Shown here: positions 1 to 64,000 of the stretch, in pieces | Numbering within the stretch: position 1 is the stretch's first letter | How the letters are laid out: each line of letters begins with the position of its first letter | NCBI GenBank assembly: GCA_027307165.1 | Contig: DAHUXM010000018.1 | Location: 1-64,000, forward strand | Source: Gemmatimonadota bacterium | GTDB taxonomy: Bacteria > Gemmatimonadota > Gemmatimonadetes > Gemmatimonadales > Gemmatimonadaceae | DNA: 64,000 nt | Direction of reading: 5' to 3' | The notes under the pieces: generated by a model | Databases searched by the model: none | Told to the model about the DNA's origin: nothing | What the model saw: only the letters and a program-made list of their open reading frames with translations | Position numbers and translations under genes: made by a program

Positions 1-47
1 CCGCCGCCCGAAAACATAGCGACAAATAAAGCTGCAAAGAAACTCAT
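1..47 (-). CDS. 5' end of a membrane protein gene (partial)
   Basis: Reading the minus strand from position 47 gives an ATG followed by MSFFAALFVAMFSGG, which runs off the left edge of the window. A strong Shine-Dalgarno sequence (GGGAGGTGA, about 56-63) lies 8 bases upstream, the best ribosome site in this part of the window, so the start is credible. The 15 visible residues are hydrophobic and could be a signal peptide or a first transmembrane helix. Nothing more can be said of its function. Confidence 0.6.
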   Translation of the reverse strand, partial: MSFFAALFVAMFSGG

Positions 48-222
48 GTCCGCGTCACCTCCCATCCGTTTTGTCACGACGCTTGCGCGCGTGCAAACTG
101 CAAAGGTTGGCTCCGCTCGTTCCTACCTAACCTACCGTCTCAACTCCGCTAGGCCGGGGAACGGGGGTTTTGTTTTGATTAGTCTATAGTTCTTCTCGAG
201 GTAAGCATCAGGTCACGCATGA

Positions 223-987
223 TTACGCGCCGTACTCCAACCAACGGTTCGTTGCATCCAGCACGGCGAGTACCGACGCCGTTTCTGCGCTATCACTCAC
301 TTCGCACGTTCCAGCAAGCAACCGGACTTCGCGTCCGTGTCGCACCGCAACGCCAACGAAGATGAACTTTCTGTCGAACGCTTCAAACACGCGCACACCT
401 TCGAGCCCGAACTGACGGTCCTTCGAGTCAGCGTCTCCAATCGCGAGACATGCTGCACGAGCCGCCAACTCCAGACGCGCACGATCGCCATCGACTCCGC
501 GCGCCTCACCGATGAACGACGTTCCATCCTTGATCAGCGACACGCGACACGACACACCGCGCGCCCTGGACCCGCGGACTTCCACATCCTCGAAATAGAT
601 CCGGCGACGCGGCCCGTCCAGCCCCGGTGTAGGCGTGTAAACACCCATTCCCTCAGTATCGGCAGCGCTCCGACTTTTCGGAGGCGCAATTGGCGATGGC
701 GTGGACGTCGGCGGCGGTGCCGGTTTCGGCTGTGGCGGTGGCGCCTCGCTCACCGCAGCTATCGACACGCGGCGATGGTCGATCCGCAACCCAAGGTGCG
801 CAAACAGGGCACTCTCGACGTTACGCACAGTCTGCTTGGCGGGCACCTCAGACGTCGTCAGGATGTGCACCTCCTGAATCGACCCCTCGCCGTTATCCAC
901 GACGCGCACGGACACCACCCCGGGCAAGGTGCGGATCAACTCTTCGGCTTGCTCCCCGAGCCGTGCGGGCGTCACAAATGTAGTCAC
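223..987 (-). CDS. Conserved protein of unknown function with an 'IDHR-x-SIA' N-terminal domain
   Basis: 254 residues from a GTG start. Residues 1-75 form a compact alpha/beta domain containing PGVVSVRVVDNGEG, a VRNVESALFAHLGL helix and the motif IDHRRVSIAAV; this combination is familiar from conserved bacterial proteins of unknown role. Residues 78-110 are a Pro/Ser/Thr-rich linker. Residues 130-254 form a second domain (RIYFEDVEVRGSRARGVSCRVSL, then an ARLELAARAACLAIGDA helix) in which basic and hydrophobic residues alternate. No signal peptide or membrane helix is visible, so it should be cytosolic. It stands alone between the partial gene at the window edge and the σ54 activator. No convincing Shine-Dalgarno supports this start. 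Function unknown. Confidence 0.75.
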   Translation of the reverse strand: MTTFVTPARLGEQAEELIRTLPGVVSVRVVDNGEGSIQEVHILTTSEVPAKQTVRNVESALFAHLGLRIDHRRVSIAAVSEAPPPQPKPAPPPTSTPSPIAPPKSRSAADTEGMGVYTPTPGLDGPRRRIYFEDVEVRGSRARGVSCRVSLIKDGTSFIGEARGVDGDRARLELAARAACLAIGDADSKDRQFGLEGVRVFEAFDRKFIFVGVAVRHGREVRLLAGTCEVSDSAETASVLAVLDATNRWLEYGA

Positions 988-1076
988 GCGTTTAAGGAAC
1001 TAAAGTTTGGCTACGCGAGACGATAGTCGCCCCCGCAGATGCCACCCGACGATAGATGACCCGTAAGACACAAGCC

Positions 1077-1111
1077 CGCCAAGAAAGGGATCTTTCTCCC
1101 TCCTTTGGCGG
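1077..1111 (-). terminator. Hairpin downstream of the σ54 activator gene
   Basis: CCGCCAA (1077-1083) pairs with TTGGCGG (1105-1111), and GGGA (1087-1090) pairs with TCCC (1097-1100) inside the loop. It follows the stop of the upstream minus-strand gene by about 30 bases, where a terminator would be expected. There is no clear T tract, so it may instead be a 3'-end stabilising hairpin. Confidence 0.4.
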
Positions 1112-1139
1112 CCATCACAAACTGTGGCCACATGCCGGT

Positions 1140-2723
1140 TTAGGCAATAGTGGCGTAGCCATCCGGAATGTCGTAATCACGTAACTTCCGGTACAGCGTC
1201 CGCTCACCTATCCCTAGAAGTTCGGCAGCTCGACGCCGATTCCCATCAGTTTCGCGCAATGCGGCTTCGATCGCCCCCCGCTCGATCTCCGCCATGGTCA
1301 TTCCCGGCGTTATCGTCAAAACATTTGGGGCGGGCGGTGCCGCCGGCTCGAGCGCTGCCATCGCCGGCGCCAGGGAGCGCGGTTCCACACCTCCGCCCAC
1401 AGCTGACCCGACGCCTGCGCTGTTCTCGTCCACCCGCCGGCGCAGCTCGTCCAGCTGCAGCCTCAGCTCTACCAGACTGTGGACGATGAACTCCAACTCG
1501 CGCGCGCCCGCGCCCGCCCCCGCCCCCGCCCCCCCTTCACCGCCCCGCATTACCGGTGGTGCTATCCTCACCGGCAGCAAGCTCGACCTTTCCCGCACCT
1601 CTGCCGGAATGTCGGACGCGGTAATCTCCCGGCCCGGAGCGAGCACCACCATGCTCTCGATCAGATTCTTGAGCTGCCGCACGTTCCCGGGCCACGCGTA
1701 ATCCGCCATTATCTGCATCGCGTCCGCCGATATACCGTGGAACGGCCGGTCGTGCTGAGCGGTAAACTGCCGGACGAAGCGACGCACGAGTAGCGGGATG
1801 TCGGCGCGACGCTCGCGCAGCGGCGGTAGATAGATGCTGAGAACATTGAGCCTGTAGTACAGGTCCGATCTGAACCGGCCCTCTTCGACGAGTTGACGGA
1901 GCGGCTGATTCGTAGCGGTCACGACGCGCACGTTGACCTTGATCGGCGTCGTTCCTCCGACCCGCGTCACCTCACGCTCCTCGATCACGCGCAGCAGCTT
2001 GACCTGCGTCGCTGGCGGCACGTCGCCGATCTCGTCGAGGAACAGCGTTCCGGTATCGGCCAGCTCGAAGCGGCCGATGCGACGCTCGGCAGCGCCGGTG
2101 AACGCTCCTTTCTCGTGGCCGAACAGCTCGCTCTCGAGCAACGTTTCCGGCAGCGCACCGACGTTGACGGCGATGAACGGTCGCGACCGGCGTGGACTCA
2201 ACTGATGAATTGCACGCGCAACAAGCTCCTTGCCCGTGCCACTCTCGCCCTCGATCAGAACCGTGCTGGACACGGGCGCCATCTGCTCCACGCGCACGAG
2301 AACTTCGCGGATCGCGTCCGACTGTCCCACCAGCCCGGTCGATTCGGCGAGCCGGCGACGCTCGAGCACACGCTTCACTGCATCGAACAGATCTTCCGCG
2401 ACAACGGGCTTGGTGTACACGTCCACAAAACCGATCGCACGCAACCGCTCGATCAACTGCGGATCGGCGACGTCGGCGAGGCCGATCACCGCAATTCCTT
2501 CCCAGAGCTGGTCGCGCACGACCTGGCGCACCGCAGGGTCGGCGATGTTTCCCGTCAGCACGATCAGCTCCGGCCGCGTGCGACGAATCTCGGTCGCGAG
2601 ATTGTCCACAGCCGAAACCATCGACGTGGTGATGCCGGCGGCTTCGAGCAACGCGTTGAGACGCACCGCGGGCTCCACGTCGGCGAGCGTGATCACCACG
2701 GTCGCACCGCCGCTACGCGCCAT
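1140..2723 (-). CDS. NtrC-type σ54-dependent activator with degenerate receiver
   Basis: 527 residues. A receiver-like fold (1-125) keeps the conserved Lys (YTKPV, about 105), but the phospho-acceptor Asp is replaced by Thr (ELIVLTGN, about 57) and the N-terminal acidic pair is missing. The AAA+ domain (130-370) is intact: Walker A GESGTGKE, the σ54-contact loop GAFTGA, and Walker [10 protein letters not shown] Gly/Ala-rich linker follows, then a Fis-type helix-turn-helix ([20 protein letters not shown]). It should bind an enhancer and remodel σ54 RNA polymerase, probably without phosphorylation control. The ATG at 2723 is chosen because GGAG lies 5 bases upstream; a GTG one codon earlier is possible. 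The gene overlaps the end of mog. Its target genes are not evident. Confidence 0.9.
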
Positions 2724-3219
2724 CACCGCTCCGATGCTCGGTTGGATGCTCGGTAAAACGCCCGCTCAGAATGTCGCACGCATGCGACACCACCGGCTCC
2801 AGCGTAGCCAGCCCGTCGCGCACCCCGCCCGGCGAGCCGGGAAGGTTCACGATCAACGTTCGTGCGCGCACGCCGGCGACACCACGCGAAAGTGACGCGC
2901 GCGGAAACCGTGTCGCGTGATCGCGCAACCGCTCGCCGAAGCCGGGCGCCTCGGCCGATATCACGGCGCGTGTTGCTTCAGGCGTCACGTCGCGTTTCGA
3001 CAACCCCGTGCCGCCGGTCGTGACGACAAGATCGCATGCGCCGCCGTCGCAGACTGCGAGCAGGGCGCGCACGATTTCGACCGAGTCGTCAGCTGTTACG
3101 ACACGCGATATGACAGTGTCACCGCGTGCAGCAGCCCACTCCGCGATTGCATCACCCGACAGATCGGCACGCGCTCCACGGGCAACGGAATCCGAGACGG
3201 TGACAATGGCGATGTTCAA
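2713..3219 (-). CDS. mog: Molybdopterin adenylyltransferase / MoaB-like
   Basis: 168 residues of the MoaB/Mog fold. The molybdopterin-binding signatures are visible: TVSDSVARG near the start, [18 protein letters not shown] (about residues 66-83), and [13 protein letters not shown] near the C-terminus. Members activate molybdopterin with ATP before molybdate insertion, in the cytoplasm. The start is a TTG whose last two bases are shared with the gcvT stop codon (TTGA), implying translational coupling; the reading begins [10 protein letters not shown], as expected for the family. The gene runs into the σ54 activator with a short overlap. Whether it is functionally Mog or MoaB cannot be settled from sequence alone. 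No other molybdenum-cofactor gene is in the window. Confidence 0.9.
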
Positions 3220-4307
3220 CGATGCGAAGCGTTCTTGTAGAATGGCATCTTCTGCACAACCGCCGGAAGACGCTTGCCTCTTATCTCGACTTCGAACTCA
3301 GTGCCTTCCTTCGCCGCTGCGAGTGGCAGATACGCGGTGCCGATCGCAATACCGAGCGTCGGACTCATTGTGCCACTCCGCACCTCGCCACTCGCCGCGC
3401 CGTTGTACGAGACGGGATATCCGTGCCGCGGGAATGCGCGGTCCGGCATCGTGAAACCGATGAGCTTGCGTGGAATTCCCGCCGCTTTCTGCCGTTCGAG
3501 CGCTTCCTTCCCCACGAAGTCACCCTTCTTGAGCTTGACCAGCCAGCCGAGTCCTGCTTCGTACGGCGTGGTCCCGTCGTCGATGTCGTTACCGTAGAGT
3601 GCCATTCCCATCTCGAGACGCAGCGTGTCGCGCGCGCCAAGTCCGGCCGGTGTGACGGAGCCCTCGCTCATGAGCGCGTTCCACATCTCGACTGCACGCG
3701 ATGCGTCGAAGTAGAGCTCGAAGCCATCCTCGCCTGTGTAACCGGTGCGCGACAGAATGACCCCAGGTACGCCCGCGACGGTCGCAACCTGAAAATGATA
3801 GTACGCGATGTCGTCCAGGTTCACGTCTGTGAATCGCGCCATGACCTCCTGCGCACGGGGCCCCTGAAGCGCGAGCAACGCGATACGATCGCTCACGTCC
3901 TCGATACTGCAATCAAAGCGACCCATGTACGCACTGATGTGCGCGAGATCCTTGTCCTTGTTCGACGCGTTGACGACCATCATCAGATGATCCGGGAACC
4001 TGTAGACGAGGCAATCGTCCACGATCGTTCCGCCTTGATTCAGAATCGTGGAGTACTGCGCCTGGCCAACAGCGAGAGCCGCCACGTCGTTCGTCGTCAC
4101 ATAATTCGCGAAGTCGATCGCCTGCGGCCCGCGGATCATGAACTCACCCATGTGGCTCACGTCGAACAATCCCACATTTTCACGCACGGACTTGTGCTCT
4201 GCGGTAATGCCCGCCGGATACTGGACCGGCATCTCGAAGCCCGCGAACGGCACCATCTTGGCGCCGAGCGCTACGTGAACGTCGTGTAATGGAGTGCGCT
4301 GGCTCAA
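3216..4307 (-). CDS. gcvT: Aminomethyltransferase, glycine cleavage T protein
   Basis: 363 residues, the usual GcvT length. It transfers the aminomethyl group from lipoyl-GcvH to tetrahydrofolate, releasing ammonia and 5,10-methylene-THF. Visible signatures are [13 protein letters not shown] and FDVSHMGEF near the N-terminus, the folate-site segment [10 protein letters not shown], and [15 protein letters not shown]. The reading frame stays open well upstream through argF, but homology begins at [11 protein letters not shown]. The start is therefore a TTG at 4307 with GGAGGAGAG just upstream, overlapping the argF stop as TTGA. The partner genes gcvH and gcvP are not in the window. The methylene-THF produced is the co-substrate of TrmFO, also encoded here, but the genes are in separate runs. 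Confidence 0.95.
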
Positions 4308-5221
4308 AGCTTCTCTCCTCCCATGAGTACTGCCATGATCGCCTTCTGAATGTGCAGTCTGTTTTCGGCCTCGTCCCATACGCAGCTCTGTGGGCCGTCG
4401 ATTACGTCCGCGGTAACTTCCTCGCCTCTGTGTGCGGGCAGACAGTGCAGAAAGATTGCGTTCTTCGCAGCGCGCGCCATGAGCGCCGAGTCCACGCAGA
4501 ATCCGCGGAAGGCTCTCTCGCGTACCGCCTGTTCTTCTTCCTGCCCCATGGATGCCCATACGTCGGTCGTGACGACGTCGGCGCCATTCGCGGCCTCGGC
4601 TGGATCGCGCACGACGCTCACCTTCGAGCGCGTCCGCGCACGTGCGATCAGAGCCGCGTCGGGATCGTAGCCTTCCGGACACGCAAGTGACAGCTCGAAA
4701 CCAAGTACGTATGCCGCGTTGATCCAGGAGTTCGCCATGTTGTTGCCGTCGCCGATCCATGCAACCTTGCGCCCCGCGATCCCGCCGAGCTGCTGACGCA
4801 CAGTGAGGACGTCGGCGAGGACCTGGCACGGGTGCAACAGATCCGTGAGACCATTGATCACAGGAATCGTTGCGTCCTTCGCGAGCGCCTCGACATCGGC
4901 ATGCGCGAAGGTGCGGATCATTATGCCGTTCACATAACGCGAGAGAACCTTTGCGGTATCCGAGATCGGCTCGCCGCGGCCAAGCTGAACGTCACGCGGA
5001 GACAGGAACAGCGCATGACCGCCGAGTTGATAGGTTCCAACTTCGAACGACACTCGCGTTCGTGTGGACGCCTTCATGAAGATCATCGCGAGTGTCTGGC
5101 CCGCGAGTGGCTTTTTGGTGTAAGTGCCCGTGCGCATGGAATCCGCCAGCACGAACAACGATTCAAGCTCGGCGGACGAAAAATCGGGAATGGCGAGAAA
5201 GTCGCGGTGTGCTGTGGTCAT
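4304..5221 (-). CDS. argF: Ornithine carbamoyltransferase
   Basis: 305 residues. It condenses ornithine with carbamoyl phosphate to citrulline in arginine biosynthesis. The carbamoyl-phosphate loop STRTR (residues 52-56), the INGLTDLLHPCQVLAD segment and the HCLPAHRGEE ornithine/active-site motif near the C-terminus are all present, so the enzyme should be active. It is the only arginine gene in view, placed between the FabZ-like gene (54-base gap) and gcvT (4-base overlap). The ATG at 5221 begins MTTAHRDFLAIPDFS, matching the usual family start. Confidence 0.96.
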   Translation of the reverse strand: MTTAHRDFLAIPDFSSAELESLFVLADSMRTGTYTKKPLAGQTLAMIFMKASTRTRVSFEVGTYQLGGHALFLSPRDVQLGRGEPISDTAKVLSRYVNGIMIRTFAHADVEALAKDATIPVINGLTDLLHPCQVLADVLTVRQQLGGIAGRKVAWIGDGNNMANSWINAAYVLGFELSLACPEGYDPDAALIARARTRSKVSVVRDPAEAANGADVVTTDVWASMGQEEEQAVRERAFRGFCVDSALMARAAKNAIFLHCLPAHRGEEVTADVIDGPQSCVWDEAENRLHIQKAIMAVLMGGEKL

Positions 5222-5275
5222 CGGTCCGAATTGCGGGAAATGTCTACTGGTTCTGCCTCATCAATTCTAGCGGAC

Positions 5276-5707
5276 TCAGGCTGCCGCGCGAACGATGGTT
5301 GTGAAGCTCGCGGATGCAACGCGGCGGCCGTTCACTGTGGCGCGGCCCTTCAGATGAGCTATGCCACGCCGGAAGCTCTCCAACTCGACGCTCAGAAGGA
5401 GGGTGTCACCGGCCACTGCTGGGTCACGGAGGCGCACCCGCTCGATCGCCGCAAAATAGCCCACCACCCCTGCACGGGCGTCCACCAGCCCGAGCAGGAG
5501 CGCCGCCGATGTCTGTGCCAGCGCTTCGATCGCAAGAGTGTTCGGCATCGCCGAATCTTGCGGGTGCCACGCTGCCCCGAACCACTCGCCGCCGGTGACA
5601 CGCTTGATTCCCTCCACACGGCGTCCCGGCTCGATCACGTTGATGGAGTCGACGAGCAGGAACGGGTATCTGTGGGCCAGAACGTTGAGGATTGCCGCCG
5701 AATCCAT
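5276..5707 (-). CDS. FabZ-like 3-hydroxyacyl-ACP dehydratase
   Basis: 143 residues with the hotdog dehydratase layout. HRYPFLLVD at residues 12-20 matches the FabZ N-terminus. In WHPQDSAMPNTLAIEALAQ the active-site His and Glu are both kept, although the spacing from His to the MP pair is one residue shorter than the usual GHFPxxPxMP form. Members dehydrate 3-hydroxyacyl-ACP in fatty acid elongation. The altered His loop, and the absence of lpxA, lpxD or other fab genes nearby, leave the acyl substrate open; a variant FabZ or FabA-like paralogue is possible. It sits 15 bases downstream of hslU. Confidence 0.85.
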   Translation of the reverse strand: MDSAAILNVLAHRYPFLLVDSINVIEPGRRVEGIKRVTGGEWFGAAWHPQDSAMPNTLAIEALAQTSAALLLGLVDARAGVVGYFAAIERVRLRDPAVAGDTLLLSVELESFRRGIAHLKGRATVNGRRVASASFTTIVRAAA

Positions 5708-5722
5708 CAGTATGTCAGTGCC

Positions 5723-7171
5723 TTAAAGGATGTACCGTCGCAGGTCCTCGTCTTCCACTACTTTCGCGAGCCGCGACTTCACCATCGCCGCGTCGACGTT
5801 CACCGGCTCCTTGCCACCGTCCGGAAGCTCGTACAGTACGTCCTCGAGCAGCGTAGTCATCACCGTGTGGAGTCGTCGTGCACCGATGTTCTCCATGCGA
5901 TCGTTGGCATGTGCTGCCGTTCGCGCGATCTCCGCAACGCCGTCGGTTGTGAACGTCAGCGACGCACCTTCGGACTCGACGAGTGCGGCGTACTGCTTGG
6001 TGAGTGCGTTTTCCGGCTCCGTCATTATGCGCACGAAATCGGCTTCGGTGAGCGGCTTGAGTTCGACGCGAATCGGGAAACGACCCTGCAGCTCCGGAAT
6101 GAGATCGCTGGGCTTGGACACGTGGAATGCGCCCGCGGCCACGAACAGGACGTGGTCCGTCTTCACGTTGCCGTACTTGGTCGACACAGTCGAGCCTTCC
6201 ACGATCGGCAACAGGTCACGCTGTACGCCCTCGCGTGAGACGTCCGGGCCGCCGGTATCGCCCCGCTGGCCCGCGATCTTGTCGATCTCGTCGAGAAAGA
6301 TGATCCCCATCTGCTCGACGCGTTCGAGTGCGTCGGTCACCAGCTCGTCCTGATCGATGAGTTTCCCCAACTCTTCATCCATCAGGATTCTGCGCGCTTC
6401 CGGCACCTTCACCGTACGCTTCCGCGTACGCTTGGGCATCATGTCGCGGAGCATGTCGGAAAAATTCTCCATTCCTTCTGGCGCTCCCTGCGGCACCATC
6501 ATGTCGAACATCACCGGCGCGTTCTGCTGTACTTCGATCTCGACTTCACGGTTGTCCAGCTCGCCAGCCAGAAGGAGCGCCTTGAGCTTGTCGCGCGTAC
6601 GCTGGTAACGATCGCGCGCCACTTCTACTTCCTTCGTTACACCGCCGCTCCCGGAGACGAAGAACACCTGCTCGTCGTTTGCCGCCGTCTGAACGTCGCT
6701 CGCCGGCTTTGCCTCTTCCGGCATGGGAAGCAGCAGATCCAGGAGCCGGTCATCGACACGCTCGTTCGCGAGCTCTTCCACTTCGCTCTCCCGATCGTCG
6801 CGAACCATGCTGATCGCGGCCTCTACGAGATCGCGAACCATCGACTCGACGTCGCGGCCCACGTATCCGACTTCGGTGAACTTGGATGCCTCGACCTTTA
6901 CGAACGGAGCGCCGGCGAGCTTTGCCAGGCGACGCGCGATCTCCGTCTTTCCGACGCCGGTGGGACCGACGAGTATGATGTTGTTCGGCGAGATCTCATC
7001 GCGAATGGAGTCCGGTGCACGCTGCCTGCGCCACCGGTTCCTGAGCGCGATCGCCACCGCGCGCTTCGCGTCTCCCTGCCCCACTATGTAACGATCCAGC
7101 TCGTGAACGATCTGCCGCGGAGTGAGATCGGCCAGCTTCGCCAGCGCCTGTTGCGTGCGTGGTGAGGCCAT
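5723..7171 (-). CDS. hslU: HslU, ATPase of the HslUV protease
   Basis: 482 residues. The start at 7171 ([20 protein letters not shown]) lies 2 bases after the hslV stop, and [20 protein letters not shown] gives the typical N-terminus. Walker A is GPTGVGKTE, the pore region is [16 protein letters not shown], Walker B is [12 protein letters not shown], and the C-terminal tail DLRRYIL is the one that inserts into HslV. It unfolds protein substrates with ATP and feeds them to HslV. The intermediate (I) domain, about residues 110-240, is acidic and somewhat long. An upstream extension of the open frame overlaps hslV and is rejected. Confidence 0.97.
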
Positions 7172-7173
7172 GG

Positions 7174-7725
7174 CTATGCTCCCGGCTCGATGATGGTGAT
7201 GTTCGTATTGGTATAGATGCAGATCTCGCCGGCGATCGTCAGCGCGCGCCGCACGATGTCGCGCGCATCGAGCTCCGTGCTCTCGACGAGCGCGCGTGCC
7301 GCGGCGAGTGCATACGTACCGCCAGAGCCGATTGCGAGAATTCCGTCGTCCGGCTCTATGATGTCGCCGGTTCCCGAGATGATGAAACCATGCTCGCGTG
7401 ACGCAACGACCAGCAACGCTTCGAGTCGCCTGAGAACACGGTCGCTTCGCCAATCCTTGGCAAGATCGACCGCCGCCCGCGGAAGGTTGTCCGGAAAGCG
7501 CTTCAGCTTTTCCTCGAACTTCTCGAATAGAGTGAACGCGTCAGCCGCAGCGCCCGCGAAACCGGCGAGCAACCGGCCGTTCTGGAGTGTGCGAACCTTC
7601 TGAGCGTTGGATTTCATTACTGTGTCGCCCACGGTGACCTGACCGTCGCCGCCGAGTGCGACCTGACCATTGCGGCGCACGGCCAGGATCGTCGTGGCGC
7701 GAATGGTCGGAAGTGTGCTGTGCAT
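7174..7725 (-). CDS. hslV: HslV, peptidase subunit of HslUV
   Basis: 183 residues. The N-terminal nucleophile threonine is in [12 protein letters not shown]. It is preceded by ten residues ([10 protein letters not shown]), so a short propeptide must be removed for activity. [33 protein letters not shown] and [14 protein letters not shown] are standard HslV segments. The protein forms the proteolytic double hexamer capped by HslU. The gene is first of the run hslV-hslU-fabZ-like-argF-gcvT-mog. The 101 bases upstream separate it from a divergent plus-strand gene and should hold both promoters. Confidence 0.97.
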
Positions 7726-7826
7726 ACCCTAAAGAAATAGCCGTGCGCCCCCTTTTTGCACTCTGAGATGACGGAGCGGGAGGATTGGCCGCAGCCAGCC
7801 GGATCAGACGAGAGAAGGGAGCAATC

Positions 7827-8192
7827 GTGAGCGTCTATGAAGTGCCCGTACTGCTGGGCGTAATCGTAATCCTGATGGGGCTCGGTCTCTTGTGGGATTC
7901 CTGGGGCCCGCAAACGATCGGCCCGATGCGGGATCGGCGGCGGCGCGCCCGAGCCACAATCGACCTCAAGGGCGAGTTCGTCGCGGGTGTAGGAATTGTG
8001 CTACTAGGTGCTGCGCTGATCGGCAGCGACTGGCGCTTTGAAACCGTGACCATACTGGCTGGCGCCCTCTGTATCCTTCTAGGCGCACTAAGGAATCGGA
8101 AATATTTTCGGGAAGTGTTCACTTTCCGTGGTGCAGCACGCCGTAATGATGATACAATCCAGCCAAAATCGGGCAAATTGCGAATTCGATAA
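7827..8192 (+). CDS. Small membrane protein of unknown function
   Basis: 121 residues from a GTG at 7827, preferred over an in-frame ATG at 7785 because GAAGGGAG lies just upstream of the GTG. Three hydrophobic segments are visible: VPVLLGVIVILMGLGLLW, FVAGVGIVLLGAALIG and TVTILAGALCILLGAL. The first two are separated by a strongly basic loop (MRDRRRRARA), and the tail is polar and basic. It is probably a small inner-membrane protein with three helices. It is divergent from hslV and followed by the Crp/Fnr gene on the same strand. No family is recognised. Confidence 0.7.
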   Translation: MSVYEVPVLLGVIVILMGLGLLWDSWGPQTIGPMRDRRRRARATIDLKGEFVAGVGIVLLGAALIGSDWRFETVTILAGALCILLGALRNRKYFREVFTFRGAARRNDDTIQPKSGKLRIR

Positions 8193-8203
8193 CCTTCAGT
8201 CCA

Positions 8204-8242
8204 TATAGATTCTATACAACGATATTCAGTACTATAATGTAC
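8204..8242 (+). promoter_or_regulatory. Promoter/operator region of the Crp/Fnr gene
   Basis: An exact -10 hexamer TATAAT (8233-8238) is framed by two GTAC tetramers (8229-8232 and 8239-8242). At -35 spacing lies a perfect inverted repeat, TATAGA-T-TCTATA (8204-8216). The segment is unusually AT-rich for this window and ends about 30 bases before the ATG. The paired dyads suggest an operator, perhaps for autoregulation; this is inference. Confidence 0.45.
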
Positions 8243-8270
8243 CGGCAAGCTGTTTGCACTAAACCGTACC

Positions 8271-8990
8271 ATGGATACTTACGACGAAAATCTGCTCCTC
8301 CGCGCGCTCCCGTCCGCGTCGATCAAGCGACTCGCTGAGGATCTCGTAATCATCAACACCCCCACTCACGCCGAACTGTACGGGCCCGGCGACATGGTGA
8401 ACCGAATCTATTTCCCTCTCGATTCGGTGATATCGATGACAGCCCCCCTCGGCGCAACACAGGGCGAGGTCGCGACGGTCGGCCAGGAAGGGATGATTGG
8501 CCTGCCGACGGTTTTTGGCACCGAGATGGCAAACATGCGCTTCTTCGTCCAGATCGGCGGAAGATCCGCCGTCATGACTGCCGACCGGTTTACCGAGCTG
8601 CTCCGGTCCGACGATGATCTCCGCACGCTGATGCTGCGCTATGCCCACGCAATGTTCACCCAGATCGGACAGTCGGTGGTGTGCAACCAGCGGCACTCGC
8701 TCCGGCAGCGTTGCGCGCGATGGCTTCTGATGACGCATGACAGGGTTCCGGGCGATCAGTTCCACCTCACGCACGAAGCACTCGCGGTCATGCTCGGCGT
8801 TCGCCGCGCTGGCGTCACGGTCGCTGCGGGCAACCTCCAGCGAGCCGGACTCATTCGATACCGGCGCGGAGAAATAACAATCGTCGACAGAGAGGGGCTG
8901 GAGAAGGTCTCCTGCGAGTGCTACCGACTCGTAGCCGACGTTTACGACAGGCTCGTTGGCCAGACGGGGTACAAGGAGAGCGCGGCGTAG
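8271..8990 (+). CDS. Crp/Fnr-family transcriptional regulator
   Basis: 239 residues. Residues 1-145 form a cyclic-nucleotide-binding-like beta roll (YGPGDMVNRIYFPLDSVISM, then GEVATVGQEGMIGLP). It lacks the Arg/Ser phosphate-binding signature of cAMP receptors and the Cys cluster of Fnr, so the effector is unknown. A long helix (RTLMLRYAHAMFTQIGQSVVCNQRHSLRQRCARWLL) leads to a winged helix (LTHEALAVMLGVRRAGVTVAAGNLQRAGLIRYRRGEITIVDREGLE). It is a monocistronic gene with its own promoter and a strong terminator. It probably responds to a redox, stress or nucleotide signal. Confidence 0.9.
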   Translation: MDTYDENLLLRALPSASIKRLAEDLVIINTPTHAELYGPGDMVNRIYFPLDSVISMTAPLGATQGEVATVGQEGMIGLPTVFGTEMANMRFFVQIGGRSAVMTADRFTELLRSDDDLRTLMLRYAHAMFTQIGQSVVCNQRHSLRQRCARWLLMTHDRVPGDQFHLTHEALAVMLGVRRAGVTVAAGNLQRAGLIRYRRGEITIVDREGLEKVSCECYRLVADVYDRLVGQTGYKESAA

Positions 8991-9003
8991 AGGGACGGAC
9001 CGG

Positions 9004-9041
9004 AGGTCGTCATTGCCGCGGAAGCGGCAATGACGACCTTT
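9004..9041. terminator. Bidirectional rho-independent terminator
   Basis: A perfect 16-bp stem (9004-9019 with 9024-9039) is closed by a GGAA tetraloop. It is followed by TTTCT on the plus strand and preceded by the matching A-rich side for the opposite strand. It occupies the whole gap between the convergent Crp/Fnr and DUF983 genes and should stop both. Confidence 0.9.
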
Positions 9042-9716
9042 CTACTCCTCCTCACTCGCGTGCCACGCCATTTCCGCCTCGTCCGGCGGCCGTAGCAACA
9101 GGTCCAGGGCCAGCCACATCAGCCGCGATACAGGATAGAGAACGATCGGTGCGGCGATCATCGCGACGATCAAAGAGTATTCGACGCCGGCCCAGGGCAC
9201 GTTCGGCCACATCACGATCACCACTACGAGAAGCACGAGCGCGAAAATGATTTCCGCCAGCACGATGTTGAAGAACATCCCGCCGAGGAAATAATCATCG
9301 GCCTCGCCGCGATCGAGCCGAAGTCCGCACTTGGCGCAGCGATGCTGCAGCTTGAACCACGTGCGCAGTACCCTGCCCCCACCGCAATTCGGGCAGTGCA
9401 GCCTGAACGCACGCGCAAATTCGCGCACGACATCCCGCATCCGGGGCATGACTATCTCCCCCCTGCTGGTCATCTCGCCCAGATCCGCGACGCGCATCAC
9501 TTCCGCGAAGCGCCACACCGACTCGAGTAGCCGAGCGGCCGGTTCTTCCGGGAAATCGGCCGCGATCTCGCTTCGCCTTATCTCGCCGTCGGCCGCGGTG
9601 AAGAACAGAAACAGTCCGGACGCTTCCACCTTCTCCGGTCGAGCATCGCCGCCCACAAGTTCGTGGCGACGCTCCACCGTCCATGATTTCCCCTGAACAA
9701 ACAGGTACAACGCCAT
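9042..9716 (-). CDS. DUF983-type zinc-ribbon membrane protein with an extra N-terminal domain
   Basis: 224 residues. The C-terminal half is a DUF983 protein: a four-Cys zinc ribbon (CPNCGGGRVLRTWFKLQHRCAKCG) followed by two transmembrane helices (FFNIVLAEIIFALVLLVVVIV and YSLIVAMIAAPIVLYPVS). Residues 1-105 (MALYLFVQGKSW to EFARAF) are a separate alpha/beta-looking domain that standard DUF983 proteins lack. The frame is continuous, so this is a fusion unless a second internal start is used just before the zinc ribbon. It lies 16 bases downstream of xerC. The ATG at 9716 has no clear ribosome site; longer starts would overlap xerC. Function unknown. Confidence 0.75.
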   Translation of the reverse strand: MALYLFVQGKSWTVERRHELVGGDARPEKVEASGLFLFFTAADGEIRRSEIAADFPEEPAARLLESVWRFAEVMRVADLGEMTSRGEIVMPRMRDVVREFARAFRLHCPNCGGGRVLRTWFKLQHRCAKCGLRLDRGEADDYFLGGMFFNIVLAEIIFALVLLVVVIVMWPNVPWAGVEYSLIVAMIAAPIVLYPVSRLMWLALDLLLRPPDEAEMAWHASEEE

Positions 9717-9732
9717 CAGCGAAGGTCGCACG

Positions 9733-10659
9733 CTAGGCGCGCGGGTGGGCGGACTTGTACGCCTGCTTGAGCCGCTCGACACTGGTATGCGTGTAGATCT
9801 GCGTCGTCTGCACCGACGCGTGGCCCAGCAATTCCTGGACTGCACGGAGGTCGGCTCCAGCATCGAGCATGTGCGTCGCGAACGTGTGTCGCAGCGAGTG
9901 CGTGGATAGACCTGAGCCCTCGCTCACCAGATCCAGCAGAGTTGTGACAGCGTTCTGGAGCGCGCGCGTACTGATCCGGCGCCCCCGTGCCGACAGAAAA
10001 AATGCCGTTCGATCGCCAGTTGGTCCGATGACGCGTAGCAGCTCGTCCCGCTTCGATTCGTAATTGCGGAGAGCAAGCGTCGCGCGATCACCCAGTGGAA
10101 CGATGCGCTCCTTTCGACCCTTGCCGCGCACCTTTACCTGATTGGCCAGCAAATCGAGAGAGTCGCGGTTGATGCCGCGGAGCTCGGACAATCGCAAACC
10201 CGCGGAGTAGAACAACTCCAGCATCGCAAGATTCCGGACGTCGGTGAACTTTCCACCATGAGCGCGCGTTTCCGCAGCGCTGAACAACGTGCCCATCTGA
10301 GCAATGTCGAGATATTCGGGCAGGTACTTGTCCCGCTTCGGCGCTGCAACGGCACGTGCTGGATTTGCCTCGACGATCTCGTTTCTGTGCAGGTACTTGT
10401 AAAACGATCGCACTGCAGACAGCGACCGACCCGCCGAACGCTTGCCGACCCCGCGACGCACCAGATGCGCCAGGAACCCGCGGATTGCTAGCCGATCCAA
10501 TCCCTGCCACGACCAGCTCTCGACACCGTAATAACTGCCAAGGTATGCGGCGAACTCGGCAAGGTCGCGCGTGTAAGCCTTGATGGTGTTGGGCGATACG
10601 TTCCGCTCCTTCTCCATGTGCTCGAGAAACTCCGCGACGCGATCGATCTCTTCGCTCAT
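9733..10659 (-). CDS. xerC: Tyrosine recombinase XerC
   Basis: 308 residues. A SAM-like core-binding domain (1-100, with VSPNTIKAYTRDLAEF) precedes the catalytic domain. The active-site set is complete: Arg in SAGLRLSELRGI, Lys in VRGKGRKERIVPLG, HSLRHTFATHML, LLGHASVQTTQIY with the nucleophilic Tyr. It should resolve chromosome dimers at dif together with XerD. The start MSEEIDRVAEFLEHM overlaps the trmFO stop as ATGA. I call it XerC from the conserved trmFO-xerC-hslV order; sequence alone cannot exclude XerD. No dif site was recognised. Confidence 0.92.
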   Translation of the reverse strand: MSEEIDRVAEFLEHMEKERNVSPNTIKAYTRDLAEFAAYLGSYYGVESWSWQGLDRLAIRGFLAHLVRRGVGKRSAGRSLSAVRSFYKYLHRNEIVEANPARAVAAPKRDKYLPEYLDIAQMGTLFSAAETRAHGGKFTDVRNLAMLELFYSAGLRLSELRGINRDSLDLLANQVKVRGKGRKERIVPLGDRATLALRNYESKRDELLRVIGPTGDRTAFFLSARGRRISTRALQNAVTTLLDLVSEGSGLSTHSLRHTFATHMLDAGADLRAVQELLGHASVQTTQIYTHTSVERLKQAYKSAHPRA

Positions 10660-12011
10660 GCCGACGCCGCCACCGGCTCGATCGACATCTCGTCCCGCCA
10701 CGCGCGCATGTCGCGTACAGCCCGTTCCGCTACGCGCTCCTTCTTCAAGCGTTTGTCACGAATGCGCTCGTCCAGATCATCCACCAGGCCAAAGTTCGCA
10801 TTCATCGGCTGGAAATGGCGCGGATCCGCCTCGCGCAGATAACGGTAAAGCGCGCCGAGCATCGTGGTGCCAGGCGGCACGATCGGGTCGAGGCCACTCA
10901 TGACGCGCGAGAGATTAATTCCGGCAAGCAATCCGGAAGCAGTGCTCTCCGTGTATCCTTCCACGCCGGTGATCTGGCCAGCCAGAAATATCCGCGGGTC
11001 ATCACGTAACGTCAGCGCCGACGTGAGCACGCTCGGCGAATTGACGTACGAATTGCGGTGGATCGACCCGTAACGCAGAAACTCAGCGTTCCCGAGTCCC
11101 GGGATCATGCGAAAGACACGCTGCTGTTCCGGTATGCGCAAGCGCGTCTGAAATCCGACCAGGTTCCACAGACGTCCGGCGCGATCCTCACGTCGCAACT
11201 GAACAACCGCGTGAGCTCGCCTTCCAGTTCGCGGGTGCGCAAGTCCGACCGGCTTGAGCGGACCAAAGCGCAGCGTCTCACGGCCGCGCGAGTTCATCTC
11301 TTCCACGGGCATGCAACCGGAGAAGTACGGAACCTCGTCGAACTCGTGACCGTGAAACTGATCGGCCGCGGCCAGTGCGTCGGAGAACGCGTTGTACTCG
11401 TCCTCCGTCATCGGGCAGTTGAGATAGGCGCCCTCGTCGTCGGCGCCGTCCATCGTCTCCTTGCCGTAACGCGATGCAGTGAAGACAAGCGCTTCATCGA
11501 TGGACTCGCGCGACACGACCGGCGCGATCGCGTCGTAGAACGCGAGCGCATCACTCCCGAGCCTCCGTCTGAGTGATTCGGCCAACAAATCGCCGGTCAG
11601 AGGTCCCGTGGCGATAACAGCGGGTGCATCGGGAAGTTCGCCGATCTCGTCGCGCATCACCGTGATATTGGGATGCGCCAGAATGCGCTCCGTCACCGCG
11701 GCCGCGAACACATCGCGATCCACGGCGAGCGCCGTGCCCGCTGCAACACGCGCGAGGTCGGCGCACTCGAGCACGAGACAGCCCAGCTCGCGCATCTCCG
11801 CCTTGATGGCGCCGTGCGCGGTGGACAGTTCCGTGCTCTTGAACGTGTTGGAGCAGACGAGCTCCGCCAATCGGTCGGTGCGATGCGCCGGTGTCTGGCG
11901 CGCCGGCCGCATCTCATGCAGCTCTACGCGATGCCCGCGTTGAGCAAGCTGCCACGCAGCCTCCGATCCGGCGAGGCCGCCACCAACCACGGTGACGACG
12001 TCGTCATGCAA
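10656..12011 (-). CDS. trmFO: Folate-dependent tRNA (uracil-54-C5)-methyltransferase TrmFO
   Basis: 451 residues. The FAD-binding dinucleotide fold VTVVGGGLAGSEAAWQLA is at the N-terminus and the family signature ELVCSNTFKS follows near residue 55. GPLKPVGLAHPRTGRRAHAVVQLRRED and LAGQITGVEGYTESTASGLLAGINLSR are typical. It makes ribothymidine at tRNA position 54 using methylene-THF and FADH2. The frame is open to an ATG at 12050 inside topA. The TTG at 12011 is preferred: GGAGG lies 9 bases upstream, the length fits the family, and the FAD motif then starts at residue 5. It overlaps topA by 8 bases and xerC by 4. Confidence 0.94.
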   Translation of the reverse strand: MHDDVVTVVGGGLAGSEAAWQLAQRGHRVELHEMRPARQTPAHRTDRLAELVCSNTFKSTELSTAHGAIKAEMRELGCLVLECADLARVAAGTALAVDRDVFAAAVTERILAHPNITVMRDEIGELPDAPAVIATGPLTGDLLAESLRRRLGSDALAFYDAIAPVVSRESIDEALVFTASRYGKETMDGADDEGAYLNCPMTEDEYNAFSDALAAADQFHGHEFDEVPYFSGCMPVEEMNSRGRETLRFGPLKPVGLAHPRTGRRAHAVVQLRREDRAGRLWNLVGFQTRLRIPEQQRVFRMIPGLGNAEFLRYGSIHRNSYVNSPSVLTSALTLRDDPRIFLAGQITGVEGYTESTASGLLAGINLSRVMSGLDPIVPPGTTMLGALYRYLREADPRHFQPMNANFGLVDDLDERIRDKRLKKERVAERAVRDMRAWRDEMSIEPVAASA

Positions 12012-14442
12012 CGACGGCCTCCGCCGGCGGAGCAGCGGCCTCCCACTCATTCTGACACTTCATGCAGCGGCGGTACTCACCGCGCGCCTTGCTCGACTTC
12101 GCTTCAGCCCCAACGAACCCACACTCCGGGCAAGTCTCCGCAACCGGCTTGTCCCACACCACGAAGTCGCACGCGGGATAGGTCGCGCAGCCGTAGAACG
12201 CCTTGCCACGTTTCTTGGACCGTCGCACTGCGACATCGCCGCCACACTTGGGACACTTGACGCCCGTGGGCATGGAGCGAGTGCCGCGGCATTTCGGGAA
12301 CTTGCTACATCCCAGAAATTCACCGCTGCGACCGGTTCGAACCACCATCGGAGCACCGCATTCGTGACAGATCTCGTCAGTCGCACGCGCGACCTTCTTT
12401 TCGCCGCGAAGCGGGCGAGTGAACTTGCACGTCTTGGGGTGGTTTTCGCACGCCATGAACGGTCCAAAGAATCCACCGCGCGGGACGAGCTTGCCGCCAC
12501 AATCAGGACACTTCTGCCCTTCGAACTCCGACAGGTCGTGCGCAGCGGCGATCAGCCCTTCGACGTCCGCATGCTTGACCTGCTCGGCGAACGGACCGTA
12601 GAACGCGCTGAGCATTTCGTGCCAGTCGACGCTCCCGTCCTCCACCTTGTCGAGGTTGCTTTCCATGTTCGACGTGAACTGAACGTTGAATATGTCAGGC
12701 AGACTCTTCACCATCACGCGCTCCACCTGCTCTCCCAGACCTGTTGGAAAGAAGCGACGTTGCTCCAGCAGTACGTAACGCCGTTCTGCAAGCGTCGATA
12801 TGATCGATGCGTAAGTCGATGGACGACCAATGCCGAGTCGCTCCAACTCCTTCACCAGACTCGCTTCCGAAAATCGCGGCGGCGGCTCTGTGAAGTGCTG
12901 CGTGGGCTCGATGCGCTTGACCGGTATGTTCTCTCCTTCCGACATCGCAGGCAGTGCCTGCTCGTCTTCGAGCGCCTTGCCGTCGCCGGCTTCGCGTGCT
13001 TCCTGGTAAAGCGCCTGGTAACCCGCGAACTTCATGACGCTTCCGGTCGCGCGGAACACGTACCGCCCGAGATCGAAGTTCACCGTCGTCGTATCGAACA
13101 CGGCCGGCGCCATCTGCGACGCCATGAAGCGCTTCCACACCAGCTCGTAAAGCTTGAACTGGTCATCCTTCAGATAGCGTTTGATGGCATCCGGCCTACG
13201 CGTCGGATCGGTGGGACGTACGGCTTCGTGCGCGTCCTGCGCGTTCTTGCTCTTGCTATCGCCGTATAGCTGCGGACCACCGCGCGCGAGGAACTCCTCA
13301 CCGAAGAGCGTCCGCAGATAATCGCGCGCTGCAGTCGCTGCCGATTCCGCGACACGTGTGGAATCGGTACGCATGTAAGTGATGAGACCAACCGCCCCTT
13401 CGGCGCCGATCTCGATGCCCTCGTACAGGTCCTGCGCCAGTCGCATCGTGCGCTTGGAGCCGAAACCGAGCCGTTTGGCCGCTTCCTGTTGCAGTGTGCT
13501 GGTCGTGAACGGCGCGTACGGGTTCTTGCGACGCTCGCGACGCTTGACCTCAGTTACGGGGAACGTCTTGAGGCCACCGATGTCGTCGAGAATGCGCTGC
13601 GCTTCCGCTGCGTTGGATATCTCTGGCTTCTTCCCATCGACGTGGTGCAGCTTTGCCGTGAATTCCTGACGCTCCTTCTCCAGCAACGCCGCGATCGTCC
13701 AGTACTCTACAGGCTTGAATGCACGAATCTCGCGCTCGCGCTCGACGATGAGCCGCAATGCGACAGTCTGCACGCGCCCCGCGGATGCACCCTTTTTCAC
13801 GGTCTTCCACAACATCGGGCTCGCCTTGTAACCGACCAGGCGGTCTAGCATGCGACGCGCGAGCTGCGCCTCAACCAGACGCTCGTTGATCTGTCCGGCG
13901 TTGTCGATCGCAGCGCGTACCGCGTCACGCGTTATCTCGTGGAACAACACGCGTCTGATCGGCGCGCCACCCTTGCGCTGGATCTGCGATGCAACATGCC
14001 ACGCGATCGCTTCGCCTTCGCGATCAGGGTCAGTCGCGAGATATATCTGGCTCGATTCCCTGGCGGCGGCCTTTAGTTCCGCGAGCGTCTTCTCCTTGCC
14101 CGGAATCGTGACGTACTCGGGCTCGAAGTTGTTTTCGACATCGATACCCATCTTCTTCACAGGAAGATCACGGATGTGACCGATCGTCGCGCGCACCTTG
14201 TACCCGCGCCCGAGATACTTCCCGATAGTCTTGGCCTTGGCCGGCGACTCGACGATAACTAGCGCCTGCCCATTGCCGTTGCCATCCATCGAAACGTCGT
14301 CATCGTACACGACGCCTTCGGCAGCGGCGGTCTTGCGCACGCCCTTGCCGGCCGACTTGCGAGCGGCCTTTCGGACCGGGGTCTTTGCCACGGTCTTCTT
14401 CTTTGTTCCGGCGCTCTTCGCCGCCGTCTTTCGAATTGCCAT
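12004..14442 (-). CDS. topA: DNA topoisomerase I
   Basis: 812 residues. The TOPRIM domain starts at ALVIVESPAKAKTIGKYLG and includes the acidic DPDREGEAIAWH motif. The active-site Tyr is in GLITYMRTDSTR. Three C-terminal four-Cys zinc modules follow (CPDCGG, CHECGA and CPKCGG, each with a partner Cys pair), plus a fourth (CPECGF...CMKC). It relaxes negative supercoils. The first 45 residues are an unusual Lys/Ala/Arg-rich tail (KTAAKSAGTKKKTVAKTPVRKAARK), like a histone H1 or AlgP-type tail. The ATG at 14442 is preferred; an in-frame TTG lies 11 codons upstream. Confidence 0.96.
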   Translation of the reverse strand: MAIRKTAAKSAGTKKKTVAKTPVRKAARKSAGKGVRKTAAAEGVVYDDDVSMDGNGNGQALVIVESPAKAKTIGKYLGRGYKVRATIGHIRDLPVKKMGIDVENNFEPEYVTIPGKEKTLAELKAAARESSQIYLATDPDREGEAIAWHVASQIQRKGGAPIRRVLFHEITRDAVRAAIDNAGQINERLVEAQLARRMLDRLVGYKASPMLWKTVKKGASAGRVQTVALRLIVEREREIRAFKPVEYWTIAALLEKERQEFTAKLHHVDGKKPEISNAAEAQRILDDIGGLKTFPVTEVKRRERRKNPYAPFTTSTLQQEAAKRLGFGSKRTMRLAQDLYEGIEIGAEGAVGLITYMRTDSTRVAESAATAARDYLRTLFGEEFLARGGPQLYGDSKSKNAQDAHEAVRPTDPTRRPDAIKRYLKDDQFKLYELVWKRFMASQMAPAVFDTTTVNFDLGRYVFRATGSVMKFAGYQALYQEAREAGDGKALEDEQALPAMSEGENIPVKRIEPTQHFTEPPPRFSEASLVKELERLGIGRPSTYASIISTLAERRYVLLEQRRFFPTGLGEQVERVMVKSLPDIFNVQFTSNMESNLDKVEDGSVDWHEMLSAFYGPFAEQVKHADVEGLIAAAHDLSEFEGQKCPDCGGKLVPRGGFFGPFMACENHPKTCKFTRPLRGEKKVARATDEICHECGAPMVVRTGRSGEFLGCSKFPKCRGTRSMPTGVKCPKCGGDVAVRRSKKRGKAFYGCATYPACDFVVWDKPVAETCPECGFVGAEAKSSKARGEYRRCMKCQNEWEAAAPPAEAVVA

Positions 14443-14501
14443 GATTTTACCATTACCGGATTGCTCCGGATTCAATACGTAGTGAGTACCTGCTGTTTCT
14501 T

Positions 14502-14765
14502 TCAGTGCGTGGTGATCGGAGAAGCGTCACCGCCCTCCGAGCTTCCGTCGCCCAGGACGAGCCGGATGTCGGTCAAGGCAACTCGCCCGTCGAAATGGGT
14601 GAGCACGCGCTCTATCACATGCTCGAGCTCCGTCGCGTCGAGTAGCCCCGACCGGCTGAGGCCGACCAGGTAGCCCCAAGCTTCCGCCGTGAAGCGGCTG
14701 CGCTCGTGGGGTCCCAGGACGCGCATGGGGCGCGGTACACTGTAGCCGTCTATTCCTTCAGTCAT
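14502..14765 (-). CDS. smg: Smg/DUF494 family protein
   Basis: 87 residues. The central part, FTAEAWGYLVGLSRSGLLDATELEHVIERVL followed by VALTDIRLVL, matches the C-terminal half of the Smg (DUF494) family, in which the same helix-rich pattern occurs. The position directly upstream of topA supports this, since smg lies beside a topA-like gene in Proteobacteria. The protein is shorter than E. coli Smg. Function is unknown. The start overlaps the end of aroK by 8 bases. Confidence 0.75.
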   Translation of the reverse strand: MTEGIDGYSVPRPMRVLGPHERSRFTAEAWGYLVGLSRSGLLDATELEHVIERVLTHFDGRVALTDIRLVLGDGSSEGGDASPITTH

Positions 14766-15318
14766 TCCCGTTTTCGAAGTCTCGCTCGGCGGAAAGCACC
14801 AGCTCCACCACCGTGGCGATCACATTGGATCTTGCGGTATTGCCCGTCTCGACCGTCATCTCCGAACATCCCTCGTATGCCGCCTTGCGCGCATCGTAGA
14901 TCGTGCGCATGGCCTCGTACGGGTCGCCGGATTTGAACAGTAACGGCCTTCGCCGGATTCCCCGTCCCATACGACGAACGGCTGTCTCCGGTGCCACTCT
15001 AAGGTATATGATACGTCCCGCGCCGAGCAAATGTGCTGTGGCTTCGCTATTCAGCACCCAGCCACCGCCCGGCGCGATCACCGATGGCGCCATCCGGGCA
15101 ACCGCCGCACTGGTCTCGGCTTCCGCCTTCCGAAAGACGGCCTCGCCGTCCTCCTCGAAGATCTTGCTTACGGTCTTACCGAACGATCGTTCGATATGAG
15201 TGTCGAGATCGATGAAGCCGCGCTTGAGCCGAGCTGCTACGCCGCGGCCGACGGTGCTCTTGCCAACGCCGGGCAACCCGACAAGCACCACGTGCTTCAC
15301 CTTCGCGTCAGCGGTCAC
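14758..15318 (-). CDS. aroK: Shikimate kinase
   Basis: 186 residues. Walker A GLPGVGKSTVG, the shikimate-binding FIDLDTHIER and FRKAEAE, and APGGGWVLN are all present, with RRPLL in the lid. It phosphorylates shikimate at the 3-hydroxyl. The start overlaps the aroC stop as ATGA, so the two steps of the chorismate branch are translationally coupled. EPSP synthase (aroA), which acts between them, is not in the window. Confidence 0.95.
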   Translation of the reverse strand: MTADAKVKHVVLVGLPGVGKSTVGRGVAARLKRGFIDLDTHIERSFGKTVSKIFEEDGEAVFRKAEAETSAAVARMAPSVIAPGGGWVLNSEATAHLLGAGRIIYLRVAPETAVRRMGRGIRRRPLLFKSGDPYEAMRTIYDARKAAYEGCSEMTVETGNTARSNVIATVVELVLSAERDFENGND

Positions 15319-16538
15319 CCAGCGTCATGCCCTGTGGCGTGGCCACCGTCGCGCTCAGCCAGATACAGTAGATACCCGTCACGGTTCCGTCTGACCTCGT
15401 TGAGGGAGTCGCCACCGAACTTTTCGAGCGCCGAGTCTGCCAGGATGAAGGCAGCCATCGCTTCTGCGATGACTCCCATGGCCGGGACCGCCGTGACGTC
15501 GCTCCGCTCGACTGTGGATGCGGCGCTCTCGCGCGTGGTGATTTCGACCGAGCCAAGGGGCCGCATGAGCGTACTGATCGGTTTCATGGCCACGCGGAGT
15601 ACGAGCGGCTCACCGGTAGTCATGCCACCTTCCAGTCCGCCGGCGTTATTGCTGCGCCGGCTCAGCCTGCCCCGGGTGATCGCATCTTCGGAGGGATCGA
15701 TCTCATCGTGAACACGGGAGCCGTGCAGCCGCGCCGCCTGAAATCCCATGCCGATCTCGACCCCCTTCACGGCCGGAATGGACATGAGGGCAGCGGCGAG
15801 CCGCCCGTCGAGCTTGCGATCCCATGAAACGTGCGATCCAAGTCCGACGGGGAGGCCGGTCACTACCACCTCACAGATTCCACCCAGAGTGTCGCCGGAT
15901 CGCTTGGCCTCGTCGATGAGGGCTATCATCCGTGATTCTGCGTCTCTGTCGAGCGTACGAAGCGGCGAGCTGTCGGCCGCCGTGTTGAGGTCGGCGGGCA
16001 GATGCTCCGGCCGGCGCGCGACGACATCACCCAGCTCGACCAGATGGCTCCCGATCGTCACATCCAGTTGTTTCAAGAGCGTGCGGCAGACAGCGCCCGC
16101 CGCAACGCGCGCGGTCGTCTCGCGAGCAGAGGCGCGCTCGAGTATGTCTCGTGCGTCCGCGCGGTCGTATTTGAGCATACCCGCAAGATCCGCGTGCCCG
16201 GGGCGCGGGCGCGTGACAGCCCGCTTCCGGAGACCGGAATCCGCAGACTCATTCAGAAGCGGTGCGGGACTCATGATTTCCTGCCAGTTGCGCCAGTCGT
16301 GGTTACGGATGAGCATCGCGATGGGTGAGCCGAGCGTCTCACCGGCTCGCACCCCGCTCAGGATCTCCGCACGGTCCGTCTCGATCTGCATTCTACGCCC
16401 GCGTCCATAACCTGCCTGCCGGCGTGCAAGCTGCGCGTCGACATCTTCGACGAGTAACGGGATGCCAGCAGGCATTCCTTCGAGAATCGATACGAGCGCA
16501 GCGCCGTGCGACTCGCCAGCGGTAGTAAAACGAAGCAT
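15315..16538 (-). CDS. aroC: Chorismate synthase
   Basis: 407 residues. It converts 5-enolpyruvylshikimate-3-phosphate to chorismate with reduced FMN. Signatures in order are GESHGAALV, RRQAGYGRGRRMQIE, RPGHADLAGMLKYD, the NNAGGLEGGMTTGEP loop and MGVIAEAMAAFILAD near the end. The ATG at 16538 gives MLRFTTAGESHG, the usual family start; the open frame further upstream is rejected. It is the first gene of the aroC-aroK-smg-topA-trmFO-xerC run, so the promoter should lie in the 180 bases between it and the repeat array at 16722. Confidence 0.96.
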   Translation of the reverse strand: MLRFTTAGESHGAALVSILEGMPAGIPLLVEDVDAQLARRQAGYGRGRRMQIETDRAEILSGVRAGETLGSPIAMLIRNHDWRNWQEIMSPAPLLNESADSGLRKRAVTRPRPGHADLAGMLKYDRADARDILERASARETTARVAAGAVCRTLLKQLDVTIGSHLVELGDVVARRPEHLPADLNTAADSSPLRTLDRDAESRMIALIDEAKRSGDTLGGICEVVVTGLPVGLGSHVSWDRKLDGRLAAALMSIPAVKGVEIGMGFQAARLHGSRVHDEIDPSEDAITRGRLSRRSNNAGGLEGGMTTGEPLVLRVAMKPISTLMRPLGSVEITTRESAASTVERSDVTAVPAMGVIAEAMAAFILADSALEKFGGDSLNEVRRNRDGYLLYLAERDGGHATGHDAG

Positions 16539-16721
16539 TTGGGACAATAATAAACCCGGGCGGGGGCGGTCCGGCAAACGATTTCCATCCGGTGCCGACA
16601 GAATACGGCGGTAGATCGGTCGAATGTGCCGGCGCGCCCGTGTCTCCGGTGTTGGCCGAGGCTCGGGCTTTATCGCCATGCGTAGCAGTGGACGAACCGG
16701 CTCGCGGGAATCGGCGGCAGT

Positions 16722-16910
16722 GAGGTCAGTCGTGGGACTGGATTCAGTTTGTGTCGCTGGGGTCAGTTTGTGTCGCTGGAATCTGTTTGTGGCACTGGGA
16801 CCCGTTGTGGCGATGGAACCAGTGCTGATACGGAAATCAGTGCTGATACGGAAGTCAGTGCTGATACTGGAACCAGTGCACTGGAATCAGTTGAACCTCT
16901 GGGTTCAGTT
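16722..16910. repeat. Tandem array of about ten 18-bp imperfect palindromic units
   Basis: Successive units end in CAGT or a close variant with a period of 17-19 bases. Examples are GCTGATACGGAAATCAGT, GCTGATACGGAAGTCAGT and GCTGATACTGGAACCAGT in a row. Most units contain an ACTGG-NN-CCAGT-like dyad, and the array drifts in sequence from one end to the other. It lies upstream of aroC and 7 bases from the transposase element. Short open frames across it are products of the repetition. It looks like an array of binding sites or a decayed satellite. Confidence 0.75.
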
Positions 16911-16917
16911 GCTTTAG

Positions 16918-16960
16918 GGAATGACAGGCACGGATGCATCCGTGCCCCACCTGCGCGAAC
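16918..16960 (+). repeat. Left inverted end with REP-like palindrome
   Basis: 43 bases identical, inverted, to 17513-17555. The palindrome occupies 16927-16946 and has a central ATGCAT. Similarity continues outward beyond the exact match, through GTTGCTTTA on this side and its near-copy on the other. Confidence 0.9.
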
Positions 16961-16979
16961 GTCGACGCGCTGATCTAAT

Positions 16980-17435
16980 TCAGGAAGCGCGCATTGGATT
17001 CGCGAGGATGTAGTGTCGTATGCTCGTGAATGACTCTGGGTTATCGATGATGCGATCATGAAAGCTCTACTGCCAGACACTGGCGCGCAGGTAGCGGCTC
17101 GCATGGATTTCACGAGATGCACGCTGCTTCACCCAGCCGATGACATTGCTCAGGGTATATCGGCGATCCGCATCCCCTGAAAACACAACTATCGCGTGGA
17201 GGTGATCCGGCTTGATGACGAGCGTATCAACCGACACACTCCGAAAACGGTCCGGAATCATGTCCCAGTATCGCCGGACTATCTCACCACTCGGCGTCAG
17301 CTTCACACCGCGCCCGGTCAGTGCACCGAGAATCGGCCTGCGCTCGGCGGTCACCATCGTGACAAAATACGAACCTGGTTGCCCATAATCGTATGATTGA
17401 CGTCGCAGAGGTATCCGCGGATGGAATGGTCGCAT
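16980..17435 (-). pseudogene. REP-associated tyrosine transposase (Y1/HUH), interrupted by TAG
   Basis: Residues 1-122 carry the RAYT N-terminus (SYDYGQPGSYFVTMVTAERR) and the HUH motif as HLH in VIKPDHLHAIVVF. The sequence ends VWQ at a TAG (17067-17069). Reading on in the same frame gives 28 more residues, SFHDRIIDNPESFTSIRHYI and then LANPMRAS, before a TGA at 16980. This is the expected RAYT C-terminal helix with its NP motif, so a single nonsense codon, not a frameshift, splits an otherwise full-length gene of about 151 codons. Unless the amber is read through, the product loses its C-terminal helix. It lies between the inverted ends and close to both. Confidence 0.8.
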
Positions 17436-17512
17436 ACCGATCGAATATCATGGTAGCGACCACTGACCGACTAAGCCCAGCCTGTCTAACGTGCCCAAAA
17501 TCGCGCCTGGAT

Positions 17513-17555
17513 GTTCGCGCAGGTGGGGCACGGATGCATCCGTGCCTGTCATTCC
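17513..17555 (-). repeat. Right inverted end with REP-like palindrome
   Basis: Exact reverse complement of 16918-16960. The palindrome is at 17527-17546, upstream of the transposase start. Confidence 0.9.
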
Positions 17556-17557
17556 AT

Positions 17558-17599
17558 AAAGCAACCCAGTTCGGCGTCAAAGCAACCGAGTTCGGCGTC
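17558..17599 (+). repeat. Two tandem 21-bp direct repeats outside the right end
   Basis: 17558-17578 and 17579-17599 differ at one base (AAAGCAACCCAG against AAAGCAACCGAG, then TTCGGCGTC in both). They begin with the AAAGCAAC sequence that also borders the left inverted end in the opposite orientation. Confidence 0.75.
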
Positions 17600-17673
17600 G
17601 CATCCGTCGCAACCACCCTCCGCGTCGCATCAGGGCTGGCTGCACTCACCGGCTCCCTACCGCACTTCAACGA

Positions 17674-17709
17674 AACAACAAAGCCCGGCTCATCGCCGGG
17701 CCTTGTTGC
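17674..17709 (-). terminator. Rho-independent terminator of the pil lipoprotein operon
   Basis: GCCCGGC (17683-17689) pairs with GCCGGGC (17695-17701) around a 5-base loop. Read on the minus strand, the stem is followed by TTTGTTGTTT. It lies about 30 bases past the stop of the lipoprotein gene, at the end of the pilMNOPQ run. Confidence 0.88.
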
Positions 17710-17737
17710 TATCGATATTCCCCCTGCGCCACCGAAC

Positions 17738-20284
17738 TTACGGCGGACAGCTCGCTCCGCCGAACAGCGTCGGATCGACGTTCACGATCACGACTCCCTT
17801 CGCGGTCGCACCAACGAGAATCAACTGTCCGCTGGGCTGACGCACCGCAGATTTGATCGGTCCGATGATCGGATTCTTGATCGGGATCACTGCGATACGC
17901 TTGAAGTGATTGTTCTCGTACACTTCGATGGACGGTTCCGTCGAGGCAGCGAAGGAATAGCACGACTTCAGTGGTGACGACGCCGTGATGCCGTTTCCGC
18001 TGTTGCGCGGATCGAAATCAAAGCCTGGGTTGCCTGATGTCGCGGTCTGGAATGTTCCCTGGTGCCGCAGATCCTGATTGAAGAGATAGATCGAGTCCGC
18101 GCGAACTGCGGCGAGCGCGCCGTCGAAGTTGATGGCGACCCCACCTACCCGAGCGAACGCATTCGCCGTGAGATCGGCCACACGCTCAGGAGGAGAAACT
18201 CCCAGGTCGATGACCGGTATCGGGATTTTGGTGACGGTACCATTCGACAACGTGATCGTGGAATCCAGTCCGAAGGCTGCGTTGAATCCGATGACTCTGC
18301 TGCCCTGCACGGCGCCGCCCTCTCCCAGGATGGCGCGAGCGAAGTTCCCGGAGCTGCGCGCGAACGTCGTGTCGCGAAATCCAATCAGCGGTAGCTGGAC
18401 AACGATCGAGTAAAACGTGGTATCCAGCTTCGTGATGGTATCGCCGGCGAATTTCGGCACGTGAGGCGTCGTACCCAACGGTTGCTGGAAGGGTACGAGA
18501 ACCGAGTCAGAGCCGGCCGCACAGTTCTGGCCGTTTCTGTCGCAGTTGACGCCGAACCGGTCGATCTCGAGGGAGTCCGCGGTTCCGGCAGTCTGACCCA
18601 TCGCCTGCTCGAAGAAGAAATGCGAGCTCTTCGTGGTCAGGTTCTCGTAGCGTACCGTTCCCTCGTTGGCGAACGGTGCGGTCTGACCGGGTGTCGGCGT
18701 TGTCGAGTACACGAGAATCACCTGGTCGCATGTCGTACCGGAAGGGAACGCTGACGCGGCGCGACATGTGGGCGCCAGGTACTGGGGCCTGTCGCTGAAG
18801 TCGTACGGCGTCTTCTGCGAAATGTTCACGGGGGGGTTTGTACCTGTGGCTGCTACGGTCTTCACCGTAAACGCCCGCATGTGAGGCAGCGGATATCGAT
18901 ACACTTCACGTCCTTCGCTCGAGAACGGAATCGAGCGATCGACGAGGCTTACATATCCGATCGAGGTACCCCCAGAATTTGCGACGAGAAGCGTGTCGCC
19001 GTAATCACCGGTGGACGGGTTCCGCGGCCACGGGGCGATGCCCCACGGGCGCGATCCAACAGCGATTGGTGACTTGAAGGTGGAATCGGCGAGGTTGAAT
19101 ACTTCCAACTCGTTGCGATCGATGTTCGTGAGGTAGAGCTTGTCGTAACGTGGGTGATAGATCGCGTCCGCAATCGTGCCGCCGTTCGGCACCTGACGTG
19201 TCACGCCGGCCACGACGACAAGCGTGTCTACGCGATCGACCCCACTGGCAAGCTTCGCGTAACCCTTCACGCCGCTGGCTGTTGTCGCGAACGCCTTGAC
19301 GTATACGGTCGTCGGAAACGGTGGTACGATGCTGCTTGGAATCTTCAGATTGAACTTGCGCGGGAGCGACGTCAGGTGGCCGTCAGAAGTCGAATCTCCC
19401 TGCACCATTATGGGTCCACCGATCGTCGAGCTGATCTCGAATCCGATGTCGGTTATGCCCGAACCGGTGGTGTCGGTCGCGGTCACGGAAAGTGTGTCGT
19501 TCACTTCCACACGCTTGTCGGATCCGAAGTTGACAACTGCTGCCGCCTTCACTCCGGTCGCCGTCTTCACCTGCAACGTGATTGGCGTACCAAGCCCACG
19601 GTTGCCGAGTGAGTCGCGAATGAATGGTGTCAGCGTCACCGCACCAACGGCAGTCGATGTTGGAACCGGCATCGTCAACTGCGTTGCTGCCGAATCGCTG
19701 AGCGGACTCGCGAACGCGATCGAATCCGACGATGTAAAGGCGCCAGAAGTCTGGTAGCCAAGCCACTGAACCTTCACCTTGCTCGTCCCGGTGATGCCGA
19801 TGACCGTCGACTTGCCCACGATAGTTGCGGAGCCGGTTACCGGTGCCGTAATCACAACATTGGCCGGCGCGAGATTGCCTGTGCCAAGCTTGAGCGTGTC
19901 GGGCTTGGAGGCATTTCCGGCTCCGTCGTATGCGATTCCCACCAGAATGACCGGCGTTCCGGCTGGAACGCTTCGCGGTACGGCTAGCGAAAAGGCAAGA
20001 CTTGTGCTTGTCACAGCCGAGTGAAAGGCGGTATCGAAGGCCGCCGTCACACCACCCGTTGCGTCTATATGTACGCGTGCAATTCCCAGATTGTCGCCGA
20101 CACTTGCCGAAAAGGATAGTACGGAATCCACACTGCTCGTCACCTTCGCCAAAGCGATGGTCGGCGCGGTGTGATCGCTCGTTCCGTTCAGCGTCTGGTC
20201 GCTGCACGCGAGCGCGCCAAGGGCGAGCGCGCCGAGGGCGAGCGCAGTTAATACCACGCCGGATTGGCTAATGTGCTTTGTCAT
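17738..20284 (-). CDS. Large surface lipoprotein with Ig-like repeats and a propeller-like region, last gene of the pil operon
   Basis: 848 residues. A lipoprotein signal peptide ends at the lipobox ALGALAC. Residues 35-345 hold three or four beta-rich Ig-like modules (TAPTIALAKVTSSVDS, then APANVVITAPVTGSATI and similar). From about residue 360 YVTN-type beta-propeller motifs appear (IADAIYHPRYDKLYLTNIDRNELEVFNLAD, then SRPWGIAPWP and GDTLLVANSGG). The ATG at 20284 follows the pilQ stop by one base; a GTG four codons upstream is possible. It has no known counterpart in the standard pilMNOPQ operon. An outer-membrane adhesin or secretin-associated lipoprotein is an inference from position. 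Confidence 0.8.
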   Translation of the reverse strand: MTKHISQSGVVLTALALGALALGALACSDQTLNGTSDHTAPTIALAKVTSSVDSVLSFSASVGDNLGIARVHIDATGGVTAAFDTAFHSAVTSTSLAFSLAVPRSVPAGTPVILVGIAYDGAGNASKPDTLKLGTGNLAPANVVITAPVTGSATIVGKSTVIGITGTSKVKVQWLGYQTSGAFTSSDSIAFASPLSDSAATQLTMPVPTSTAVGAVTLTPFIRDSLGNRGLGTPITLQVKTATGVKAAAVVNFGSDKRVEVNDTLSVTATDTTGSGITDIGFEISSTIGGPIMVQGDSTSDGHLTSLPRKFNLKIPSSIVPPFPTTVYVKAFATTASGVKGYAKLASGVDRVDTLVVVAGVTRQVPNGGTIADAIYHPRYDKLYLTNIDRNELEVFNLADSTFKSPIAVGSRPWGIAPWPRNPSTGDYGDTLLVANSGGTSIGYVSLVDRSIPFSSEGREVYRYPLPHMRAFTVKTVAATGTNPPVNISQKTPYDFSDRPQYLAPTCRAASAFPSGTTCDQVILVYSTTPTPGQTAPFANEGTVRYENLTTKSSHFFFEQAMGQTAGTADSLEIDRFGVNCDRNGQNCAAGSDSVLVPFQQPLGTTPHVPKFAGDTITKLDTTFYSIVVQLPLIGFRDTTFARSSGNFARAILGEGGAVQGSRVIGFNAAFGLDSTITLSNGTVTKIPIPVIDLGVSPPERVADLTANAFARVGGVAINFDGALAAVRADSIYLFNQDLRHQGTFQTATSGNPGFDFDPRNSGNGITASSPLKSCYSFAASTEPSIEVYENNHFKRIAVIPIKNPIIGPIKSAVRQPSGQLILVGATAKGVVIVNVDPTLFGGASCPP

Positions 20285-20285
20285 G

Positions 20286-22277
20286 TTACCGCTCACGAGT
20301 CGATCTCACGCGCTCACCGTCGTCAATGACGTGCGGCGTGATGAGAATGAGAAGGTCGCGCTTCTCTTCGGACTTCTGCGTAACGCCGAACAGCTTGCCA
20401 ACCAGCGGAAGGTCGACGAGCACCGGAATGCCGCTCTTGCTCTGCGTCACCTGCGTCACGGTGAGACCACCGATAACCGCAGTTTCGCCATCGTTCACGA
20501 GGAGCCGGTTATCCGCGCTCTGCTTGTTGAACACGTAACCGATGTCGGATCCCGCGAGCTGCGCATCCGAGTTCTCGGCGTGAACGTCCAACAACACCTG
20601 ATGGTTGTTCGTGATGTGGGGTGTGACCTGGAGAATAATACCGACCGAGTGGAAGCTCACTGTCGCTTTCGGCTGAACCGCTCCGGCCGCGCCCGACTGC
20701 TGCGTGCTCAGGTCGAGCACGCGTACCGGGATATCCTGACCCACCTGAATGTTTGCCTGCCTGTTATCCACGGTCACGATGCTCGGCTCCGCCTGCAGAT
20801 CAGCGAGGCGTACTTCCTGAAGAGCGTCCAGGAAGCTCGTGAGCGAGAAGTGCCCGAGCGCAGCGGAGTACACGAGCTGCAAGGCCGGTGAGGCTATGCG
20901 ATTGTTCGCGTCTGCGATGCCGGACAGTGTGTTGCCGCCCAGCGCGATTCTGTTCCCCGTAACTGGTGTGCCGCCGCCAAGTCCGATCGGTACGCCGTCC
21001 GCGTTCGTAATCGGCTTGAGCGTGGTCGGATCGATACGCGGCGCGAGCGTGCTGAAGAACTGGTTCTGAGTACCGAGATCGTATGAGAGACCAAGGTCCT
21101 CGATGTTCGTGCGATCGACGAACACGATCTTCGCCTTGATCGAGACCTGCGGCGTTCGGACGTCCAGCGCCTCGACGTAATTGATGATGCCGGCGATGCG
21201 CGAAGGCGTCTCAGTCACTATCAGCGTGTTGGTCCCGGGGTTCGACGCAACCGCGCCACGCGTAATGCAGGTCTGGTTTCCGAAGCTGGTCGCTGCACCG
21301 CTTCCGGCCGCGCCGGCTGCACTGGCCGGCCCACCGGCGACGCAGTCCTTTGCGAGCAGCTTGGTAACGACAGGCACGAGCGAATCGGCCTTTGCGTAGT
21401 TGACGGGGATAAGCTGAGTGACCAACGGCTCGAAGGCCTGACGGGCCTGTACGTTCGCGTAGCTGTCGACGGTGATGATTCCGGACGCAGGATCTTCCGA
21501 AGCCGCAAGACCCTGTCCCTGCAGGATCGCGCGAAGTGCGACGTCCCACGGTTGATTCCGGATCTCGGCCGTAACGGTTCCGGTAACGTCGCGGCCTGTA
21601 ACGATCGTGCGCCCGGCAAATGTGGCAAACGCGGCGATGACGTCGCGAATGTCGGCGTCCTGGTATGTGACTGTAATGCGGGGCTGCGTCGACTGTTGCA
21701 CGCTCGGCAGATACGACGGCTGACTCACGACTGTCATCGTCGAGCGTGGCGGCGCTATCGACGGCGAGGCGTCGTCGTCAGCGCGAGCACTTTCGCGCGC
21801 CGCGTCGGCCGCGTGACCGTTGAGGCCGGTCCATGAGGCGAAACCACCCGAGCCGCCGCTGATCGAGACGCGCACCTCGTTGTTACCGCGCTGAACCTCG
21901 TACGGATGAGAGCCGTCCAGTTGCAGCACGACGCGGACGACCGTCGCCGAGAACTGTGACACGCGGACGTCGGTGATTCCGCCGCGCGCGACTTTATCGT
22001 ATGCGGACGGTGTCTCGGCGAGTGAAGCGCCCTTGATATCCACGACGACGCGGTACGGGGCGTCGAGTGTGAAATCCTGGATCTCGACCGGAGTCTGAAC
22101 GCCGATCACAACGTCAGCGTGGCCAGTCGCGGGGACGACGCTCACTCCAGTTACGGTCGGTGCAGCCGTCCTGGAACACACACCAGAACAGGCAGTGTAT
22201 CCCTGTGACGCGGCAGGAGTGAGAGAATGGCCCGGCGCGATTGCAAACGCGGCGAGGGTGATCAGGGGCAACTTCAT
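20286..22277 (-). CDS. pilQ: Type IV pilus secretin PilQ
   Basis: 663 residues with a Sec signal peptide. An AMIN domain (about 45-140; IQDFTLDAPYRVVVDIKGA) is followed by a Ser/Ala-rich stretch and a secretin N0/STN domain (ITVTYQDADIRDVIAAFATFAGRTIV). An N1-type domain carries a low-complexity insert rich in Gly and Ala (AGGPASAAGAAGSGAATS). The secretin barrel runs from about 480 (VPVRVLDL to GGLTVTQVTQSKSGIPVLVDLPLVGKLFG, RDLLILITPHVI). It forms the outer-membrane pore for the pilus. The start overlaps the pilP stop by 4 bases. Confidence 0.95.
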   Translation of the reverse strand: MKLPLITLAAFAIAPGHSLTPAASQGYTACSGVCSRTAAPTVTGVSVVPATGHADVVIGVQTPVEIQDFTLDAPYRVVVDIKGASLAETPSAYDKVARGGITDVRVSQFSATVVRVVLQLDGSHPYEVQRGNNEVRVSISGGSGGFASWTGLNGHAADAARESARADDDASPSIAPPRSTMTVVSQPSYLPSVQQSTQPRITVTYQDADIRDVIAAFATFAGRTIVTGRDVTGTVTAEIRNQPWDVALRAILQGQGLAASEDPASGIITVDSYANVQARQAFEPLVTQLIPVNYAKADSLVPVVTKLLAKDCVAGGPASAAGAAGSGAATSFGNQTCITRGAVASNPGTNTLIVTETPSRIAGIINYVEALDVRTPQVSIKAKIVFVDRTNIEDLGLSYDLGTQNQFFSTLAPRIDPTTLKPITNADGVPIGLGGGTPVTGNRIALGGNTLSGIADANNRIASPALQLVYSAALGHFSLTSFLDALQEVRLADLQAEPSIVTVDNRQANIQVGQDIPVRVLDLSTQQSGAAGAVQPKATVSFHSVGIILQVTPHITNNHQVLLDVHAENSDAQLAGSDIGYVFNKQSADNRLLVNDGETAVIGGLTVTQVTQSKSGIPVLVDLPLVGKLFGVTQKSEEKRDLLILITPHVIDDGERVRSTRER

Positions 22278-22762
22278 GGTGTCCTCTTTATTGTGGTATC
22301 ACCGATCGCGAGCGTTTCCTGACGGCTGAATCCGAATTCCTCGAGTGCAAACGTGACGACCTTTGGATCGATTCTAACGACGCGCATGCGGCCCAGTGCG
22401 GTGCCGACCTTGACGCGGTACTGCTCCTTCGTCCCGAGATCACGAAGGACGGCGACAGAGTTACGCCCAAGCGGATCGAATGCGATAGTGGTCAGTCGCA
22501 GATCGGATAGCGTGGGTCGGATCTCGCTGCTCTTGACTAGCGAGACGAACGGATCGCGCCGGCCATCCGGATCGTAACGAAAGACTTCGCGATTGAACGT
22601 GACGGTAGTCGCGCTGTCCCGTGTGCCGCCGGAGCCTGCGACCTCATCAGCCTGGGCATGTGCATCGCCCTTGACCAGGAGCAACAAGGCAATTGCCATC
22701 ACCAACGTCGCTGCGATCGCGAGAGGATGGTTCACAACGCTGTTACGCTTGTGCGTCGTCAT
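22274..22762 (-). CDS. pilP: Pilus assembly lipoprotein-like protein PilP
   Basis: 162 residues. One N-terminal hydrophobic segment (LAIAATLVMAIALLLLV) precedes a periplasmic domain. The PilP hallmark YDPDGRRDPF is at about residues 63-72, followed by the small beta domain (LRLTTIAFDPLGRNSVAVLRD, VKVGTALGRMRVVRIDPKVVTF). No lipobox Cys is visible, so it is anchored by a helix or cleaved. PilP bridges PilN/PilO to the PilQ secretin. The gene overlaps both neighbours by 4 bases. Confidence 0.9.
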   Translation of the reverse strand: MTTHKRNSVVNHPLAIAATLVMAIALLLLVKGDAHAQADEVAGSGGTRDSATTVTFNREVFRYDPDGRRDPFVSLVKSSEIRPTLSDLRLTTIAFDPLGRNSVAVLRDLGTKEQYRVKVGTALGRMRVVRIDPKVVTFALEEFGFSRQETLAIGDTTIKRTP

Positions 22763-23373
22763 TTTGTCTCCTTGCTCAGCACAAGCGGAGTTGTGCGTGC
22801 GACGTAGGTCTGGAGTTGAAAGCTTGCGTCGAGCAGTGACTCACCCGCTTTCTGATGAGACTTGTCCTTGTCTCCCGGGTGAATCTTGAGCTCGAGTCCC
22901 AGCGGCGCCATGATGCGGTTGAGCGATCCGACGTTGGTGAGGAATTCGGCGAGTTCATGGTAGCCGCCCATCACCGACACCTTGTAGCGGTACGTATCGA
23001 ACTGCTCGCCGGGAATCACAGGAACCGGCTCGACTGACGCGAGGTCGAGTCCCACGCGGCGTGCCGCCGTGGATACATTTTCGAGGAGCGAGGGAACTTC
23101 GTTCGAGGTCGGTACCAGCTCGCGCATCATGTCCAGATTCTTCTGATATTGCGCGGCTTCTGTCTGCAGCTGCTGAACGGTGCCGCGAGCTATCGCGACA
23201 CGCGCCTTGCGATTGTTCGTCTCGACGGAATCGACGTGTGCACTGAGCGAGCCGATCGTTACGGCCTTCGGTGTGAAGATGAACCACCAGAACGCCACAG
23301 CGAGCAGAATCGCGATGATTCCGGATCCGACCAGCGCCTGTTCGCGCTGCGTCATGTTTGCGCCGAGTGCCAT
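22759..23373 (-). CDS. pilO: Pilus alignment protein PilO
   Basis: 204 residues. A single N-terminal transmembrane helix (ALVGSGIIAILLAVAFWWFIF) is followed by a coiled coil (VDSVETNNRKARVAIARGTVQQLQTEAAQYQKNL) and a ferredoxin-like periplasmic domain (YRYKVSVMGGYHELAEFLTNVGSLNRIM), the PilO layout. It dimerises with PilN in the inner membrane and contacts PilP. It starts one base after the pilN stop. Confidence 0.92.
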   Translation of the reverse strand: MALGANMTQREQALVGSGIIAILLAVAFWWFIFTPKAVTIGSLSAHVDSVETNNRKARVAIARGTVQQLQTEAAQYQKNLDMMRELVPTSNEVPSLLENVSTAARRVGLDLASVEPVPVIPGEQFDTYRYKVSVMGGYHELAEFLTNVGSLNRIMAPLGLELKIHPGDKDKSHQKAGESLLDASFQLQTYVARTTPLVLSKETK

Positions 23374-23374
23374 G

Positions 23375-24163
23375 CTAGCGCACCGCTATTGAGAGTGGAA
23401 CCGTCTGCAGAATATGCGCAGGCGGAGCTTCGGTCTGTGCTTCGAGCTGGAACTCTGTCACTTCCTTGCCCTCGGCGGTGACGAGATCGGAGCGGGTCAG
23501 CTGTACATTCTTGATGAACGGAGACGCCTCGAGGTTCTTCATGAATTGCGTGAGAGCCTGGACGTCGACCGTCTGCCCGACAATGCGGAACGTCATCGTA
23601 TTCGCAACGCCGTTGAACAGCGAGTCCGCGCGAGCCTTTCGCGCCGCCGCCGAAGCCTGCTTCATGCCGCCAGCCTTTTTGGCGCTGTCCACTTTCGCCT
23701 TTCCAGTGGCGGATGTGTCGCCGATCACTGCTGCGGTCGTAGTGACGGCACTCGTCTGAGCAATGGATACGAGCCAGGTGTACTGCGGCACGGCGAGGTT
23801 TACCGCCTCGAGCACGTGCGGCCAGGTATACCGTGTATCATCGATGGACTTGATGATGGCAAGCTGCTGATATACGGAGTCACGCGCCGTCTCTGCATGA
23901 CTGCGCGCCGTGAGCACAGCGGCAAATCGTGCGGAGTCAGTCGCAGCTGCGGATTCGCGTGTGTCCACGGCACTCTGCTGTCTTACCTGCAACAGGTACA
24001 TGCCTGCGATTCCGCCGAGGCCCAGTACGACGCCAGCGACGGCAAATATGAGGTACTTGTCCTTCAGGTTCGCGCCAAGACTCGCGATGGCCGCGCCGGG
24101 GGCAAAGTCGACACCACGACGAGTGGTGCGCTTGGCGCCGGGCAGAAGATTGATCTCTATCAT
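23375..24163 (-). CDS. pilN: Pilus assembly protein PilN
   Basis: 262 residues. The N-terminal PilM-binding peptide MIEINLLPGAK is exact. A transmembrane helix (YLIFAVAGVVLGLGGIAGMYLL), coiled coil and ferredoxin-like fold (TMTFRIVGQTVDVQALTQFMKNLEASPFIKNVQL) follow. It is longer than usual because of a Lys/Ala/Thr-rich insert (about 150-190; SATGKAKVDSAKKAGGMKQA) between the coiled coil and the last domain. It recruits PilM to the inner membrane and pairs with PilO. It overlaps pilM by 4 bases. Confidence 0.93.
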   Translation of the reverse strand: MIEINLLPGAKRTTRRGVDFAPGAAIASLGANLKDKYLIFAVAGVVLGLGGIAGMYLLQVRQQSAVDTRESAAATDSARFAAVLTARSHAETARDSVYQQLAIIKSIDDTRYTWPHVLEAVNLAVPQYTWLVSIAQTSAVTTTAAVIGDTSATGKAKVDSAKKAGGMKQASAAARKARADSLFNGVANTMTFRIVGQTVDVQALTQFMKNLEASPFIKNVQLTRSDLVTAEGKEVTEFQLEAQTEAPPAHILQTVPLSIAVR

Positions 24164-25206
24164 GATGCCTTGCGGAGGCCGAGCCCGACGGGGAGCATCA
24201 GGAGCGGCGCAATCTCGTCCATGGTGAAGTGCGAGAGCGCACCGTCGCGTACGTGGAGATTAGCGAGTGGGTTTGCGTATTCGACCTTGAGGTGAAGCCG
24301 CTGGCCGAGGACGTCGGCGAGGCCCGGTACCCGGGACCCACCGCCACAGATGTAGATCGCACGAACCTGCGGCGCGCCGCGCGCCGATGCGGCCAGAAAG
24401 GCCGCCGCCCGCTCGACACCGACGGCGATTTCCTCTCCGCGAGCTTCGAGGACCGCGTCGAGCTGAGTGGTACGATCGTAGCCACGCACCATGCGCTCCG
24501 CATCGTCCGCGGCAAGTCCGTGATGGCGTTGAAGATCTTCCTGAAAACGACGAGTTCCGACAGCCAGGTCGCGCGTGAGAATCGGCACGCCGTTGTCCAG
24601 GACATTGACGTTGGTTATTTCGTTGCCGACGTTCACCAGCGCCACCGCGCCGCGCATCGCTTCGGGATGGTTCAGCTCGAATGCGTTGTGCAACGCAAAC
24701 GCGTCGACATCCACCAGGCTCGGGGTAAGGCCAGCCTCGGCGAGAATGCGGAGCTTTGCGTCCACCAGCTCCCGCTTGGCCGCGACGAGCAACACGCTCA
24801 TCTCTTCGGGGTTCGAACCGTCGTCATCGTCGAGAACCTGGAAATCCAGCTCGACCGATTCCACGTCCGGGACGTGCTGCTCAGCTTCCCAGCGCATGAG
24901 CTCGCGCGCCTGTTGCTCCTTGACACGCTCGGTCTGGATACGCTTGATGATGACGTCGCGTCCGCCGACAGCGGTGACGACCTGAGTCGCCTTGACGCCA
25001 GCCCTTTCCATTGCTTCCTGGATCGCATCCGACACCAGTCGTGGATCCATCACCTCTCCTTCGACTATTGCGTCAGGGAGAAGTGGCGCAACGGCAACCT
25101 TCACCAGCTCCGGAACCCCACGGGCGTGATCCATGATCACGACCTTGATGAGTCCAGAGCCGATGTCGAGTCCAACCGTTGTCTTACTGCGGCCGAAAAA
25201 GGACAT
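24160..25206 (-). CDS. pilM: Actin-like pilus ATPase PilM
   Basis: 348 residues of the FtsA/PilM actin fold. VGLDIGSGLIKVV supplies the first phosphate loop. ALVNVGNEITNVNVLDNGVPILTRDLAVG and IYICGGGSRVPGLADVL supply the second phosphate and adenosine motifs. It is cytoplasmic, bound to the PilN N-terminus, and links the complex to the motors. The ATG at 25206 has GGAG 5 bases upstream. It is first of the strictly overlapping pilMNOPQ block, 87 bases after the minor pilin genes. Confidence 0.95.
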   Translation of the reverse strand: MSFFGRSKTTVGLDIGSGLIKVVIMDHARGVPELVKVAVAPLLPDAIVEGEVMDPRLVSDAIQEAMERAGVKATQVVTAVGGRDVIIKRIQTERVKEQQARELMRWEAEQHVPDVESVELDFQVLDDDDGSNPEEMSVLLVAAKRELVDAKLRILAEAGLTPSLVDVDAFALHNAFELNHPEAMRGAVALVNVGNEITNVNVLDNGVPILTRDLAVGTRRFQEDLQRHHGLAADDAERMVRGYDRTTQLDAVLEARGEEIAVGVERAAAFLAASARGAPQVRAIYICGGGSRVPGLADVLGQRLHLKVEYANPLANLHVRDGALSHFTMDEIAPLLMLPVGLGLRKAS

Positions 25207-25293
25207 GCGACTCCATCTTGAGTTCGGACGGGAAGTCCGTTACGCAACTCTTATCGAGGTCAATACGACTGGTCGGCCCAAAAGGTCACGTTT

Positions 25294-25755
25294 TCAGAAC
25301 AACTCCACCCAGGCGCGTTCCGGTACCGGGTGAAGCGAGAAATCGGTGGTATCGTGCGGGATCAGCGCCGTAATGCCAACCCGGTGACGCGCTGCCAGGC
25401 TTCCCCCATGAATTGTCGCTGTCGCGACTATCCATACGATCGAAGTATCGACCTTTTCCACCGTTGCATTGAGCACGATGTTTCCGTCGCTACGACTGGT
25501 GGCGCCAACGGGCCCGAGCGGGAGGTAGCGCAGGGTGCGGACGTCGGCGGCCGCAAGCGCATTCCAGGCTTCGGACTCCGCGCCGACCAGAACCTGGCGT
25601 TGAATCGCTCCAGCGTTTGCCGTTTGGGTCTCGCCGAGCGAACCGTTGATCGCACCAAACATGAGGGCGCTGCCGAGCACCATCATGAGCAGCACGATGA
25701 GGAGAGCGAACCCGCGCCGGTCGGGTCTCGTGGTCGCGATATGCAAGACTCTCAT
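25294..25755 (-). CDS. GspK/PilX-like minor pilin
   Basis: 153 residues. The leader MRVLHIATTRPDRRG is followed by the pilin-type helix FALLIVLLMMVLGSALMFGAI, so a prepilin peptidase could cut after the Gly. Position 5 of the mature protein is Ile, not the Glu found in most pilins; this absence is typical of GspK-type tip subunits. The remainder (AIQRQVLVGAESEAWNALAAADVR, then beta strands) is shorter than PilX or GspK. The ATG overlaps the stop of the preceding minor pilin gene, so the two are coupled. Confidence 0.75.
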   Translation of the reverse strand: MRVLHIATTRPDRRGFALLIVLLMMVLGSALMFGAINGSLGETQTANAGAIQRQVLVGAESEAWNALAAADVRTLRYLPLGPVGATSRSDGNIVLNATVEKVDTSIVWIVATATIHGGSLAARHRVGITALIPHDTTDFSLHPVPERAWVELF

Positions 25756-26657
25756 CTGTTGCGGATCGCAACTATGACGGTTGCCGAGTCCGCGGCGAGC
25801 GGCGCAGGACGGCCGGGCAGACGTACCGGGCGCTGGTACTTCGCATGCGATGTGATCTCCACGCGCGCAACGGCATTGGTGGGACCGCTACCGGCAAGAG
25901 CGGCGCCGCCGTGCGTGAAATATCTGAACTTGATTGGCGGGCCCACAGTGCCTTCGTACGGGCCGCTCACCGGCTGGACCGGTGCACATCCTCCAGTGCA
26001 TCGACGATAGCCCAGATACCATTTTCCGTCACCGCCCCGGTAGACGTCGTAGCGGACGCGTCGGACGAAGCGTACCGGCGAGCCACGCCTCACTGGCTTG
26101 GGAAGCGATGAAGAGAGCGATATCGTATATGAGCGCGCGGATCCTGCCTCGGCTGCCGAAACCAGACCTGCTGAAGGCGGGCAGCCGGTCACAGTTGGAA
26201 GCGTCCCGAACGACGTTATGCGTGCACGCGTCCACCCGCCGGGCGATGCGGACGATGAGTCGCCGAACACGACTGCGTAATCGCCAGTGTCCGGCGTGAC
26301 AACCCAACTCGAGAGCGTGCGGCCGCTCGAGATCGTGTCTGGTGGCAGCGTGATCTGCCCCAGGCTGGGAACAGTGCAGACCGTCGACGAGCCGATAGCG
26401 GAGTAGAACTCGACCGCTGTGTCGGAGGTGAAGATGATGCTGTCGCCGACTGACGAGCTTCCGCGCAGATCGGCAGCAATCAGATCTGAAGCATCACGGA
26501 GCCGGGCACGCAGATCGATGTCGGCAGCGATCGCGTCATAGGCGCGTTGGTGGCGGACAATATGCGACACGGCCATCAAGACGACGAGCGTCGCCACAAG
26601 GATACCCATTAGAAGCTCGACCAATGTCACCGCGCGCCGTGCCTTCAAAAATGGCAT
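25752..26657 (-). CDS. PilW/GspJ-like minor pilin
   Basis: 301 residues from the ATG at 26657 (MPFLKARRA, then VTLVELLMGILVATLVVLMAV). The cleavage site is Ala-Val instead of Gly-Phe, and Glu5 is kept. The large beta-rich C-terminal region (YDVYRGGDGKWYLGYRRCTGGCAPVQPVSGPYEG) is PilW/GspJ-like and includes a Cys pair that could form a disulphide. An in-frame start 20 codons upstream is rejected because it would lengthen the leader. The 205 bases between this gene and the next pilin upstream hold no gene I can support. Confidence 0.75.
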   Translation of the reverse strand: MPFLKARRAVTLVELLMGILVATLVVLMAVSHIVRHQRAYDAIAADIDLRARLRDASDLIAADLRGSSSVGDSIIFTSDTAVEFYSAIGSSTVCTVPSLGQITLPPDTISSGRTLSSWVVTPDTGDYAVVFGDSSSASPGGWTRARITSFGTLPTVTGCPPSAGLVSAAEAGSARSYTISLSSSLPKPVRRGSPVRFVRRVRYDVYRGGDGKWYLGYRRCTGGCAPVQPVSGPYEGTVGPPIKFRYFTHGGAALAGSGPTNAVARVEITSHAKYQRPVRLPGRPAPLAADSATVIVAIRNR

Positions 26658-26862
26658 GAGCGATGGCGAGATTAGCGGGTCATGGTGCGCTTCGTCTGAT
26701 CGATCTGGCTGCGACATGCCGATACAGTACTACAGGCTCGAGCCAACGGATTAAGCCGAACGGATCTGCCGCATTCATTTCGCTACAAAACAGCGCGAGT
26801 TGCGCTGGGCTGCGTGCAGCCTTCTCTCGGTTCGCGCCGTGCCGCGACCGATGGGTGAAGGC

Positions 26863-27219
26863 TCACCGGCAAATGCTCGTCGCCAGGTAGTGCTCGACAC
26901 GTGCGCCAGACTTTTGCGAGTATCGAACCGTCTGGGTTACCTGAACCAGCGAGCCCGCTGGAGACGCGACCCAATCCGCCACTACGGCATTCACGGAATC
27001 CGAACCGAATCCCACGACGCAGCCGGCAGCGAAGGCTCGCTCGCGTTGGGATTCGCTGACCCGCGTTGCGATGGCCTGCCGTTCAGAGTCGGCGAGGCTG
27101 CGCAAGACGAGGGTAAGCGACCCTTCGAGCGCAAGGAAGACCACGCCTATGATGAGGAGTGCGATCAGAGCTTCAACCAGGACGAACCCAGTCCGCTGGA
27201 TCGAGTAGTCATTTGACAT
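26863..27219 (-). CDS. PilV/GspI-like minor pilin
   Basis: 118 residues. Leader MSNDYSIQRTG, then FVLVEALIALLIIGVVFLAL, with Glu5 present and a standard Gly-Phe cleavage site. The short C-terminal domain ends SICR. The small size and the E-A-L-I-A-L-L pattern fit PilV/GspI. It lies between the acyltransferase and the PilW-like gene, in the order V-W-X seen in other minor pilin operons. A FimU/GspH-like member was not found. Confidence 0.75.
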   Translation of the reverse strand: MSNDYSIQRTGFVLVEALIALLIIGVVFLALEGSLTLVLRSLADSERQAIATRVSESQRERAFAAGCVVGFGSDSVNAVVADWVASPAGSLVQVTQTVRYSQKSGARVEHYLATSICR

Positions 27220-27282
27220 GGCAACACTGTACAGCGTGGCAGGCCGATACAGACGAAGCGGTTCTGCGGGGCCCCTGTCGTT

Positions 27283-28533
27283 CTATGACAACATAGCGTC
27301 CCCGACAATCGGAGGTTGCTTCATCCCCGAGTTCATGGGAATTCCGGAGGGTTTGATGAACAAGCGCGTCAAGAAGCGGCGAAGCAGGTCGGTATGGGCC
27401 TCCGTGACGCGTGATCCGACGTATGAATACGCTACGATGATACCGACCACGGCGAGCATTACGGCGACGTGTGGCGCGGTGGGCTGCCATCGCACGTGTT
27501 GCGTGGAGACGAGCCACGCACTCACAAACGCGAGTGGCGGTTGGTGAAACAGATAGAGTGTGTACGAAAAACCCGCGAGCCGTCGCCAGGTTACCGCAGA
27601 ACGCCGCATGTCTGCGCCAACGGGCGCCGGCGACTCACGACAGAAAACACAATACAGGAAGAGGGCGAAACTGAAACCGACAGCCACGTCTCCACCCAGT
27701 GATACTGTGTTCAGGAGCGTACGCTCGAACGCGGTAGTCACTCCGAATATGAGTAGCGACGCGCCGACCAATTGCGTTGCGCGCACTTTCGACATGCGTA
27801 CGCGCGGGAGTCGAACGACGGCGACGCCAAGCAACCATATGATCATCCACTCGATGATGTCGCGATTGACGAATACGAGTATGCCAAGCGCCAAGACGAT
27901 GTTGCATAGCGATCGCCATGAATCGCGACGGTGAACGACGGCAATGACAATGCATGGGAACAGCATGTAATACCAGAATTCGTTGCTCAGACTCCAGAGT
28001 GCTGCCCCGGATCCGAATACCGGCACATACACAGTCATGATAAACGCCATGTTTCCCAGGAACGCCACCACGTCACGATTGTGCACGATGAGCGTGTGTG
28101 AGCCGATCGTAATGGCGGAGAGTACGTCCTGGTACGTGCTGTGGACGGGAAACAAAGCCATTCCAGCGCCGTCCCACAGCGCGATGAGTAGAAGCGCCGG
28201 GAAGAGTACGATGTAAAGGCGCGAAAGCCGCCGCACGAGATAGCTGCGCCAGGTCCATTTACCGCTCGATATGGACGCGATAAGGCTACCCCCAACGAGT
28301 GCGCCGCTCAGCACAAAGAAGATCACGACGGCTTGGTGGCCGAAGCCTGAGACCCAATAGACCATCATGCTCGCGCCTGTGGGAGCCGCTACGGACCGCG
28401 GGTCGACCAGTATTGCCGTCCGTGCATGCTCAATGACAACAGCAAGGGCGGCAAGTGACCGACTTGCGTCAAGTACTGATGCTGCCCTACCCACGTGCGT
28501 CGGGCGATTGTTCGCGACGTTTGGAATAGTCAC
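27283..28533 (-). CDS. Acyltransferase-3 family membrane protein inside the pilin operon
   Basis: About 416 residues, taking the GTG at 28533. Earlier in-frame starts lie inside or before the pilA terminator and are unlikely. The N-terminus LDASRSLAALAVVIEHAR carries the family signature with its catalytic-type His. FFVLSGALVGGSLI and RRLSRLYIVLFPALLL follow, and there are about ten transmembrane helices. Family members move acetyl or other acyl groups onto sugars or surface polymers at the inner membrane. Its position between pilA and the minor pilin genes suggests modification of pilin or of a pilin glycan. It reads somewhat more AT-rich than its neighbours, which may mean acquisition by transfer. 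Confidence 0.82.
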   Translation of the reverse strand: MTIPNVANNRPTHVGRAASVLDASRSLAALAVVIEHARTAILVDPRSVAAPTGASMMVYWVSGFGHQAVVIFFVLSGALVGGSLIASISSGKWTWRSYLVRRLSRLYIVLFPALLLIALWDGAGMALFPVHSTYQDVLSAITIGSHTLIVHNRDVVAFLGNMAFIMTVYVPVFGSGAALWSLSNEFWYYMLFPCIVIAVVHRRDSWRSLCNIVLALGILVFVNRDIIEWMIIWLLGVAVVRLPRVRMSKVRATQLVGASLLIFGVTTAFERTLLNTVSLGGDVAVGFSFALFLYCVFCRESPAPVGADMRRSAVTWRRLAGFSYTLYLFHQPPLAFVSAWLVSTQHVRWQPTAPHVAVMLAVVGIIVAYSYVGSRVTEAHTDLLRRFLTRLFIKPSGIPMNSGMKQPPIVGDAMLS

Positions 28534-28573
28534 CGTTGTGTTTGACGCCAGCGAGCGCTCCACGTCACAGTCG

Positions 28574-28605
28574 CAAAAAGAACGGCGGCCAGTTGGCCGC
28601 CGTTC
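28574..28605 (-). terminator. Rho-independent terminator of pilA
   Basis: Complementary arms containing GAACGGCGGCC and GGCCGCCGTTC enclose a 3-4 base loop. Read on the minus strand, TTTTT follows directly. It begins about 25 bases after the pilA stop, separating abundant pilA transcripts from the downstream operon. Confidence 0.92.
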
Positions 28606-28630
28606 CAGTAACATTGCTAGCTCGCGCCGA

Positions 28631-29044
28631 TTACGGCTGGCAGTATGGAGCGCCAGAGGTCGTATCCGTTCCAGCAAGGCCAGGCGTTGCGCCGGTGTGC
28701 ATACCGCACTGCTTGGTGGTCTGTGTGCTGACCGCGAGCGCATGCCATGCGGTCGGCGGGCCGGCGTCGGCCGTCGCGGTGATCGTGTTTCCTACTGAAG
28801 GCGAGAACCCGTTGGCCGTATCGCTCGGTGCCGTGAAGGTATGCGTGAAGTAGGCGCCGTTGTTGGCGGATGCGTAGCCCTCTTCAGCCGTCGCGAGATT
28901 CTTGAGGTCCGTCTTCATCGACGCGACGTATGCGCGCTCTTTCGTTGCTGCGAACTTCGGGATCGCGATCGCGGCCAAGATGCCGATGATCACGACGACG
29001 ATCAAAAGCTCGATGAGGGTAAATCCTTTCACGTTGCGCTTCAT
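28631..29044 (-). CDS. pilA: Type IV major pilin
   Basis: 137 residues. Leader MKRNVKG is cut before FTLIELLIVVVIIGILAAIA, with Glu5 present. The globular part is short and has two Cys (KQCGMH and the near-terminal YCQP) that can form the C-terminal disulphide loop. Its own promoter (a σ54-like element at 29105-29119), a good ribosome site (AGGAG about 9 bases before the ATG) and a strong terminator fit a highly expressed monocistronic gene. pilR and pilS lie immediately upstream on the same strand. Confidence 0.95.
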   Translation of the reverse strand: MKRNVKGFTLIELLIVVVIIGILAAIAIPKFAATKERAYVASMKTDLKNLATAEEGYASANNGAYFTHTFTAPSDTANGFSPSVGNTITATADAGPPTAWHALAVSTQTTKQCGMHTGATPGLAGTDTTSGAPYCQP

Positions 29045-29104
29045 TAATCAATCTCCTAAGGAGTCGTGGGGATGCCGCTGCTGCGGTGATCGGGCAGCGT
29101 AATG

Positions 29105-29119
29105 GCAACGGTCGCGCCA
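29105..29119 (-). promoter_or_regulatory. σ54-type (-24/-12) promoter of pilA
   Basis: The minus strand reads TGGCGCGACCGTTGC. GG and GC are exactly 10 bases apart, and the only core mismatch to TGGCACG-N4-TTGC is one base. It is about 60 bases before the pilA ATG and next to pilR, whose product needs σ54. Confidence 0.65.
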
Positions 29120-29249
29120 ACTGGTGACCGCGTTGTAACTCATTATCGTCAAAGCACTTGCGAACTTTAGTAAACGTCTGGAGAGGCAATGTGCCAGCGC
29201 ATTCTGCAATCTGTCTGGCGTTTCGCAATGTCGCAATCCTGTACAGTGG

Positions 29250-30614
29250 CTATGCCGACCCCTCCATTTTCTGCAGCTTACGGTGCAGCGTGGACGGATC
29301 GATCCCCAGCACCTCGGCGGCCCGGGTCTTGTTACCGCCGTTGGTCTCCAGCACCCACTTGATGTAGGCACGCTCGATTACGTCCAGCGTCGGATCGAGC
29401 CGCTCGGCGTCCCGTACCAGGTGCTCGCCGGACTTGCTCGTAACGCGCTCGGGTAACGCATCCGGCATGATCACAGGGCCGCTCGTAACGATCGACGCTC
29501 GCTCGAGTGCATTCTCCAGCTCGCGCACGTTTCCCGGCCAGTCGTACTCGCACATCGCGCTCATCGCTTCGGCGCTTACAGACTTGTTGGGATCCTTGGC
29601 GCGCATGAGAAAGGCTTCGACTAGCAACGGGATGTCTTCCCTTCTCTGACGCAACGGCGGAAGATGAATCGCTATCACGTTGAGTCTGTAATACAGATCG
29701 CTTCGAAACTGTCCGGTCTTCACATCGCGCTCGAGGTCGCGGTTGGTGGCTGCGATGACGCGCGCATCGACGGGAATTGCTTCTGTTGCGCCGACAGGGA
29801 GCACTTCACGCTGTTGCAGCGTGCGCAGGAGCTTCACCTGAGTCGCGGGGGTCATCTCGCCAACTTCATCGAGAAAGAACGTGCCACCCATCGCTGCGGC
29901 GATGAGACCAGTCTTGTCCTTCACCGCGCCGGTGAAGGATCCCTTCACGTGTCCGAACAGCTCGCTCTCCAGCAGACTCTCCGGCAGCGCGCCGCAGTTC
30001 ACGGAGAGGAAGGGCTTACCAGTGCGGCCGGACATCTCGTGGATGTAGCGCGCGACAACTTCCTTGCCGGTACCGGATTCACCTTGCAGCAGCACCGTCG
30101 AATCGGTGGGTGCGACGGTCGCGGCGAGCTGAAGCACGGATAACCAGTTGGCACTCTGCCCGATGGGTGAATTCTCCCGATCGCGCTTGCGAATCTCCTG
30201 TCGCAGGGTGCGGTTCTCCACACGCAGGGCACGGTGTTCGGCAGCTCGATGCACGATGGCCAGGAGCTCATCGTTGCGGAATGGCTTCTGTATGTAGTAG
30301 AAGGCGCCCTCGTTTACCGCGTGCATGGCGGACTGCAACGTTGCCTGCGCGGTCATGAGAATCACCGGTGTTTCGGGATTGGCAGTACGTGCGGCCGACA
30401 GCACATCCGCGCCACTCACATCGGGCATGCGTATGTCGCTGATGACGATATCGGGCTCGATCGCCCCGATCTGCTCGATCCCGGCGCGCCCGCCGTGAGC
30501 GGTGTGCGCCACGAAGCCATTGTTGGTGAGCAGGATTCGAATGACGTCCAGGATACCCTGCTCATCGTCGATGATCAGTACGCTGGGTGCTCTTGTGGGC
30601 GCAGTGGGTGTCAT
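29250..30614 (-). CDS. pilR: σ54-dependent response regulator PilR
   Basis: 454 residues. An intact receiver (acidic pair in VLIIDDEQ, phospho-acceptor in VISDIRMPD, Lys in YIQKPF) is followed by the AAA+ domain (Walker A GESGTGKE, Walker B FFLDEVGE) and a Fis-type HTH ([22 protein letters not shown]). The σ54 loop reads GSFTGA instead of GAFTGA. It should activate pilA from an upstream enhancer when phosphorylated by PilS. The start overlaps the pilS stop as ATGA. Confidence 0.93.
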
Positions 30615-31948
30615 GTGCGTGGGAATAGGACGGTGAACCGTGATCCGCGAGCATCGCTGTCGACCACTACCACTCCGTGGTGTGCCTCAACGGCACGATG
30701 CACGATTGCGAGTCCGAGCCCGCTTCCGCCCGGCTTGGTGGTGAAGAACGGATGGAATAGCTTGGGACGCGCAGCGTCCGTGATTCCAGGACCGCAATCG
30801 ATGACACGCACGGCGATCGCGCCGCTCTCGAAAGCAGCGGCGCGCCAGTCGAGCTGCTGGGGAAGCAGTGTCGCGGCCTCGATACGCACGACTCCATCAT
30901 CGGGCGATGCCTGCAAGGCGTTCAGCACCAGGTTGAAGAAGGCGCGGTGCAGCATGTCCTCGTCGCCACTTACTTCCATGGAGCTACGAGGGAAATCGCA
31001 CTCGATCCGCGTTCCCTGGGGGCGCGACGGATGAGATGATGCCAGCTCGGCGGCGTTACGCACGACGCTCAGCAGATCGAGGCGGCGCGTGAACGGGACG
31101 TCGACGCGGGCGAAGTCGAGGAAGCCAGTAAGAAGGCGGGCGAGTCGGTCGGACTCGCGCACTACAAGCGATGTGAGAACACGGTCGTCGCTGGAGGTCT
31201 GGGCGGACAATCCCAACTGCTCGACCGCGCTTCTGATCGAAGCGAGTGGATTCTTGATCTCGTGTGCCATCGAGGCGCCCAACTCGGCGACCGCTTCCAG
31301 GCGCTCCGCGCGCAGATGAAGCCGTTCCACTTCACCTTGGTGCAGACGGAAGCGAGCTAGCTCTTCGGCCATGGCTTCAGTACCGGCGCTCTGGGCGCGT
31401 AACCGGGAGGCGATATACCCGCTCCCGAGCGCGACAACTGCGAATATGGCCAACTGAAGGAAGACGCCGATTCCCACGGTGTCGCCCTGAACCAGAACTC
31501 CCTCTCCTGCGTACAGCAGGATCGCGAGTGCCGAGATCAGTGTGACGCCGCGCGCTGGCAGAAGCAGCGCACTTATGGCGATGACGAGGATGTAGAGAGG
31601 AGCGAATTGAGACGAGGTCGATTGCCACGTCAGATGCACCATCGCGGTAACGAGCAGGACGTCGAAGATCGCCTGGGAATAGAGGAAAGCGATCGCTATC
31701 GAGCGGCGATAGACATGGGTGTACAGGGCGGACAGCCCAGTGAACAGCATCGCGGTCGCGAAGATCAGCGACGCCAACAGCGTGTCGGCACGCGAGGCGT
31801 ACTGCCACGAATAAACGGCGGCGATGTAGACCGAGCCCGCCGCGGCCAGGCGCGCGACATAGAGCCACCAGAGGATCCGGCGAGCGGGGAGCTGTGGCGG
31901 GCGCGACGTCGATATCGCAGCGACTGATTGCGGAGTGCGGTATTGCAT
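30611..31948 (-). CDS. pilS: Sensor histidine kinase PilS
   Basis: 445 residues. Five or six transmembrane helices (about 25-190) lead to a coiled-coil linker and the DHp domain, with the phospho-accepting His in ELGASMAHEIKNPLASIRS. The ATP lid motifs are LVLNALQASPDDG (N box), VIDCGPGITDAA (G1) and GGSGLGLAIVHRAVEAHHG (G2). In other species PilS senses pilin in the membrane. The ATG at 31948 lies inside the inverted repeat at 31941-31957; the longer open frame is rejected because it lacks features until MQYRTPQS. Confidence 0.92.
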   Translation of the reverse strand: MQYRTPQSVAAISTSRPPQLPARRILWWLYVARLAAAGSVYIAAVYSWQYASRADTLLASLIFATAMLFTGLSALYTHVYRRSIAIAFLYSQAIFDVLLVTAMVHLTWQSTSSQFAPLYILVIAISALLLPARGVTLISALAILLYAGEGVLVQGDTVGIGVFLQLAIFAVVALGSGYIASRLRAQSAGTEAMAEELARFRLHQGEVERLHLRAERLEAVAELGASMAHEIKNPLASIRSAVEQLGLSAQTSSDDRVLTSLVVRESDRLARLLTGFLDFARVDVPFTRRLDLLSVVRNAAELASSHPSRPQGTRIECDFPRSSMEVSGDEDMLHRAFFNLVLNALQASPDDGVVRIEAATLLPQQLDWRAAAFESGAIAVRVIDCGPGITDAARPKLFHPFFTTKPGGSGLGLAIVHRAVEAHHGVVVVDSDARGSRFTVLFPRT

Positions 31949-31957
31949 TTTGCAATA
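31941..31957. promoter_or_regulatory. Perfect inverted repeat over the pilS start codon
   Basis: TATTGCA-TTT-TGCAATA, 7-base arms with a 3-base spacer, covering the pilS ATG. A related half, GCATTCTGCAAT, occurs upstream of pilA at 29199-29210. A bound regulator here would block pilS translation or transcription. Confidence 0.5.
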
Positions 31958-32143
31958 GTTTGACGATGGGGGGTGGCCTCGTGCAACGGAATGGTGCCGT
32001 TGCGCCACCACTGTACGTGGAAGCCCCGTGGGGGCCATCGAAAACGTGGTCTCACGCGCCCGTGGAGAAGGCGCAAGCAGAACGATTGTTCGAGTGCCAG
32101 CTTCGGTCGGACCGGGCACCGTTCCGGTAGATTTAGAGACGGA

Positions 32144-33361
32144 ATGCCGACAGACTTACAAGACCATAGTTGGGCTGGCACCTTGGCGACCAGGTTGATC
32201 TGGATCGTCGTGCTCGTTGCGGTGAGCGCGATCTTCGCGGCTGCCGAAGCCGCTTTGAGCATTCCAGTAGACGAGGAGGACGGGCGATCCGCGCCGACGA
32301 CCGCCGCGCGAATCGGAAGCTCGCTCAGCGCGGTCGGCCTGGGTGTGGTGGGCGGGGCAGCCTGGTTTGCCCTTGCTGTCCTCCTTCATATAGTAGTCGG
32401 CGAGCTGGTGCCGAGAGCGGTCGCTCGGGAGCACCCGGATATTGCCCGCAAATATGCGGTGCCGGTGGTGCGCCTTATTGGCCAGATTCTCACTCCGTTC
32501 GTAATCGTCGTCAACTCGATCGCCAGTCTGGTTGCACGTGCATTCGGAATGCACGCGGTGGTCGAGAACGAGGTTCCGGCGCATTCGCCGGACGAGCTGC
32601 GAACGCTCGTAATGCACTCGCACGCGCACGGCGAGCTCAACGAATCCGAGCGAGCCATGCTCGCGGGCGTCTTCGACTTCAAGCAGAAGCGGGCGCACGA
32701 CGTGATGCGGCCGCGGACCGACGTGGTCGCGATCGACATCGATTCGACATCCGAGGAAGTGCTGCACGTTCTGCGCACCGAGCGGTACTCGCGATACCCT
32801 GTGTATCGCGAAACTCTGGATGACATAGTCGGCGTGTTTCTCGCCAAGGATCTGTGGCTTCGGGACCAGAGCTCGCCGTTCAAGCTTTCGGAGCTGATGC
32901 GGGAGGCGCTGTACGTTCCTGATAGCCGCGCGGCCGAGCGCGTGCTGGACGATCTCCGACGAACGCGCGCGTACATGGCGGTGGTCATCGACGAGTATGG
33001 TGGGACGGCGGGCATCATAACTATCGAAGACCTGGTCGAAGAGGTTATGGGCGACATAACCGACGAGTACGACATGGCGGCGCGAACTTCGCTTGAGATG
33101 AACGGCGTGCTCGAGCTGGCCGGCACGCTGTCACTCATCGATGCACGGTCCGATTACGAGCTTGAGATCCCCGAGGGAGACTGGTCCACGCTGGGCGGAT
33201 ATGTATTCGCGCGTCTCGGGAGGCTCCCTCGCGTGGGTGACAGGGTTCGGATTCCGAATGCCGGTCTCGAGGTGGTCGCCATGGATGGGCGGCGGGTCGC
33301 GGCGCTGCGTGTCCTGCGGGAGTCCGCCGATACCGCCGCAGGAGTCCGACAGAAGGCGTGA
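32144..33361 (+). CDS. CNNM/CorC-family (DUF21-CBS) membrane transporter
   Basis: 405 residues from an ATG preceded by GAGACGGA. A DUF21 membrane domain (about 10-135) has helices LIWIVVLVAVSAIFAAAEAAL and GGAAWFALAVLLHIVVGELVPRAVA. It is followed by NESERAMLAGVFDFKQKRAHDVMRPRTDVVAID, a CBS pair (residues 180-310) and a C-terminal CorC/HlyC domain (LEIPEGDWSTLGGYVFARLGRLPRVGDRV). The family is linked to Mg or Co export. The DUF21 part is at the short end of the usual range. It is divergent from pilS, with 195 bases between the starts. Its last 231 bases are overlapped by the convergent usher-like gene. Confidence 0.9.
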   Translation: MPTDLQDHSWAGTLATRLIWIVVLVAVSAIFAAAEAALSIPVDEEDGRSAPTTAARIGSSLSAVGLGVVGGAAWFALAVLLHIVVGELVPRAVAREHPDIARKYAVPVVRLIGQILTPFVIVVNSIASLVARAFGMHAVVENEVPAHSPDELRTLVMHSHAHGELNESERAMLAGVFDFKQKRAHDVMRPRTDVVAIDIDSTSEEVLHVLRTERYSRYPVYRETLDDIVGVFLAKDLWLRDQSSPFKLSELMREALYVPDSRAAERVLDDLRRTRAYMAVVIDEYGGTAGIITIEDLVEEVMGDITDEYDMAARTSLEMNGVLELAGTLSLIDARSDYELEIPEGDWSTLGGYVFARLGRLPRVGDRVRIPNAGLEVVAMDGRRVAALRVLRESADTAAGVRQKA

Positions 33362-35488
33362 GCGACCGCTCCTAATCGGAAGATCCACACGTGTGACGCC
33401 GTTGGGGAGAGGAGTCACTCGCACCGCCGGGGCCGTCATGCCGGGTGTTGGAAGAGCGAGCGAATCAACGCTCAGCGTGACTGCGGTATACGGGATCACA
33501 TCATCGATCCGATACGCGCCGACTGAGTCTGTTTCAATCTGTACGTCGCCGGCGGAAATCGAAATTCCCGGAAGCGTGGGCTCAGTCGCATCCCGGACTC
33601 CGTTGTCGTTCTCATCCAGAAACAGGACCCCGTCGATGCTCGCGCGTCCACGGAGCTGCGTCGGGGACAATGCGGCGAGGTGCGCGCTCGACATCAGTAC
33701 GAGCGACCCACTCAACGAGTGCACGGTCGACCCATTGGATCCCGCCGTGGAACGCGCCTCGTATCTGGCCGCACGCGTCAGCATGTCGAGAGACACGGTG
33801 AGACGCGGCGAGGCGGGACTGGGTGGCCACTCCACGCCGACATCGAGTCGCCCGGAGCGCGCGAACGGGGCGGAGATCGTGATGTAGTTGTCACCGGCTC
33901 CGCCAGTTGCAAATCCCGCCCGGAGGCGGCTACCGATCGGGAACGGGAACGGGACCGGAGATTCCGCGAACAGACCTCGCCCGTTTGCAGTCGAAGCTCC
34001 GTTGAACTGACGCGCGACATCGATGAATGGACGGAGATACAGGAATCCGAGGGGCAGCGACATGAAAAGACGCAGGCGCTGTGTATCGGTCAGTCCGTAG
34101 CCTGCGACGGAGAGCGTCGCGCTCGCGGCATATCCCGCTCCCGTGATGCGCCAGATGGCACTCGCAGTTGCGTTGGAATAGCGGACGGGAAATAGCGCCG
34201 ACATCGATGCAAGCCGCCTGTTCGCATATGTGACGAAGGCATCGAACATCGGCGACGGTGCATAGCGCAGGTCGGCGTTCGTCGATGCGCTCGCGAAACG
34301 GAAGGACACGTTGAGGTCGTCACGCAGGTGCGTCGTCACGAGCAACGATGGCTCGATCATCGTGCGGTGCGCTCCGGTCGAGACGCGCAGGCCCGCTCCG
34401 GTCGTAACACGCAGGAACGGTGCGTATCTCAGCGTCGACTCCGCAGCGTAGTCACATGTCGTGATCGCGCAGCGCCCGATTGCGACGTTGTACGCAGCAG
34501 TGCGCGCAGGCAACGCATTGTCGGCGACCGATACGTATCGTGTCACCGATCGTTCTTCGCCCGCTGTGCCGTACGCTGAGATGGTGAGACGGTTGGAGCC
34601 ACGAGAGGTTGGCAAGGAGATCGCATATCTCCCGGTCGAGTCTGTGCGGCCGGAGTACACAAGCACACCGTCGCGGTAAGCTTCGACGTCCCAACCTGGG
34701 CCAGTGGCACCAGCGAGTGTAACGGGCGGGGCGTCGTCGTGGATGACTGGCTGGTTGGAGAGGAATAATCCATCGCCGATCGCAGAACCGTCGCCGAGAG
34801 GCACTCGCCCGACACGGGCATAACGAAGCAAGGTGCCGGCGAGCTCTCGATCCCAGTGCCAGGCGAGAATCGCCGGATGGTGATTCACTGGAGTCAGCAT
34901 GTCGACGTCGAGTGCGCCACGGAGGAAGTTGGTACCAAGGCCGAGGCGTATGGTCGGCTGCGCAATCGCACTCATGCTGGATGTCGCCGCGTCGTAGTCG
35001 ATGATCAGTGTGGACGGCAGCACCGGCGTTAATCTGGTTATTGCGTGCGGCGCGTCCCGATCCCGTTTGGCAGCGTCCAGCAGAGCGCGCCGTCTCTCGC
35101 GTGCAGCACGACGGCTTGCTGGCAATACGCCATCATCGACGATGGTGGCGGTGAGTTCGCCCCAGTCGATGAGGATCGGTGCGTGCAGCACCACCGCCAA
35201 CGAATCGGCTGGCAGGTACTCGTTGGACGAGTCTATCCTACGAGACTGCGCCAGCTCAAGTACAGGAGCCACTGGAAGCAGAGCGATGTCGCCAATTCGG
35301 CGTGCGACGACGACAGCTGAAGCGACGGTACCGATTCTAACTTCGAGAATTACCGGCTCAGCAAGTACCGAGTCATGTCGAATTCCAGGCTGGTATTGCT
35401 GGGGGGCGAGCGTTGCCGCAAGGATGAATGCCAATGTCGTCACGATGGATCGTCGATGCTCTCCGGAGGTCGGAAAGCAATCTTCCAT
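33131..35488 (-). CDS. Usher-like outer-membrane beta-barrel protein with SdrD-like C-terminal domain
   Basis: About 785 residues. The ATG at 35488 places a signal-type segment (SIVTTLAFILAATLA) near the N-terminus; a GTG at 35443 is also possible. Residues 240-310 resemble the usher plug region (GPGWDVEAYRDGVLVYSGRTDSTGRYAISLPTSRGSNRLTISAYG). About 300 residues of alternating amphipathic strands then suit a barrel (LRYAPFLRVTTGAGLRVSTGA and onwards). A Cna-B/SdrD-like module follows (DGVLFLDENDNGVRDATEP). No chaperone or fimbrial subunit gene is adjacent. The final 77 residues are encoded antisense to the CorC-type gene and look non-native. Confidence 0.65.
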   Translation of the reverse strand: MEDCFPTSGEHRRSIVTTLAFILAATLAPQQYQPGIRHDSVLAEPVILEVRIGTVASAVVVARRIGDIALLPVAPVLELAQSRRIDSSNEYLPADSLAVVLHAPILIDWGELTATIVDDGVLPASRRAARERRRALLDAAKRDRDAPHAITRLTPVLPSTLIIDYDAATSSMSAIAQPTIRLGLGTNFLRGALDVDMLTPVNHHPAILAWHWDRELAGTLLRYARVGRVPLGDGSAIGDGLFLSNQPVIHDDAPPVTLAGATGPGWDVEAYRDGVLVYSGRTDSTGRYAISLPTSRGSNRLTISAYGTAGEERSVTRYVSVADNALPARTAAYNVAIGRCAITTCDYAAESTLRYAPFLRVTTGAGLRVSTGAHRTMIEPSLLVTTHLRDDLNVSFRFASASTNADLRYAPSPMFDAFVTYANRRLASMSALFPVRYSNATASAIWRITGAGYAASATLSVAGYGLTDTQRLRLFMSLPLGFLYLRPFIDVARQFNGASTANGRGLFAESPVPFPFPIGSRLRAGFATGGAGDNYITISAPFARSGRLDVGVEWPPSPASPRLTVSLDMLTRAARYEARSTAGSNGSTVHSLSGSLVLMSSAHLAALSPTQLRGRASIDGVLFLDENDNGVRDATEPTLPGISISAGDVQIETDSVGAYRIDDVIPYTAVTLSVDSLALPTPGMTAPAVRVTPLPNGVTRVDLPIRSGRSRLLSDSCGGIGGLPQDTQRRDPPPIHGDHLETGIRNPNPVTHAREPPETREYISAQRGPVSLGDLKLVIGPCIDE

Positions 35489-35678
35489 CACGCGCGGGCA
35501 ACGGCTGTGGCCCGAGTTCGCAGCATTGGGCAAAACATCGCACTGCATTGCCGACACCGGCCCCGGACGCGGCGACAGTTGTCACGGGACGACCGATGTA
35601 ATCGCCGGATTGCTGGCGGGAGTCACCGTGGCCGCAGTTTGCGTGCTCGGGTACATGAGCGCGCGTGGGGGTGACCGA

Positions 35679-35712
35679 GCGGTAGTGCGCGGATGCATCC
35701 GCGCACTACCGC
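35679..35712. repeat. 34-bp perfect palindrome (REP-like)
   Basis: Every base of GCGGTAGTGCGCGGATG is matched by its reverse complement on the other half. It shares the CGGATGCATCCG core with the palindromes in the transposase element. It lies between tldE and the usher-like gene, 11 bases past the tldE stop, so it could also act as a terminator-like hairpin. Confidence 0.85.
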
Positions 35713-35722
35713 CAATCAAATC

Positions 35723-37093
35723 CTACACGGCATCACTCAGGCTGGTGAAGTTGAAGTCACGGACCTTGAGCGGCGGCATGATGATCGCCGCACCGGGGCT
35801 GCTGTCTTCACTTGCGCTCACTCGTACCGGCGCGCCGAATGCTTCGACGTTGTTGAGCATGAAGATCGGGGACTCGTTGTATCGGAAGTTCTTGATCGAG
35901 TGCGTCACCTTGCCGTTCTCGATCAGAAACGTTCCGTCGCGGGTTAGACCCGTGAACAGGATGGTGCGCTGATCTACGGGGCGAATGTACCAGAAACGCG
36001 TAACGAGAATTCCGCGCTCGGTGCTCGCGATCATCTGCGGGATCGATGAATCTCCGCCCATGAGGCGCATGCAGCCGAATGCGAGGCCTGTTGGCTGCTT
36101 GCCCTGCTTCTGCGCCCAGAAGCGATCGTAATTGAGATTCTTGAGAATTCCGTTCTCGATGAACACGACCTTCTCGGTCGGACGACCGTCGCCGGTGATG
36201 CTGCTGCCGATATTGTCTGCTGGATCGGAAACGAGAGTAACGCGTTCGTCAGCGACTTTCATTCCGATCTTGTTTCCGCCACCGGGCTTGGAGAAGAACG
36301 ATCGCCCTTCGTCCGCCGAGCGAGCCTGTGCGGAGAAGGCTATGATCGGGATGAGATTTCCGACAGCTGTCGGCTCCAGGACTACGGTATAGCGGCCCGG
36401 CTCGACCGCGACCGGATTGCGAGACTTGCCTGCTTTTTCCGTGGCCGTTGCTCCGACCGCATCGGCGTCGATCCCCGACCAGTCGTTGGCGTTCGCACCG
36501 CCCCATCCTGAGCCGGTGCCGTCGGGCGTGCGAACTGTCGCGGTCATGCTGCAACCACCACTCTGCTCGAAGGCGAACAGCCCACGCGAATTGATGAGCG
36601 CGCGCGTGCCAACGCGAGACTCTATGTAACCGGTTGCGACGAATCCCGCGGCGCGCGCGCGATCGGTCACCGCCTTTACAGCGCGTGCGCGTTCTGCTGC
36701 CTCGGGGAACGAGATGGTCTGCGAACGCTCCGGCGGATACGTTTGTGGCCCGAGCCCAGGCATGGATTCGGGATCTTCCACACTCAGGCGCGCGAGCTCC
36801 TCGGCTGCCTTCACGGCGGCGGACAGTGATGCGTCGTCAGTCTTGTTGGTCGTGACACTGGCTGAGCGCTTTCCGAATGTGCTTCGGATCGAGAGCGTCG
36901 TGTCGGTGTCATCACCAGCTGTGGAAACCTGATTCACGGCGAAGCGAGTGTTCGCGCGCGCGTTGCTGTTGATGCTGACCGACGTCTCGTCGGCCTTTGC
37001 GAATGACAGGACGCGCTTGCCGAGCGCTTCTGCTTCGGCGCGTGTAAGGATGCCGGCTGGTACGGCACCAAATAGCGACTTCGGCCGACTCAT
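35723..37093 (-). CDS. TldE/PmbA-family protein
   Basis: 456 residues of the TldD/PmbA fold without the HExxxH zinc motif, as expected of the TldE partner. Recognisable segments are GRYTVVLEPTAVGNLI, FFSKPGGGNKIGMKVADERVTLVSDP and FIENGILKNLNYDRFWAQK. TldD/TldE heterodimers degrade or mature small peptides. It overlaps tldD by 4 bases. No signal peptide is visible, although its partner has one. Confidence 0.88.
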   Translation of the reverse strand: MSRPKSLFGAVPAGILTRAEAEALGKRVLSFAKADETSVSINSNARANTRFAVNQVSTAGDDTDTTLSIRSTFGKRSASVTTNKTDDASLSAAVKAAEELARLSVEDPESMPGLGPQTYPPERSQTISFPEAAERARAVKAVTDRARAAGFVATGYIESRVGTRALINSRGLFAFEQSGGCSMTATVRTPDGTGSGWGGANANDWSGIDADAVGATATEKAGKSRNPVAVEPGRYTVVLEPTAVGNLIPIIAFSAQARSADEGRSFFSKPGGGNKIGMKVADERVTLVSDPADNIGSSITGDGRPTEKVVFIENGILKNLNYDRFWAQKQGKQPTGLAFGCMRLMGGDSSIPQMIASTERGILVTRFWYIRPVDQRTILFTGLTRDGTFLIENGKVTHSIKNFRYNESPIFMLNNVEAFGAPVRVSASEDSSPGAAIIMPPLKVRDFNFTSLSDAV

Positions 37094-38709
37094 GCCTTTC
37101 TCCCGGTGTTGATGACATTGATGTTGCGGAACCGGCTCGGAACGCAGCCGTGACTTATCGCATTCGACTGACTTGGCTGACCCTTGCCATCACTGAATGC
37201 ACCGCCGAGCTCGTAGGATTTCTGGCCACCGATCATGTCGAGGCTACCCCAGAAATCCGGGGTGCGCATCTGGTACGCGACGTCCTTCAACATGCCGACG
37301 ATCTTGCCACCCTTGATCTCGTAAAAGACCTGTCCGCCGAACTGTGCATTGTAGCGCTGCTGGTCGATCGAGAAGGAACCGTCGCCGATGATCGCGATAC
37401 CGCGATCGGTGGCTGCGATGATGTCGTTGTAGCTGATGTCCTTATCGCCTGGCAGCAGTGACACATTGGGCATCCGCTGGAACTGCACATCCTGCCACGA
37501 CTGGCCGTACGAACAGCCATGTGAGCGCGTCGGCTTGCCCTGGCTCTTGTACCACCAGTCGAGCTGCATCGCTTGCTCGCGCGTTGTCTGATAATCCTGA
37601 AGGATCCCGTTCTTGATGATCATGAAATCATCAGGCTTGACTCCCTCGTCGTCCCAGCCTATGGCCGAGAGCGATCCGTGTTGCGTGCGGTCACCGCGGA
37701 TGTTCATGAGGGGCGAGCCGAATTTGAGCTTGCCGAGCATCTTCTCGGGCGGGCTCACGAAGCTGGTGCCAGCGTAGTTGGCCTCGAATCCTTCGGCGCG
37801 ATCGAGCTCGGTCGGGTGTGCGACGGATTCGTGGATCGTGAGCCAGAGGTGCGATGGGTGCAGTACGAGATCGTAGCGACCGACGTCGACCGACTTTGCA
37901 GAAAGCTTCTGCACCGCTTCGTTGGCCCACCGGGTCGCGTTCTCGACCATGTTCGCGCCAGTGACATATTCGTAACCGAGCCCCATCGGGGCGACGTCAT
38001 TCGACTGGCGGCTCTGGAAATCGGCAAAGTCGGCCGAAACGGCAGTCACATTCATCGATGGCTGCGCTCGATAGATCGTCTGGACTACGAAGGTCCCGTC
38101 GCTTGTCGCGAGCGTCTTCTCCTCGCGCAGGAAGAACATGTTCGACGTTACAAATTTGGCACCCTGAACCTTGAGTGCAGCGGCGTTTGCCTCGAGCAGG
38201 AGAGCAACCTTGTCGGTTATCGGAACGTCGAACGGATCGATCTTGATGGGACTCTTCCACTCACCAGTCGCAGCTGGCGCGGGAGCGAGAACGATCGGCC
38301 TGAGCTGCACCGCACTGTTCGCCTTGGCGATCGCCACCGCATCGCGAGCTATCTGCGCGACGACATCCTTGGTGAGGATGTTACTCGCGGCGAATCCCCA
38401 TGCCCCGTTGGACAACGCGCGGACGCCGAAGCCGAGTGTGTCGCTGTCGTCCGCGCCCTGCAGCCGATTCTCGCGCGTGCTGATGCGCTGCGAGCGTCGG
38501 GCCGAGATGCGAATGTCGGCGTAGGTTGCGCCGGCGGCGCGGGCCGCATCGAGGGCGACCTGTGTCAGCTCCCGATAGGTCGGATCGCCGATGGAGGAGC
38601 CAGTCGATGAGATGAGACGGTCGACTGTGCCGAGACCACGAGTGCCAATGGCGCTCGTGGCAGCAACGGCGGATACCGTCTTGATGAAGTCGCGGCGAGA
38701 ATGGGTCAT
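37090..38709 (-). CDS. tldD: TldD-family metalloprotease with a Tat signal
   Basis: 539 residues. The zinc-binding HExxxH is HESVAH, in HPSHLWLTIHESVAHPTELDR. The N-terminus MTHSRRDFIKTVSAVAATSAIG is a twin-arginine signal peptide, which cytosolic E. coli TldD does not have. STGSSIGDPTYRELTQVALDAARAAGATYADIRI opens the mature domain. With TldE it should form a peptide-degrading protease, here probably in the periplasm. The preceding small gene and this one are 93 bases apart. Confidence 0.9.
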   Translation of the reverse strand: MTHSRRDFIKTVSAVAATSAIGTRGLGTVDRLISSTGSSIGDPTYRELTQVALDAARAAGATYADIRISARRSQRISTRENRLQGADDSDTLGFGVRALSNGAWGFAASNILTKDVVAQIARDAVAIAKANSAVQLRPIVLAPAPAATGEWKSPIKIDPFDVPITDKVALLLEANAAALKVQGAKFVTSNMFFLREEKTLATSDGTFVVQTIYRAQPSMNVTAVSADFADFQSRQSNDVAPMGLGYEYVTGANMVENATRWANEAVQKLSAKSVDVGRYDLVLHPSHLWLTIHESVAHPTELDRAEGFEANYAGTSFVSPPEKMLGKLKFGSPLMNIRGDRTQHGSLSAIGWDDEGVKPDDFMIIKNGILQDYQTTREQAMQLDWWYKSQGKPTRSHGCSYGQSWQDVQFQRMPNVSLLPGDKDISYNDIIAATDRGIAIIGDGSFSIDQQRYNAQFGGQVFYEIKGGKIVGMLKDVAYQMRTPDFWGSLDMIGGQKSYELGGAFSDGKGQPSQSNAISHGCVPSRFRNINVINTGRKA

Positions 38710-38802
38710 TGCACTGGTGAGGGTGAGTGCGGTCTGCTGCTACATGGATGTGCTACGGTAAAGCCGCCAAGTCTGTTGAAGTCGTACCGGCCAATGGTCC
38801 GG

Positions 38803-39024
38803 TCAAGCAGGGGCTATGACGAACGTTCCCGTTGACGCAATTGCCATGATTGCACCGAATTGTGGTGCCGGCGCCCACTCCAGCGGTGGGCGCGGTGTTG
38901 CACCCCTGGGAGGTGCCCCATGGCGTTCGGCCGCGGCGCGGGCGCGATCTTCAGTTGGAAACTCGCCCACTCTGTAGCCGGGGCGACCAAGTGGTGTGAA
39001 TGTGAGGACAAATCGTCTCGGCAT
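38803..39024 (-). CDS. Possible small protein, function unknown
   Basis: 73 residues, MPRRFVLTFTPLGRPGYRVGEFPTEDRARAAAERHG and a Pro-rich middle, then a hydrophobic end. The first half looks like a folded beta-alpha segment. An AGGAG lies upstream but about 16 bases from the ATG, farther than ideal. No family is recognised. Overlapping frames look less protein-like. Confidence 0.4.
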   Translation of the reverse strand: MPRRFVLTFTPLGRPGYRVGEFPTEDRARAAAERHGAPPRGATPRPPLEWAPAPQFGAIMAIASTGTFVIAPA

Positions 39025-39267
39025 GGCAGTCGGCGTATCTCTCCTAAAGAGGGTGAACCGAAAATAAGCTCCCGCGCCATATCCGGCTATTCGGTGCAGG
39101 AATCCGCTGGATCAATCGTGCAGTTGGGTCGCGCGCGGCGCGCGTATGGCAGGTGGTATGCCCGCCACCGCGGCAAATGCCGGCGGCACGGGGCTGTCCG
39201 AAGGCATGGCGGTGGTGTGCCGAATCCACATTCCTTTTCACACTCTATTCACACTGCGGAGAGTACG

Positions 39268-39630
39268 ATGACGACACCTGAACTGAACACCCCGGGGAAC
39301 GCAGGATACGGCGCGAGCATGCCGCAAGGAAATACAGTACCAGCCGGGCCCACCGACGACGTTTCATTCGCGAAGAGCCTCGGCGTCGATCAGACGTCCG
39401 ATACAGCGGAAAAAGTGAAGGACGCAGCCCAGCATGGGATTGCGAGCGCAGAGGATACGATGAGCCAGCTGCAGGCGAAGGCAAGCGAACTCACATCGAA
39501 CCTGATCAACAAGGTCAGCGTGGATGAGCTGACGGCCAAGCTCGAAGAACAGGTCCGGGAGCATCCTGCGCGTACGCTGATGTTTGCTGCGGGCGCCGGA
39601 TTTCTGCTTGGCCGCGCAGCCAGGAAATAA
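39268..39630 (+). CDS. YqjD/ElaB-like membrane-anchored stress protein
   Basis: 120 residues from an ATG with GGAGAG upstream. A polar Gly/Pro-rich start is followed by a long amphipathic helix (TAEKVKDAAQHGIASAEDTMSQLQAKASELTSNL) and a C-terminal anchor, REHPARTLMFAAGAGFLLGRAARK. The EHP-R-x-L tail is characteristic of YqjD/ElaB (DUF883-type) proteins, which bind ribosomes at the inner membrane in stationary phase in E. coli. It is first of a three-gene run. The 243 bases upstream hold no other gene. Confidence 0.8.
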   Translation: MTTPELNTPGNAGYGASMPQGNTVPAGPTDDVSFAKSLGVDQTSDTAEKVKDAAQHGIASAEDTMSQLQAKASELTSNLINKVSVDELTAKLEEQVREHPARTLMFAAGAGFLLGRAARK

Positions 39631-39632
39631 CG

Positions 39633-40061
39633 ATGTCTGCGCCGTCGGTACGCGACATCGCGTCCCGCCGCTCGCTGGGCGAGCTGCTGAGCGAGCTGAC
39701 GGAGGGCGGCGCGACACTGGTACGCGACGAGATCCGACTCGCTCGCGCGGAGACAGTGGAATCATTGCTCGAGCTGGGACGCGGAGCGATTCTGCTTGGG
39801 GTCGGTATCGCGTTGGCGCTCTGCGCGGCGGCCGCAACCGTGGCGTGTCTGATAATGGTCGTTTCGCAGTATCTGGCGGGCGGCCGCGCCTGGCTCGGGG
39901 CGCTGATAGTCGCGGTGGTACTGGGCGCGACCGGTGGGTTGTGCGTGTGGCGAAGCAGCCGCTCATTCTCCCGGTCGGCACTCGCACCGCGCGAAACAAC
40001 AAAGTCACTCAAGGAGACGGCGGCATGGCTGAGACATCCCACGAGATCAGGCGCCAGATAG
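39633..40061 (+). CDS. YqjE-like phage-holin-superfamily membrane protein
   Basis: 142 residues. An N-terminal amphipathic stretch (RRSLGELLSELTEGGATLVRDEIRLARAE) precedes two transmembrane helices (GAILLGVGIALALCAAAATVACLIMVV and WLGALIVAVVLGATGGLCVW). This is the putative Actinobacterial Holin-X / YqjE (DUF1469) layout. It starts 2 bases after the previous stop and overlaps the next gene by 37 bases, so the three are one operon. Confidence 0.85.
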   Translation: MSAPSVRDIASRRSLGELLSELTEGGATLVRDEIRLARAETVESLLELGRGAILLGVGIALALCAAAATVACLIMVVSQYLAGGRAWLGALIVAVVLGATGGLCVWRSSRSFSRSALAPRETTKSLKETAAWLRHPTRSGAR

Positions 40062-40429
40062 ACGACACACGCACGCGCCTCGGCAATACGATCGCCGCGA
40101 TCGAGCGCAAAGTCGATCCGCATCGTATCGTCGACGAGCATCCGCTCACCCTGGTGGGAGTTGCATTCGGCGCGGGAGTGTTGCTGGCGACTACCGGAGC
40201 GACGAGTCGCGCGGTCAATGAAGCGCGCGATCAGGTCAAGCACGGAGCAACGAAGATCAATGAAACGGCGGGCAGCGCGCTGGACGGAGTGATCCACGCG
40301 ATTGTCGGCGCAGCTACACGGGCTGTAGCCGAGAAGCTGTCAGAGCTGCTGCACGTATCGGGCAGTGCGCCAGCCGAAAAGCGACGGGAGGCGGACGCAA
40401 GACGCAGAGCACAGGTGCGCGCCGCGTAG
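40025..40429 (+). CDS. DUF3618-domain membrane protein
   Basis: 134 residues from an ATG preceded by AAGGAGACGG. RRQIDDTRTRLGNTIAAIERKVDPHRI is the DUF3618 signature. One short hydrophobic segment (LTLVGVAFGAGVLLATTGA) follows, then an amphipathic tail. In other bacteria DUF3618 proteins are encoded beside YqjD- and YqjE-like proteins, as here. Probable role in the envelope or stationary-phase membrane; not established. Confidence 0.85.
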   Translation: MAETSHEIRRQIDDTRTRLGNTIAAIERKVDPHRIVDEHPLTLVGVAFGAGVLLATTGATSRAVNEARDQVKHGATKINETAGSALDGVIHAIVGAATRAVAEKLSELLHVSGSAPAEKRREADARRRAQVRAA

Positions 40430-40466
40430 GCGACGTGCACCTGCAGCGCCTCCATCTATTACACGT

Positions 40467-40504
40467 AACGAGCGGTGAGGGAATGCACTCCCCCACCGCT
40501 CGTT
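40467..40504. terminator. Long hairpin between convergent genes
   Basis: AACGAGCGGTG and GGGA pair with TCCC and CACCGCTCGTT around ATGCAC. It fills the 80-base gap between the DUF3618 gene and the convergent gene at 40510. T tracts are weak, so termination efficiency is uncertain. Confidence 0.7.
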
Positions 40505-40509
40505 AGACG

Positions 40510-40950
40510 TTACGACGTGTGCGACGTGTCCTTGACCGATTTCTTCACGTCGTTGCCGGATTTCTGCAAGGCCTTGTGCGTGTCGCTGGCTTCCTCGTGC
40601 ACACCGGCCTTTGCCGACCTTCCAACGTGCTTGATCGAGGCGCTCACATCGCGCGCCGCCTTGTTGAGTCCGCCGGGCTTGTGATTCGGATCGTGGATCG
40701 TGTCACCGACGGCATGCGATAGAGTCGATTTGGTGCTCCGGCCCGCTTTTTTCAGAACCTTGTGCGTCTTGCTCCCGACTGTCTTTACGCCGGACTTGAC
40801 GGCGCGTCCGGTGCTCTTTGCGGCGCCGCTCACCGCCCGCGCGGCGCCATTGATGCCGCCATGATGAATCGTGTCCTGCGCGGATGCGGGGTTCGCGATC
40901 ATGGCACCTGCCAGTGTCGCTGCTGCGATCAAAGTCGATATGCGGAACAT
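40510..40950 (-). CDS. Periplasmic basic protein made of two tandem repeats
   Basis: 146 residues with a clear Sec signal (MFRISTLIAAATLAGAMIANPASAQ). The mature part is two related copies of about 50-55 residues. Each begins DTIH then GG(I/L)N, followed by AAR-V-x-x-x-K-x-x-GR and a THK-L-K-G segment. It is rich in Lys, Ser and Ala with no Cys, suggesting extended amphipathic helices. Similar low-complexity proteins occur in desiccation and stress responses, but no family is recognised. It converges on the membrane stress operon. Confidence 0.75.
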   Translation of the reverse strand: MFRISTLIAAATLAGAMIANPASAQDTIHHGGINGAARAVSGAAKSTGRAVKSGVKTVGSKTHKVLKKAGRSTKSTLSHAVGDTIHDPNHKPGGLNKAARDVSASIKHVGRSAKAGVHEEASDTHKALQKSGNDVKKSVKDTSHTS

Positions 40951-41116
40951 CTTCCCTCTCTGAATGGGTTCGGTAGCGATTCGTACCGGACGTGGAAGTG
41001 CAAGAGGCGCGCTAATTACGTGTTCGGGAGCGCAATTTTCAGTTAGATTCGTGGGCTTCTATCGAACGATCGTTCGACAGCCTTGCAAATGGTGCTGTTG
41101 GGCCGCATCGTCTTGC

Positions 41117-43750
41117 ATGCGATTCTCCACTGTTTTGGGTGTGGCGGCCGGTCCGGCACTCCTCGTCAGCAGCATCATGCCGGCGCAGCAGGTGTCGTCA
41201 TCGAAGACGCAGGCCCTGATGGCTGCCGGCATCTCGCGGCAGCTTGCCGATTATCGCGCATCACGAATCAGCGACGTACGCTACGACCTGTCGCTGGATG
41301 TGACCGCGCACGATACCGCGCGCGGTCATGTCACAATCGCATTCGCACGGTCGGGCACGGGTGACGCGATAGTCGATTTCCGCGGGCCGCGTCTTGGGAC
41401 AGTGATTCTCAACGGTACGGCACTACCGCCGGATGTCAGCAACGGAATGCACATCCGGCTTCCGGCCGCATCGCTCAGGCGTGGAGCGAACAGTGTATCG
41501 ATGACTTTCTCCGCACTCATCGCCCCTGCAGGCGCGAGTGTGATTCGATATCACGACGTAACGGATGGCGCGGACTATCTCTACACGCTACTGGTGCCTT
41601 CGGACGCGAATCAACTCTTTCCCTGCTTCGACCAGCCGGACATCAAGGCACGCACGGCACTCACCCTCACCATTCCCGTAAAGTGGAATGCAGTCGCGAA
41701 TGGAACAGTCCAACGCGTCGACTCGTCTGCGACTACGAGGACAATTCACTTCACGCGCACCAAGCCGATCAGCACGTATCTGATAGCGTTCGCAGCGGGT
41801 CCATGGACTCGCGTCACACGTTCGGTGGATGGCCATCCGATCAGGATGTACGTTCGAGCATCGCGAGCCGGAGAAGCAGAAGCCGATTCGATGATCGCAG
41901 CAAACGGTCGAGCCATGCACTGGCTGGCGGAATATTTCAACTTTCCATATCCGTGGCCCAAGCTCGACTTCGTGCTGGCACCCGCATTTCCGTTCGGTGG
42001 GATGGAGCATCCGGGCGCGATCTTCTACAACGAGAACAGCTTCATATTCCGTGAACGCGCGACGAGGCCGCAGCGCATCTCCCGCGAGGCGACGATCTAC
42101 CACGAGGTCGCACACCAGTGGTTCGGAGATCTCGTCACGATGAAGTGGTTCGACGATCTGTGGCTCAAGGAAGGTTTCGCGACCTACATGGCGGCGAAGA
42201 TGCGCGCATCACTGGAGCCGCAATCGAATGCGTGGGAAACGTTCTACCTCCAGAACAAGCCGAGCGCTTATGGCGTCGACCGAACCGAAGGAACCACGCC
42301 GATCTGGCAGTCGCTGGCGAATCTGGACCAGGCGAAGAGCAACTACGGGGCGATTGTTTACAACAAGGCGCCGGGTGTCATCAAGCAGCTGAACTATCTG
42401 GTGGGGGATTCCGCGTTCAGGCATGGGCTGCATGATTATCTGGCACAGCACGCGTATGGTAACGCGACATGGCAGGATCTTCTTTCATCGGTCGGAGCGG
42501 CGGCAAGGATTCCGCTCAAGAAGTGGGGCGAGGCTTACATCCTGCGTCCGGGCATGCCGGTGATCGATCAACACGTGAATGTGCGCGATGGCGTGCTCCA
42601 GAGTCTGTCTCTCGCGCAGCACCCAGCTCAATCGATCTCCGGCGCAGGGCCATGGCCGATCCGCACACAAGTGCTGCTGAGATATCCCGGAGGGCGAACC
42701 GATCGCCTGCTGATCAATCTGGCCTCCGACAGCACCGTCGCGCGGTTTGCCAACAGCCCGCGGGCGCCGGCATTCGTCTTCGCCAATGCGGGTGACAACG
42801 CCTACGCACTCGTCATTCCCGACTCGGTGAGCGGTCACTGGCTGGCGGACAGCGTGGGAACACTGACAGATCCATTGACACGCGCAATGGGATGGGACGC
42901 ACTGTGGGAACTGGTGCGCCGCCGAGGCCTCACACCAGCTCAGTTCATCTCTATCGCAGAGCGAGCATTGCCGGCCGAGCAGGACGAGCAGATCCTGGGT
43001 GCACAGCTGCGACATGTAACGCGTGCGGCGGAGGCGTATCTGTCGCCGACAGAACGTACCGGACTGCTACCAGGGTTGGAGGGCTCGCTTCGATCCGTCG
43101 AGAGCGATTCGACGCGACCGTACGAGATCCGAAAACCCAATCTGGATGCACTGATCCGGGTAACACACACGCCGGCTGGCCTCGAGTATCTGGATCATCT
43201 TCTCGACAGCGCTAACGCAGCAGGCGCGCCACTCAAGGCGCCGACGCGATGGGCGATCGTTACGCATCTCATCGCGACACGTGCACCAACCGCGATGAGC
43301 AGGCTGGCTGCAGAAACGAAGAGCGACTCGACGAGCGAGGGCAAGCGGTATGCATTCATTGCCAGAGCAGCGACGCCCGACTCGAACGTCAAGCGCGAGT
43401 ACTTCACACGCTACCTGAGCGACCCAAATCTCAACGAGGAGTGGGCTACGTCGAGCCTCGGCGCATTCAACGAGATCGATCAGCAGGCTCTGACGCTCAA
43501 GTATCTCAAGCCCGCGCTGGATACACTGCCGTGGTTGCAGCGCAACCGACGCATCTTCTTCATCGGCTCGTGGCTGGGCGGCTTCATCGGCGGTCAGACG
43601 ACAGCCGAAGCGGCCAAGACGGTGCGCTCGTTCCTCGATTCGAATCCGAACCTTGGCGCCGATTTACGTCAGAAGATATTGCAAACGCTGGACGAGCTCG
43701 AGACCACGGTGGAGATTCGGTCGCCGAAGCGCGCGACGGGAGCGCCCTGA
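41117..43750 (+). CDS. Secreted M1-family zinc aminopeptidase
   Basis: 877 residues. A signal peptide (MRFSTVLGVAAGPALLVSSIMPAQ) precedes the N-terminal beta domain. The substrate-binding GGMEHPGAIFYNE and the zinc site HEVAHQWFGDLVTMKWFDDLWLKEGFATYM (HExxH plus the downstream Glu) are complete. The C-terminal ERAP1-like helical domain extends to the end. It removes N-terminal residues from peptides in the periplasm or outside the cell. The start at 41117 is chosen because the signal peptide begins there; the open frame upstream has no protein character. Confidence 0.94.
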   Translation: MRFSTVLGVAAGPALLVSSIMPAQQVSSSKTQALMAAGISRQLADYRASRISDVRYDLSLDVTAHDTARGHVTIAFARSGTGDAIVDFRGPRLGTVILNGTALPPDVSNGMHIRLPAASLRRGANSVSMTFSALIAPAGASVIRYHDVTDGADYLYTLLVPSDANQLFPCFDQPDIKARTALTLTIPVKWNAVANGTVQRVDSSATTRTIHFTRTKPISTYLIAFAAGPWTRVTRSVDGHPIRMYVRASRAGEAEADSMIAANGRAMHWLAEYFNFPYPWPKLDFVLAPAFPFGGMEHPGAIFYNENSFIFRERATRPQRISREATIYHEVAHQWFGDLVTMKWFDDLWLKEGFATYMAAKMRASLEPQSNAWETFYLQNKPSAYGVDRTEGTTPIWQSLANLDQAKSNYGAIVYNKAPGVIKQLNYLVGDSAFRHGLHDYLAQHAYGNATWQDLLSSVGAAARIPLKKWGEAYILRPGMPVIDQHVNVRDGVLQSLSLAQHPAQSISGAGPWPIRTQVLLRYPGGRTDRLLINLASDSTVARFANSPRAPAFVFANAGDNAYALVIPDSVSGHWLADSVGTLTDPLTRAMGWDALWELVRRRGLTPAQFISIAERALPAEQDEQILGAQLRHVTRAAEAYLSPTERTGLLPGLEGSLRSVESDSTRPYEIRKPNLDALIRVTHTPAGLEYLDHLLDSANAAGAPLKAPTRWAIVTHLIATRAPTAMSRLAAETKSDSTSEGKRYAFIARAATPDSNVKREYFTRYLSDPNLNEEWATSSLGAFNEIDQQALTLKYLKPALDTLPWLQRNRRIFFIGSWLGGFIGGQTTAEAAKTVRSFLDSNPNLGADLRQKILQTLDELETTVEIRSPKRATGAP

Positions 43751-43814
43751 GGAAAGAGCGTTCCCTGCAGCGTTTCCATTCTATCCATTGCGCGGAAGAG
43801 ATCCGCTGAGTCCG

Positions 43815-44363
43815 TTACTTCTTGAACAGACTCAGATATTCGCCGTAGCCCTGCGCCTGGAGCTGATCCACGGGGACGAAGCGCAGCGACGCCGAGTTCA
43901 TGCAGTAACGATTGCCGGTCGGCTTGGGGCCATCGTCGAACAGATGGCCCAGATGAGAGTTCGCGTGCGCTGAGCGAACTTCCGTCCTGGCGTAACCGAG
44001 CAGATGGTCGGTGTCCGTCTTTATGTTCGCAGGTACGAGAGGCTTGCTGAAACTTGGCCAACCCGTTCCAGAATCGAACTTGTCGGTTGAGCTGAACAGC
44101 GGCTCGCCGGAAACAATGTCGACGTAGATACCGGGCTTGTGGTTATCCCAGTATTCGTTGTGGAACGGCGTTTCTGTCGCTGCCTTCTGCGTAACATCGA
44201 ACTGCTCGCGAGTCAGCTTGCTGCGCAGCTCCGACTCGGATGGCTTCTTGTAGTTGATCATATTCTTTATGGAGTATTGCTGAGCCTGCACAGCGGGTGC
44301 GGCTGACACCGTGACTGCGAAACCCAGCGTGACCCCGAGTACGTACCGGTTGAGCGAGAACAT
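43815..44363 (-). CDS. msrB: Exported peptide-methionine (R)-S-oxide reductase
   Basis: 182 residues. A Sec signal peptide ends near [31 protein letters not shown] and the catalytic Cys in [13 protein letters not shown] are all present. The two CxxC zinc pairs found in many MsrB proteins are absent ([12 protein letters not shown]), as in Neisseria-type enzymes. It repairs methionine-R-sulfoxide in exported proteins. The ATG at 44363 is preferred over one 11 codons upstream. It lies downstream of the HEAT-repeat genes. Confidence 0.94.
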
Positions 44364-44452
44364 CGCGCGCGTCCTTAAGTAGGGTTGATCGGGCACATTC
44401 GTGCCGCGTATCTCTCTGAAATATGTACGTCAGGACGCGCAAAATGGTTCTA

Positions 44453-45301
44453 TTACCGTCCGGATTTACCTGGGCGTGCCAGGATATTCTCGAACAATGT
44501 AAGAGCCCGCGGATCGTTCGACTGTCCGAGCCAGAAGAGCGCCCTTTTCCGCACGGACGGATCGCGATTGGTCTGCGCAACGCGAATCAGTGCGGGAATT
44601 CCATCCCCGTGCGGTTGCTGGGATAGTGCGAAGACGGCGCTCTCGCGGACTGCGCGATCGACGGTGTCCTCGGCAACCAACTGAGACAGGTTTGCCGTAA
44701 CGGTGTCGCCAGCCATCTGGCCGAGCCAGAAGACGGCGTCACGTCTGGTCTCGCTCGGTACGCTTGCGTCACGAGCAAGCTGCATCAACGGCGGCCAGAT
44801 AACGACACTATCTCCGAGCGTGGCCGGAAAGATCGCTTTCCTCCCGACCAAGACAGATGACTGCCTGGCGAGTGCAACGAGGTAAGCCGCGGCTGCCTGC
44901 GGCGCGACATCGCCAAGGTCGGTGACCCCGTTCACGGCGCGCCAGCGACCGCCGACATATGACCTGAGGCCGGTCACCGCGTGATCGTGTACGTCGAGCA
45001 CGATGCGAACCGGGCCGCGGCCACAGTCCGCGTCCCATTCCACGTCTGCGGCAGCGCGTTCTCCAGAGGTATTGCGACTTCCGTAATTGCCTACATATAC
45101 GGAATTACCCGACCCGCATACATCGGGACGTGCGCGGAAAGTGAACCGCACCGTTCCATCCGGCGCCGCGTGAACGCGCTCTGCGATCGATTGCCCTGAC
45201 TGCGCACCGGCCACGATGGGTCCGGCCGCGAGGGACGCGGTCGCGACGACTGCGAGCGCGACGGTCGCTCTCATGCTGGCGGAAATCGAATTCCTTATCA
45301 C
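44453..45301 (-). CDS. Secreted HEAT-repeat protein (three F-x3-Q repeats)
   Basis: 282 residues with a signal peptide (ATVALAVVATASLAAGPIVAGAQ). Residues 40-150 form an uncharacterised domain (GTVRFTFRARPDVCGSGNSVYVGNYGSR, a single Cys pair). The C-terminal 120 residues are three HEAT-like helical repeats of about 32 residues, each starting R-x-x-A-(V/L)-F-(W/A)-L-(G/S)-Q. The last ends KRALFWLGQSNDPRALTLFENIL, nearly the same as the last repeat of the upstream protein. It overlaps that gene by 4 bases. It is probably a periplasmic scaffold. No enzyme motif is visible. Confidence 0.8.
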   Translation of the reverse strand: MIRNSISASMRATVALAVVATASLAAGPIVAGAQSGQSIAERVHAAPDGTVRFTFRARPDVCGSGNSVYVGNYGSRNTSGERAAADVEWDADCGRGPVRIVLDVHDHAVTGLRSYVGGRWRAVNGVTDLGDVAPQAAAAYLVALARQSSVLVGRKAIFPATLGDSVVIWPPLMQLARDASVPSETRRDAVFWLGQMAGDTVTANLSQLVAEDTVDRAVRESAVFALSQQPHGDGIPALIRVAQTNRDPSVRKRALFWLGQSNDPRALTLFENILARPGKSGR

Positions 45302-46695
45302 TTGTCGAGTACCTCGGTGATGGCCTTGAGTGCACGTGGATCGTGTGATTGACCGAGCCAGAAGATGGCTTTTTTCCGCGAATCGGCATCCTTGTCGGTG
45401 CGTGCGATGGAAATGAGCTTGTCGAGCGCGGCGGGGTCGCGGCTCTGAGAGAAAACGAAGATCATCTGCTGGCGAAGCTCGCCTGCTGGAAGCGCATCAT
45501 ACAGGCGCGTCAGCTGGGAAACCGACGCTCCCGCCTGCCCTGCGAGGAAGAGCGCACGCTTTCTGTTGTCGACGCTTTCATTACTGCGCTGCGCAAGCTG
45601 CAGGAGCCACTCGGCGCGATCGGGCGACGAGCCCTGCGAAATTGCGAAGAGAGTCTGGTTCCTGAGATCATCGTCCGAGAGCTTTGTATAGAGGTCGCGG
45701 AGAAACTGCGCATTCGGCACGCCGCCCTTTTGCTGCCCGAGCCAGAAGATCGCCTTGCCGCGTAGCGCGACTGGCTGGGAGGCATCGGATGCGTATGCCC
45801 GGAGAATGCTCGTCCCACGCTCGCCGGCCGACTGCCCAAGCGCGAAGAGCGCCTTGTCGCGAAGCTCCTGGTCGGAAGAGTTGTGAAGTATGTCCGAGAG
45901 CACACTCACGGCGCGATCACTGTGCACCTGGGACAACCAGAAGACAGCCTGACCGCGCACATCGGCATCGGGATCCGTCTGCGCTACGTGCAGCAACACG
46001 TCCACCGCTTGTGGCGACTGCTTCTGGGCCACGAGGAATACAGCCTTTCTGCGAAGCGAGGCGGAGCACTCATCGCGGCGCGCAAGTACCTTTTCCAGAA
46101 TCGGTTCGGCACGATCCGCGTCCATCTGAAGAAGTGCATTGATGGCAGCGACGCGCTCGTCGTCGTCTTCGTCGACGCACTTGGCCGACGCTGCACCACG
46201 CGCGGTGGAGCTGCTCGCACCAGTTTCGGACGCCTGCGCCGCTATGCTTGCGGCACACGTGGCGTCGCCCTGTTGTGCGAGCTCTCCGCATATGCGCGTA
46301 GCGAGCGTGGCGGCGTCGCTGCGTCGGCCAAAGTCAGGGAAGCGCTGTTGCAGGTTAGCCAGAATGTTGTGCGCCGTACGCATCGACGCGGCGCCGCCCG
46401 AGCGATAGTGAGCGAAGGCCTCGTAGTACATCGCGTCAGGAAGCAGGGACGACTTCGGATAGCGTACGCCGACTTCGTGGAACAGCTGCGCCGCACGATC
46501 ATAGTCACCTCTGGTGAGCGCGTCGCGAGCACTGCGATACAGCGAGTCAGCGGGATCGGCCGTCGCCGGACCGACGGCCGTGGATACAACGAGACCGCGC
46601 GTGAACGAATCATGCGTCGCAGCAGCTGCCGCGTACGCCTGTGGCGCCGGAATCGAGAGCGAAGCCACGATCGCGCCAAGTATGTAGAGCTTCAT
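45298..46695 (-). CDS. Secreted TPR/HEAT-repeat protein (eight F-x3-Q repeats)
   Basis: 465 residues. A signal peptide (MKLYILGAIVASLSIPAPQAYA) is followed by a TPR-like segment (SLYRSARDALTRGDYDRAAQLFHEVGVRYPKSSLLPDAMYYEAFAHYRSG) and, after a Ser-rich linker, eight HEAT-like repeats of 29-33 residues. Every repeat carries Phe then Gln four residues later (FLVAQ, FWLSQ, FALGQ, FWLGQ, FAISQ, FLAGQ, FVFSQ, FWLGQ). The regularity implies recent expansion or strong constraint. It is encoded just after the anti-σ-like gene, so expression is probably controlled by the ECF σ factor. Confidence 0.82.
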   Translation of the reverse strand: MKLYILGAIVASLSIPAPQAYAAAAATHDSFTRGLVVSTAVGPATADPADSLYRSARDALTRGDYDRAAQLFHEVGVRYPKSSLLPDAMYYEAFAHYRSGGAASMRTAHNILANLQQRFPDFGRRSDAATLATRICGELAQQGDATCAASIAAQASETGASSSTARGAASAKCVDEDDDERVAAINALLQMDADRAEPILEKVLARRDECSASLRRKAVFLVAQKQSPQAVDVLLHVAQTDPDADVRGQAVFWLSQVHSDRAVSVLSDILHNSSDQELRDKALFALGQSAGERGTSILRAYASDASQPVALRGKAIFWLGQQKGGVPNAQFLRDLYTKLSDDDLRNQTLFAISQGSSPDRAEWLLQLAQRSNESVDNRKRALFLAGQAGASVSQLTRLYDALPAGELRQQMIFVFSQSRDPAALDKLISIARTDKDADSRKKAIFWLGQSHDPRALKAITEVLDK

Positions 46696-46707
46696 GTCAA
46701 TTCTTCC

Positions 46708-47568
46708 TTATTGTAGGTGCGTTGCGACGCCTGCGGGTACTGCGGTACGAAGGCGTGTTATGACATCGGAATGGCGAACCGACCCGTCGATCATCTCTCG
46801 ATCGATCGGCGTGTTCGCCGGTGACAGTTGGGTCATCTGAACGAGCACCAGCTCGAGGTCCTCCAGGAGTCTCTGTCGCGCGGGATCGGCGGCGGCGGGC
46901 GAATCGAGCAGCAAACGCGTCTGCGACAGCAGAGCACGGGCCCACGACGCCATTTCGGCGTCACCACGCGCGTCGTGCGATTCCGTCTGGTACGACGTAA
47001 GCAGTGCCTCGACAGCTGTGAAATGGCGAACCGTCGCCAGTGCGTAGGCCTGCGAGCGCGCATTCCCGCTCGATCCTGGTGCACTGTTGGCGGCTGCATA
47101 CGTTCCGTGATTCGCAGCGACGCGAGGCGCGGTCGGCAATGGCTGCAGGTGCCGCGAGTCAGGCGCGGCGCCCGTGTCGCCGCTTGCCTCGCGCGACGAG
47201 GGCACCACGGCTACCGCTACCTGATGCGAATCCTGCGACACATTCCGCGGTGCACTCTGCGCGAGCGAATTCGCGTGCGGGCCGACGCGTGAGTGCACTT
47301 CCACACCGATTCCAATTCCGACGCCAAGCAGGAGACCAGCGGCCACGAGCACGCCCCATATGGGCCGCCTGCGGATCGATCGCCGGAGCTCGCCCTGCTC
47401 CCGAATCTCATGCCACATCTCTTCGCGCGGCACGATGTCGGGTGGCCGATGGTAGTCCGCGCCGAACCGGGCGAGCAGCGCGTCGAGTTCGGCGTCCTCG
47501 GCCTCATTCACCACTGACTCCGGTGAATCGCCCGGATCCTGCCCGTGGGCGTAATTGTCGTCGTTCAT
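46708..47568 (-). CDS. Single-pass anti-σ-like membrane protein
   Basis: 286 residues. An acidic cytoplasmic N-terminus (about 70 residues; AELDALLARFGADYHRPPDIVPREEMWHEIREQG) leads to one transmembrane helix (IWGVLVAAGLLLGVGIGIGVEV). A periplasmic part follows, with a low-complexity stretch and a helical domain (VEALLTSYQTESHDARGDAEMASWARALLSQTRLLL). The zinc motif HxxxCxxC of classic anti-σ proteins is absent, but size, topology and 4-base overlap with the σ gene fit an anti-σ factor. It probably holds the σ factor at the membrane until an envelope signal arrives. Confidence 0.75.
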   Translation of the reverse strand: MNDDNYAHGQDPGDSPESVVNEAEDAELDALLARFGADYHRPPDIVPREEMWHEIREQGELRRSIRRRPIWGVLVAAGLLLGVGIGIGVEVHSRVGPHANSLAQSAPRNVSQDSHQVAVAVVPSSREASGDTGAAPDSRHLQPLPTAPRVAANHGTYAAANSAPGSSGNARSQAYALATVRHFTAVEALLTSYQTESHDARGDAEMASWARALLSQTRLLLDSPAAADPARQRLLEDLELVLVQMTQLSPANTPIDREMIDGSVRHSDVITRLRTAVPAGVATHLQ

Positions 47569-48137
47569 TGCCTGTCCCTCGCGAAATGCTTGAGCGATTC
47601 GCGCAGTTTTGCGCGCGCCCGGAAGAGCTGTCCCTTGGATGTCGTTTCGGCGACGCCAAGAGTGCGTGCAATTTCCTGATGACTGAATCCTTCGATCTCG
47701 TACATCACGAACACGGTGCGATATCCATCTGGCAGCGCATCGATCGCCGCATGTAATTGCTCCCGGAGGTCGACGTCCGCGTGGTTATCGTTGGCTCCGA
47801 CATCCGCGGCAGCGTCGAGCGGAACGTGCCGCTTGTCCATGCGTGATCGTTTGCGCAGCGCGCCAAGTGCGATGGAAACCGCGATGCTGTGCAGCCACGT
47901 GCCGAGTGCTGATTCATGCCTGAACTCCCCGAGTCTTCCGAATGCGCGGATGAACGTTTCCTGCGTTATGTCGCGGGCGGCGTCATCATCGCCGGCCAGT
48001 CTGAAGGCCACTCGATACACACGATCCACATGCCGGTCGTAGAGATCGCGCTGTGCGGCTGGATCTCCTGAGCCGGCGCGGGTGACGAGCTCTCGCTCGG
48101 ACCGTGCGGACGTGATGTCGGTTACGGGTGCCGTCAT
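47565..48137 (-). CDS. ECF σ factor (RpoE-like)
   Basis: 190 residues. Region 2 is present (DLYDRHVDRVYRVAFRLAGDDDAARDITQETFIRAFGRL, with SALGTWLHSIAVSIAL in 2.3-2.4). Region 4 is also present (LPDGYRTVFVMYEIEGFSHQEIARTLGVAETTSKGQLFRARAKLR). No extra C-terminal domain. It directs RNA polymerase to promoters of an envelope-type regulon. It is first in the operon σ, anti-σ, TPR/HEAT, HEAT; AGAAGAG lies just upstream of the ATG. The 204 bases upstream contain a lone REP-like palindrome and no gene. Confidence 0.93.
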   Translation of the reverse strand: MTAPVTDITSARSERELVTRAGSGDPAAQRDLYDRHVDRVYRVAFRLAGDDDAARDITQETFIRAFGRLGEFRHESALGTWLHSIAVSIALGALRKRSRMDKRHVPLDAAADVGANDNHADVDLREQLHAAIDALPDGYRTVFVMYEIEGFSHQEIARTLGVAETTSKGQLFRARAKLRESLKHFARDRQ

Positions 48138-48222
48138 TGTCTCTTCTTGGACGGCGGAATGGCTCTGGAGGTTGTGCGGATCCTGATTTGGGGATCCGGA
48201 TTCGATTGCATTTCAGGTGAGA

Positions 48223-48242
48223 GGCACGGATGCATCCGTGCC
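48223..48242. repeat. Solo copy of the 20-bp REP-like palindrome
   Basis: GGCACGGATGCATCCGTGCC, identical to the palindrome in both ends of the transposase element, and followed like one of them by CCAC. It lies in the leader region of the ECF σ gene. Confidence 0.9.
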
Positions 48243-48341
48243 CCACATTCGCGTGCCATCGTTTTGCTCCTGCAACGAGGCGCTGACTGAAACGACGGGC
48301 GGGTTCCCGCCAACTACAATTGCAAACTGCTAGTGCAACAG

Positions 48342-49949
48342 TTAATGCATGTCGGGCGCTGGGCCGCTCCTCGGACGGGGAGCCCGGAGGAGAAGCACCG
48401 CGGGCGAGACGACAATGAATGTGAGCATGATCATGATCCACGCGTCGTTGTAGCTGAGCATGGATGCCTGTCGCTCCAGGGTGCCTTCGAGGAGGGCGTA
48501 CCATGTTCTGGCGGCGGTTACGGCCGGCATCCCCTGGGCCATGAGGCCGGCGATCACGCTATGCTGGCGGGCGACCAGCTCTGGATTGGTCGAATACAGA
48601 TTTGTGATCAGATCGGCGCGGTGCATCTGGGCATGGGTGGTCACATAAGTGCTCAGAATCGCAATGCCGAATGAGCCACCCAGCTGGCGCGACAGATTGA
48701 TGAGGCCGGAGGCCTGTTGTGCCTCGCTTGGCTCCAGAACGCCATAGGCGACGTTATTGATCGGCGTGAAGAGGAAACCGAGCGCGAAGCCGCGATAGAT
48801 GAGAGCGTATCGGACATCGGCCTCGCCCGCCTGTGGCGTCAGGTGGCCCAGCTTCCACATGGCGACGGTGAATATGGAGATGCCGATCACTATAAGGATG
48901 CGGCCATCGACCAGCGGCTTGGCTCCATTCAGAAGCTTGCCACAGATAATTGCGGCGACGGCCGTTGCGATTCCGCCAGGCAGCAGAGCGAGACCGGTGT
49001 CCATCGGCGTCAAGCCGAGTATGGTCTGGGTGAAGAGTGGGAAGATGAAGGTCCCGCCGTAGAGACCAAAGCCAAGCGCGATGAAGAGGAAGATCGACGC
49101 CGACAACTGCCTGTTCTTGAGAACTCTGAAATCGACCACGGGATGCTTGTTCCGCGACGAGAGCTCCCACCAGAGCATCACGGCGAGGCAGATGCCGGAG
49201 ACGACCGAGAGTCGCAGAATTAGCGGATCCGAGAACCAGTCGTTGCGGTTGCCTTCCTCGAGGACGTACTGCAATGACCCCACACCGACCATGAGCAGCA
49301 GTATCCCGACGAAATCGATCCCGCCTTCCCTGCCTCTCTTGCCGGGCGGGTCGTGGAGAAAGGTGCTGACCAGGAACGCCGAGACGATTCCAATCGGAAT
49401 ATTGATGAAGAAACACCAGTTCCAACTGTAGTTGTCCGTTATCCAGCCGCCCAGGGTTGGCCCGAGTGTGGGGGCGACGATGATTCCGAGTATGAAGATC
49501 GCCTGGACCATTCCCTGCTGATCGCGCGGGAAGATCTGGCGGATCGTGGCCTGGGCGGTGGAAAGCAGGGCTGCGCCGCCGGCGCCCTGAACGATTCGCC
49601 AGATGACGATCTCGGTGAGGCTGGTGGACGTGCCGCAGAGAAACGACGCAACGACGAAGATGATGATCGACGCCGTGAGGTAGTTTTTCCGGCCGAAGGT
49701 TTCCGTAAGGAATGCCGTCATGGGGAGGACGACGACGTTCGATAGTATGTAGCCTGTAAGAACCCAACCGATTTCCTCGAGCGTGGCGCCGAGGTTTCCG
49801 GCCATCTGGGGAAGTGCGACGTTGACGATGGTGGTGTCGAGCACCTCCATTATCGCCGCCGTTATGAGCCCAGCCAGGATGATCCAGCGGAAGGGGTTCA
49901 GCTCCTCCGATTCGGAGGCATTCGCGGGTACTGCTGCTGCGGTCGCCAT
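48342..49949 (-). CDS. EmrB/QacA-type (DHA2, 14-helix) multidrug exporter
   Basis: 535 residues. Motif D1 is LDTTIVNVALPQMAGNLGA. Motif A-like TAFLTETFGRKNYLT and the antiporter motif C region ILGIIVAPTLGPTLGGWITDNYSWNWCFFINIPIG are clear. Fourteen hydrophobic helices can be counted. It should export hydrophobic compounds with proton antiport across the inner membrane. An EmrA adaptor or TolC gene is not adjacent, so partners must be elsewhere. It is monocistronic between the ECF operon and the S9 peptidase gene. Confidence 0.92.
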   Translation of the reverse strand: MATAAAVPANASESEELNPFRWIILAGLITAAIMEVLDTTIVNVALPQMAGNLGATLEEIGWVLTGYILSNVVVLPMTAFLTETFGRKNYLTASIIIFVVASFLCGTSTSLTEIVIWRIVQGAGGAALLSTAQATIRQIFPRDQQGMVQAIFILGIIVAPTLGPTLGGWITDNYSWNWCFFINIPIGIVSAFLVSTFLHDPPGKRGREGGIDFVGILLLMVGVGSLQYVLEEGNRNDWFSDPLILRLSVVSGICLAVMLWWELSSRNKHPVVDFRVLKNRQLSASIFLFIALGFGLYGGTFIFPLFTQTILGLTPMDTGLALLPGGIATAVAAIICGKLLNGAKPLVDGRILIVIGISIFTVAMWKLGHLTPQAGEADVRYALIYRGFALGFLFTPINNVAYGVLEPSEAQQASGLINLSRQLGGSFGIAILSTYVTTHAQMHRADLITNLYSTNPELVARQHSVIAGLMAQGMPAVTAARTWYALLEGTLERQASMLSYNDAWIMIMLTFIVVSPAVLLLRAPRPRSGPAPDMH

Positions 49950-49985
49950 TGATCCAATGAAGAAAAACGGCGACCGCGGATTGGG

Positions 49986-52118
49986 CTAGTGGCCGGCGAG
50001 AGATACGTCCGTTCTGGCCGGCAAATTATCGATGAAGAATTCCATCATCCGATCCGTATTGAGGGCGGAGTGACCCTGGTCCGGTCCGACCTGCACGTCG
50101 AAGCTCTTCCCTGCTTTCTGGAGAGCGGAGATCATCTGCATGGTGTTCGAATTGTGGACATTGTTGTCGGCGGTGCCGTAGTAGAGCATCAGCCGGCCCT
50201 TGAGCTGGGATGCGTAGGTCATCGCGCTTGCTGCGTCGTAGCCCGCGGTGTTTTCCTCCGGAATCCACATATACCGTTCGGTGTAGATGGTATCGTAGTT
50301 GCGCCAGTCCGTCGGCGGCGACATGCTGCACGCCGCGGCGAAGAGATCGGGGTAGCGAAGCAACGACATGAGCGACGCGTAGCCGCCATACGACGTGCCG
50401 TAAATCCCGACACGATCGCGGTCGACGTATGGGCGTGCGTCGAGTGCCCGCACACCTGCGGCCTGATCGTCGATCTCGACGATGCCGAGCTTCTCGTAGA
50501 TGGCGTCCAGGAAATGCTTGCCGCGGCCGTCGGCACTTCGTGAGTCGAGGGTGGCTACCAGAAATCCGAGCTCGGTGAGTCGATTCGGAAGCGTGAAGTT
50601 CTCGGTTGCACCGTTGGTATTGGGGCCGCCATAGACGCTGACGAGCAGCGGATACTTTCTGGTTGGATCGAAGTTGGAAGGAAAGTGCAGCATCCCGTTC
50701 AACATTGTCGTTCCGTCACCGGCCTTGTAGCTGAACATTTCCACGCGCTTGAGACCGAGCTGGTCGAACTTCGTCATGTCGCTCCGGGCGATCTGCGCAA
50801 CGACCTTTCCGGCGGAAGTGACGAGCTGTGCTATCGGCGCGCGATCGTGAGTCTGTGCGACGTCGACAAAGTATTTACCGTCGGGTGCGAAGCTTATCGC
50901 GTGATTGAAGGCAGGATCCGTGAGGCGACGGTCGTTGCGGCCGTTCAGATCGACGCGACGCAACTGCATCTTCATCGCGTTGTCACCATCGTGAGCGGTG
51001 TAGTAGACGACGCCCGCCTTCTCGTCGACGCGCACGATCTCTCCTGCGTCGAACTGGTTGCTGGTGAGGGTCGAGAGCAACTTCCCCGTGAGATCGTACA
51101 GATAATAATTGCGGAAACCGTTACGCTCCGATTCCCAGATGAAGCGCTTTCCATCGGCGAGGTACGTCATCTCCGGGTTGTTGGCGACCCAGCTTGCGGG
51201 CCATGCATCACGCACCACCGCTCGGCATTTTCCGCTGGCGGGATCGCATGCCGTGAACTCGAGGATGTTCTGGCGGCGGTTCGTGCGATTGAAGGTGATC
51301 TCGCGTCCGTCCGGACTCCAGCCCACGTGATACACGTAATGGCCGACGACGGAATTATCGAACGGCTTGCCATCCCGCACGTCGATACGAGTCGTGGTCT
51401 TTTTCGCGACGTCGTACACGAACAGATCGACGATCGGATTGGGGACACCGGGTTGCGGGAAGGCCTCGACGTCGACAGTCGTGTGCAGCCCGGTCTGGTT
51501 CATACCGATGTAGTAATCGGGGACCTTGCTCTCATCGAAGCGGTAGTAGGCGATCTTCGAACCGTCCGGCGACCACCACATGGCGGTGCGCTGATCCAGC
51601 TCCTCGCCGTACACCCACGAAGCTGTGCCGTTCTTGATGCGATTGGGGACGCTCCCGTCGGTGGTGAGCGCAATCTCGCCGGCTCCGCTGGCGTCGCTCA
51701 GCCACATGTTGCGGTCGCGGTAAAGCGCCTTGAGCTTGCCATCCGGGGACAGTGCAGACTCGAATTGGCGTCCCCGCTCCGGGCCACCTGCGAACCGCGC
51801 GCGCCGGGCTGCAAGCTCGGCGGCCGCATCGACGGCGCCCGAAACAGTTGCGGCGCGTCTGGCGACGTCATAGTGATACCGCTGGCCGCCAAACTCGTAT
51901 TCGAATGCCTTTCCGCCATCCACCCACGCCGGCCGGATGGCCGCGCTCGTAACCGAGCTGAATATCTCTGCGCTGAGTTTGTGATACCGCGCATACTCCG
52001 GCATCGCTCTCAGGCGGTCCTGCGCGTGAACGGGCGACCCGCTCGATATCGCCGCGGCGGTCGCGAGACCGAGCAGGCGTGGAAGCGTGACGCGGCGGGC
52101 TAGCCAATCGATAACCAT
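49986..52118 (-). CDS. Secreted S9B-type prolyl dipeptidyl peptidase
   Basis: 710 residues. A signal peptide (LLGLATAAAISSGSPVHAQ) leads to the DPP-IV type beta-propeller (residues 50-450; WWSPDGSKIAYYRFDESKVPDYYIGM is a family landmark). The alpha/beta-hydrolase domain has Ser in GIYGTSYGGYASLMSL, Asp in YGTADNNVHNSN and His in GPDQGHSA. It should remove Xaa-Pro type dipeptides from peptides outside the cytoplasm. It ends 36 bases before the exporter's start and is divergent from the M14 gene. Confidence 0.94.
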   Translation of the reverse strand: MVIDWLARRVTLPRLLGLATAAAISSGSPVHAQDRLRAMPEYARYHKLSAEIFSSVTSAAIRPAWVDGGKAFEYEFGGQRYHYDVARRAATVSGAVDAAAELAARRARFAGGPERGRQFESALSPDGKLKALYRDRNMWLSDASGAGEIALTTDGSVPNRIKNGTASWVYGEELDQRTAMWWSPDGSKIAYYRFDESKVPDYYIGMNQTGLHTTVDVEAFPQPGVPNPIVDLFVYDVAKKTTTRIDVRDGKPFDNSVVGHYVYHVGWSPDGREITFNRTNRRQNILEFTACDPASGKCRAVVRDAWPASWVANNPEMTYLADGKRFIWESERNGFRNYYLYDLTGKLLSTLTSNQFDAGEIVRVDEKAGVVYYTAHDGDNAMKMQLRRVDLNGRNDRRLTDPAFNHAISFAPDGKYFVDVAQTHDRAPIAQLVTSAGKVVAQIARSDMTKFDQLGLKRVEMFSYKAGDGTTMLNGMLHFPSNFDPTRKYPLLVSVYGGPNTNGATENFTLPNRLTELGFLVATLDSRSADGRGKHFLDAIYEKLGIVEIDDQAAGVRALDARPYVDRDRVGIYGTSYGGYASLMSLLRYPDLFAAACSMSPPTDWRNYDTIYTERYMWIPEENTAGYDAASAMTYASQLKGRLMLYYGTADNNVHNSNTMQMISALQKAGKSFDVQVGPDQGHSALNTDRMMEFFIDNLPARTDVSLAGH

Positions 52119-52247
52119 TCGGATTTTTCCATGGGGTAAGTGTGCGTCGGTGCTTCCCTAACGTCGATATAATCTGCATTCTGTACGTCCGGATGACCGA
52201 TTCTGTTTTACCACTGTCGTTCCCCCGCCATTTCCACAGACCACTCG

Positions 52248-55200
52248 ATGAGAATATTCATGGATCGTCGCTCACTCGCCATCGCGCTGCTCCTTCCATT
52301 GATGGGCGCGCCAGTCGCCATGAGCGCACAGGCGCCCCAGGCCCGCAGCGTCGAAATATCGACCGCGGCACCGGGGCGCGATCCGAACCAGCCGATCGAC
52401 ACAGCGTACACGAACAAGATTCACGAGTACACCACCGAGTCCTTTTTCCTTTCGCCGCTGGTCGACTATCTGCCGGCGTCGGCGACGGTCCCGACACCGA
52501 AAGCGGCGCTCGGCGACATCGCGGGGGCGCGCAACAACCTCCCTTATTCCAAGCAGGTGTACGCCTACATGCGCATGCTCGCCAATGCGAGTCCGCGCGT
52601 CAGGGTGTACTCGATCGGCACTACGGAAGAGGGGCGAGAGATGATCGCCGTAGCGGTTGCGTCCGAGTCGCTGCTTACCAGGCTCGACGACAACAAGGCG
52701 AAGCTGTCCAAGCTGGCCGATCCGCGGACGATCAACATGGACGACGCGCAGGCCGAGCAGATCATCGGCGGAGTCACGCCGATCTATTACATCACCGGGA
52801 CGATCCACTCTACCGAGTCCGGCGCGCCTACCGCGCTGATGGAGCTCGCTTACCGGCTCGCGGTGGATGAGAGCCCGTACATTCGCAACATCCGGAACAA
52901 CGTCATAACACTCATCACTCCCATCGTGGAAGTCGACGGGCGCGATCGCATGGTCGATCTGTTCCGGTGGCACATGGCCCACCCGGACGACACGTACTCG
53001 AATCTGATCTACTGGGGTCATTACGTCGCTCACGACAATAATCGCGATGCGATGGGACTCACGCTCAAGCTGTCGCAGAACGTGCTGAACACGTACATCG
53101 ACTGGCGTGCGATGGTTCTGCATGACCTGCACGAGTCGGGTTCGTATCTGTACGACAATACGGTAGGAGATGGACCGTACAACGCCTGGCTGGATCCGTT
53201 GCTGACGAACGAATGGCAGATGATCGGCTGGAACAACGTGCAGGAGATGACGCGCATGGGGATGCCGGGCGTGTTCGCGCACGGGAATTTCGACACATGG
53301 TCGCCGGGCTACCTCATGTTCATGGCTGCGACGCATAACGGGATAAGCCGGTTGTACGAAACCTTTGGCAACGGCGGCACGGCGGAGACACTGGAACGCA
53401 CGCTTCCGCCGAGCGAGACGTCGCGCACCTGGTTCCGGCAGAATCCACCACTTCCCCGCGTGATGTGGTCGCTCCGCGACAACAACAATTACGAGGAGAC
53501 GGGGTTGCTCGTGTCGTTGAGCTACTTCGCGAACAATCGCCATCAACTGCTCGAGAATTTCTACCAGAAGAGCAAGCGCTCGATTCTCAAGGCGCACACG
53601 GAAGGGCCGGCGGCCTACATATTTTCCGCGGCAGATCCCCGCCCCGGTGCACAGGCTCAGCTGTTGCGGATACTCCAGATGCAGCACGTCGAGATCTCGC
53701 GCGCGACCGCGCAGTTCACAGCGCAGGTGCGAGCTCACAATGTGCGCGCAAGGCGCAACGGAGCTGCAGACAGCGCCGCATCCACTACGACACCGAGCGT
53801 TGCGCCAACGGAAACGCGTCAGTTTCCGGCCGGAAGCTACATCGTGCGAATGGACCAGCCGTATTCACGGATTGCCGACGCGCTGCTCGATTATCAGTTC
53901 TGGAGCCCGAACGATCCGCAGAAGACCCCATACGACGACACTGGCTGGACCTTTCCGGAGAATTTCGACGTGCAGGCGGTACGGGTCGTCGATCCACAGG
54001 TATTGACTGTTCCGATGGAGCGCGTCACGGACACAATCAAGGCCCCTGGTGGCGTTAGAGGGACTGGAACCGTGTTCGCGATCAACAACAACGGTGACAA
54101 CGCGCTCACGACACTGCGTTATCGTCTGCGTGAAGCCGATTTTCAGGCTGCTGAAGAGCCGTTCCAGGCGGCGGGCCGGTCGTTCGCTCGCGGCTCGTAC
54201 GTGATACGCAACGTCTCGGCGGGCGATCTCGACAGGGCGGCACGCGAGCTCGGTGTTTCTGTGTACGCGATTCCGTCGGCGCCATCGGTCGCAATGCATC
54301 CCGCACGCGCCGCGCGTGTCGCGATCCTGCATACGTGGTCGAGCACACAAACGGAAGGCTGGTGGCGCCAGGCCTTCGACGTGGCGCACATCCCGTACAG
54401 CTACATCAACGTTCAGGATGTCGCGAAGAATCCGAATCTGAACGCGAAGTACGACGTGATTCTCTTTCCACCCTCGGGGAACGCTCAGTCCATCGTGCAG
54501 GGAATGCCGATGTGGCGCAACCCGATGCCATGGAAGACGACGCCGCTCACGCCGAACATCGGGAAGCTGGACCAGACTGACGACATCCGCCCGGGACTCG
54601 GGCTCCAGGGAGTGCAGAATCTGGAAGGCTTCGTGGCGCGCGGCGGTGTGCTGGTCACCGTATCGAGCACCGCCGACTTCGCGATCCAGTACGGACTCGC
54701 CAGCGGCGTCAGCGCGAATCAGGCAGGGCGTGGCAAGATCGTCGGAAGTCTGCTGCGCACTCGCATCGTGGACGACGCCAGTCCACTCGTGTATGGCGTG
54801 TCGGACAGCCTCGCGGTTTACAGCGAAGACGGCGAGAGCTTCAGCGTCAGCAACACACGCGGCGGTGGGCGGGGGAGTCGTTTCGGTGGCGGAGAGGCGG
54901 TGCGTGCAACGGGTCGCGGTACAACCGACGATCCCGACGTGCCCCAGGGTCGACCTCAACTCGCGCCGCGCAACATGGCACCGCCTCGCGTGACCGTCGA
55001 GCCGTGGCAGGCGGCTCCGATCACCGATGAACAACTGCGCAACCCGTTGTCGATCATCCCGCCGAACCAGCGCCCGCGTGTTGCGCTGCGATTCACCGAT
55101 CAGCGCAATCTGCTGGTCTCGGGGCTGCTCGATGGCGGAAGCGATGTTGCGCAGCGACCGGCAGTCGTGGATGTCCCGATGCAGAAGGGACATGTAGTCC

Positions 55201-55316
55201 TGTTTGCGAACAACCCGATCTATCGTGGGGAGACGATCGGCGCCTATCCGCTCGTGTTCAACGCAATCCTGAACTTCGATCATCTCGACGCGGGGCGAAA
55301 GCTGGACACGAAGTAA
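52248..55316 (+). CDS. Large secreted M14-family zinc carboxypeptidase
   Basis: 1022 residues. A signal peptide (SLAIALLLPLMGAPVAMSAQ) is followed by YSIGTTEEGREMIAVAVA and the zinc motif HxxE in TGTIHSTESGAPTALMELAYRLA. PIVEVDGRDRMVDLFRW and VLHDLHESGSYLYDN contribute the further active-site region. After about residue 560 come several beta-rich modules and a Gly/Arg-rich stretch (GGGRGSRFGGGEAVRATGRG). The exact peptidase specificity is unclear. An ATG four codons downstream is an alternative start. The 129 bases between it and the S9 gene should hold divergent promoters. Confidence 0.92.
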   Translation: MRIFMDRRSLAIALLLPLMGAPVAMSAQAPQARSVEISTAAPGRDPNQPIDTAYTNKIHEYTTESFFLSPLVDYLPASATVPTPKAALGDIAGARNNLPYSKQVYAYMRMLANASPRVRVYSIGTTEEGREMIAVAVASESLLTRLDDNKAKLSKLADPRTINMDDAQAEQIIGGVTPIYYITGTIHSTESGAPTALMELAYRLAVDESPYIRNIRNNVITLITPIVEVDGRDRMVDLFRWHMAHPDDTYSNLIYWGHYVAHDNNRDAMGLTLKLSQNVLNTYIDWRAMVLHDLHESGSYLYDNTVGDGPYNAWLDPLLTNEWQMIGWNNVQEMTRMGMPGVFAHGNFDTWSPGYLMFMAATHNGISRLYETFGNGGTAETLERTLPPSETSRTWFRQNPPLPRVMWSLRDNNNYEETGLLVSLSYFANNRHQLLENFYQKSKRSILKAHTEGPAAYIFSAADPRPGAQAQLLRILQMQHVEISRATAQFTAQVRAHNVRARRNGAADSAASTTTPSVAPTETRQFPAGSYIVRMDQPYSRIADALLDYQFWSPNDPQKTPYDDTGWTFPENFDVQAVRVVDPQVLTVPMERVTDTIKAPGGVRGTGTVFAINNNGDNALTTLRYRLREADFQAAEEPFQAAGRSFARGSYVIRNVSAGDLDRAARELGVSVYAIPSAPSVAMHPARAARVAILHTWSSTQTEGWWRQAFDVAHIPYSYINVQDVAKNPNLNAKYDVILFPPSGNAQSIVQGMPMWRNPMPWKTTPLTPNIGKLDQTDDIRPGLGLQGVQNLEGFVARGGVLVTVSSTADFAIQYGLASGVSANQAGRGKIVGSLLRTRIVDDASPLVYGVSDSLAVYSEDGESFSVSNTRGGGRGSRFGGGEAVRATGRGTTDDPDVPQGRPQLAPRNMAPPRVTVEPWQAAPITDEQLRNPLSIIPPNQRPRVALRFTDQRNLLVSGLLDGGSDVAQRPAVVDVPMQKGHVVLFANNPIYRGETIGAYPLVFNAILNFDHLDAGRKLDTK

Positions 55317-55324
55317 GTCTGCGA

Positions 55325-55366
55325 GCGTTGGCGTGGACTGGCCCGTGAGCTTGTCCACGCCAACGC
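55325..55366 (+). terminator. 14-bp-stem hairpin downstream of the M14 gene
   Basis: GCGTTGGCGTGGAC (55325-55338) pairs fully with GTCCACGCCAACGC (55353-55366). It begins 9 bases after the stop. No T tract follows, so it may protect the 3' end more than terminate. The rest of the 248-base gap to the next gene shows nothing else. Confidence 0.6.
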
Positions 55367-55564
55367 GGGGGCCTGCCCTGCCGAAGGGAATGCGCGACGG
55401 ATAGCCCGCGCGCGGGAGGCCACTCGGCCGCAATGGGCCGATTTTTGCCAATCCAGTGTGAGCACCGCAAGCGATCAGGCGCGCGCAGACGCGCTTCGGC
55501 CCTCTTGCGATGAGTATGGCGGCACGAGTGTGCCACCGATTTCATGTCTCACAGGGATTACACA

Positions 55565-56248
55565 ATGCAAGCATCTGATGCACCATTTCGCCCTGATTCG
55601 CGCCTACTGACGAAACGTGCGTCGGCCGCGCTCCTTGTCCTTGCCGTCGCATGTGGAGGCAGCAGCGATATGACCGGGCCCGGTCCCGGAAACGGCGGTG
55701 GTGGAAATCCAGCCCCAGTGGCGTCGGTAACGGTAAGTCCAGCCACGGCGAATCTTCTCGTTGGCGTTGTTGATAGCACAACGCTTGGCACAGTTGTGAT
55801 CGCCCCGACGGTGAAAGACGCGAGCGGTAACGTACTCTCGGGACGGACGATCACGTGGTCATCGAGCGCGTCAAGCGTGGCGACGGTGAGCAGCACGGGC
55901 GTGGTCTCTGCCGTAGGACCGGGCAGTGCATCGATAATGGCTAGCAGCGGTGGACAGACCGGACAGGTTTCGGTCACTGTGACTCGTCCCGCTGTCGACA
56001 CTATCAAGGTTACCCCACTTGCAAGCACAATAAAGGTCGGCGCGTCCGAAACATTAGTAGTCACCCTACTCGATGCCCAGGGACACGCTCTGAGCGGTGG
56101 CCGACCGATCGTCGAGTTCAACAACAGCCCGTCGATCATTACAGCGTCTGGTGGCACGATTACTGGCGTTGCGCCAGGCACGGGGACCATCAGTTACAAG
56201 AGCGAGAACAATGCTGTCACAGTCGCGACGATCACTGTAACGCAATGA
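55565..56248 (+). CDS. Lipoprotein with two bacterial Ig-like (Big_2) domains
   Basis: 227 residues. The ATG at 55565 has AGGGA upstream; an earlier in-frame ATG seven codons back is less likely. The lipobox is VLAVAC, followed by a Gly-rich spacer (GPGPGNGGGGNP). Two Big_2 modules follow: VASVTVSPATANLLVG to ITWSSSASSVATVSSTGVVSAVGPGSASIMA, and VDTIKVTPLASTIKVG to the end. It is probably surface-exposed and structural or adhesive. Confidence 0.88.
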   Translation: MQASDAPFRPDSRLLTKRASAALLVLAVACGGSSDMTGPGPGNGGGGNPAPVASVTVSPATANLLVGVVDSTTLGTVVIAPTVKDASGNVLSGRTITWSSSASSVATVSSTGVVSAVGPGSASIMASSGGQTGQVSVTVTRPAVDTIKVTPLASTIKVGASETLVVTLLDAQGHALSGGRPIVEFNNSPSIITASGGTITGVAPGTGTISYKSENNAVTVATITVTQ

Positions 56249-56425
56249 TGTGTCACGTTGTGTCCGGTTTCGACGCTGCATTCGGGAGCGAAGTAGTCCT
56301 CCGGCACGATCTCTGCCTTCCCTGAGCGCATCGTCAGATATGGCCGGCGCGGTTCGAATGCACCGCGATTCGCATTTTCCAGAGATACGCGTCTGACGCA
56401 ACACTTCAGCACGGAGAAGTACATC

Positions 56426-57097
56426 ATGAAGCAACTTTGGAGAGGAGTCAGCGCGGTAGCACTGGCTGGCGGCGCAATCCTGATAGCGGGAAGCACGGCG
56501 GGAGCGCAGGTAACGTTCACCGGCAGCACCTTTGGTTGCTTCTACACGACCGCAACCGCGCCGACAAACTGCTCTGGCCTGCTGGCGAGCACGGGTAACC
56601 TGACCTACACTGGCTCTACGTTCAACGTGACCAGCAACCCCGCGGATGGCCTCGTATCAATCGGCGCCGCACCGGCTTCGCCCAACGTGAACAATCTCGG
56701 ATCCTTCAAGCTGGTGGACGGCAACAACAATTATACAGGTCAGAATTTCGCTCTCTTCATGAACTTCGCCAACCCAACGGGCGTCGTCGGCAACAACGTG
56801 TACACGGCGATGTTGACTGGAAATCTGTCGAACGCCACGGGTGGCAACGTCTTCATAGATTTCAACAACACGGCGCATGACTACACATTCGCCGACGGCA
56901 CTACGCTGAGCTTCGCGGTCGATGACGCATCCATCAACGATCAGACGAACGGCGGGACCGGCACCACGGTAGCGGTAACGGGACACGGCTTCACGCGTGT
57001 GCCAGCTTCGACAGTTCCTGAGCCGAGCTCGCTGGCGCTGATGGGCACGGGACTGATCGGCATCGTTCCTCTCATCCGTCGTCGCCGCAAGGTGTGA
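56426..57097 (+). CDS. PEP-CTERM sorted exported protein
   Basis: 223 residues. A signal peptide (AVALAGGAILIAGSTAGAQ) and a Gly/Asn/Thr-rich beta domain (about 25-200) end in a PEP-CTERM signal: VPEPSSLALMGTGLIGIVPL followed by IRRRRKV. Such proteins are processed by an exosortase and often belong to extracellular matrix. No exosortase is in the window. The gene has its own terminator. The 177 bases upstream contain no gene I can support. Confidence 0.9.
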   Translation: MKQLWRGVSAVALAGGAILIAGSTAGAQVTFTGSTFGCFYTTATAPTNCSGLLASTGNLTYTGSTFNVTSNPADGLVSIGAAPASPNVNNLGSFKLVDGNNNYTGQNFALFMNFANPTGVVGNNVYTAMLTGNLSNATGGNVFIDFNNTAHDYTFADGTTLSFAVDDASINDQTNGGTGTTVAVTGHGFTRVPASTVPEPSSLALMGTGLIGIVPLIRRRRKV

Positions 57098-57133
57098 CCA
57101 ACCATTGCACTTTCATGGTGCATCGATGTGAAG

Positions 57134-57165
57134 AAGGCCAGCGACATACGTTGCTGGCCTTTCTC
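57134..57165 (+). terminator. Rho-independent terminator of the PEP-CTERM gene
   Basis: A 12-pair stem (AAGGCCAGCGAC with GTTGCTGGCCTT, including one G-T pair) and an ATAC loop are followed by TTTCTC, 36 bases after the stop. Confidence 0.9.
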
Positions 57166-57356
57166 ACATCCCGGCTGTCCGGGGACGGCAGTGCGCGCCG
57201 CCGCGCTCGACACGCCGCAATCCGCAGGTACGCGACCGTTCACCGTGCGCTCGTCTAGCGCAGACGGACATCGTGAGGCTAATTAGTGCGGCGAGTCGCA
57301 TACCTCGCGCATTGCGACTCGAGCCGTTTCCAACAGCCCACTACAACCCGTCTCTC

Positions 57357-59162
57357 GTGAATTCCCGTCGCCAGTTCCTGATTCAAGCTCCAATTGGTAT
57401 CCTCGGCGCACTCGTCGCCTGTCGTAGCGACGAACAGGCAGCGGGTGCGCATCCCGCCGCCGCCACGCCGGGAGCACCGCCGGCCTTCAACACTGCACCC
57501 CCCGTTGGACCCCAGGTGACACCGGCGACCTTCGCCGAAGCTGAGAAGTTGGTCCAGGTGCAGATGACTGACGCCGAGCGGCAGATGGCGGCGACGAGTT
57601 GGCGTACGTCGATGGCTGCTCTGGTCGAGCGGCGAGTCGGACCGCGGAAGGTACAGTTGGAGCCGACGCTCGCCCCTGCCACCGTCTGGAATCCGGACAT
57701 AGGAGGGCAATCGACCGGACCCGTTCGGAAGCGGTTCGTACGCAGCAGCACAGATCACGGCCCGTTGCCGGCGAGCGATGAAGACATTGCGTTCGCGCCC
57801 GTGACGCAACTGTCTCGCTGGGTTGAGACACGCAAGCTTACATCCGATCGCCTAACGCGCATCTATCTCGACAGACTCACGCGCTTCGATCCGCAACTAC
57901 GGTGCGTGATAACGTTGACGCGCGACACAGCGCTGGCCCAGGCGAAACAGGCGGACGCTGAGATAGCTGCGGGCAAGTACCGCGGACCGCTGCACGGGAT
58001 TCCGTATGGCGTGAAGGATTTGCTCGACACTGCAGGGATCGCGACCACGTACGGCGCCGAGCCGTTTCGGAATCGCGTACCGAGCACGGATTCAGCGGTC
58101 GTCGCGCGGCTGCGCAAGGCTGGCGGAGTGCTCGTGGCAAAGTTGAGCATGGGCGCGCTGGCACTCAACGACATCTGGTTCGGCGGTCAGACGATGAACC
58201 CGTGGCTGCCGGAAGAAGGCGCGTCGGGATCGAGTGCAGGTCCTGGTGCGGCGACGGCGGCTGGCCTCGTTGGCTTTTCCGTTGGAAGCGAGACAGGTGG
58301 GAGCATCGTAAGCCCGAGCATGCGTTGTGGTGTCACGGGATTGCGGCCCACGTACGGTCGCGTACCACGCACCGGGGCAATGACGCTCTGCTGGTCGCTC
58401 GACAAGCTTGGTCCGATGACGCGAAGCGTGGAAGACGCGATGCTCGTGCTCGATGCGATCACAGGCCCCGACTCGGGCGACGTAGCGAGCATGCCAAGTC
58501 ATCTCGACTTCGATGCCGGCGCGTCGGTGAAGGGTCTGCGCGTGGGATACTTCCCAGCGTGGATGAAGGAAGCACCCGCGACGGACGTCGATCGCGCAAC
58601 GCTGGACGCGATCGGAAAGCTCGGCATGGTACCGACGCCGGTCACCCTTCCCGACTGGCCATACGATTCACTGAACCTGATGTTGTTTGCGGAAGCCGCG
58701 GCCGCGTTCGAGGAGCTCACGCTGAGCAATCGTGATGACGAGCTGAAGGCGCAGGTTCCTGACGCGTGGCCCAATCAATTTCGCGAGGCGCGCTTTTTGT
58801 CTGCGGTCGATTTCGTGCAGGCTGACAGGTTGCGACGCAAGGTTGCAGCCGAGATGGCGCGACTGATGTCGCAGGTGGATCTGCTGCTGGTTCCGTCGCT
58901 CCGCGACGAGATGCTCGTGATATCCAATAACACCGGACATCCGTCGCTCACGTTACGCACTGGATTCGTGCATGTGTCGGAGGCGCGCAGTGACTGGGCG
59001 CCCGATCCTGCACATCCGCTGCCGAAGTTCTCACCGCCGCGCCGGGTTCCGCATGGAGTCACACTCATCGGGCGGTTGTTCGACGAAGGAACAATCGCGC
59101 GTGCGGGGTTGGCGCTGGAGAGGTCGCTGGGAGTTGTGGGAGAGCGGCCGCCTGGATTCTGA
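57357..59162 (+). CDS. Tat-exported lipoprotein amidase (amidase-signature family)
   Basis: About 601 residues from the GTG at 57357, giving a Tat signal plus lipobox (NSRRQFLIQAPIGILGALVAC). A GTG at 57273 would place 28 extra residues before the twin-Arg motif and is less likely. The Ser-cisSer-Lys triad is complete: Lys in YGVKDLLD, cis-Ser in EGASGSSAGP, nucleophilic Ser in SETGGSIVSP. A 150-residue Pro/Ala-rich N-terminal part precedes the catalytic domain. Substrate is unknown; GatA-type function is unlikely given export and lack of gatB/gatC. Confidence 0.9.
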   Translation: MNSRRQFLIQAPIGILGALVACRSDEQAAGAHPAAATPGAPPAFNTAPPVGPQVTPATFAEAEKLVQVQMTDAERQMAATSWRTSMAALVERRVGPRKVQLEPTLAPATVWNPDIGGQSTGPVRKRFVRSSTDHGPLPASDEDIAFAPVTQLSRWVETRKLTSDRLTRIYLDRLTRFDPQLRCVITLTRDTALAQAKQADAEIAAGKYRGPLHGIPYGVKDLLDTAGIATTYGAEPFRNRVPSTDSAVVARLRKAGGVLVAKLSMGALALNDIWFGGQTMNPWLPEEGASGSSAGPGAATAAGLVGFSVGSETGGSIVSPSMRCGVTGLRPTYGRVPRTGAMTLCWSLDKLGPMTRSVEDAMLVLDAITGPDSGDVASMPSHLDFDAGASVKGLRVGYFPAWMKEAPATDVDRATLDAIGKLGMVPTPVTLPDWPYDSLNLMLFAEAAAAFEELTLSNRDDELKAQVPDAWPNQFREARFLSAVDFVQADRLRRKVAAEMARLMSQVDLLLVPSLRDEMLVISNNTGHPSLTLRTGFVHVSEARSDWAPDPAHPLPKFSPPRRVPHGVTLIGRLFDEGTIARAGLALERSLGVVGERPPGF

Positions 59163-59190
59163 ACGGAGATACTGATTGCTGGATGACAGA

Positions 59191-59217
59191 AGGGCGACTG
59201 CACGACAGTCGCCCTTC
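59191..59217. terminator. Bidirectional terminator between the amidase and pilC genes
   Basis: AAGGGCGACTG and CAGTCGCCCTT form an 11-pair stem around CACGA, 28 bases after the amidase stop and 27 bases after that of the convergent pilC. The T tract is short. Confidence 0.8.
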
Positions 59218-59244
59218 CTTGCTAGGCATCAACCAGCGAAGCCC

Positions 59245-60441
59245 CTACTGCACAGCGTTGATCATGTCGAAGATCGGCAAGTACATGGCAACGACCATGC
59301 CGCCAACCACCACACCCAAGAACACGATCATCAACGGCTCCAACGCCGCCAGCAATCCCGTAACCGCCGCATCCACTTCTTCATCATAGAAGTCGGCGAT
59401 CTTCGACAGCATCTCGTCCAGTCCACCCGTCTGCTCACCGACCGAGATCATCGAGATGACCATCGGCGGGAACACCTTGCTCTTGGCGAGTGGCTGCGCG
59501 ATCGTGTCACCGCCGGCAATGCTTGCGCGGCTGGCCATGATGGCATCCTGAATCACACGGTTTCCGGCGGTCTTCGCCGTGATCTCGAGGCCGTCGAGAA
59601 TACTCACGCCTGAGCTGATCAGCGTACCGAGCGTGCGGGTGAAGCGCGAGACAGCGCTCTTTCGGAGCACATCGCCCAGGATCGGAACTCTCAGCAGCAT
59701 GCGATCGATCCGCAGCTTGCCGTCAGGCGTACGGTAGTATTTGGCGAGAAACATCACGACGCCTGTGCCCACTCCGCCCAGCAACCACCAGTAGCTCTTG
59801 AGCAGGCTCGATGCGCCAATCACTATGCGCGTCGGCATCGGCAGCGCGAGACCCACAGATCCGAACATCTTCTGGAAGACAGGAATGACAAAGAGCAGCA
59901 GCGTCGTCACCGCGATGAACGCGACAGACATGATGACGCCTGGATAGATCATCGCGCCCTTCACCTTGCGAATGAGAGCGTCGTTCTTTTCCATGAACGT
60001 CGCGAGACGCATGAGGATCGTATCGAGAATACCGCCGGCTTCACCCGCGGCGACCATGTTGACGTACAGCTCGGTGAATGCCTTGGGATGCTTGCGCAAC
60101 GCATCGGCAAGCGTGTGGCCGCTCTCCACGTCGAACACCACCTCACGTGTCACGGAGGCCAGCGCCTTGTTGTCGGTCTGCTTGGACAGAATGTCGAGCG
60201 CCTGTACCAGCGGGAGGCCGGAGTTGATCATCGTCGAGAACTGGCGCGTGAATATGACGATATCACGCGTCTTTATGCGCCCGAGACGCTTGGGCTTCTT
60301 CTTCGATTCGTCCTCGATCTTGACGAGTGTCAAACGCTGACGCCGCAATTGAGCGATGACGTCATCCTTGGACGCTGCGTCCATGGTCGCTGACTTGAGC
60401 TCGCCGCCGGCAGCGCGGGCGGTGTATGCGAACGTGGGCAT
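59245..60441 (-). CDS. pilC: Type IV pilus inner-membrane platform protein PilC
   Basis: 398 residues. Two GspF-like cytoplasmic helical domains are present (FTRQFSTMINSGLPLVQALDILSKQ and FTRTLGTLISSGVSILDGLEI). Three transmembrane helices follow the family layout (GVIMSVAFIAVTTLLLFVIPVF, YWWLLGGVGTGVVMFLA, PLMIVFLGVVVGGMVVAMYLPIF). MPTFAYTARAAGGELKSATMDA is the typical start. PilC links the PilB/PilT motors to pilin assembly. It starts 3 bases after the pilT stop. Confidence 0.96.
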   Translation of the reverse strand: MPTFAYTARAAGGELKSATMDAASKDDVIAQLRRQRLTLVKIEDESKKKPKRLGRIKTRDIVIFTRQFSTMINSGLPLVQALDILSKQTDNKALASVTREVVFDVESGHTLADALRKHPKAFTELYVNMVAAGEAGGILDTILMRLATFMEKNDALIRKVKGAMIYPGVIMSVAFIAVTTLLLFVIPVFQKMFGSVGLALPMPTRIVIGASSLLKSYWWLLGGVGTGVVMFLAKYYRTPDGKLRIDRMLLRVPILGDVLRKSAVSRFTRTLGTLISSGVSILDGLEITAKTAGNRVIQDAIMASRASIAGGDTIAQPLAKSKVFPPMVISMISVGEQTGGLDEMLSKIADFYDEEVDAAVTGLLAALEPLMIVFLGVVVGGMVVAMYLPIFDMINAVQ

Positions 60442-60444
60442 CGG

Positions 60445-61716
60445 TTACCTCCTGCCTCCACTTGTGGAGTACGGCGTCTGTGCCGTGCCCCGTACCGGTC
60501 CATCCTTGCTTGGCTCGCCGTCGGCGTTCACACCGGTCATGCGCATGAATTCCGCAGGGTCACCGCTGACGCGAAGGCACTCCTCGGCGGATACTTCACG
60601 CGCCATGTAGAGTGCGTACAGCGAATCGTTGAGTGTCTGCATTCCGTACTTCTTTCCCGACTGCATGGTCGAGTATATCTGGTGGATCTTGTCGTCGCGG
60701 ATGAGCGCACGGACGGCCTGGTTCATCACCAGAACCTCGGCGGCCATCGCGCGAGCCTTGCCACCTACAGTCTGCACGAGGGTCTGGCTGACGATTCCCT
60801 CGAGCACGAACGCGAGCTGCGCGCGCACCTGCGGCTGCTGATGGCTCGGGAATACGTCGATGATGCGGTTGATCGCTTCCGCGGCTGAATTGGTGTGCAG
60901 AGTTGCGAAGGCGAGGTGACCCGTCTCGGCGATCGTGAGCGCGGCCTGGATCGTCTCCAGATCGCGCATCTCGCCGATGAGGATCACGTCGGGATCTTCG
61001 CGCAAGGCGTACTTGAGAGCCGTAGCGAATGACTTCGTGTCGGTACCAACCTCACGCTGGTTGACGATGCAACCCTGGTGACGGTGGATGAACTCGATCG
61101 GATCTTCGACTGTTATGATGTGCCCGCGCCGCTCGCGATTGATCCGGTCGATCATGGCGGCGAGCGTTGTCGATTTTCCCGAGCCGGTGGGACCAGTGAC
61201 GAGCACGAGGCCGCGCGGACGCTCGGCCATCTTGGATACCGCTGCAGGGAGCTTCAGCTCTTCGAACGTGCGGACAGTGAACGGAATTTGCCGGAAGACG
61301 ATCGATACCGAACCGCGCTGCTTGAATACGTTCCCGCGGAATCGAGCCAGGTTCGCAAGACCGAACGAGAAGTCCAGCTCGTCCTCGACCTCGAAACGCT
61401 TCTTCTGCTGATCGGTAAGAACGGAGTATGCGAGCTGGAGCGTCTCCTTTGGCGTGAGCGCCAATGGAAAGCGCGAATCCGTGATGTCACCATTGATGCG
61501 CAACTTGGGACGGGTGTTGCAAACGACGTGCAGATCCGACGCGCCTCGCTCGATCATCTCCTCGAGCAGGCCGCGCAGGCTCAGCTCCGGGGCGCGGGGC
61601 GAATTTGCCTGCGGCGTACCCGGGCCTGCCAGAGGCTGCTCCATCGACCGCGCGGCGTGTGGACCGCCGGACGGCTCGGAAGGTTGTGGTCTGAATGACG
61701 AGGCTGGTGCAGTCAT
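60445..61716 (-). CDS. pilT: Pilus retraction ATPase PilT
   Basis: 423 residues. An N-terminal Pro/Ser-rich extension of about 50 residues precedes the PilT core (LRGLLEEMIERGASDLHVV). Walker A GPTGSGKSTT, Asp box TVEDPIEFIH, Walker B VILIGEMRDLETIQ and His box TGHLAFATLHTNSA are intact. The retraction motif AIRNLIR appears as AVRALIR. It depolymerises pili and drives twitching and DNA uptake. The order is pilB, pilT, pilC in one direction. Confidence 0.96.
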   Translation of the reverse strand: MTAPASSFRPQPSEPSGGPHAARSMEQPLAGPGTPQANSPRAPELSLRGLLEEMIERGASDLHVVCNTRPKLRINGDITDSRFPLALTPKETLQLAYSVLTDQQKKRFEVEDELDFSFGLANLARFRGNVFKQRGSVSIVFRQIPFTVRTFEELKLPAAVSKMAERPRGLVLVTGPTGSGKSTTLAAMIDRINRERRGHIITVEDPIEFIHRHQGCIVNQREVGTDTKSFATALKYALREDPDVILIGEMRDLETIQAALTIAETGHLAFATLHTNSAAEAINRIIDVFPSHQQPQVRAQLAFVLEGIVSQTLVQTVGGKARAMAAEVLVMNQAVRALIRDDKIHQIYSTMQSGKKYGMQTLNDSLYALYMAREVSAEECLRVSGDPAEFMRMTGVNADGEPSKDGPVRGTAQTPYSTSGGRR

Positions 61717-61795
61717 GTGCTCTTGCGTTTGAGTGCGCGACCCCTGACGGAGCCGAAAATGTGCTTCGTAAACGACTGCAAAGACCGATGCGGGG

Positions 61796-63640
61796 TCACG
61801 CAGCGGTCTCGCGTATTACCTGATCAAGTGTCGTGATTCCCTTCAGGACCTTGAGCCATCCGTCCATTCTCAGGGTCAACATTCCCTGGCCGATGGCGGC
61901 ATCCTTGATGTCGTCGGCGTCGCCGTTCTTCATGATGATCTTGCGCAGCTCCGAGGTCACAAACATGACCTCGTAGAGACCCTGGCGGCCCTTGAGTCCG
62001 GTGCCTCCGCACGCATCGCAGCCCTTACCCTTGAAGAAGGGCAGCTCGCCAATGGTGGTCGAGAGCGATAGACCGTTCAGGTGCGGCGCAGCTTCTGGCG
62101 TCGCGCGCGAGCGAGCATCGTTGAGCGACATCTCGGTGAATCGCAGCTCCCGAAGCGTGGTCGATGCCTTGACCTTGGCGCCGGTCAATTCGATGTCGTC
62201 GGGCACGTAGCGGGTCTTGCAGTTCGGACAGATACGGCGGACGAGACGCTGCGCAAGAATGAGATTGAGCGCACTCGCGACGTTGAACGGCTCCAGTCCC
62301 ATATCCAGCAAACGTGTAACGGTCTCAGGCGCCGAGTTGGTGTGCAGGGTGCTCATGACGAGGTGACCCGTGAGGGCTGCCTTGATCGCGATGCCGCCGG
62401 TTTCGAGATCTCGAACCTCACCGACCATGATGATGTTCGGATCCTGGCGCAGGAATGCTTTCAGCGCCGCGGCGAAGCTCATGCCGATCTCGGTGCGTAC
62501 CTGAACCTGATTGATGCCGTAAAGGTTGTACTCGACGGGGTCTTCGGCGGTCATGATGTTGACATCGACCGTGTTCACCTTGGACAAAGCGGAATACAGT
62601 GTAGTCGTCTTACCAGAACCGGTTGGTCCCGTAACCAGCACCATGCCGTACGGATTCTGCACCGCTTCCATCAACTCGCGCTCTGCACGCGGCTCGATGC
62701 CGAAGGTCTCGAGATCGAGGGTAAGGTTGCCCTTGTCGAGAATGCGCAGTACGACCTTCTCACCGAACAGCGTGGGAAGCGTGGAGACGCGGAAGTCGAT
62801 GACCTTGCGGCCGATCTTGAGCTTGATGCGTCCGTCCTGCGGGACGCGTCGCTCCGCGATGTTCAGACCGGCCATGATCTTGAAGCGCGAGATGAGAGCT
62901 GCGCGCATCTTGAACGGCGGTTTCATTACTTCGCGAAGCACGCCGTCGACGCGATAGCGAACGCGCAGCTCCTTCTCGAAACACTCGAAGTGGACGTCCG
63001 ACGCGCCCTTGTGCAGCGCGTCGGTGAGAATCGCATTGATGAGCTTGACGACTGGCGCTTCGTTGACTGCGACTGTCAACGCTGCAGCGGTCATCTCCTC
63101 CTGCTCTTCCTCGACCATCTCGACGTCTTCGTCACCGAGGTCGATGTCGTCGAGAAGCCGCTCCATTCCGACGTCAGTCATCGATTCTTCGGGATACACT
63201 CGCTCGATCATCGTGCGCAGAGTGTATTCGCCAGCGATCACGGGATATATGTCCGAGCGCGTGCGGAACTTCAGATCGTCGATGACGCGAATGTTCGTCG
63301 GGTCCGCCATCGCCACGTACAGCACACGACCTTCACGCTTGAGCGGAAGCACGAGATGCTGAATCGCGATCTCGGCGGGAACGAGCCGCACGAGTGCGGG
63401 ATCGATGTCCGACTTGGTAAGATCGACGGCGGGAATCTTGTACTGACGCGCGAGCAGACGGGTGAGCGTCAGCTCCTCGACCATTCCCAGCTTGACGAGC
63501 GTGTAGCCTAGTCGCCCGCCATTGCTGCGCTGTTCCTGCAACGCCTGCGCGAGCTGTTCACGGGAGATGAGGCCTTCGGAAACAAGGAGGGCGCCGATGC
63601 GCTCCGCGCTCTGCGCGACTGGCGCAACAGTGGCTGTCAT
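61796..63640 (-). CDS. pilB: Pilus extension ATPase PilB
   Basis: 614 residues. An MshEN-type N-terminal domain (GALLVSEGLISREQLAQALQEQRSNGGRLG) precedes the GspE core. Walker A is GPTGSGKTTTLYSAL, Asp box AEDPVEYNLYGINQVQV, Walker B IIMVGEVRDLETGG, His box TGHLVMSTLHTNSAPET. A C-terminal zinc C4 site is formed by CPNC and CDACGGTG. An acidic insert (DIDLGDEDVEMVEEEQEE) lies near residue 165. It powers pilus polymerisation. The start overlaps the upstream gene's stop as ATGA. Confidence 0.96.
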   Translation of the reverse strand: MTATVAPVAQSAERIGALLVSEGLISREQLAQALQEQRSNGGRLGYTLVKLGMVEELTLTRLLARQYKIPAVDLTKSDIDPALVRLVPAEIAIQHLVLPLKREGRVLYVAMADPTNIRVIDDLKFRTRSDIYPVIAGEYTLRTMIERVYPEESMTDVGMERLLDDIDLGDEDVEMVEEEQEEMTAAALTVAVNEAPVVKLINAILTDALHKGASDVHFECFEKELRVRYRVDGVLREVMKPPFKMRAALISRFKIMAGLNIAERRVPQDGRIKLKIGRKVIDFRVSTLPTLFGEKVVLRILDKGNLTLDLETFGIEPRAERELMEAVQNPYGMVLVTGPTGSGKTTTLYSALSKVNTVDVNIMTAEDPVEYNLYGINQVQVRTEIGMSFAAALKAFLRQDPNIIMVGEVRDLETGGIAIKAALTGHLVMSTLHTNSAPETVTRLLDMGLEPFNVASALNLILAQRLVRRICPNCKTRYVPDDIELTGAKVKASTTLRELRFTEMSLNDARSRATPEAAPHLNGLSLSTTIGELPFFKGKGCDACGGTGLKGRQGLYEVMFVTSELRKIIMKNGDADDIKDAAIGQGMLTLRMDGWLKVLKGITTLDQVIRETAA

Positions 63641-64000
63641 GGGTTGGCCGCCGTTTTCCGCCGTCCGGATGTGCTCGCCGGAAGTGGGCGGGGACGAATG
63701 ACTGTATTCCGGGGTCGTGGAATGCGAGAGAATGTCACTCTGGGTGCCAGTTTTCTTAAGGTACTTGCTGAAAGGAACGGAACACGTTGCAACTCCCCTA
63801 ACGAGCCAAACGGTCCGAACGAATCCCGGTCCGCTACAATAAGACGAGCCATACCCTTGGGGAGTACACCAATCGCATCGATCTCGGACATCGTGGCCCG
63901 ATCGAGATCGATTATTGAATTGGAGTCTCGGATGATCTGACTCGTTCTTGACCCGCTCGCGCCAGTTCGAGCGGTTTTACGCCTGGAACTGGACGACTTG
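63637..64000 (-). CDS. ComEA-like helix-hairpin-helix protein (5' end outside window)
   Basis: The frame is open from the right edge to the stop at 63637. An internal ATG at 63891 would cut the domain in two: codons upstream of it read SNSIIDLDRATMSEIDAIGVLPKGMARLIVADRD, the classic first hairpin (I-D-L-N-R-A). GPFGSLGELQRVPFLSASTLRKLAPRVTF completes the second. The start therefore lies beyond the window. ComEA-type proteins bind incoming DNA at the periplasmic side. The linked pilB (4-base overlap) supports a role in DNA uptake, though no membrane segment is visible in the part present. Confidence 0.85.
   Translation of the reverse strand, partial: KSSSSRRKTARTGASGSRTSQIIRDSNSIIDLDRATMSEIDAIGVLPKGMARLIVADRDSFGPFGSLGELQRVPFLSASTLRKLAPRVTFSRIPRPRNTVIRPRPLPASTSGRRKTAANP

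Follow-up and report, generated by a model that had tools for sequence, protein, structure and literature searches.

A REPtron with a probably inactivated RAYT gene in a Gemmatimonadota genome

The window, a 64-kb stretch of DNA from a 3.7-Mb Gemmatimonadota genome (G000), contains a gene for a REP-associated tyrosine transposase (RAYT) between two inverted REPs, and this unit is an ordinary REPtron of the known kind, a small piece of selfish DNA. We consider it probable that it is a REPtron whose RAYT has been inactivated and whose history was the one proposed below. G000 was compared with a sister species (G002) and with two more distant congeners (G001 and G003). The main use of the unit is that sister species show gain, loss and silencing of REPtrons. 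It also adds Gemmatimonadota, a phylum that had no mention in the three RAYT/REP surveys searched for it, to the phyla with well-formed REPtrons.

Results

Layout of the unit

The original prediction of 43-bp exact reverse-complement ends, each with a perfect 20-bp palindrome, was borne out. Sequence comparison and a repeat search of the window both gave an inverted match of 43/43 between 16918-16960 and 17513-17555, lying inside 63-nt arms that match at 94%. Both arms contain the self-complementary 20-mer GGCACGGATGCATCCGTGCC, which, with up to three mismatches allowed, occurs three times in the window, each time exactly, against 0.01 expected. When folded as single strands, each arm formed a hairpin at the palindrome (-9.7 kcal/mol, z -2.1). 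GTGG abuts the palindrome in both arms, and the two tags point inward. The unit thus has two inverted REPs, each with a tag of the GT(A/G)G type, on either side of a RAYT gene. The features are as follows.

16908..16970, minus strand: left REP arm, 63 nt, 94% complementary to the right arm, with the perfect 43-nt part at 16918-16960
16927..16946, no strand: left REP palindrome, perfect 20 bp, GGCACGGATGCATCCGTGCC (from the sequence and the repeat search)
16947..16950, minus strand: left GTGG (GTRG) tag, abutting the 5' foot of the palindrome as read on the minus strand and lying towards the inside of the unit
16980..17435, minus strand: RAYT (TnpA-REP, Y1/HUH) gene, a 151-codon frame with one amber codon and its own stop at 16980-16982
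17010..17012, minus strand: predicted catalytic tyrosine codon (Y of HYILANP), downstream of the TAG, aligned to 4er8
17067..17069, minus strand: in-frame TAG, at a place where relatives read W-Q-R-S-F-H-D-R
17196..17204, minus strand: HUH motif (HLH in PDHLHA), upstream of the TAG
17503..17565, plus strand: right REP arm, with the perfect 43-nt part at 17513-17555
17523..17526, plus strand: GTGG tag of the right REP (from the sequence)
17527..17546, no strand: right REP palindrome, perfect 20 bp (from the sequence and the repeat search)
48223..48242, minus strand: solitary third REP of the family in the window, outside the unit, with an orthologous REP in G002

Left of the unit, at 16738-16880, the window has tandem repeats of 18-19 bp (CTGGATTCAGTTTGTGTCG and CAGTGCTGATACGGAAAT); the CTGGATTCAGTTTGTGTCG kind was also seen in G002.

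The RAYT gene and its stop codon

The only coding sequence between the arms had been predicted to encode a RAYT, and a profile search that found it unrelated to RAYTs was named as what would overturn the prediction. The search returned a RAYT match: the NCBIfam model REP_Tyr_transpos aligned over 132 residues (E=4e-18, 65.7 bits), below its curated cut-off of 80, as was likewise the case for the three intact congeneric RAYTs scanned. Pfam Y1_Tnp scored 26.6 bits against a cut-off of 23 for the gene read through its stop. The match to the solved TnpA-REP structure 4er8 was weak (E=0.32), and in it the tyrosine of HYILANP aligns with the first Y of DYIYINP (Y115 by our own count).

Apart from the TAG, the RAYT frame is open as far as ...YILANPMRAS*. 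The description of the gene as a remnant was therefore right but mild, one in-frame TAG being the whole of the damage to an otherwise open frame. The TAG precedes the tyrosine codon, so that HUH motif and tyrosine do not fall in one protein, and a 122-residue product would carry no nucleophile. We therefore classed the unit as a decayed REPtron and not as an active one. As read in one genome, the RAYT is predicted to be disabled by this single stop codon; intact RAYT relatives are present in the genus.

The REP family in the genus

The palindrome had been expected to be multicopy, and it proved to be so. Its core was found with up to two mismatches at 37 sites in the G000 genome, against none for a reversed control, and REPs of the same kind are thus dispersed at many sites in G000. 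Most dispersed copies carry a GTAG or GTGG tag and are directional, with GTGG directly at one end of the stem and TGTCA after the other. A search of G001 and G003 for the REP family of the unit gave no match. A related GTAG-GGCGCGGATNNNTCCGCGCC set has 56 copies in G000, 53 in G002, nine in G001 and two in G003. In gene-less inverted REP doublets up to 500 bp apart, taken from the GTAG listing and counted by hand, the tags pointed outward in all 11 of 11.

Orthologous REPs of the family occupy at least nine loci common to G000 and G002. Adjacency of gene and REPs alone suggests that the window RAYT, or an allele of it, served them.

Comparison with known systems

Two inverted REPs, one on either side of the gene, are characteristic of RAYTs (PMC2817692), and a REP is defined by a GT(A/G)G head and a palindrome (PMC2817692, PMC3686654). 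The label 'REPtron-like' in the original prediction was apt, since a RAYT, inverted GTRG-tagged REPs and a dispersed REP family were all found. The unit shares with published REPtrons (PMC2817692, PMC8266576, PMC6006769) a RAYT with an HUH motif and a single tyrosine, two inverted GT(A/G)G-tagged REPs with a perfect stem, and REPs dispersed in the genome with one RAYT per REP type. It differs in that the RAYT is stopped, and in that each genome has several different REPtrons that are present or absent between sister species. Like the Group 3 REPtron of Stenotrophomonas maltophilia (REP-Sm, PMC8266576), it has a tetranucleotide tag directly before a perfect stem; the REP-Sm stem is 8 bp with a 3-nt loop, whereas here the 20-mer is fully self-complementary.

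IS200/IS605 elements (TnpA-Y1) belong to the same Y1/HUH superfamily and also have palindromes at both ends, but the profile match to them was weak (17.9 bits against a cut-off of 55), and the ends of the present unit are inverted copies of dispersed REPs. An ordinary IS200/IS605 element was ruled out, as near-identical copies of the whole element were not found and the closest RAYT in the genome is 48% identical. TIRYT genes (PMC3733652) similarly encode a tyrosine transposase between inverted repeats; their terminal inverted repeats are unrelated to REPs, whereas those of the unit are GTRG-tagged REPs.

Other REPtrons of the genus

Four other RAYT loci lie between inverted REPs, one in G000 (contig C25) and three in G002 (C5, C1 and C6). 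Their palindromes are 616 (C25), 616 (C5), 615 (C1) and 655 bp (C6) apart, centre to centre, compared with 600 bp in the window unit, and the tags face inward in all four, as in the window. The score of the flanking inverted repeat was 28-135 at these loci and 51 at the window unit, versus at most 11 at mismatched loci. The four central bases of the palindrome are equal in both arms of a unit and different between units (TTCT, TTTA, TCCT and TGCA), TGCA being also the core of the window unit. The TCCT core was absent from the G000 list and occurred four times in G002, two of the four within the G002 REPtron that has this core.

Identity between the window RAYT and the relatives found does not exceed 50% (closest in G000, 48%). 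No close copy of the whole unit was found in G000 or G002 (best RAYT at most 50% at the amino acid level), and a genome_contigs scan in which the window RAYT was the sole query returned no relative. Of the predicted recurrence of the layout, the part that stood is these four loci; a second copy of the window unit did not appear, and we therefore see no sign of recent whole-unit mobility.

Mirrored 60-bp tandem arrays lie on both sides of the C25 REPtron. The G000 contigs that match the C6 REPtron of G002, C31 and C33 (L190, L066), end in its repeats, and REP arrays are the probable cause of this assembly break.

Probable loss and inverted segments at other REPtron loci

Contig C7 of G000 lacks the C5 REPtron of G002: its two flanks, each with a 95% match, are joined there at a 5-bp microhomology, ATCGG, as a deletion between the arms would predict. 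What remains in G000 is a bare palindrome composed of the outer portions of both arms; in the outgroups, the flanks lie on different contigs. The inverted repeat of G002 is unbroken across the junction, which makes a deletion in G000, from one ATCGG copy to the other, a better reading than an insertion in G002. This locus supports loss through the arms as a real route.

A second locus, C25 of G000 (L051) and C1 of G002 (L153), has co-linear flanks (95% and 90%) around a cassette that is inverted and 77% identical, with a synonymous divergence of 0.82 in the RAYT. Orthologous RAYTs have been reported to evolve fast (PMC2817692). Either the cassette may have flipped by exchange between its arms, with fast evolution of the RAYT, or one REPtron may have replaced another. 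A further inverted segment of 327 bp (L053:2010-2336 versus L155:1537-1863, 86%) lies between otherwise co-linear flanks and adjoins another RAYT relative.

The orthologous site and its alternative explanations

Empty sites in relatives had been proposed as a comparison, and the unit was indeed absent from the orthologous sites of G002, G001 and G003. Chorismate synthase is 97% identical between G002 and G000, and the flanks of the site align at 89-95% in G002. There ~46 unrelated bases stand in place of the sequence from 16908 to ~17581 (~675 bases), and the site does not amount to a clean scar. The complete intergenic interval measures ~115-175 bp in G001 and G003. G002 has the whole of an 8-bp stem, GTTGAACC/GGTTCAAC, which is truncated in G000. 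Loss in G002 is the simplest history for this site; an insertion in G000 alone is possible, given the full left stem of G002 and the want of a clean scar there.

Insertion of the whole REP-RAYT-REP unit in the G000 lineage in recent time, by transposition of the unit or by horizontal transfer, nevertheless seems unlikely to us. The empty sites of the three relatives would agree with it, as would the left breakpoint (16907/16908), which is the end of the 63-nt arm, and the stem GTTGAACCtctGGGTTCAAC, which G002 has in full and which is interrupted in G000. Against this stand the lack of a close copy of the unit noted above, the cognate REPs that were already at common sites before G000 and G002 split, and the fact that a target duplication is not visible. 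Nor do the 43 identical bases mark a recent event, as had been argued from the premise that HUH elements lack inverted ends: inverted REP flanks define RAYTs, and the arms of the four related loci range from 28 to more than 160 nt (166 nt at the longest). We find it doubtful, too, that entire REPtrons, the RAYT together with its two REP ends, are gained and lost as units among sister species of the genus. According to published descriptions, REPtrons do not move as units (PMC6006769), and RAYTs are single-copy genes passed on vertically (PMC8049555); unit-wise gain and loss, if true, would contradict that view. The presence and absence seen between sister species is mildly at odds with both reports, but loss explains it without transposition of the unit.

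The likeness of the arms is a narrower matter. Ongoing exchange between them, by inversion or gene conversion and independent of any transposase, is compatible with the REPtron explanation, bears only on this likeness, and is in our judgement quite possible, if somewhat short of probable. The arms of the window unit match each other at 83% over 76 nt, nearer than any dispersed copy matches either arm (at most 70%), and the C25/C1 cassette stands in opposite orientation between co-linear flanks. That cassette could, however, be a replacement by another REPtron, given its low identity and synonymous divergence, and the arm pair of the window could be two copies made together. The gene conversion between copies suggested in the original prediction thus stays plausible as homogenisation, alongside an origin of the arms as a pair. 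An inverted repeat that arose by chance or in the assembly, beside an unrelated gene, has a negligible probability; it was ruled out by the 0.01 palindromes expected per window, the repetition across the family and the RAYT profile match.

Proposed history and significance

From the known biochemistry of the family, the intact RAYT presumably bound the hairpins that GTRG-tagged REPs form in single-stranded DNA, cut beside them with its tyrosine, and copied its cognate REPs into new intergenic sites. The unit most likely entered the lineage after the split from G001 and G003 and seeded REPs at sites that G000 and G002 still have in common. It would then have been lost from G002, and the unit in G000 would have taken a stop before the catalytic tyrosine, leaving orphan REPs. 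A gain before the G000/G002 split, followed by spread and loss, fits the absence of the unit from G002 together with the at least nine common REP loci, and the absence of both unit and REPs from G001 and G003. The arms, being REP copies, may have been kept alike by their paired origin, by selection for as long as the RAYT was functional, or by exchange with each other.

These loci bear on the origin, spread and death of RAYT/REP systems, whose RAYTs are described as stable single-copy genes. The genus shows several stages together: intact REPtrons, each with REP cores of its own, a REPtron carrying one nonsense mutation, a sister-species site without the unit, and a REPtron of which a bare palindrome is left. 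A published model (PMC3686654) expects a stage of pseudogenised RAYTs with orphan REPs.

Repeats around dispersed REPs

Some GTAG REPs (L055, L057, L060, L068 and others) sit within a GTCATTCCCGC...CGGGAATCCATG repeat, where the REP resembles a loop inserted into another palindromic repeat family; the outer repeat seems also to be present without the REP (GTCATTCCCGCGAAAGC). Directly outside one REP pair (L049:1670-1900) lies a tandem array of ~18-bp, AAATGCAATCGTGGCCTG-like units.

Follow-up and report, generated by a model that had tools for sequence, protein, structure and literature searches.

A conserved ECF sigma, putative anti-sigma and HEAT-repeat cassette of Gemmatimonadota that looks like an envelope-sensing system

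The window analyzed here, a 64,000-nucleotide stretch of contig DAHUXM010000018.1 from a Gemmatimonadota bacterium, carries genes encoding an ECF sigma factor, a putative anti-sigma factor, and two HEAT-repeat proteins, H8 and H3, placed in this order on the minus strand by ORF calling (Table 1). According to the ORF coordinates, the sigma and anti-sigma genes overlap by 4 nt, as do the H8 and H3 genes, and 12 nt separate the anti-sigma gene from H8, which agrees with an earlier note describing four genes that overlap or nearly touch. The four genes form a single operon.

Table 1. Features of the operon (48137-44453) and of the region upstream of it, in window coordinates
Feature	Position	Strand	Basis
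Putative sigma promoter core CAACC-N16-CGTCC	48149..48174	-	In register with the cassette-wide promoter
ECF sigma factor, sigma2 + sigma4, 190 aa	47565..48137	-	Pfam and NCBIfam above cut-off
Putative anti-sigma, 286 aa	46708..47568	-	No Pfam match; domain conservation; AF2 model m155a30193853
H8 (HEAT protein 1), 465 aa	45298..46695	-	Pfam matches, motif count
H3 (HEAT protein 2), 282 aa, GTG start	44453..45301	-	Pfam, motif count, AF2 model mf2f9e1f5c3e0

Soils and sediments commonly harbor Gemmatimonadota. The phylum is rich in ECF sigma factors, approximately 79% of them associated with anti-sigmas, according to an excerpt of a published account (PMC7406223). The sigma factor of the window matches PF04542 at residues 32-99 and PF08281 at residues 125-178 of 190, both above the Pfam cut-off, as well as the NCBIfam sigma70-ECF family, also above cut-off, and contains sigma2 and sigma4 only, joined by a short linker, as expected of an ECF (group IV sigma70) protein.

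The second gene encodes a membrane protein that gave no family match in the Pfam scan and whose place in the cassette suggests anti-sigma activity. It comprises a cytoplasmic N-terminal domain with the family motif YNxPPxTPREEMW, one transmembrane segment at about residues 68-92 (read from the sequence), a linker, and a periplasmic helical bundle at about residues 167-276. The protein contains no cysteine, hence the H-x3-C-x2-C motif of zinc-binding anti-sigma (ZAS) domains is absent, as the earlier note had stated; two distant relatives from a second phylum (L250 and L251) have, as read by eye, a zinc-type anti-sigma N-terminus. Class I anti-sigma domains (ASDI), in the excerpted description (PMC7406223), are ECF-co-encoded cytoplasmic helical domains usually followed by a transmembrane segment, with an optional zinc motif. 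The cassette protein is likewise co-encoded with an ECF sigma and has an N-terminal domain followed by a transmembrane segment. The ASDI fold is a three-helix bundle plus a fourth helix that binds sigma4 and sigma2; for the cassette protein, whose N-terminal domain is about 65 residues long, AF2 predicts two helices ahead of the membrane (22-37 and 48-63, pLDDT about 60-81). The periplasmic domain is itself conserved among cassettes, and AF2 predicts for it a confident helical bundle, which had no Foldseek match at E 0.001 or better and, in VIA-align, matched generic helical bundles alone (best Z 10.5, rmsd 2.8, 107 aligned), below the level that the tool regards as meaningful for bundles.

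H8 has a signal peptide (read from the sequence), a TPR/YbgF-like lead-in and eight HEAT repeats with an F-x3-Q motif. Its HEAT_2 (95.9 bits) and HEAT_PBS (53.7 bits) matches lie above the Pfam cut-off, its N-terminus gives a YfiO/TPR_6-type match (YfiO just above and TPR_6 just below cut-off), and the nearest solved sequences are artificial alphaRep proteins. H3 also has a signal peptide (read from the sequence), followed by a beta-rich N-terminal domain, in which two cysteines (residues 62 and 93) are largely conserved, and by HEAT repeats with three F-x3-Q motifs (HEAT_2 44.8 bits, HEAT_PBS 39.2 bits, both above cut-off); the best Foldseek matches of its AF2 model (pLDDT 83.8) are alphaRep, with HEAT matches filling the list. 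Judging by their sequences, both proteins are probably exported. They thus share with alphaRep/HEAT_2/HEAT_PBS solenoids the Pfam families and the nearest solved sequences and folds; unlike alphaRep, they are natural, presumably exported, have F-x3-Q at most repeats, and possess a TPR or beta-rich N-terminal domain.

The motif occurs exactly 8 times in H8 and 3 times in H3, against shuffle means of 0.96 (maximum 7 in 20,000) and 0.27 (maximum 3), respectively, which, together with the TPR-type match of H8 and the beta-rich domain of H3, supports the repeat numbers and additional N-terminal regions proposed earlier. The motif had also been called invariant, which does not hold for the family, in which 98 of 181 H8-type ORFs contain exactly eight copies and 24 contain none. 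A second cassette of the window's own genome (L047) has no F-x3-Q in its H8-type ORF, so the motif is not essential. Since the architecture persists in paralogous and deep-branching cassettes that lack it, the regular ladder deserves only part of the weight placed on it earlier. Among possible fixed binding surfaces, the F-x3-Q face is the strongest candidate.

What is new here is a near-identical ECF-type promoter, CGCAACCCTTTC-N8-CCGTGTC, which precedes the sigma gene in 134 of 138 cassettes. The pair GCAAC-N16-GTGTC was present in 61 of the 138 upstream regions, compared with at most 6 for any pair in shuffles, and the fitted motif reached at least 12 bits in 134/138 regions versus 0.29% of shuffles. 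The cassette regions, 1.89 Mb in all, contain 149 sites of at least 20 bits: 141 stand upstream of a sigma-like ORF, and a further 3 lie at cassette sigmas. The exact promoter also occurs elsewhere, upstream of genes for exported proteins (DUF4097, DUF5916+CBM9, beta-propeller). The motif is probably the target of the cassette sigma, which would make the operon autoregulated from a promoter of the AAC (-35) type, a trait of ECF sigma factors. The window retains the AAC...GTC core alone (AACC-N17-GTC), ending 11 nt ahead of the sigma ATG; the best score in its upstream region, 3.0 bits, falls short of what the cassette-trained model requires, and the promoter match is weak in this genus. A second match of the window-type promoter in the same genome, inside a TonB-receptor-like ORF, probably arose by chance. 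The same genome also contains a sister ECF operon (L005) composed of sigma, anti-sigma and exported-protein genes; its sigma falls in the clade of the cassette sigmas, but its third gene starts, as read by eye, like a DUF4097-type exported protein and not like a HEAT protein.

A scan of genome contigs was limited to the best 80 of 255 relatives. Linkage was counted over 80 loci picked by H8 alone. Sigma was found in 74 of these loci and anti-sigma in 76. Nine of these ten absences fall where a contig ends or the assembly has a gap; the tenth is real, locus L141 containing sigma and both HEAT genes without anti-sigma. Comparing lists by eye over 296 genomes, we found H8 together with anti-sigma in 160, H8 alone in 7 and anti-sigma alone in 1, and in the searches made strong HEAT matches almost never occurred apart from anti-sigma. 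The second phylum contributed 18 cassettes among 21 loci, two of them distant, and no H8 relative was found on plasmids. H3 is not essential, since it is absent from 16 of 92 regions that have the sigma/anti-sigma/H8 set and enough downstream sequence (8/77 in the first phylum and 8/15 in the second). Flanking genes are not conserved (commonest family in 19/80 loci), so that the unit ends at the sigma, anti-sigma, H8 and H3 genes. Same-genus orthologues are 84% (anti-sigma) and 92% (H8) identical, the domains are conserved over more than 140 copies, and gene order is the same in a pair of divergent, paralogous cassettes carried by a single genome. An anti-sigma-HEAT fusion (L260) was rejected as a Rosetta-stone case, as H3 of the same cassette is interrupted by a stop and both the TPR and the bundle have disappeared, pointing to decay; L119 and L120, at first sight cassettes lacking HEAT or sigma, include stretches of N and resemble a split assembly. 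The HEAT genes are thus consistently linked to the sigma/anti-sigma pair in both phyla, neither occurring mostly without it nor as separate transcription units, and the earlier proposal of one operon under its own ECF sigma is upheld, with added support from the conserved promoter. Kept together in two phyla, in numerous bacteria from soil and sediment, and mostly behind the same promoter, the four-gene unit looks like a real, uncharacterized envelope-sensing system.

The closest known parallel is the E. coli sigmaE operon (RpoE-RseA-RseB), which, as excerpted from PMC8103513, comprises an ECF sigma, a membrane anti-sigma with a periplasmic domain and an operon-encoded periplasmic protein behind an autoregulated promoter. 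The cassette has counterparts of all of these, with a putative anti-sigma, presumably exported HEAT proteins and a probably autoregulated promoter; it differs in that the partners are HEAT solenoids, two rather than one, and that it contains no site-1 or site-2 protease (DegS/RseP) gene. Neither H8 nor H3 matched the Pfam MucB_RseB family, their significant matches being of HEAT/TPR type.

Building on the operon, its domain make-up, its conserved linkage and the promoter motif conserved ahead of the sigma gene, all computed directly, we propose, with a probability of about 0.5, a self-contained autoregulated envelope-signaling cassette whose HEAT proteins control the release of sigma by binding the anti-sigma bundle, comparable to the action of RseB on RseA. 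The zinc-free single-pass anti-sigma would hold the ECF sigma at the inner membrane, and H8 and H3, exported from the same operon, would bind its periplasmic bundle and so set the release of sigma, the signal probably being a misassembled or altered exported component. Free sigma would then transcribe its own operon from GCAACC-N15-GTGTC in a positive feedback and, in some genomes, may also transcribe a few exported-protein genes. This model is supported by the topology shared with rpoE-rseA-rseB and by the conserved periplasmic domain of the anti-sigma. Against it stand L141 without anti-sigma, the absence of H3 from some regions, the core-only promoter of the window, the loss of the F-x3-Q face in the second cassette of the same genome, and the lack of a site-1 or site-2 protease gene among the four.

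H8 and H3 may just as well be outputs. As the HEAT genes lie in an operon under a conserved promoter, their products would rise whenever sigma is free, and they may be the main output, namely periplasmic chaperone-like binding or assembly scaffolds that sigma would make more abundant, the anti-sigma bundle sensing something else on its own. Client binding would be well served by the TPR/YbgF/BamD-like lead-in and the alphaRep-like solenoids, and exported-protein genes behind the exact promoter resemble an output regulon; however, a stand-alone HEAT gene might then be expected in some genomes, and the near-constant company of the anti-sigma in the searches made leaves this a serious but less probable alternative. 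That the HEAT genes merely hitch-hike with a plain ECF/anti-sigma pair, the inherited order implying no functional coupling, is very improbable: vertical inheritance may, by reasoning alone, keep neighbors together in the two phyla sampled, but the flanks turn over while the sigma/anti-sigma/H8 core stays, and the order is held by the divergent paralogous cassettes and in the second phylum. A defective or chance arrangement with spurious ORFs or misassembly, to which nothing but some broken or N-interrupted copies at other loci (L119, L120, L260) could point, is already excluded for practical purposes by the 84% and 92% identical same-genus orthologues and the conservation of the domains.

No paper describing a sigma/anti-sigma/HEAT cassette was recognized in the literature searched. 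More tentatively than the gating model itself, we suggest that Gemmatimonadota and at least one other phylum share an undescribed, lineage-wide envelope-stress system. In it, a natural alphaRep-like solenoid pair would read the state of exported proteins and, through a zinc-free helical-bundle anti-sigma, fire a sigma whose top conserved target is its own operon; where cassettes are duplicated, those that have F-x3-Q and those that lack it may serve as separate channels for different ligands. The conserved operon and promoter offer a ready handle on the regulon. If the HEAT pair is the sensor, repeat solenoids would join the small set of periplasmic partners through which anti-sigma factors are gated, and the resemblance of H8 and H3 to engineered alphaRep binders makes it practicable to map their ligands.

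The earlier note described four genes that overlap or nearly touch, and their ORF coordinates, all on the minus strand, agree with this: the sigma and anti-sigma genes overlap by 4 nt, as do the genes encoding the exported HEAT proteins H8 and H3, and 12 nt lie between the anti-sigma gene and H8. Pfam and NCBIfam searches identified the first gene product as an ECF sigma factor, placed HEAT repeats in H8 and H3, and returned a YbgF/YfiO/TPR-like match for the H8 lead-in, in line with the TPR-like region proposed there. The same searches gave no convincing match for the 286-aa putative anti-sigma, whose sequence contains no cysteine and, as had been claimed, lacks the usual zinc motif. Judged by conservation, this protein comprises a conserved cytoplasmic motif, a transmembrane segment (TM), a variable linker, and a conserved periplasmic domain. 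Its residues 171-280 are modeled as a helical bundle (AF2; pLDDT mostly 87-97), the rest being uncertain; over the whole model, mean pLDDT is 71.6 and pTM 0.49. The H3 model (AF2; pLDDT 83.8) shows a beta-rich N-terminal part followed by HEAT repeats. Two cysteines of the H3 domain, retained in 121 and 131 of 142 aligned rows (gapped rows counted), could form a disulfide; the first is replaced by tyrosine in some soil copies. Because a crude regular expression found lipobox-like motifs in only 3/181 H8 and 7/163 H3 proteins, both are probably soluble exported proteins.

The cassette is common in Gemmatimonadota, not universal, and is missing from more than 40% of the genomes searched in the phylum. 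Matches to the anti-sigma occur in 161/298 genomes, to H8 (at 1e-8) in 167/296, and to the H3 N-terminal domain in 125/296. Comparison of the match lists by eye gave 160 genomes with both anti-sigma and H8, seven with H8 without the anti-sigma (G108, G132, G169, G235, G261, G287, G291), and one (G146) with the reverse. A first set of 80 regions (approximately one to two per genus, picked mostly via the anti-sigma and in a few cases via H8 position) was annotated with profiles built up from the window proteins. With the window included, 69 of 81 loci carry the full set in the order sigma, anti-sigma, TPR/HEAT (H8-type), H3; eight lack H3, and the remaining four are contig ends or N gaps. Since that set was picked mostly by the anti-sigma, a second one, picked by H8 alone (the best 80 of 255 relatives, mostly Gemmatimonadota MAGs, with some genomes common to both sets), is the fairer test of linkage. 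Here the full set was present in 71/80 loci, sigma in 74/80, and anti-sigma in 76/80, which bears out the anticipated linkage of the sigma/anti-sigma pair to the HEAT gene in other genomes. All six missing sigmas and three of the four missing anti-sigmas coincide with a contig end or a run of N; at the last locus, L141, the sigma ORF directly adjoins H8. A further locus, L260, holds a decaying cassette.

Coordinates of the window cassette and of divergent cassettes
Locus	Coordinates	Strand	Content
Window	48137-44453	minus	sigma, anti-sigma, H8, H3
L141	4486-7536		sigma, H8, H3, no anti-sigma between; may be genuine or an assembly effect
L260	3593-6165		HEAT repeats fused in frame to the cytoplasmic domain and TM of the anti-sigma; neither bundle nor TPR left; stop codon splits H3
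L250	1-2503		distant zinc-type cassette with TPR/HEAT protein
L251	4642-7763		distant zinc-type cassette with TPR/HEAT protein

One of the 80 H8-picked loci, CP070763.1 (L192, genome G298), is a Candidatus Latescibacterota record. In 80 genomes of its phylum (putatively Candidatus Latescibacterota, after this record; none shared with the Gemmatimonadota set), H8 matched in 21 and the anti-sigma in 18. Sigma, anti-sigma, and TPR/HEAT genes stand together in 18 of the 21 loci, seven of which also have H3; of the other three, one lies at a contig end, one has a weak HEAT match lacking the TPR, and one is an N-gapped weak match. Two of the 18, L250 and L251, encode an anti-sigma with a zinc-type N-terminus and a weak bundle match. 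Judging from these sequences, the architecture extends beyond the zinc-free anti-sigma form.

The F-x3-Q motif occurs eight times in H8 and three times in H3, exactly as the earlier note had counted, and 20,000 shuffles of H8 gave 0.96 copies on average and never more than 7. Its supposed invariance holds for these two proteins but not family-wide: the H8 of L047, a second cassette in the window's own genome (contig C3), has none, and among 181 H8-type ORFs 98 have exactly eight and 24 none. In the H8 tree, L047 branches separately, grouped with paralogues from other genera, and the deep members L106, L107, and L112 carry zero to two copies each. Its absence or scarcity in paralogous and deep cassettes indicates that the motif is younger, or under weaker constraint, than the architecture.

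A blind word-pair count over 138 de-duplicated regions upstream of the sigma gene recovered GCAAC-N16-GTGTC as the most frequent pair, in 61, against 6 for the best pair after shuffling, and the fitted two-box model was CGCAACCCTTTC-N8-CCGTGTCA. It scored at least 12 bits in 134/138 regions vs 0.29% of block shuffles, an optimistic figure, being fitted on the same sequences, and its spacer was constant in 132. The four regions that score lower are those of the window, its congener L206, and the distant cassettes L250 and L251; in the last two this model found no cassette promoter. The putative promoter in the window, a weak match, retains an AACC-N17-GTC core in register 11 nt upstream of the ATG; the close relative compared is too alike overall to add evidence. 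According to passages of PMC8103513, AAC at -35 is an ECF promoter hallmark and most ECF operons are autoregulated. Scanning the cassette regions (1,887,945 bases in partly overlapping sets) at 20 bits gave 149 sites, 141 preceding a sigma-like ORF; of the eight that remain, we read those at L061, L089, and L178 as cassette promoters to which an incorrect ORF was assigned, which leaves five elsewhere. At L106 and L107, from one genus, a gene that by eye seems to encode a beta-propeller exported protein lies directly upstream of sigma with its own promoter copy.

Across 296 genomes, the exact 14-base promoter pattern has 40 matches vs 6 for a backwards control, and 18 of the 40 are cassette promoters by contig and position. 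The loci of 14 of the 22 non-cassette sites were read, and 12 were given a gene class (the other two being L285 and L291). They include DUF4097 (L262, Pfam; L263, by eye), DUF5916 with CBM9 (L273), beta-propellers (L288, Pfam; L286, just below the Pfam cut-off; L287, by eye), and further ECF sigmas (L279, L281). PadR-type regulator genes follow the pattern in four genomes (L278, Pfam; L280, L283, L284, by eye). Motif-bearing DUF5916-like genes also follow the cassette at L189, L191, and L205 (the last by Pfam). In the second phylum, nine exact sites were found in 80 genomes vs one for the control, seven sharing a contig with an anti-sigma match. Such neighbors are a hint of a small regulon beyond the cassette, made up of exported proteins. 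In the sigma tree, the cassette clade (148 tips, support 0.897) comprises 136 cassette sigmas, a further eight whose loci are incomplete or have wrong bounds, and four others; because the L279 and L281 sigmas belong to it, sites of related sigmas may be among the non-cassette matches. The same clade holds the sigma of L005 (own genome, contig C10), a sister ECF operon of sigma, anti-sigma, and, from its start by eye, a DUF4097-like exported protein.

Together, these data show that the genes form a tightly organised cassette and that both it and its promoter motif are conserved. No description of it was found in the freely accessible literature searched. We file it as a kind of ECF sigma factor with a membrane anti-sigma, without placing the HEAT proteins in the RseB family. 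That these proteins are purely an output of the sigma factor is a real though somewhat less probable reading, against which stands the great rarity, in the genomes searched, of HEAT proteins without the anti-sigma. Because they seldom occur apart from it, and because RseB offers a precedent for a periplasmic co-regulator encoded in a sigma operon, we prefer, with a probability of about 0.5, a putative co-regulator role for the HEAT proteins.
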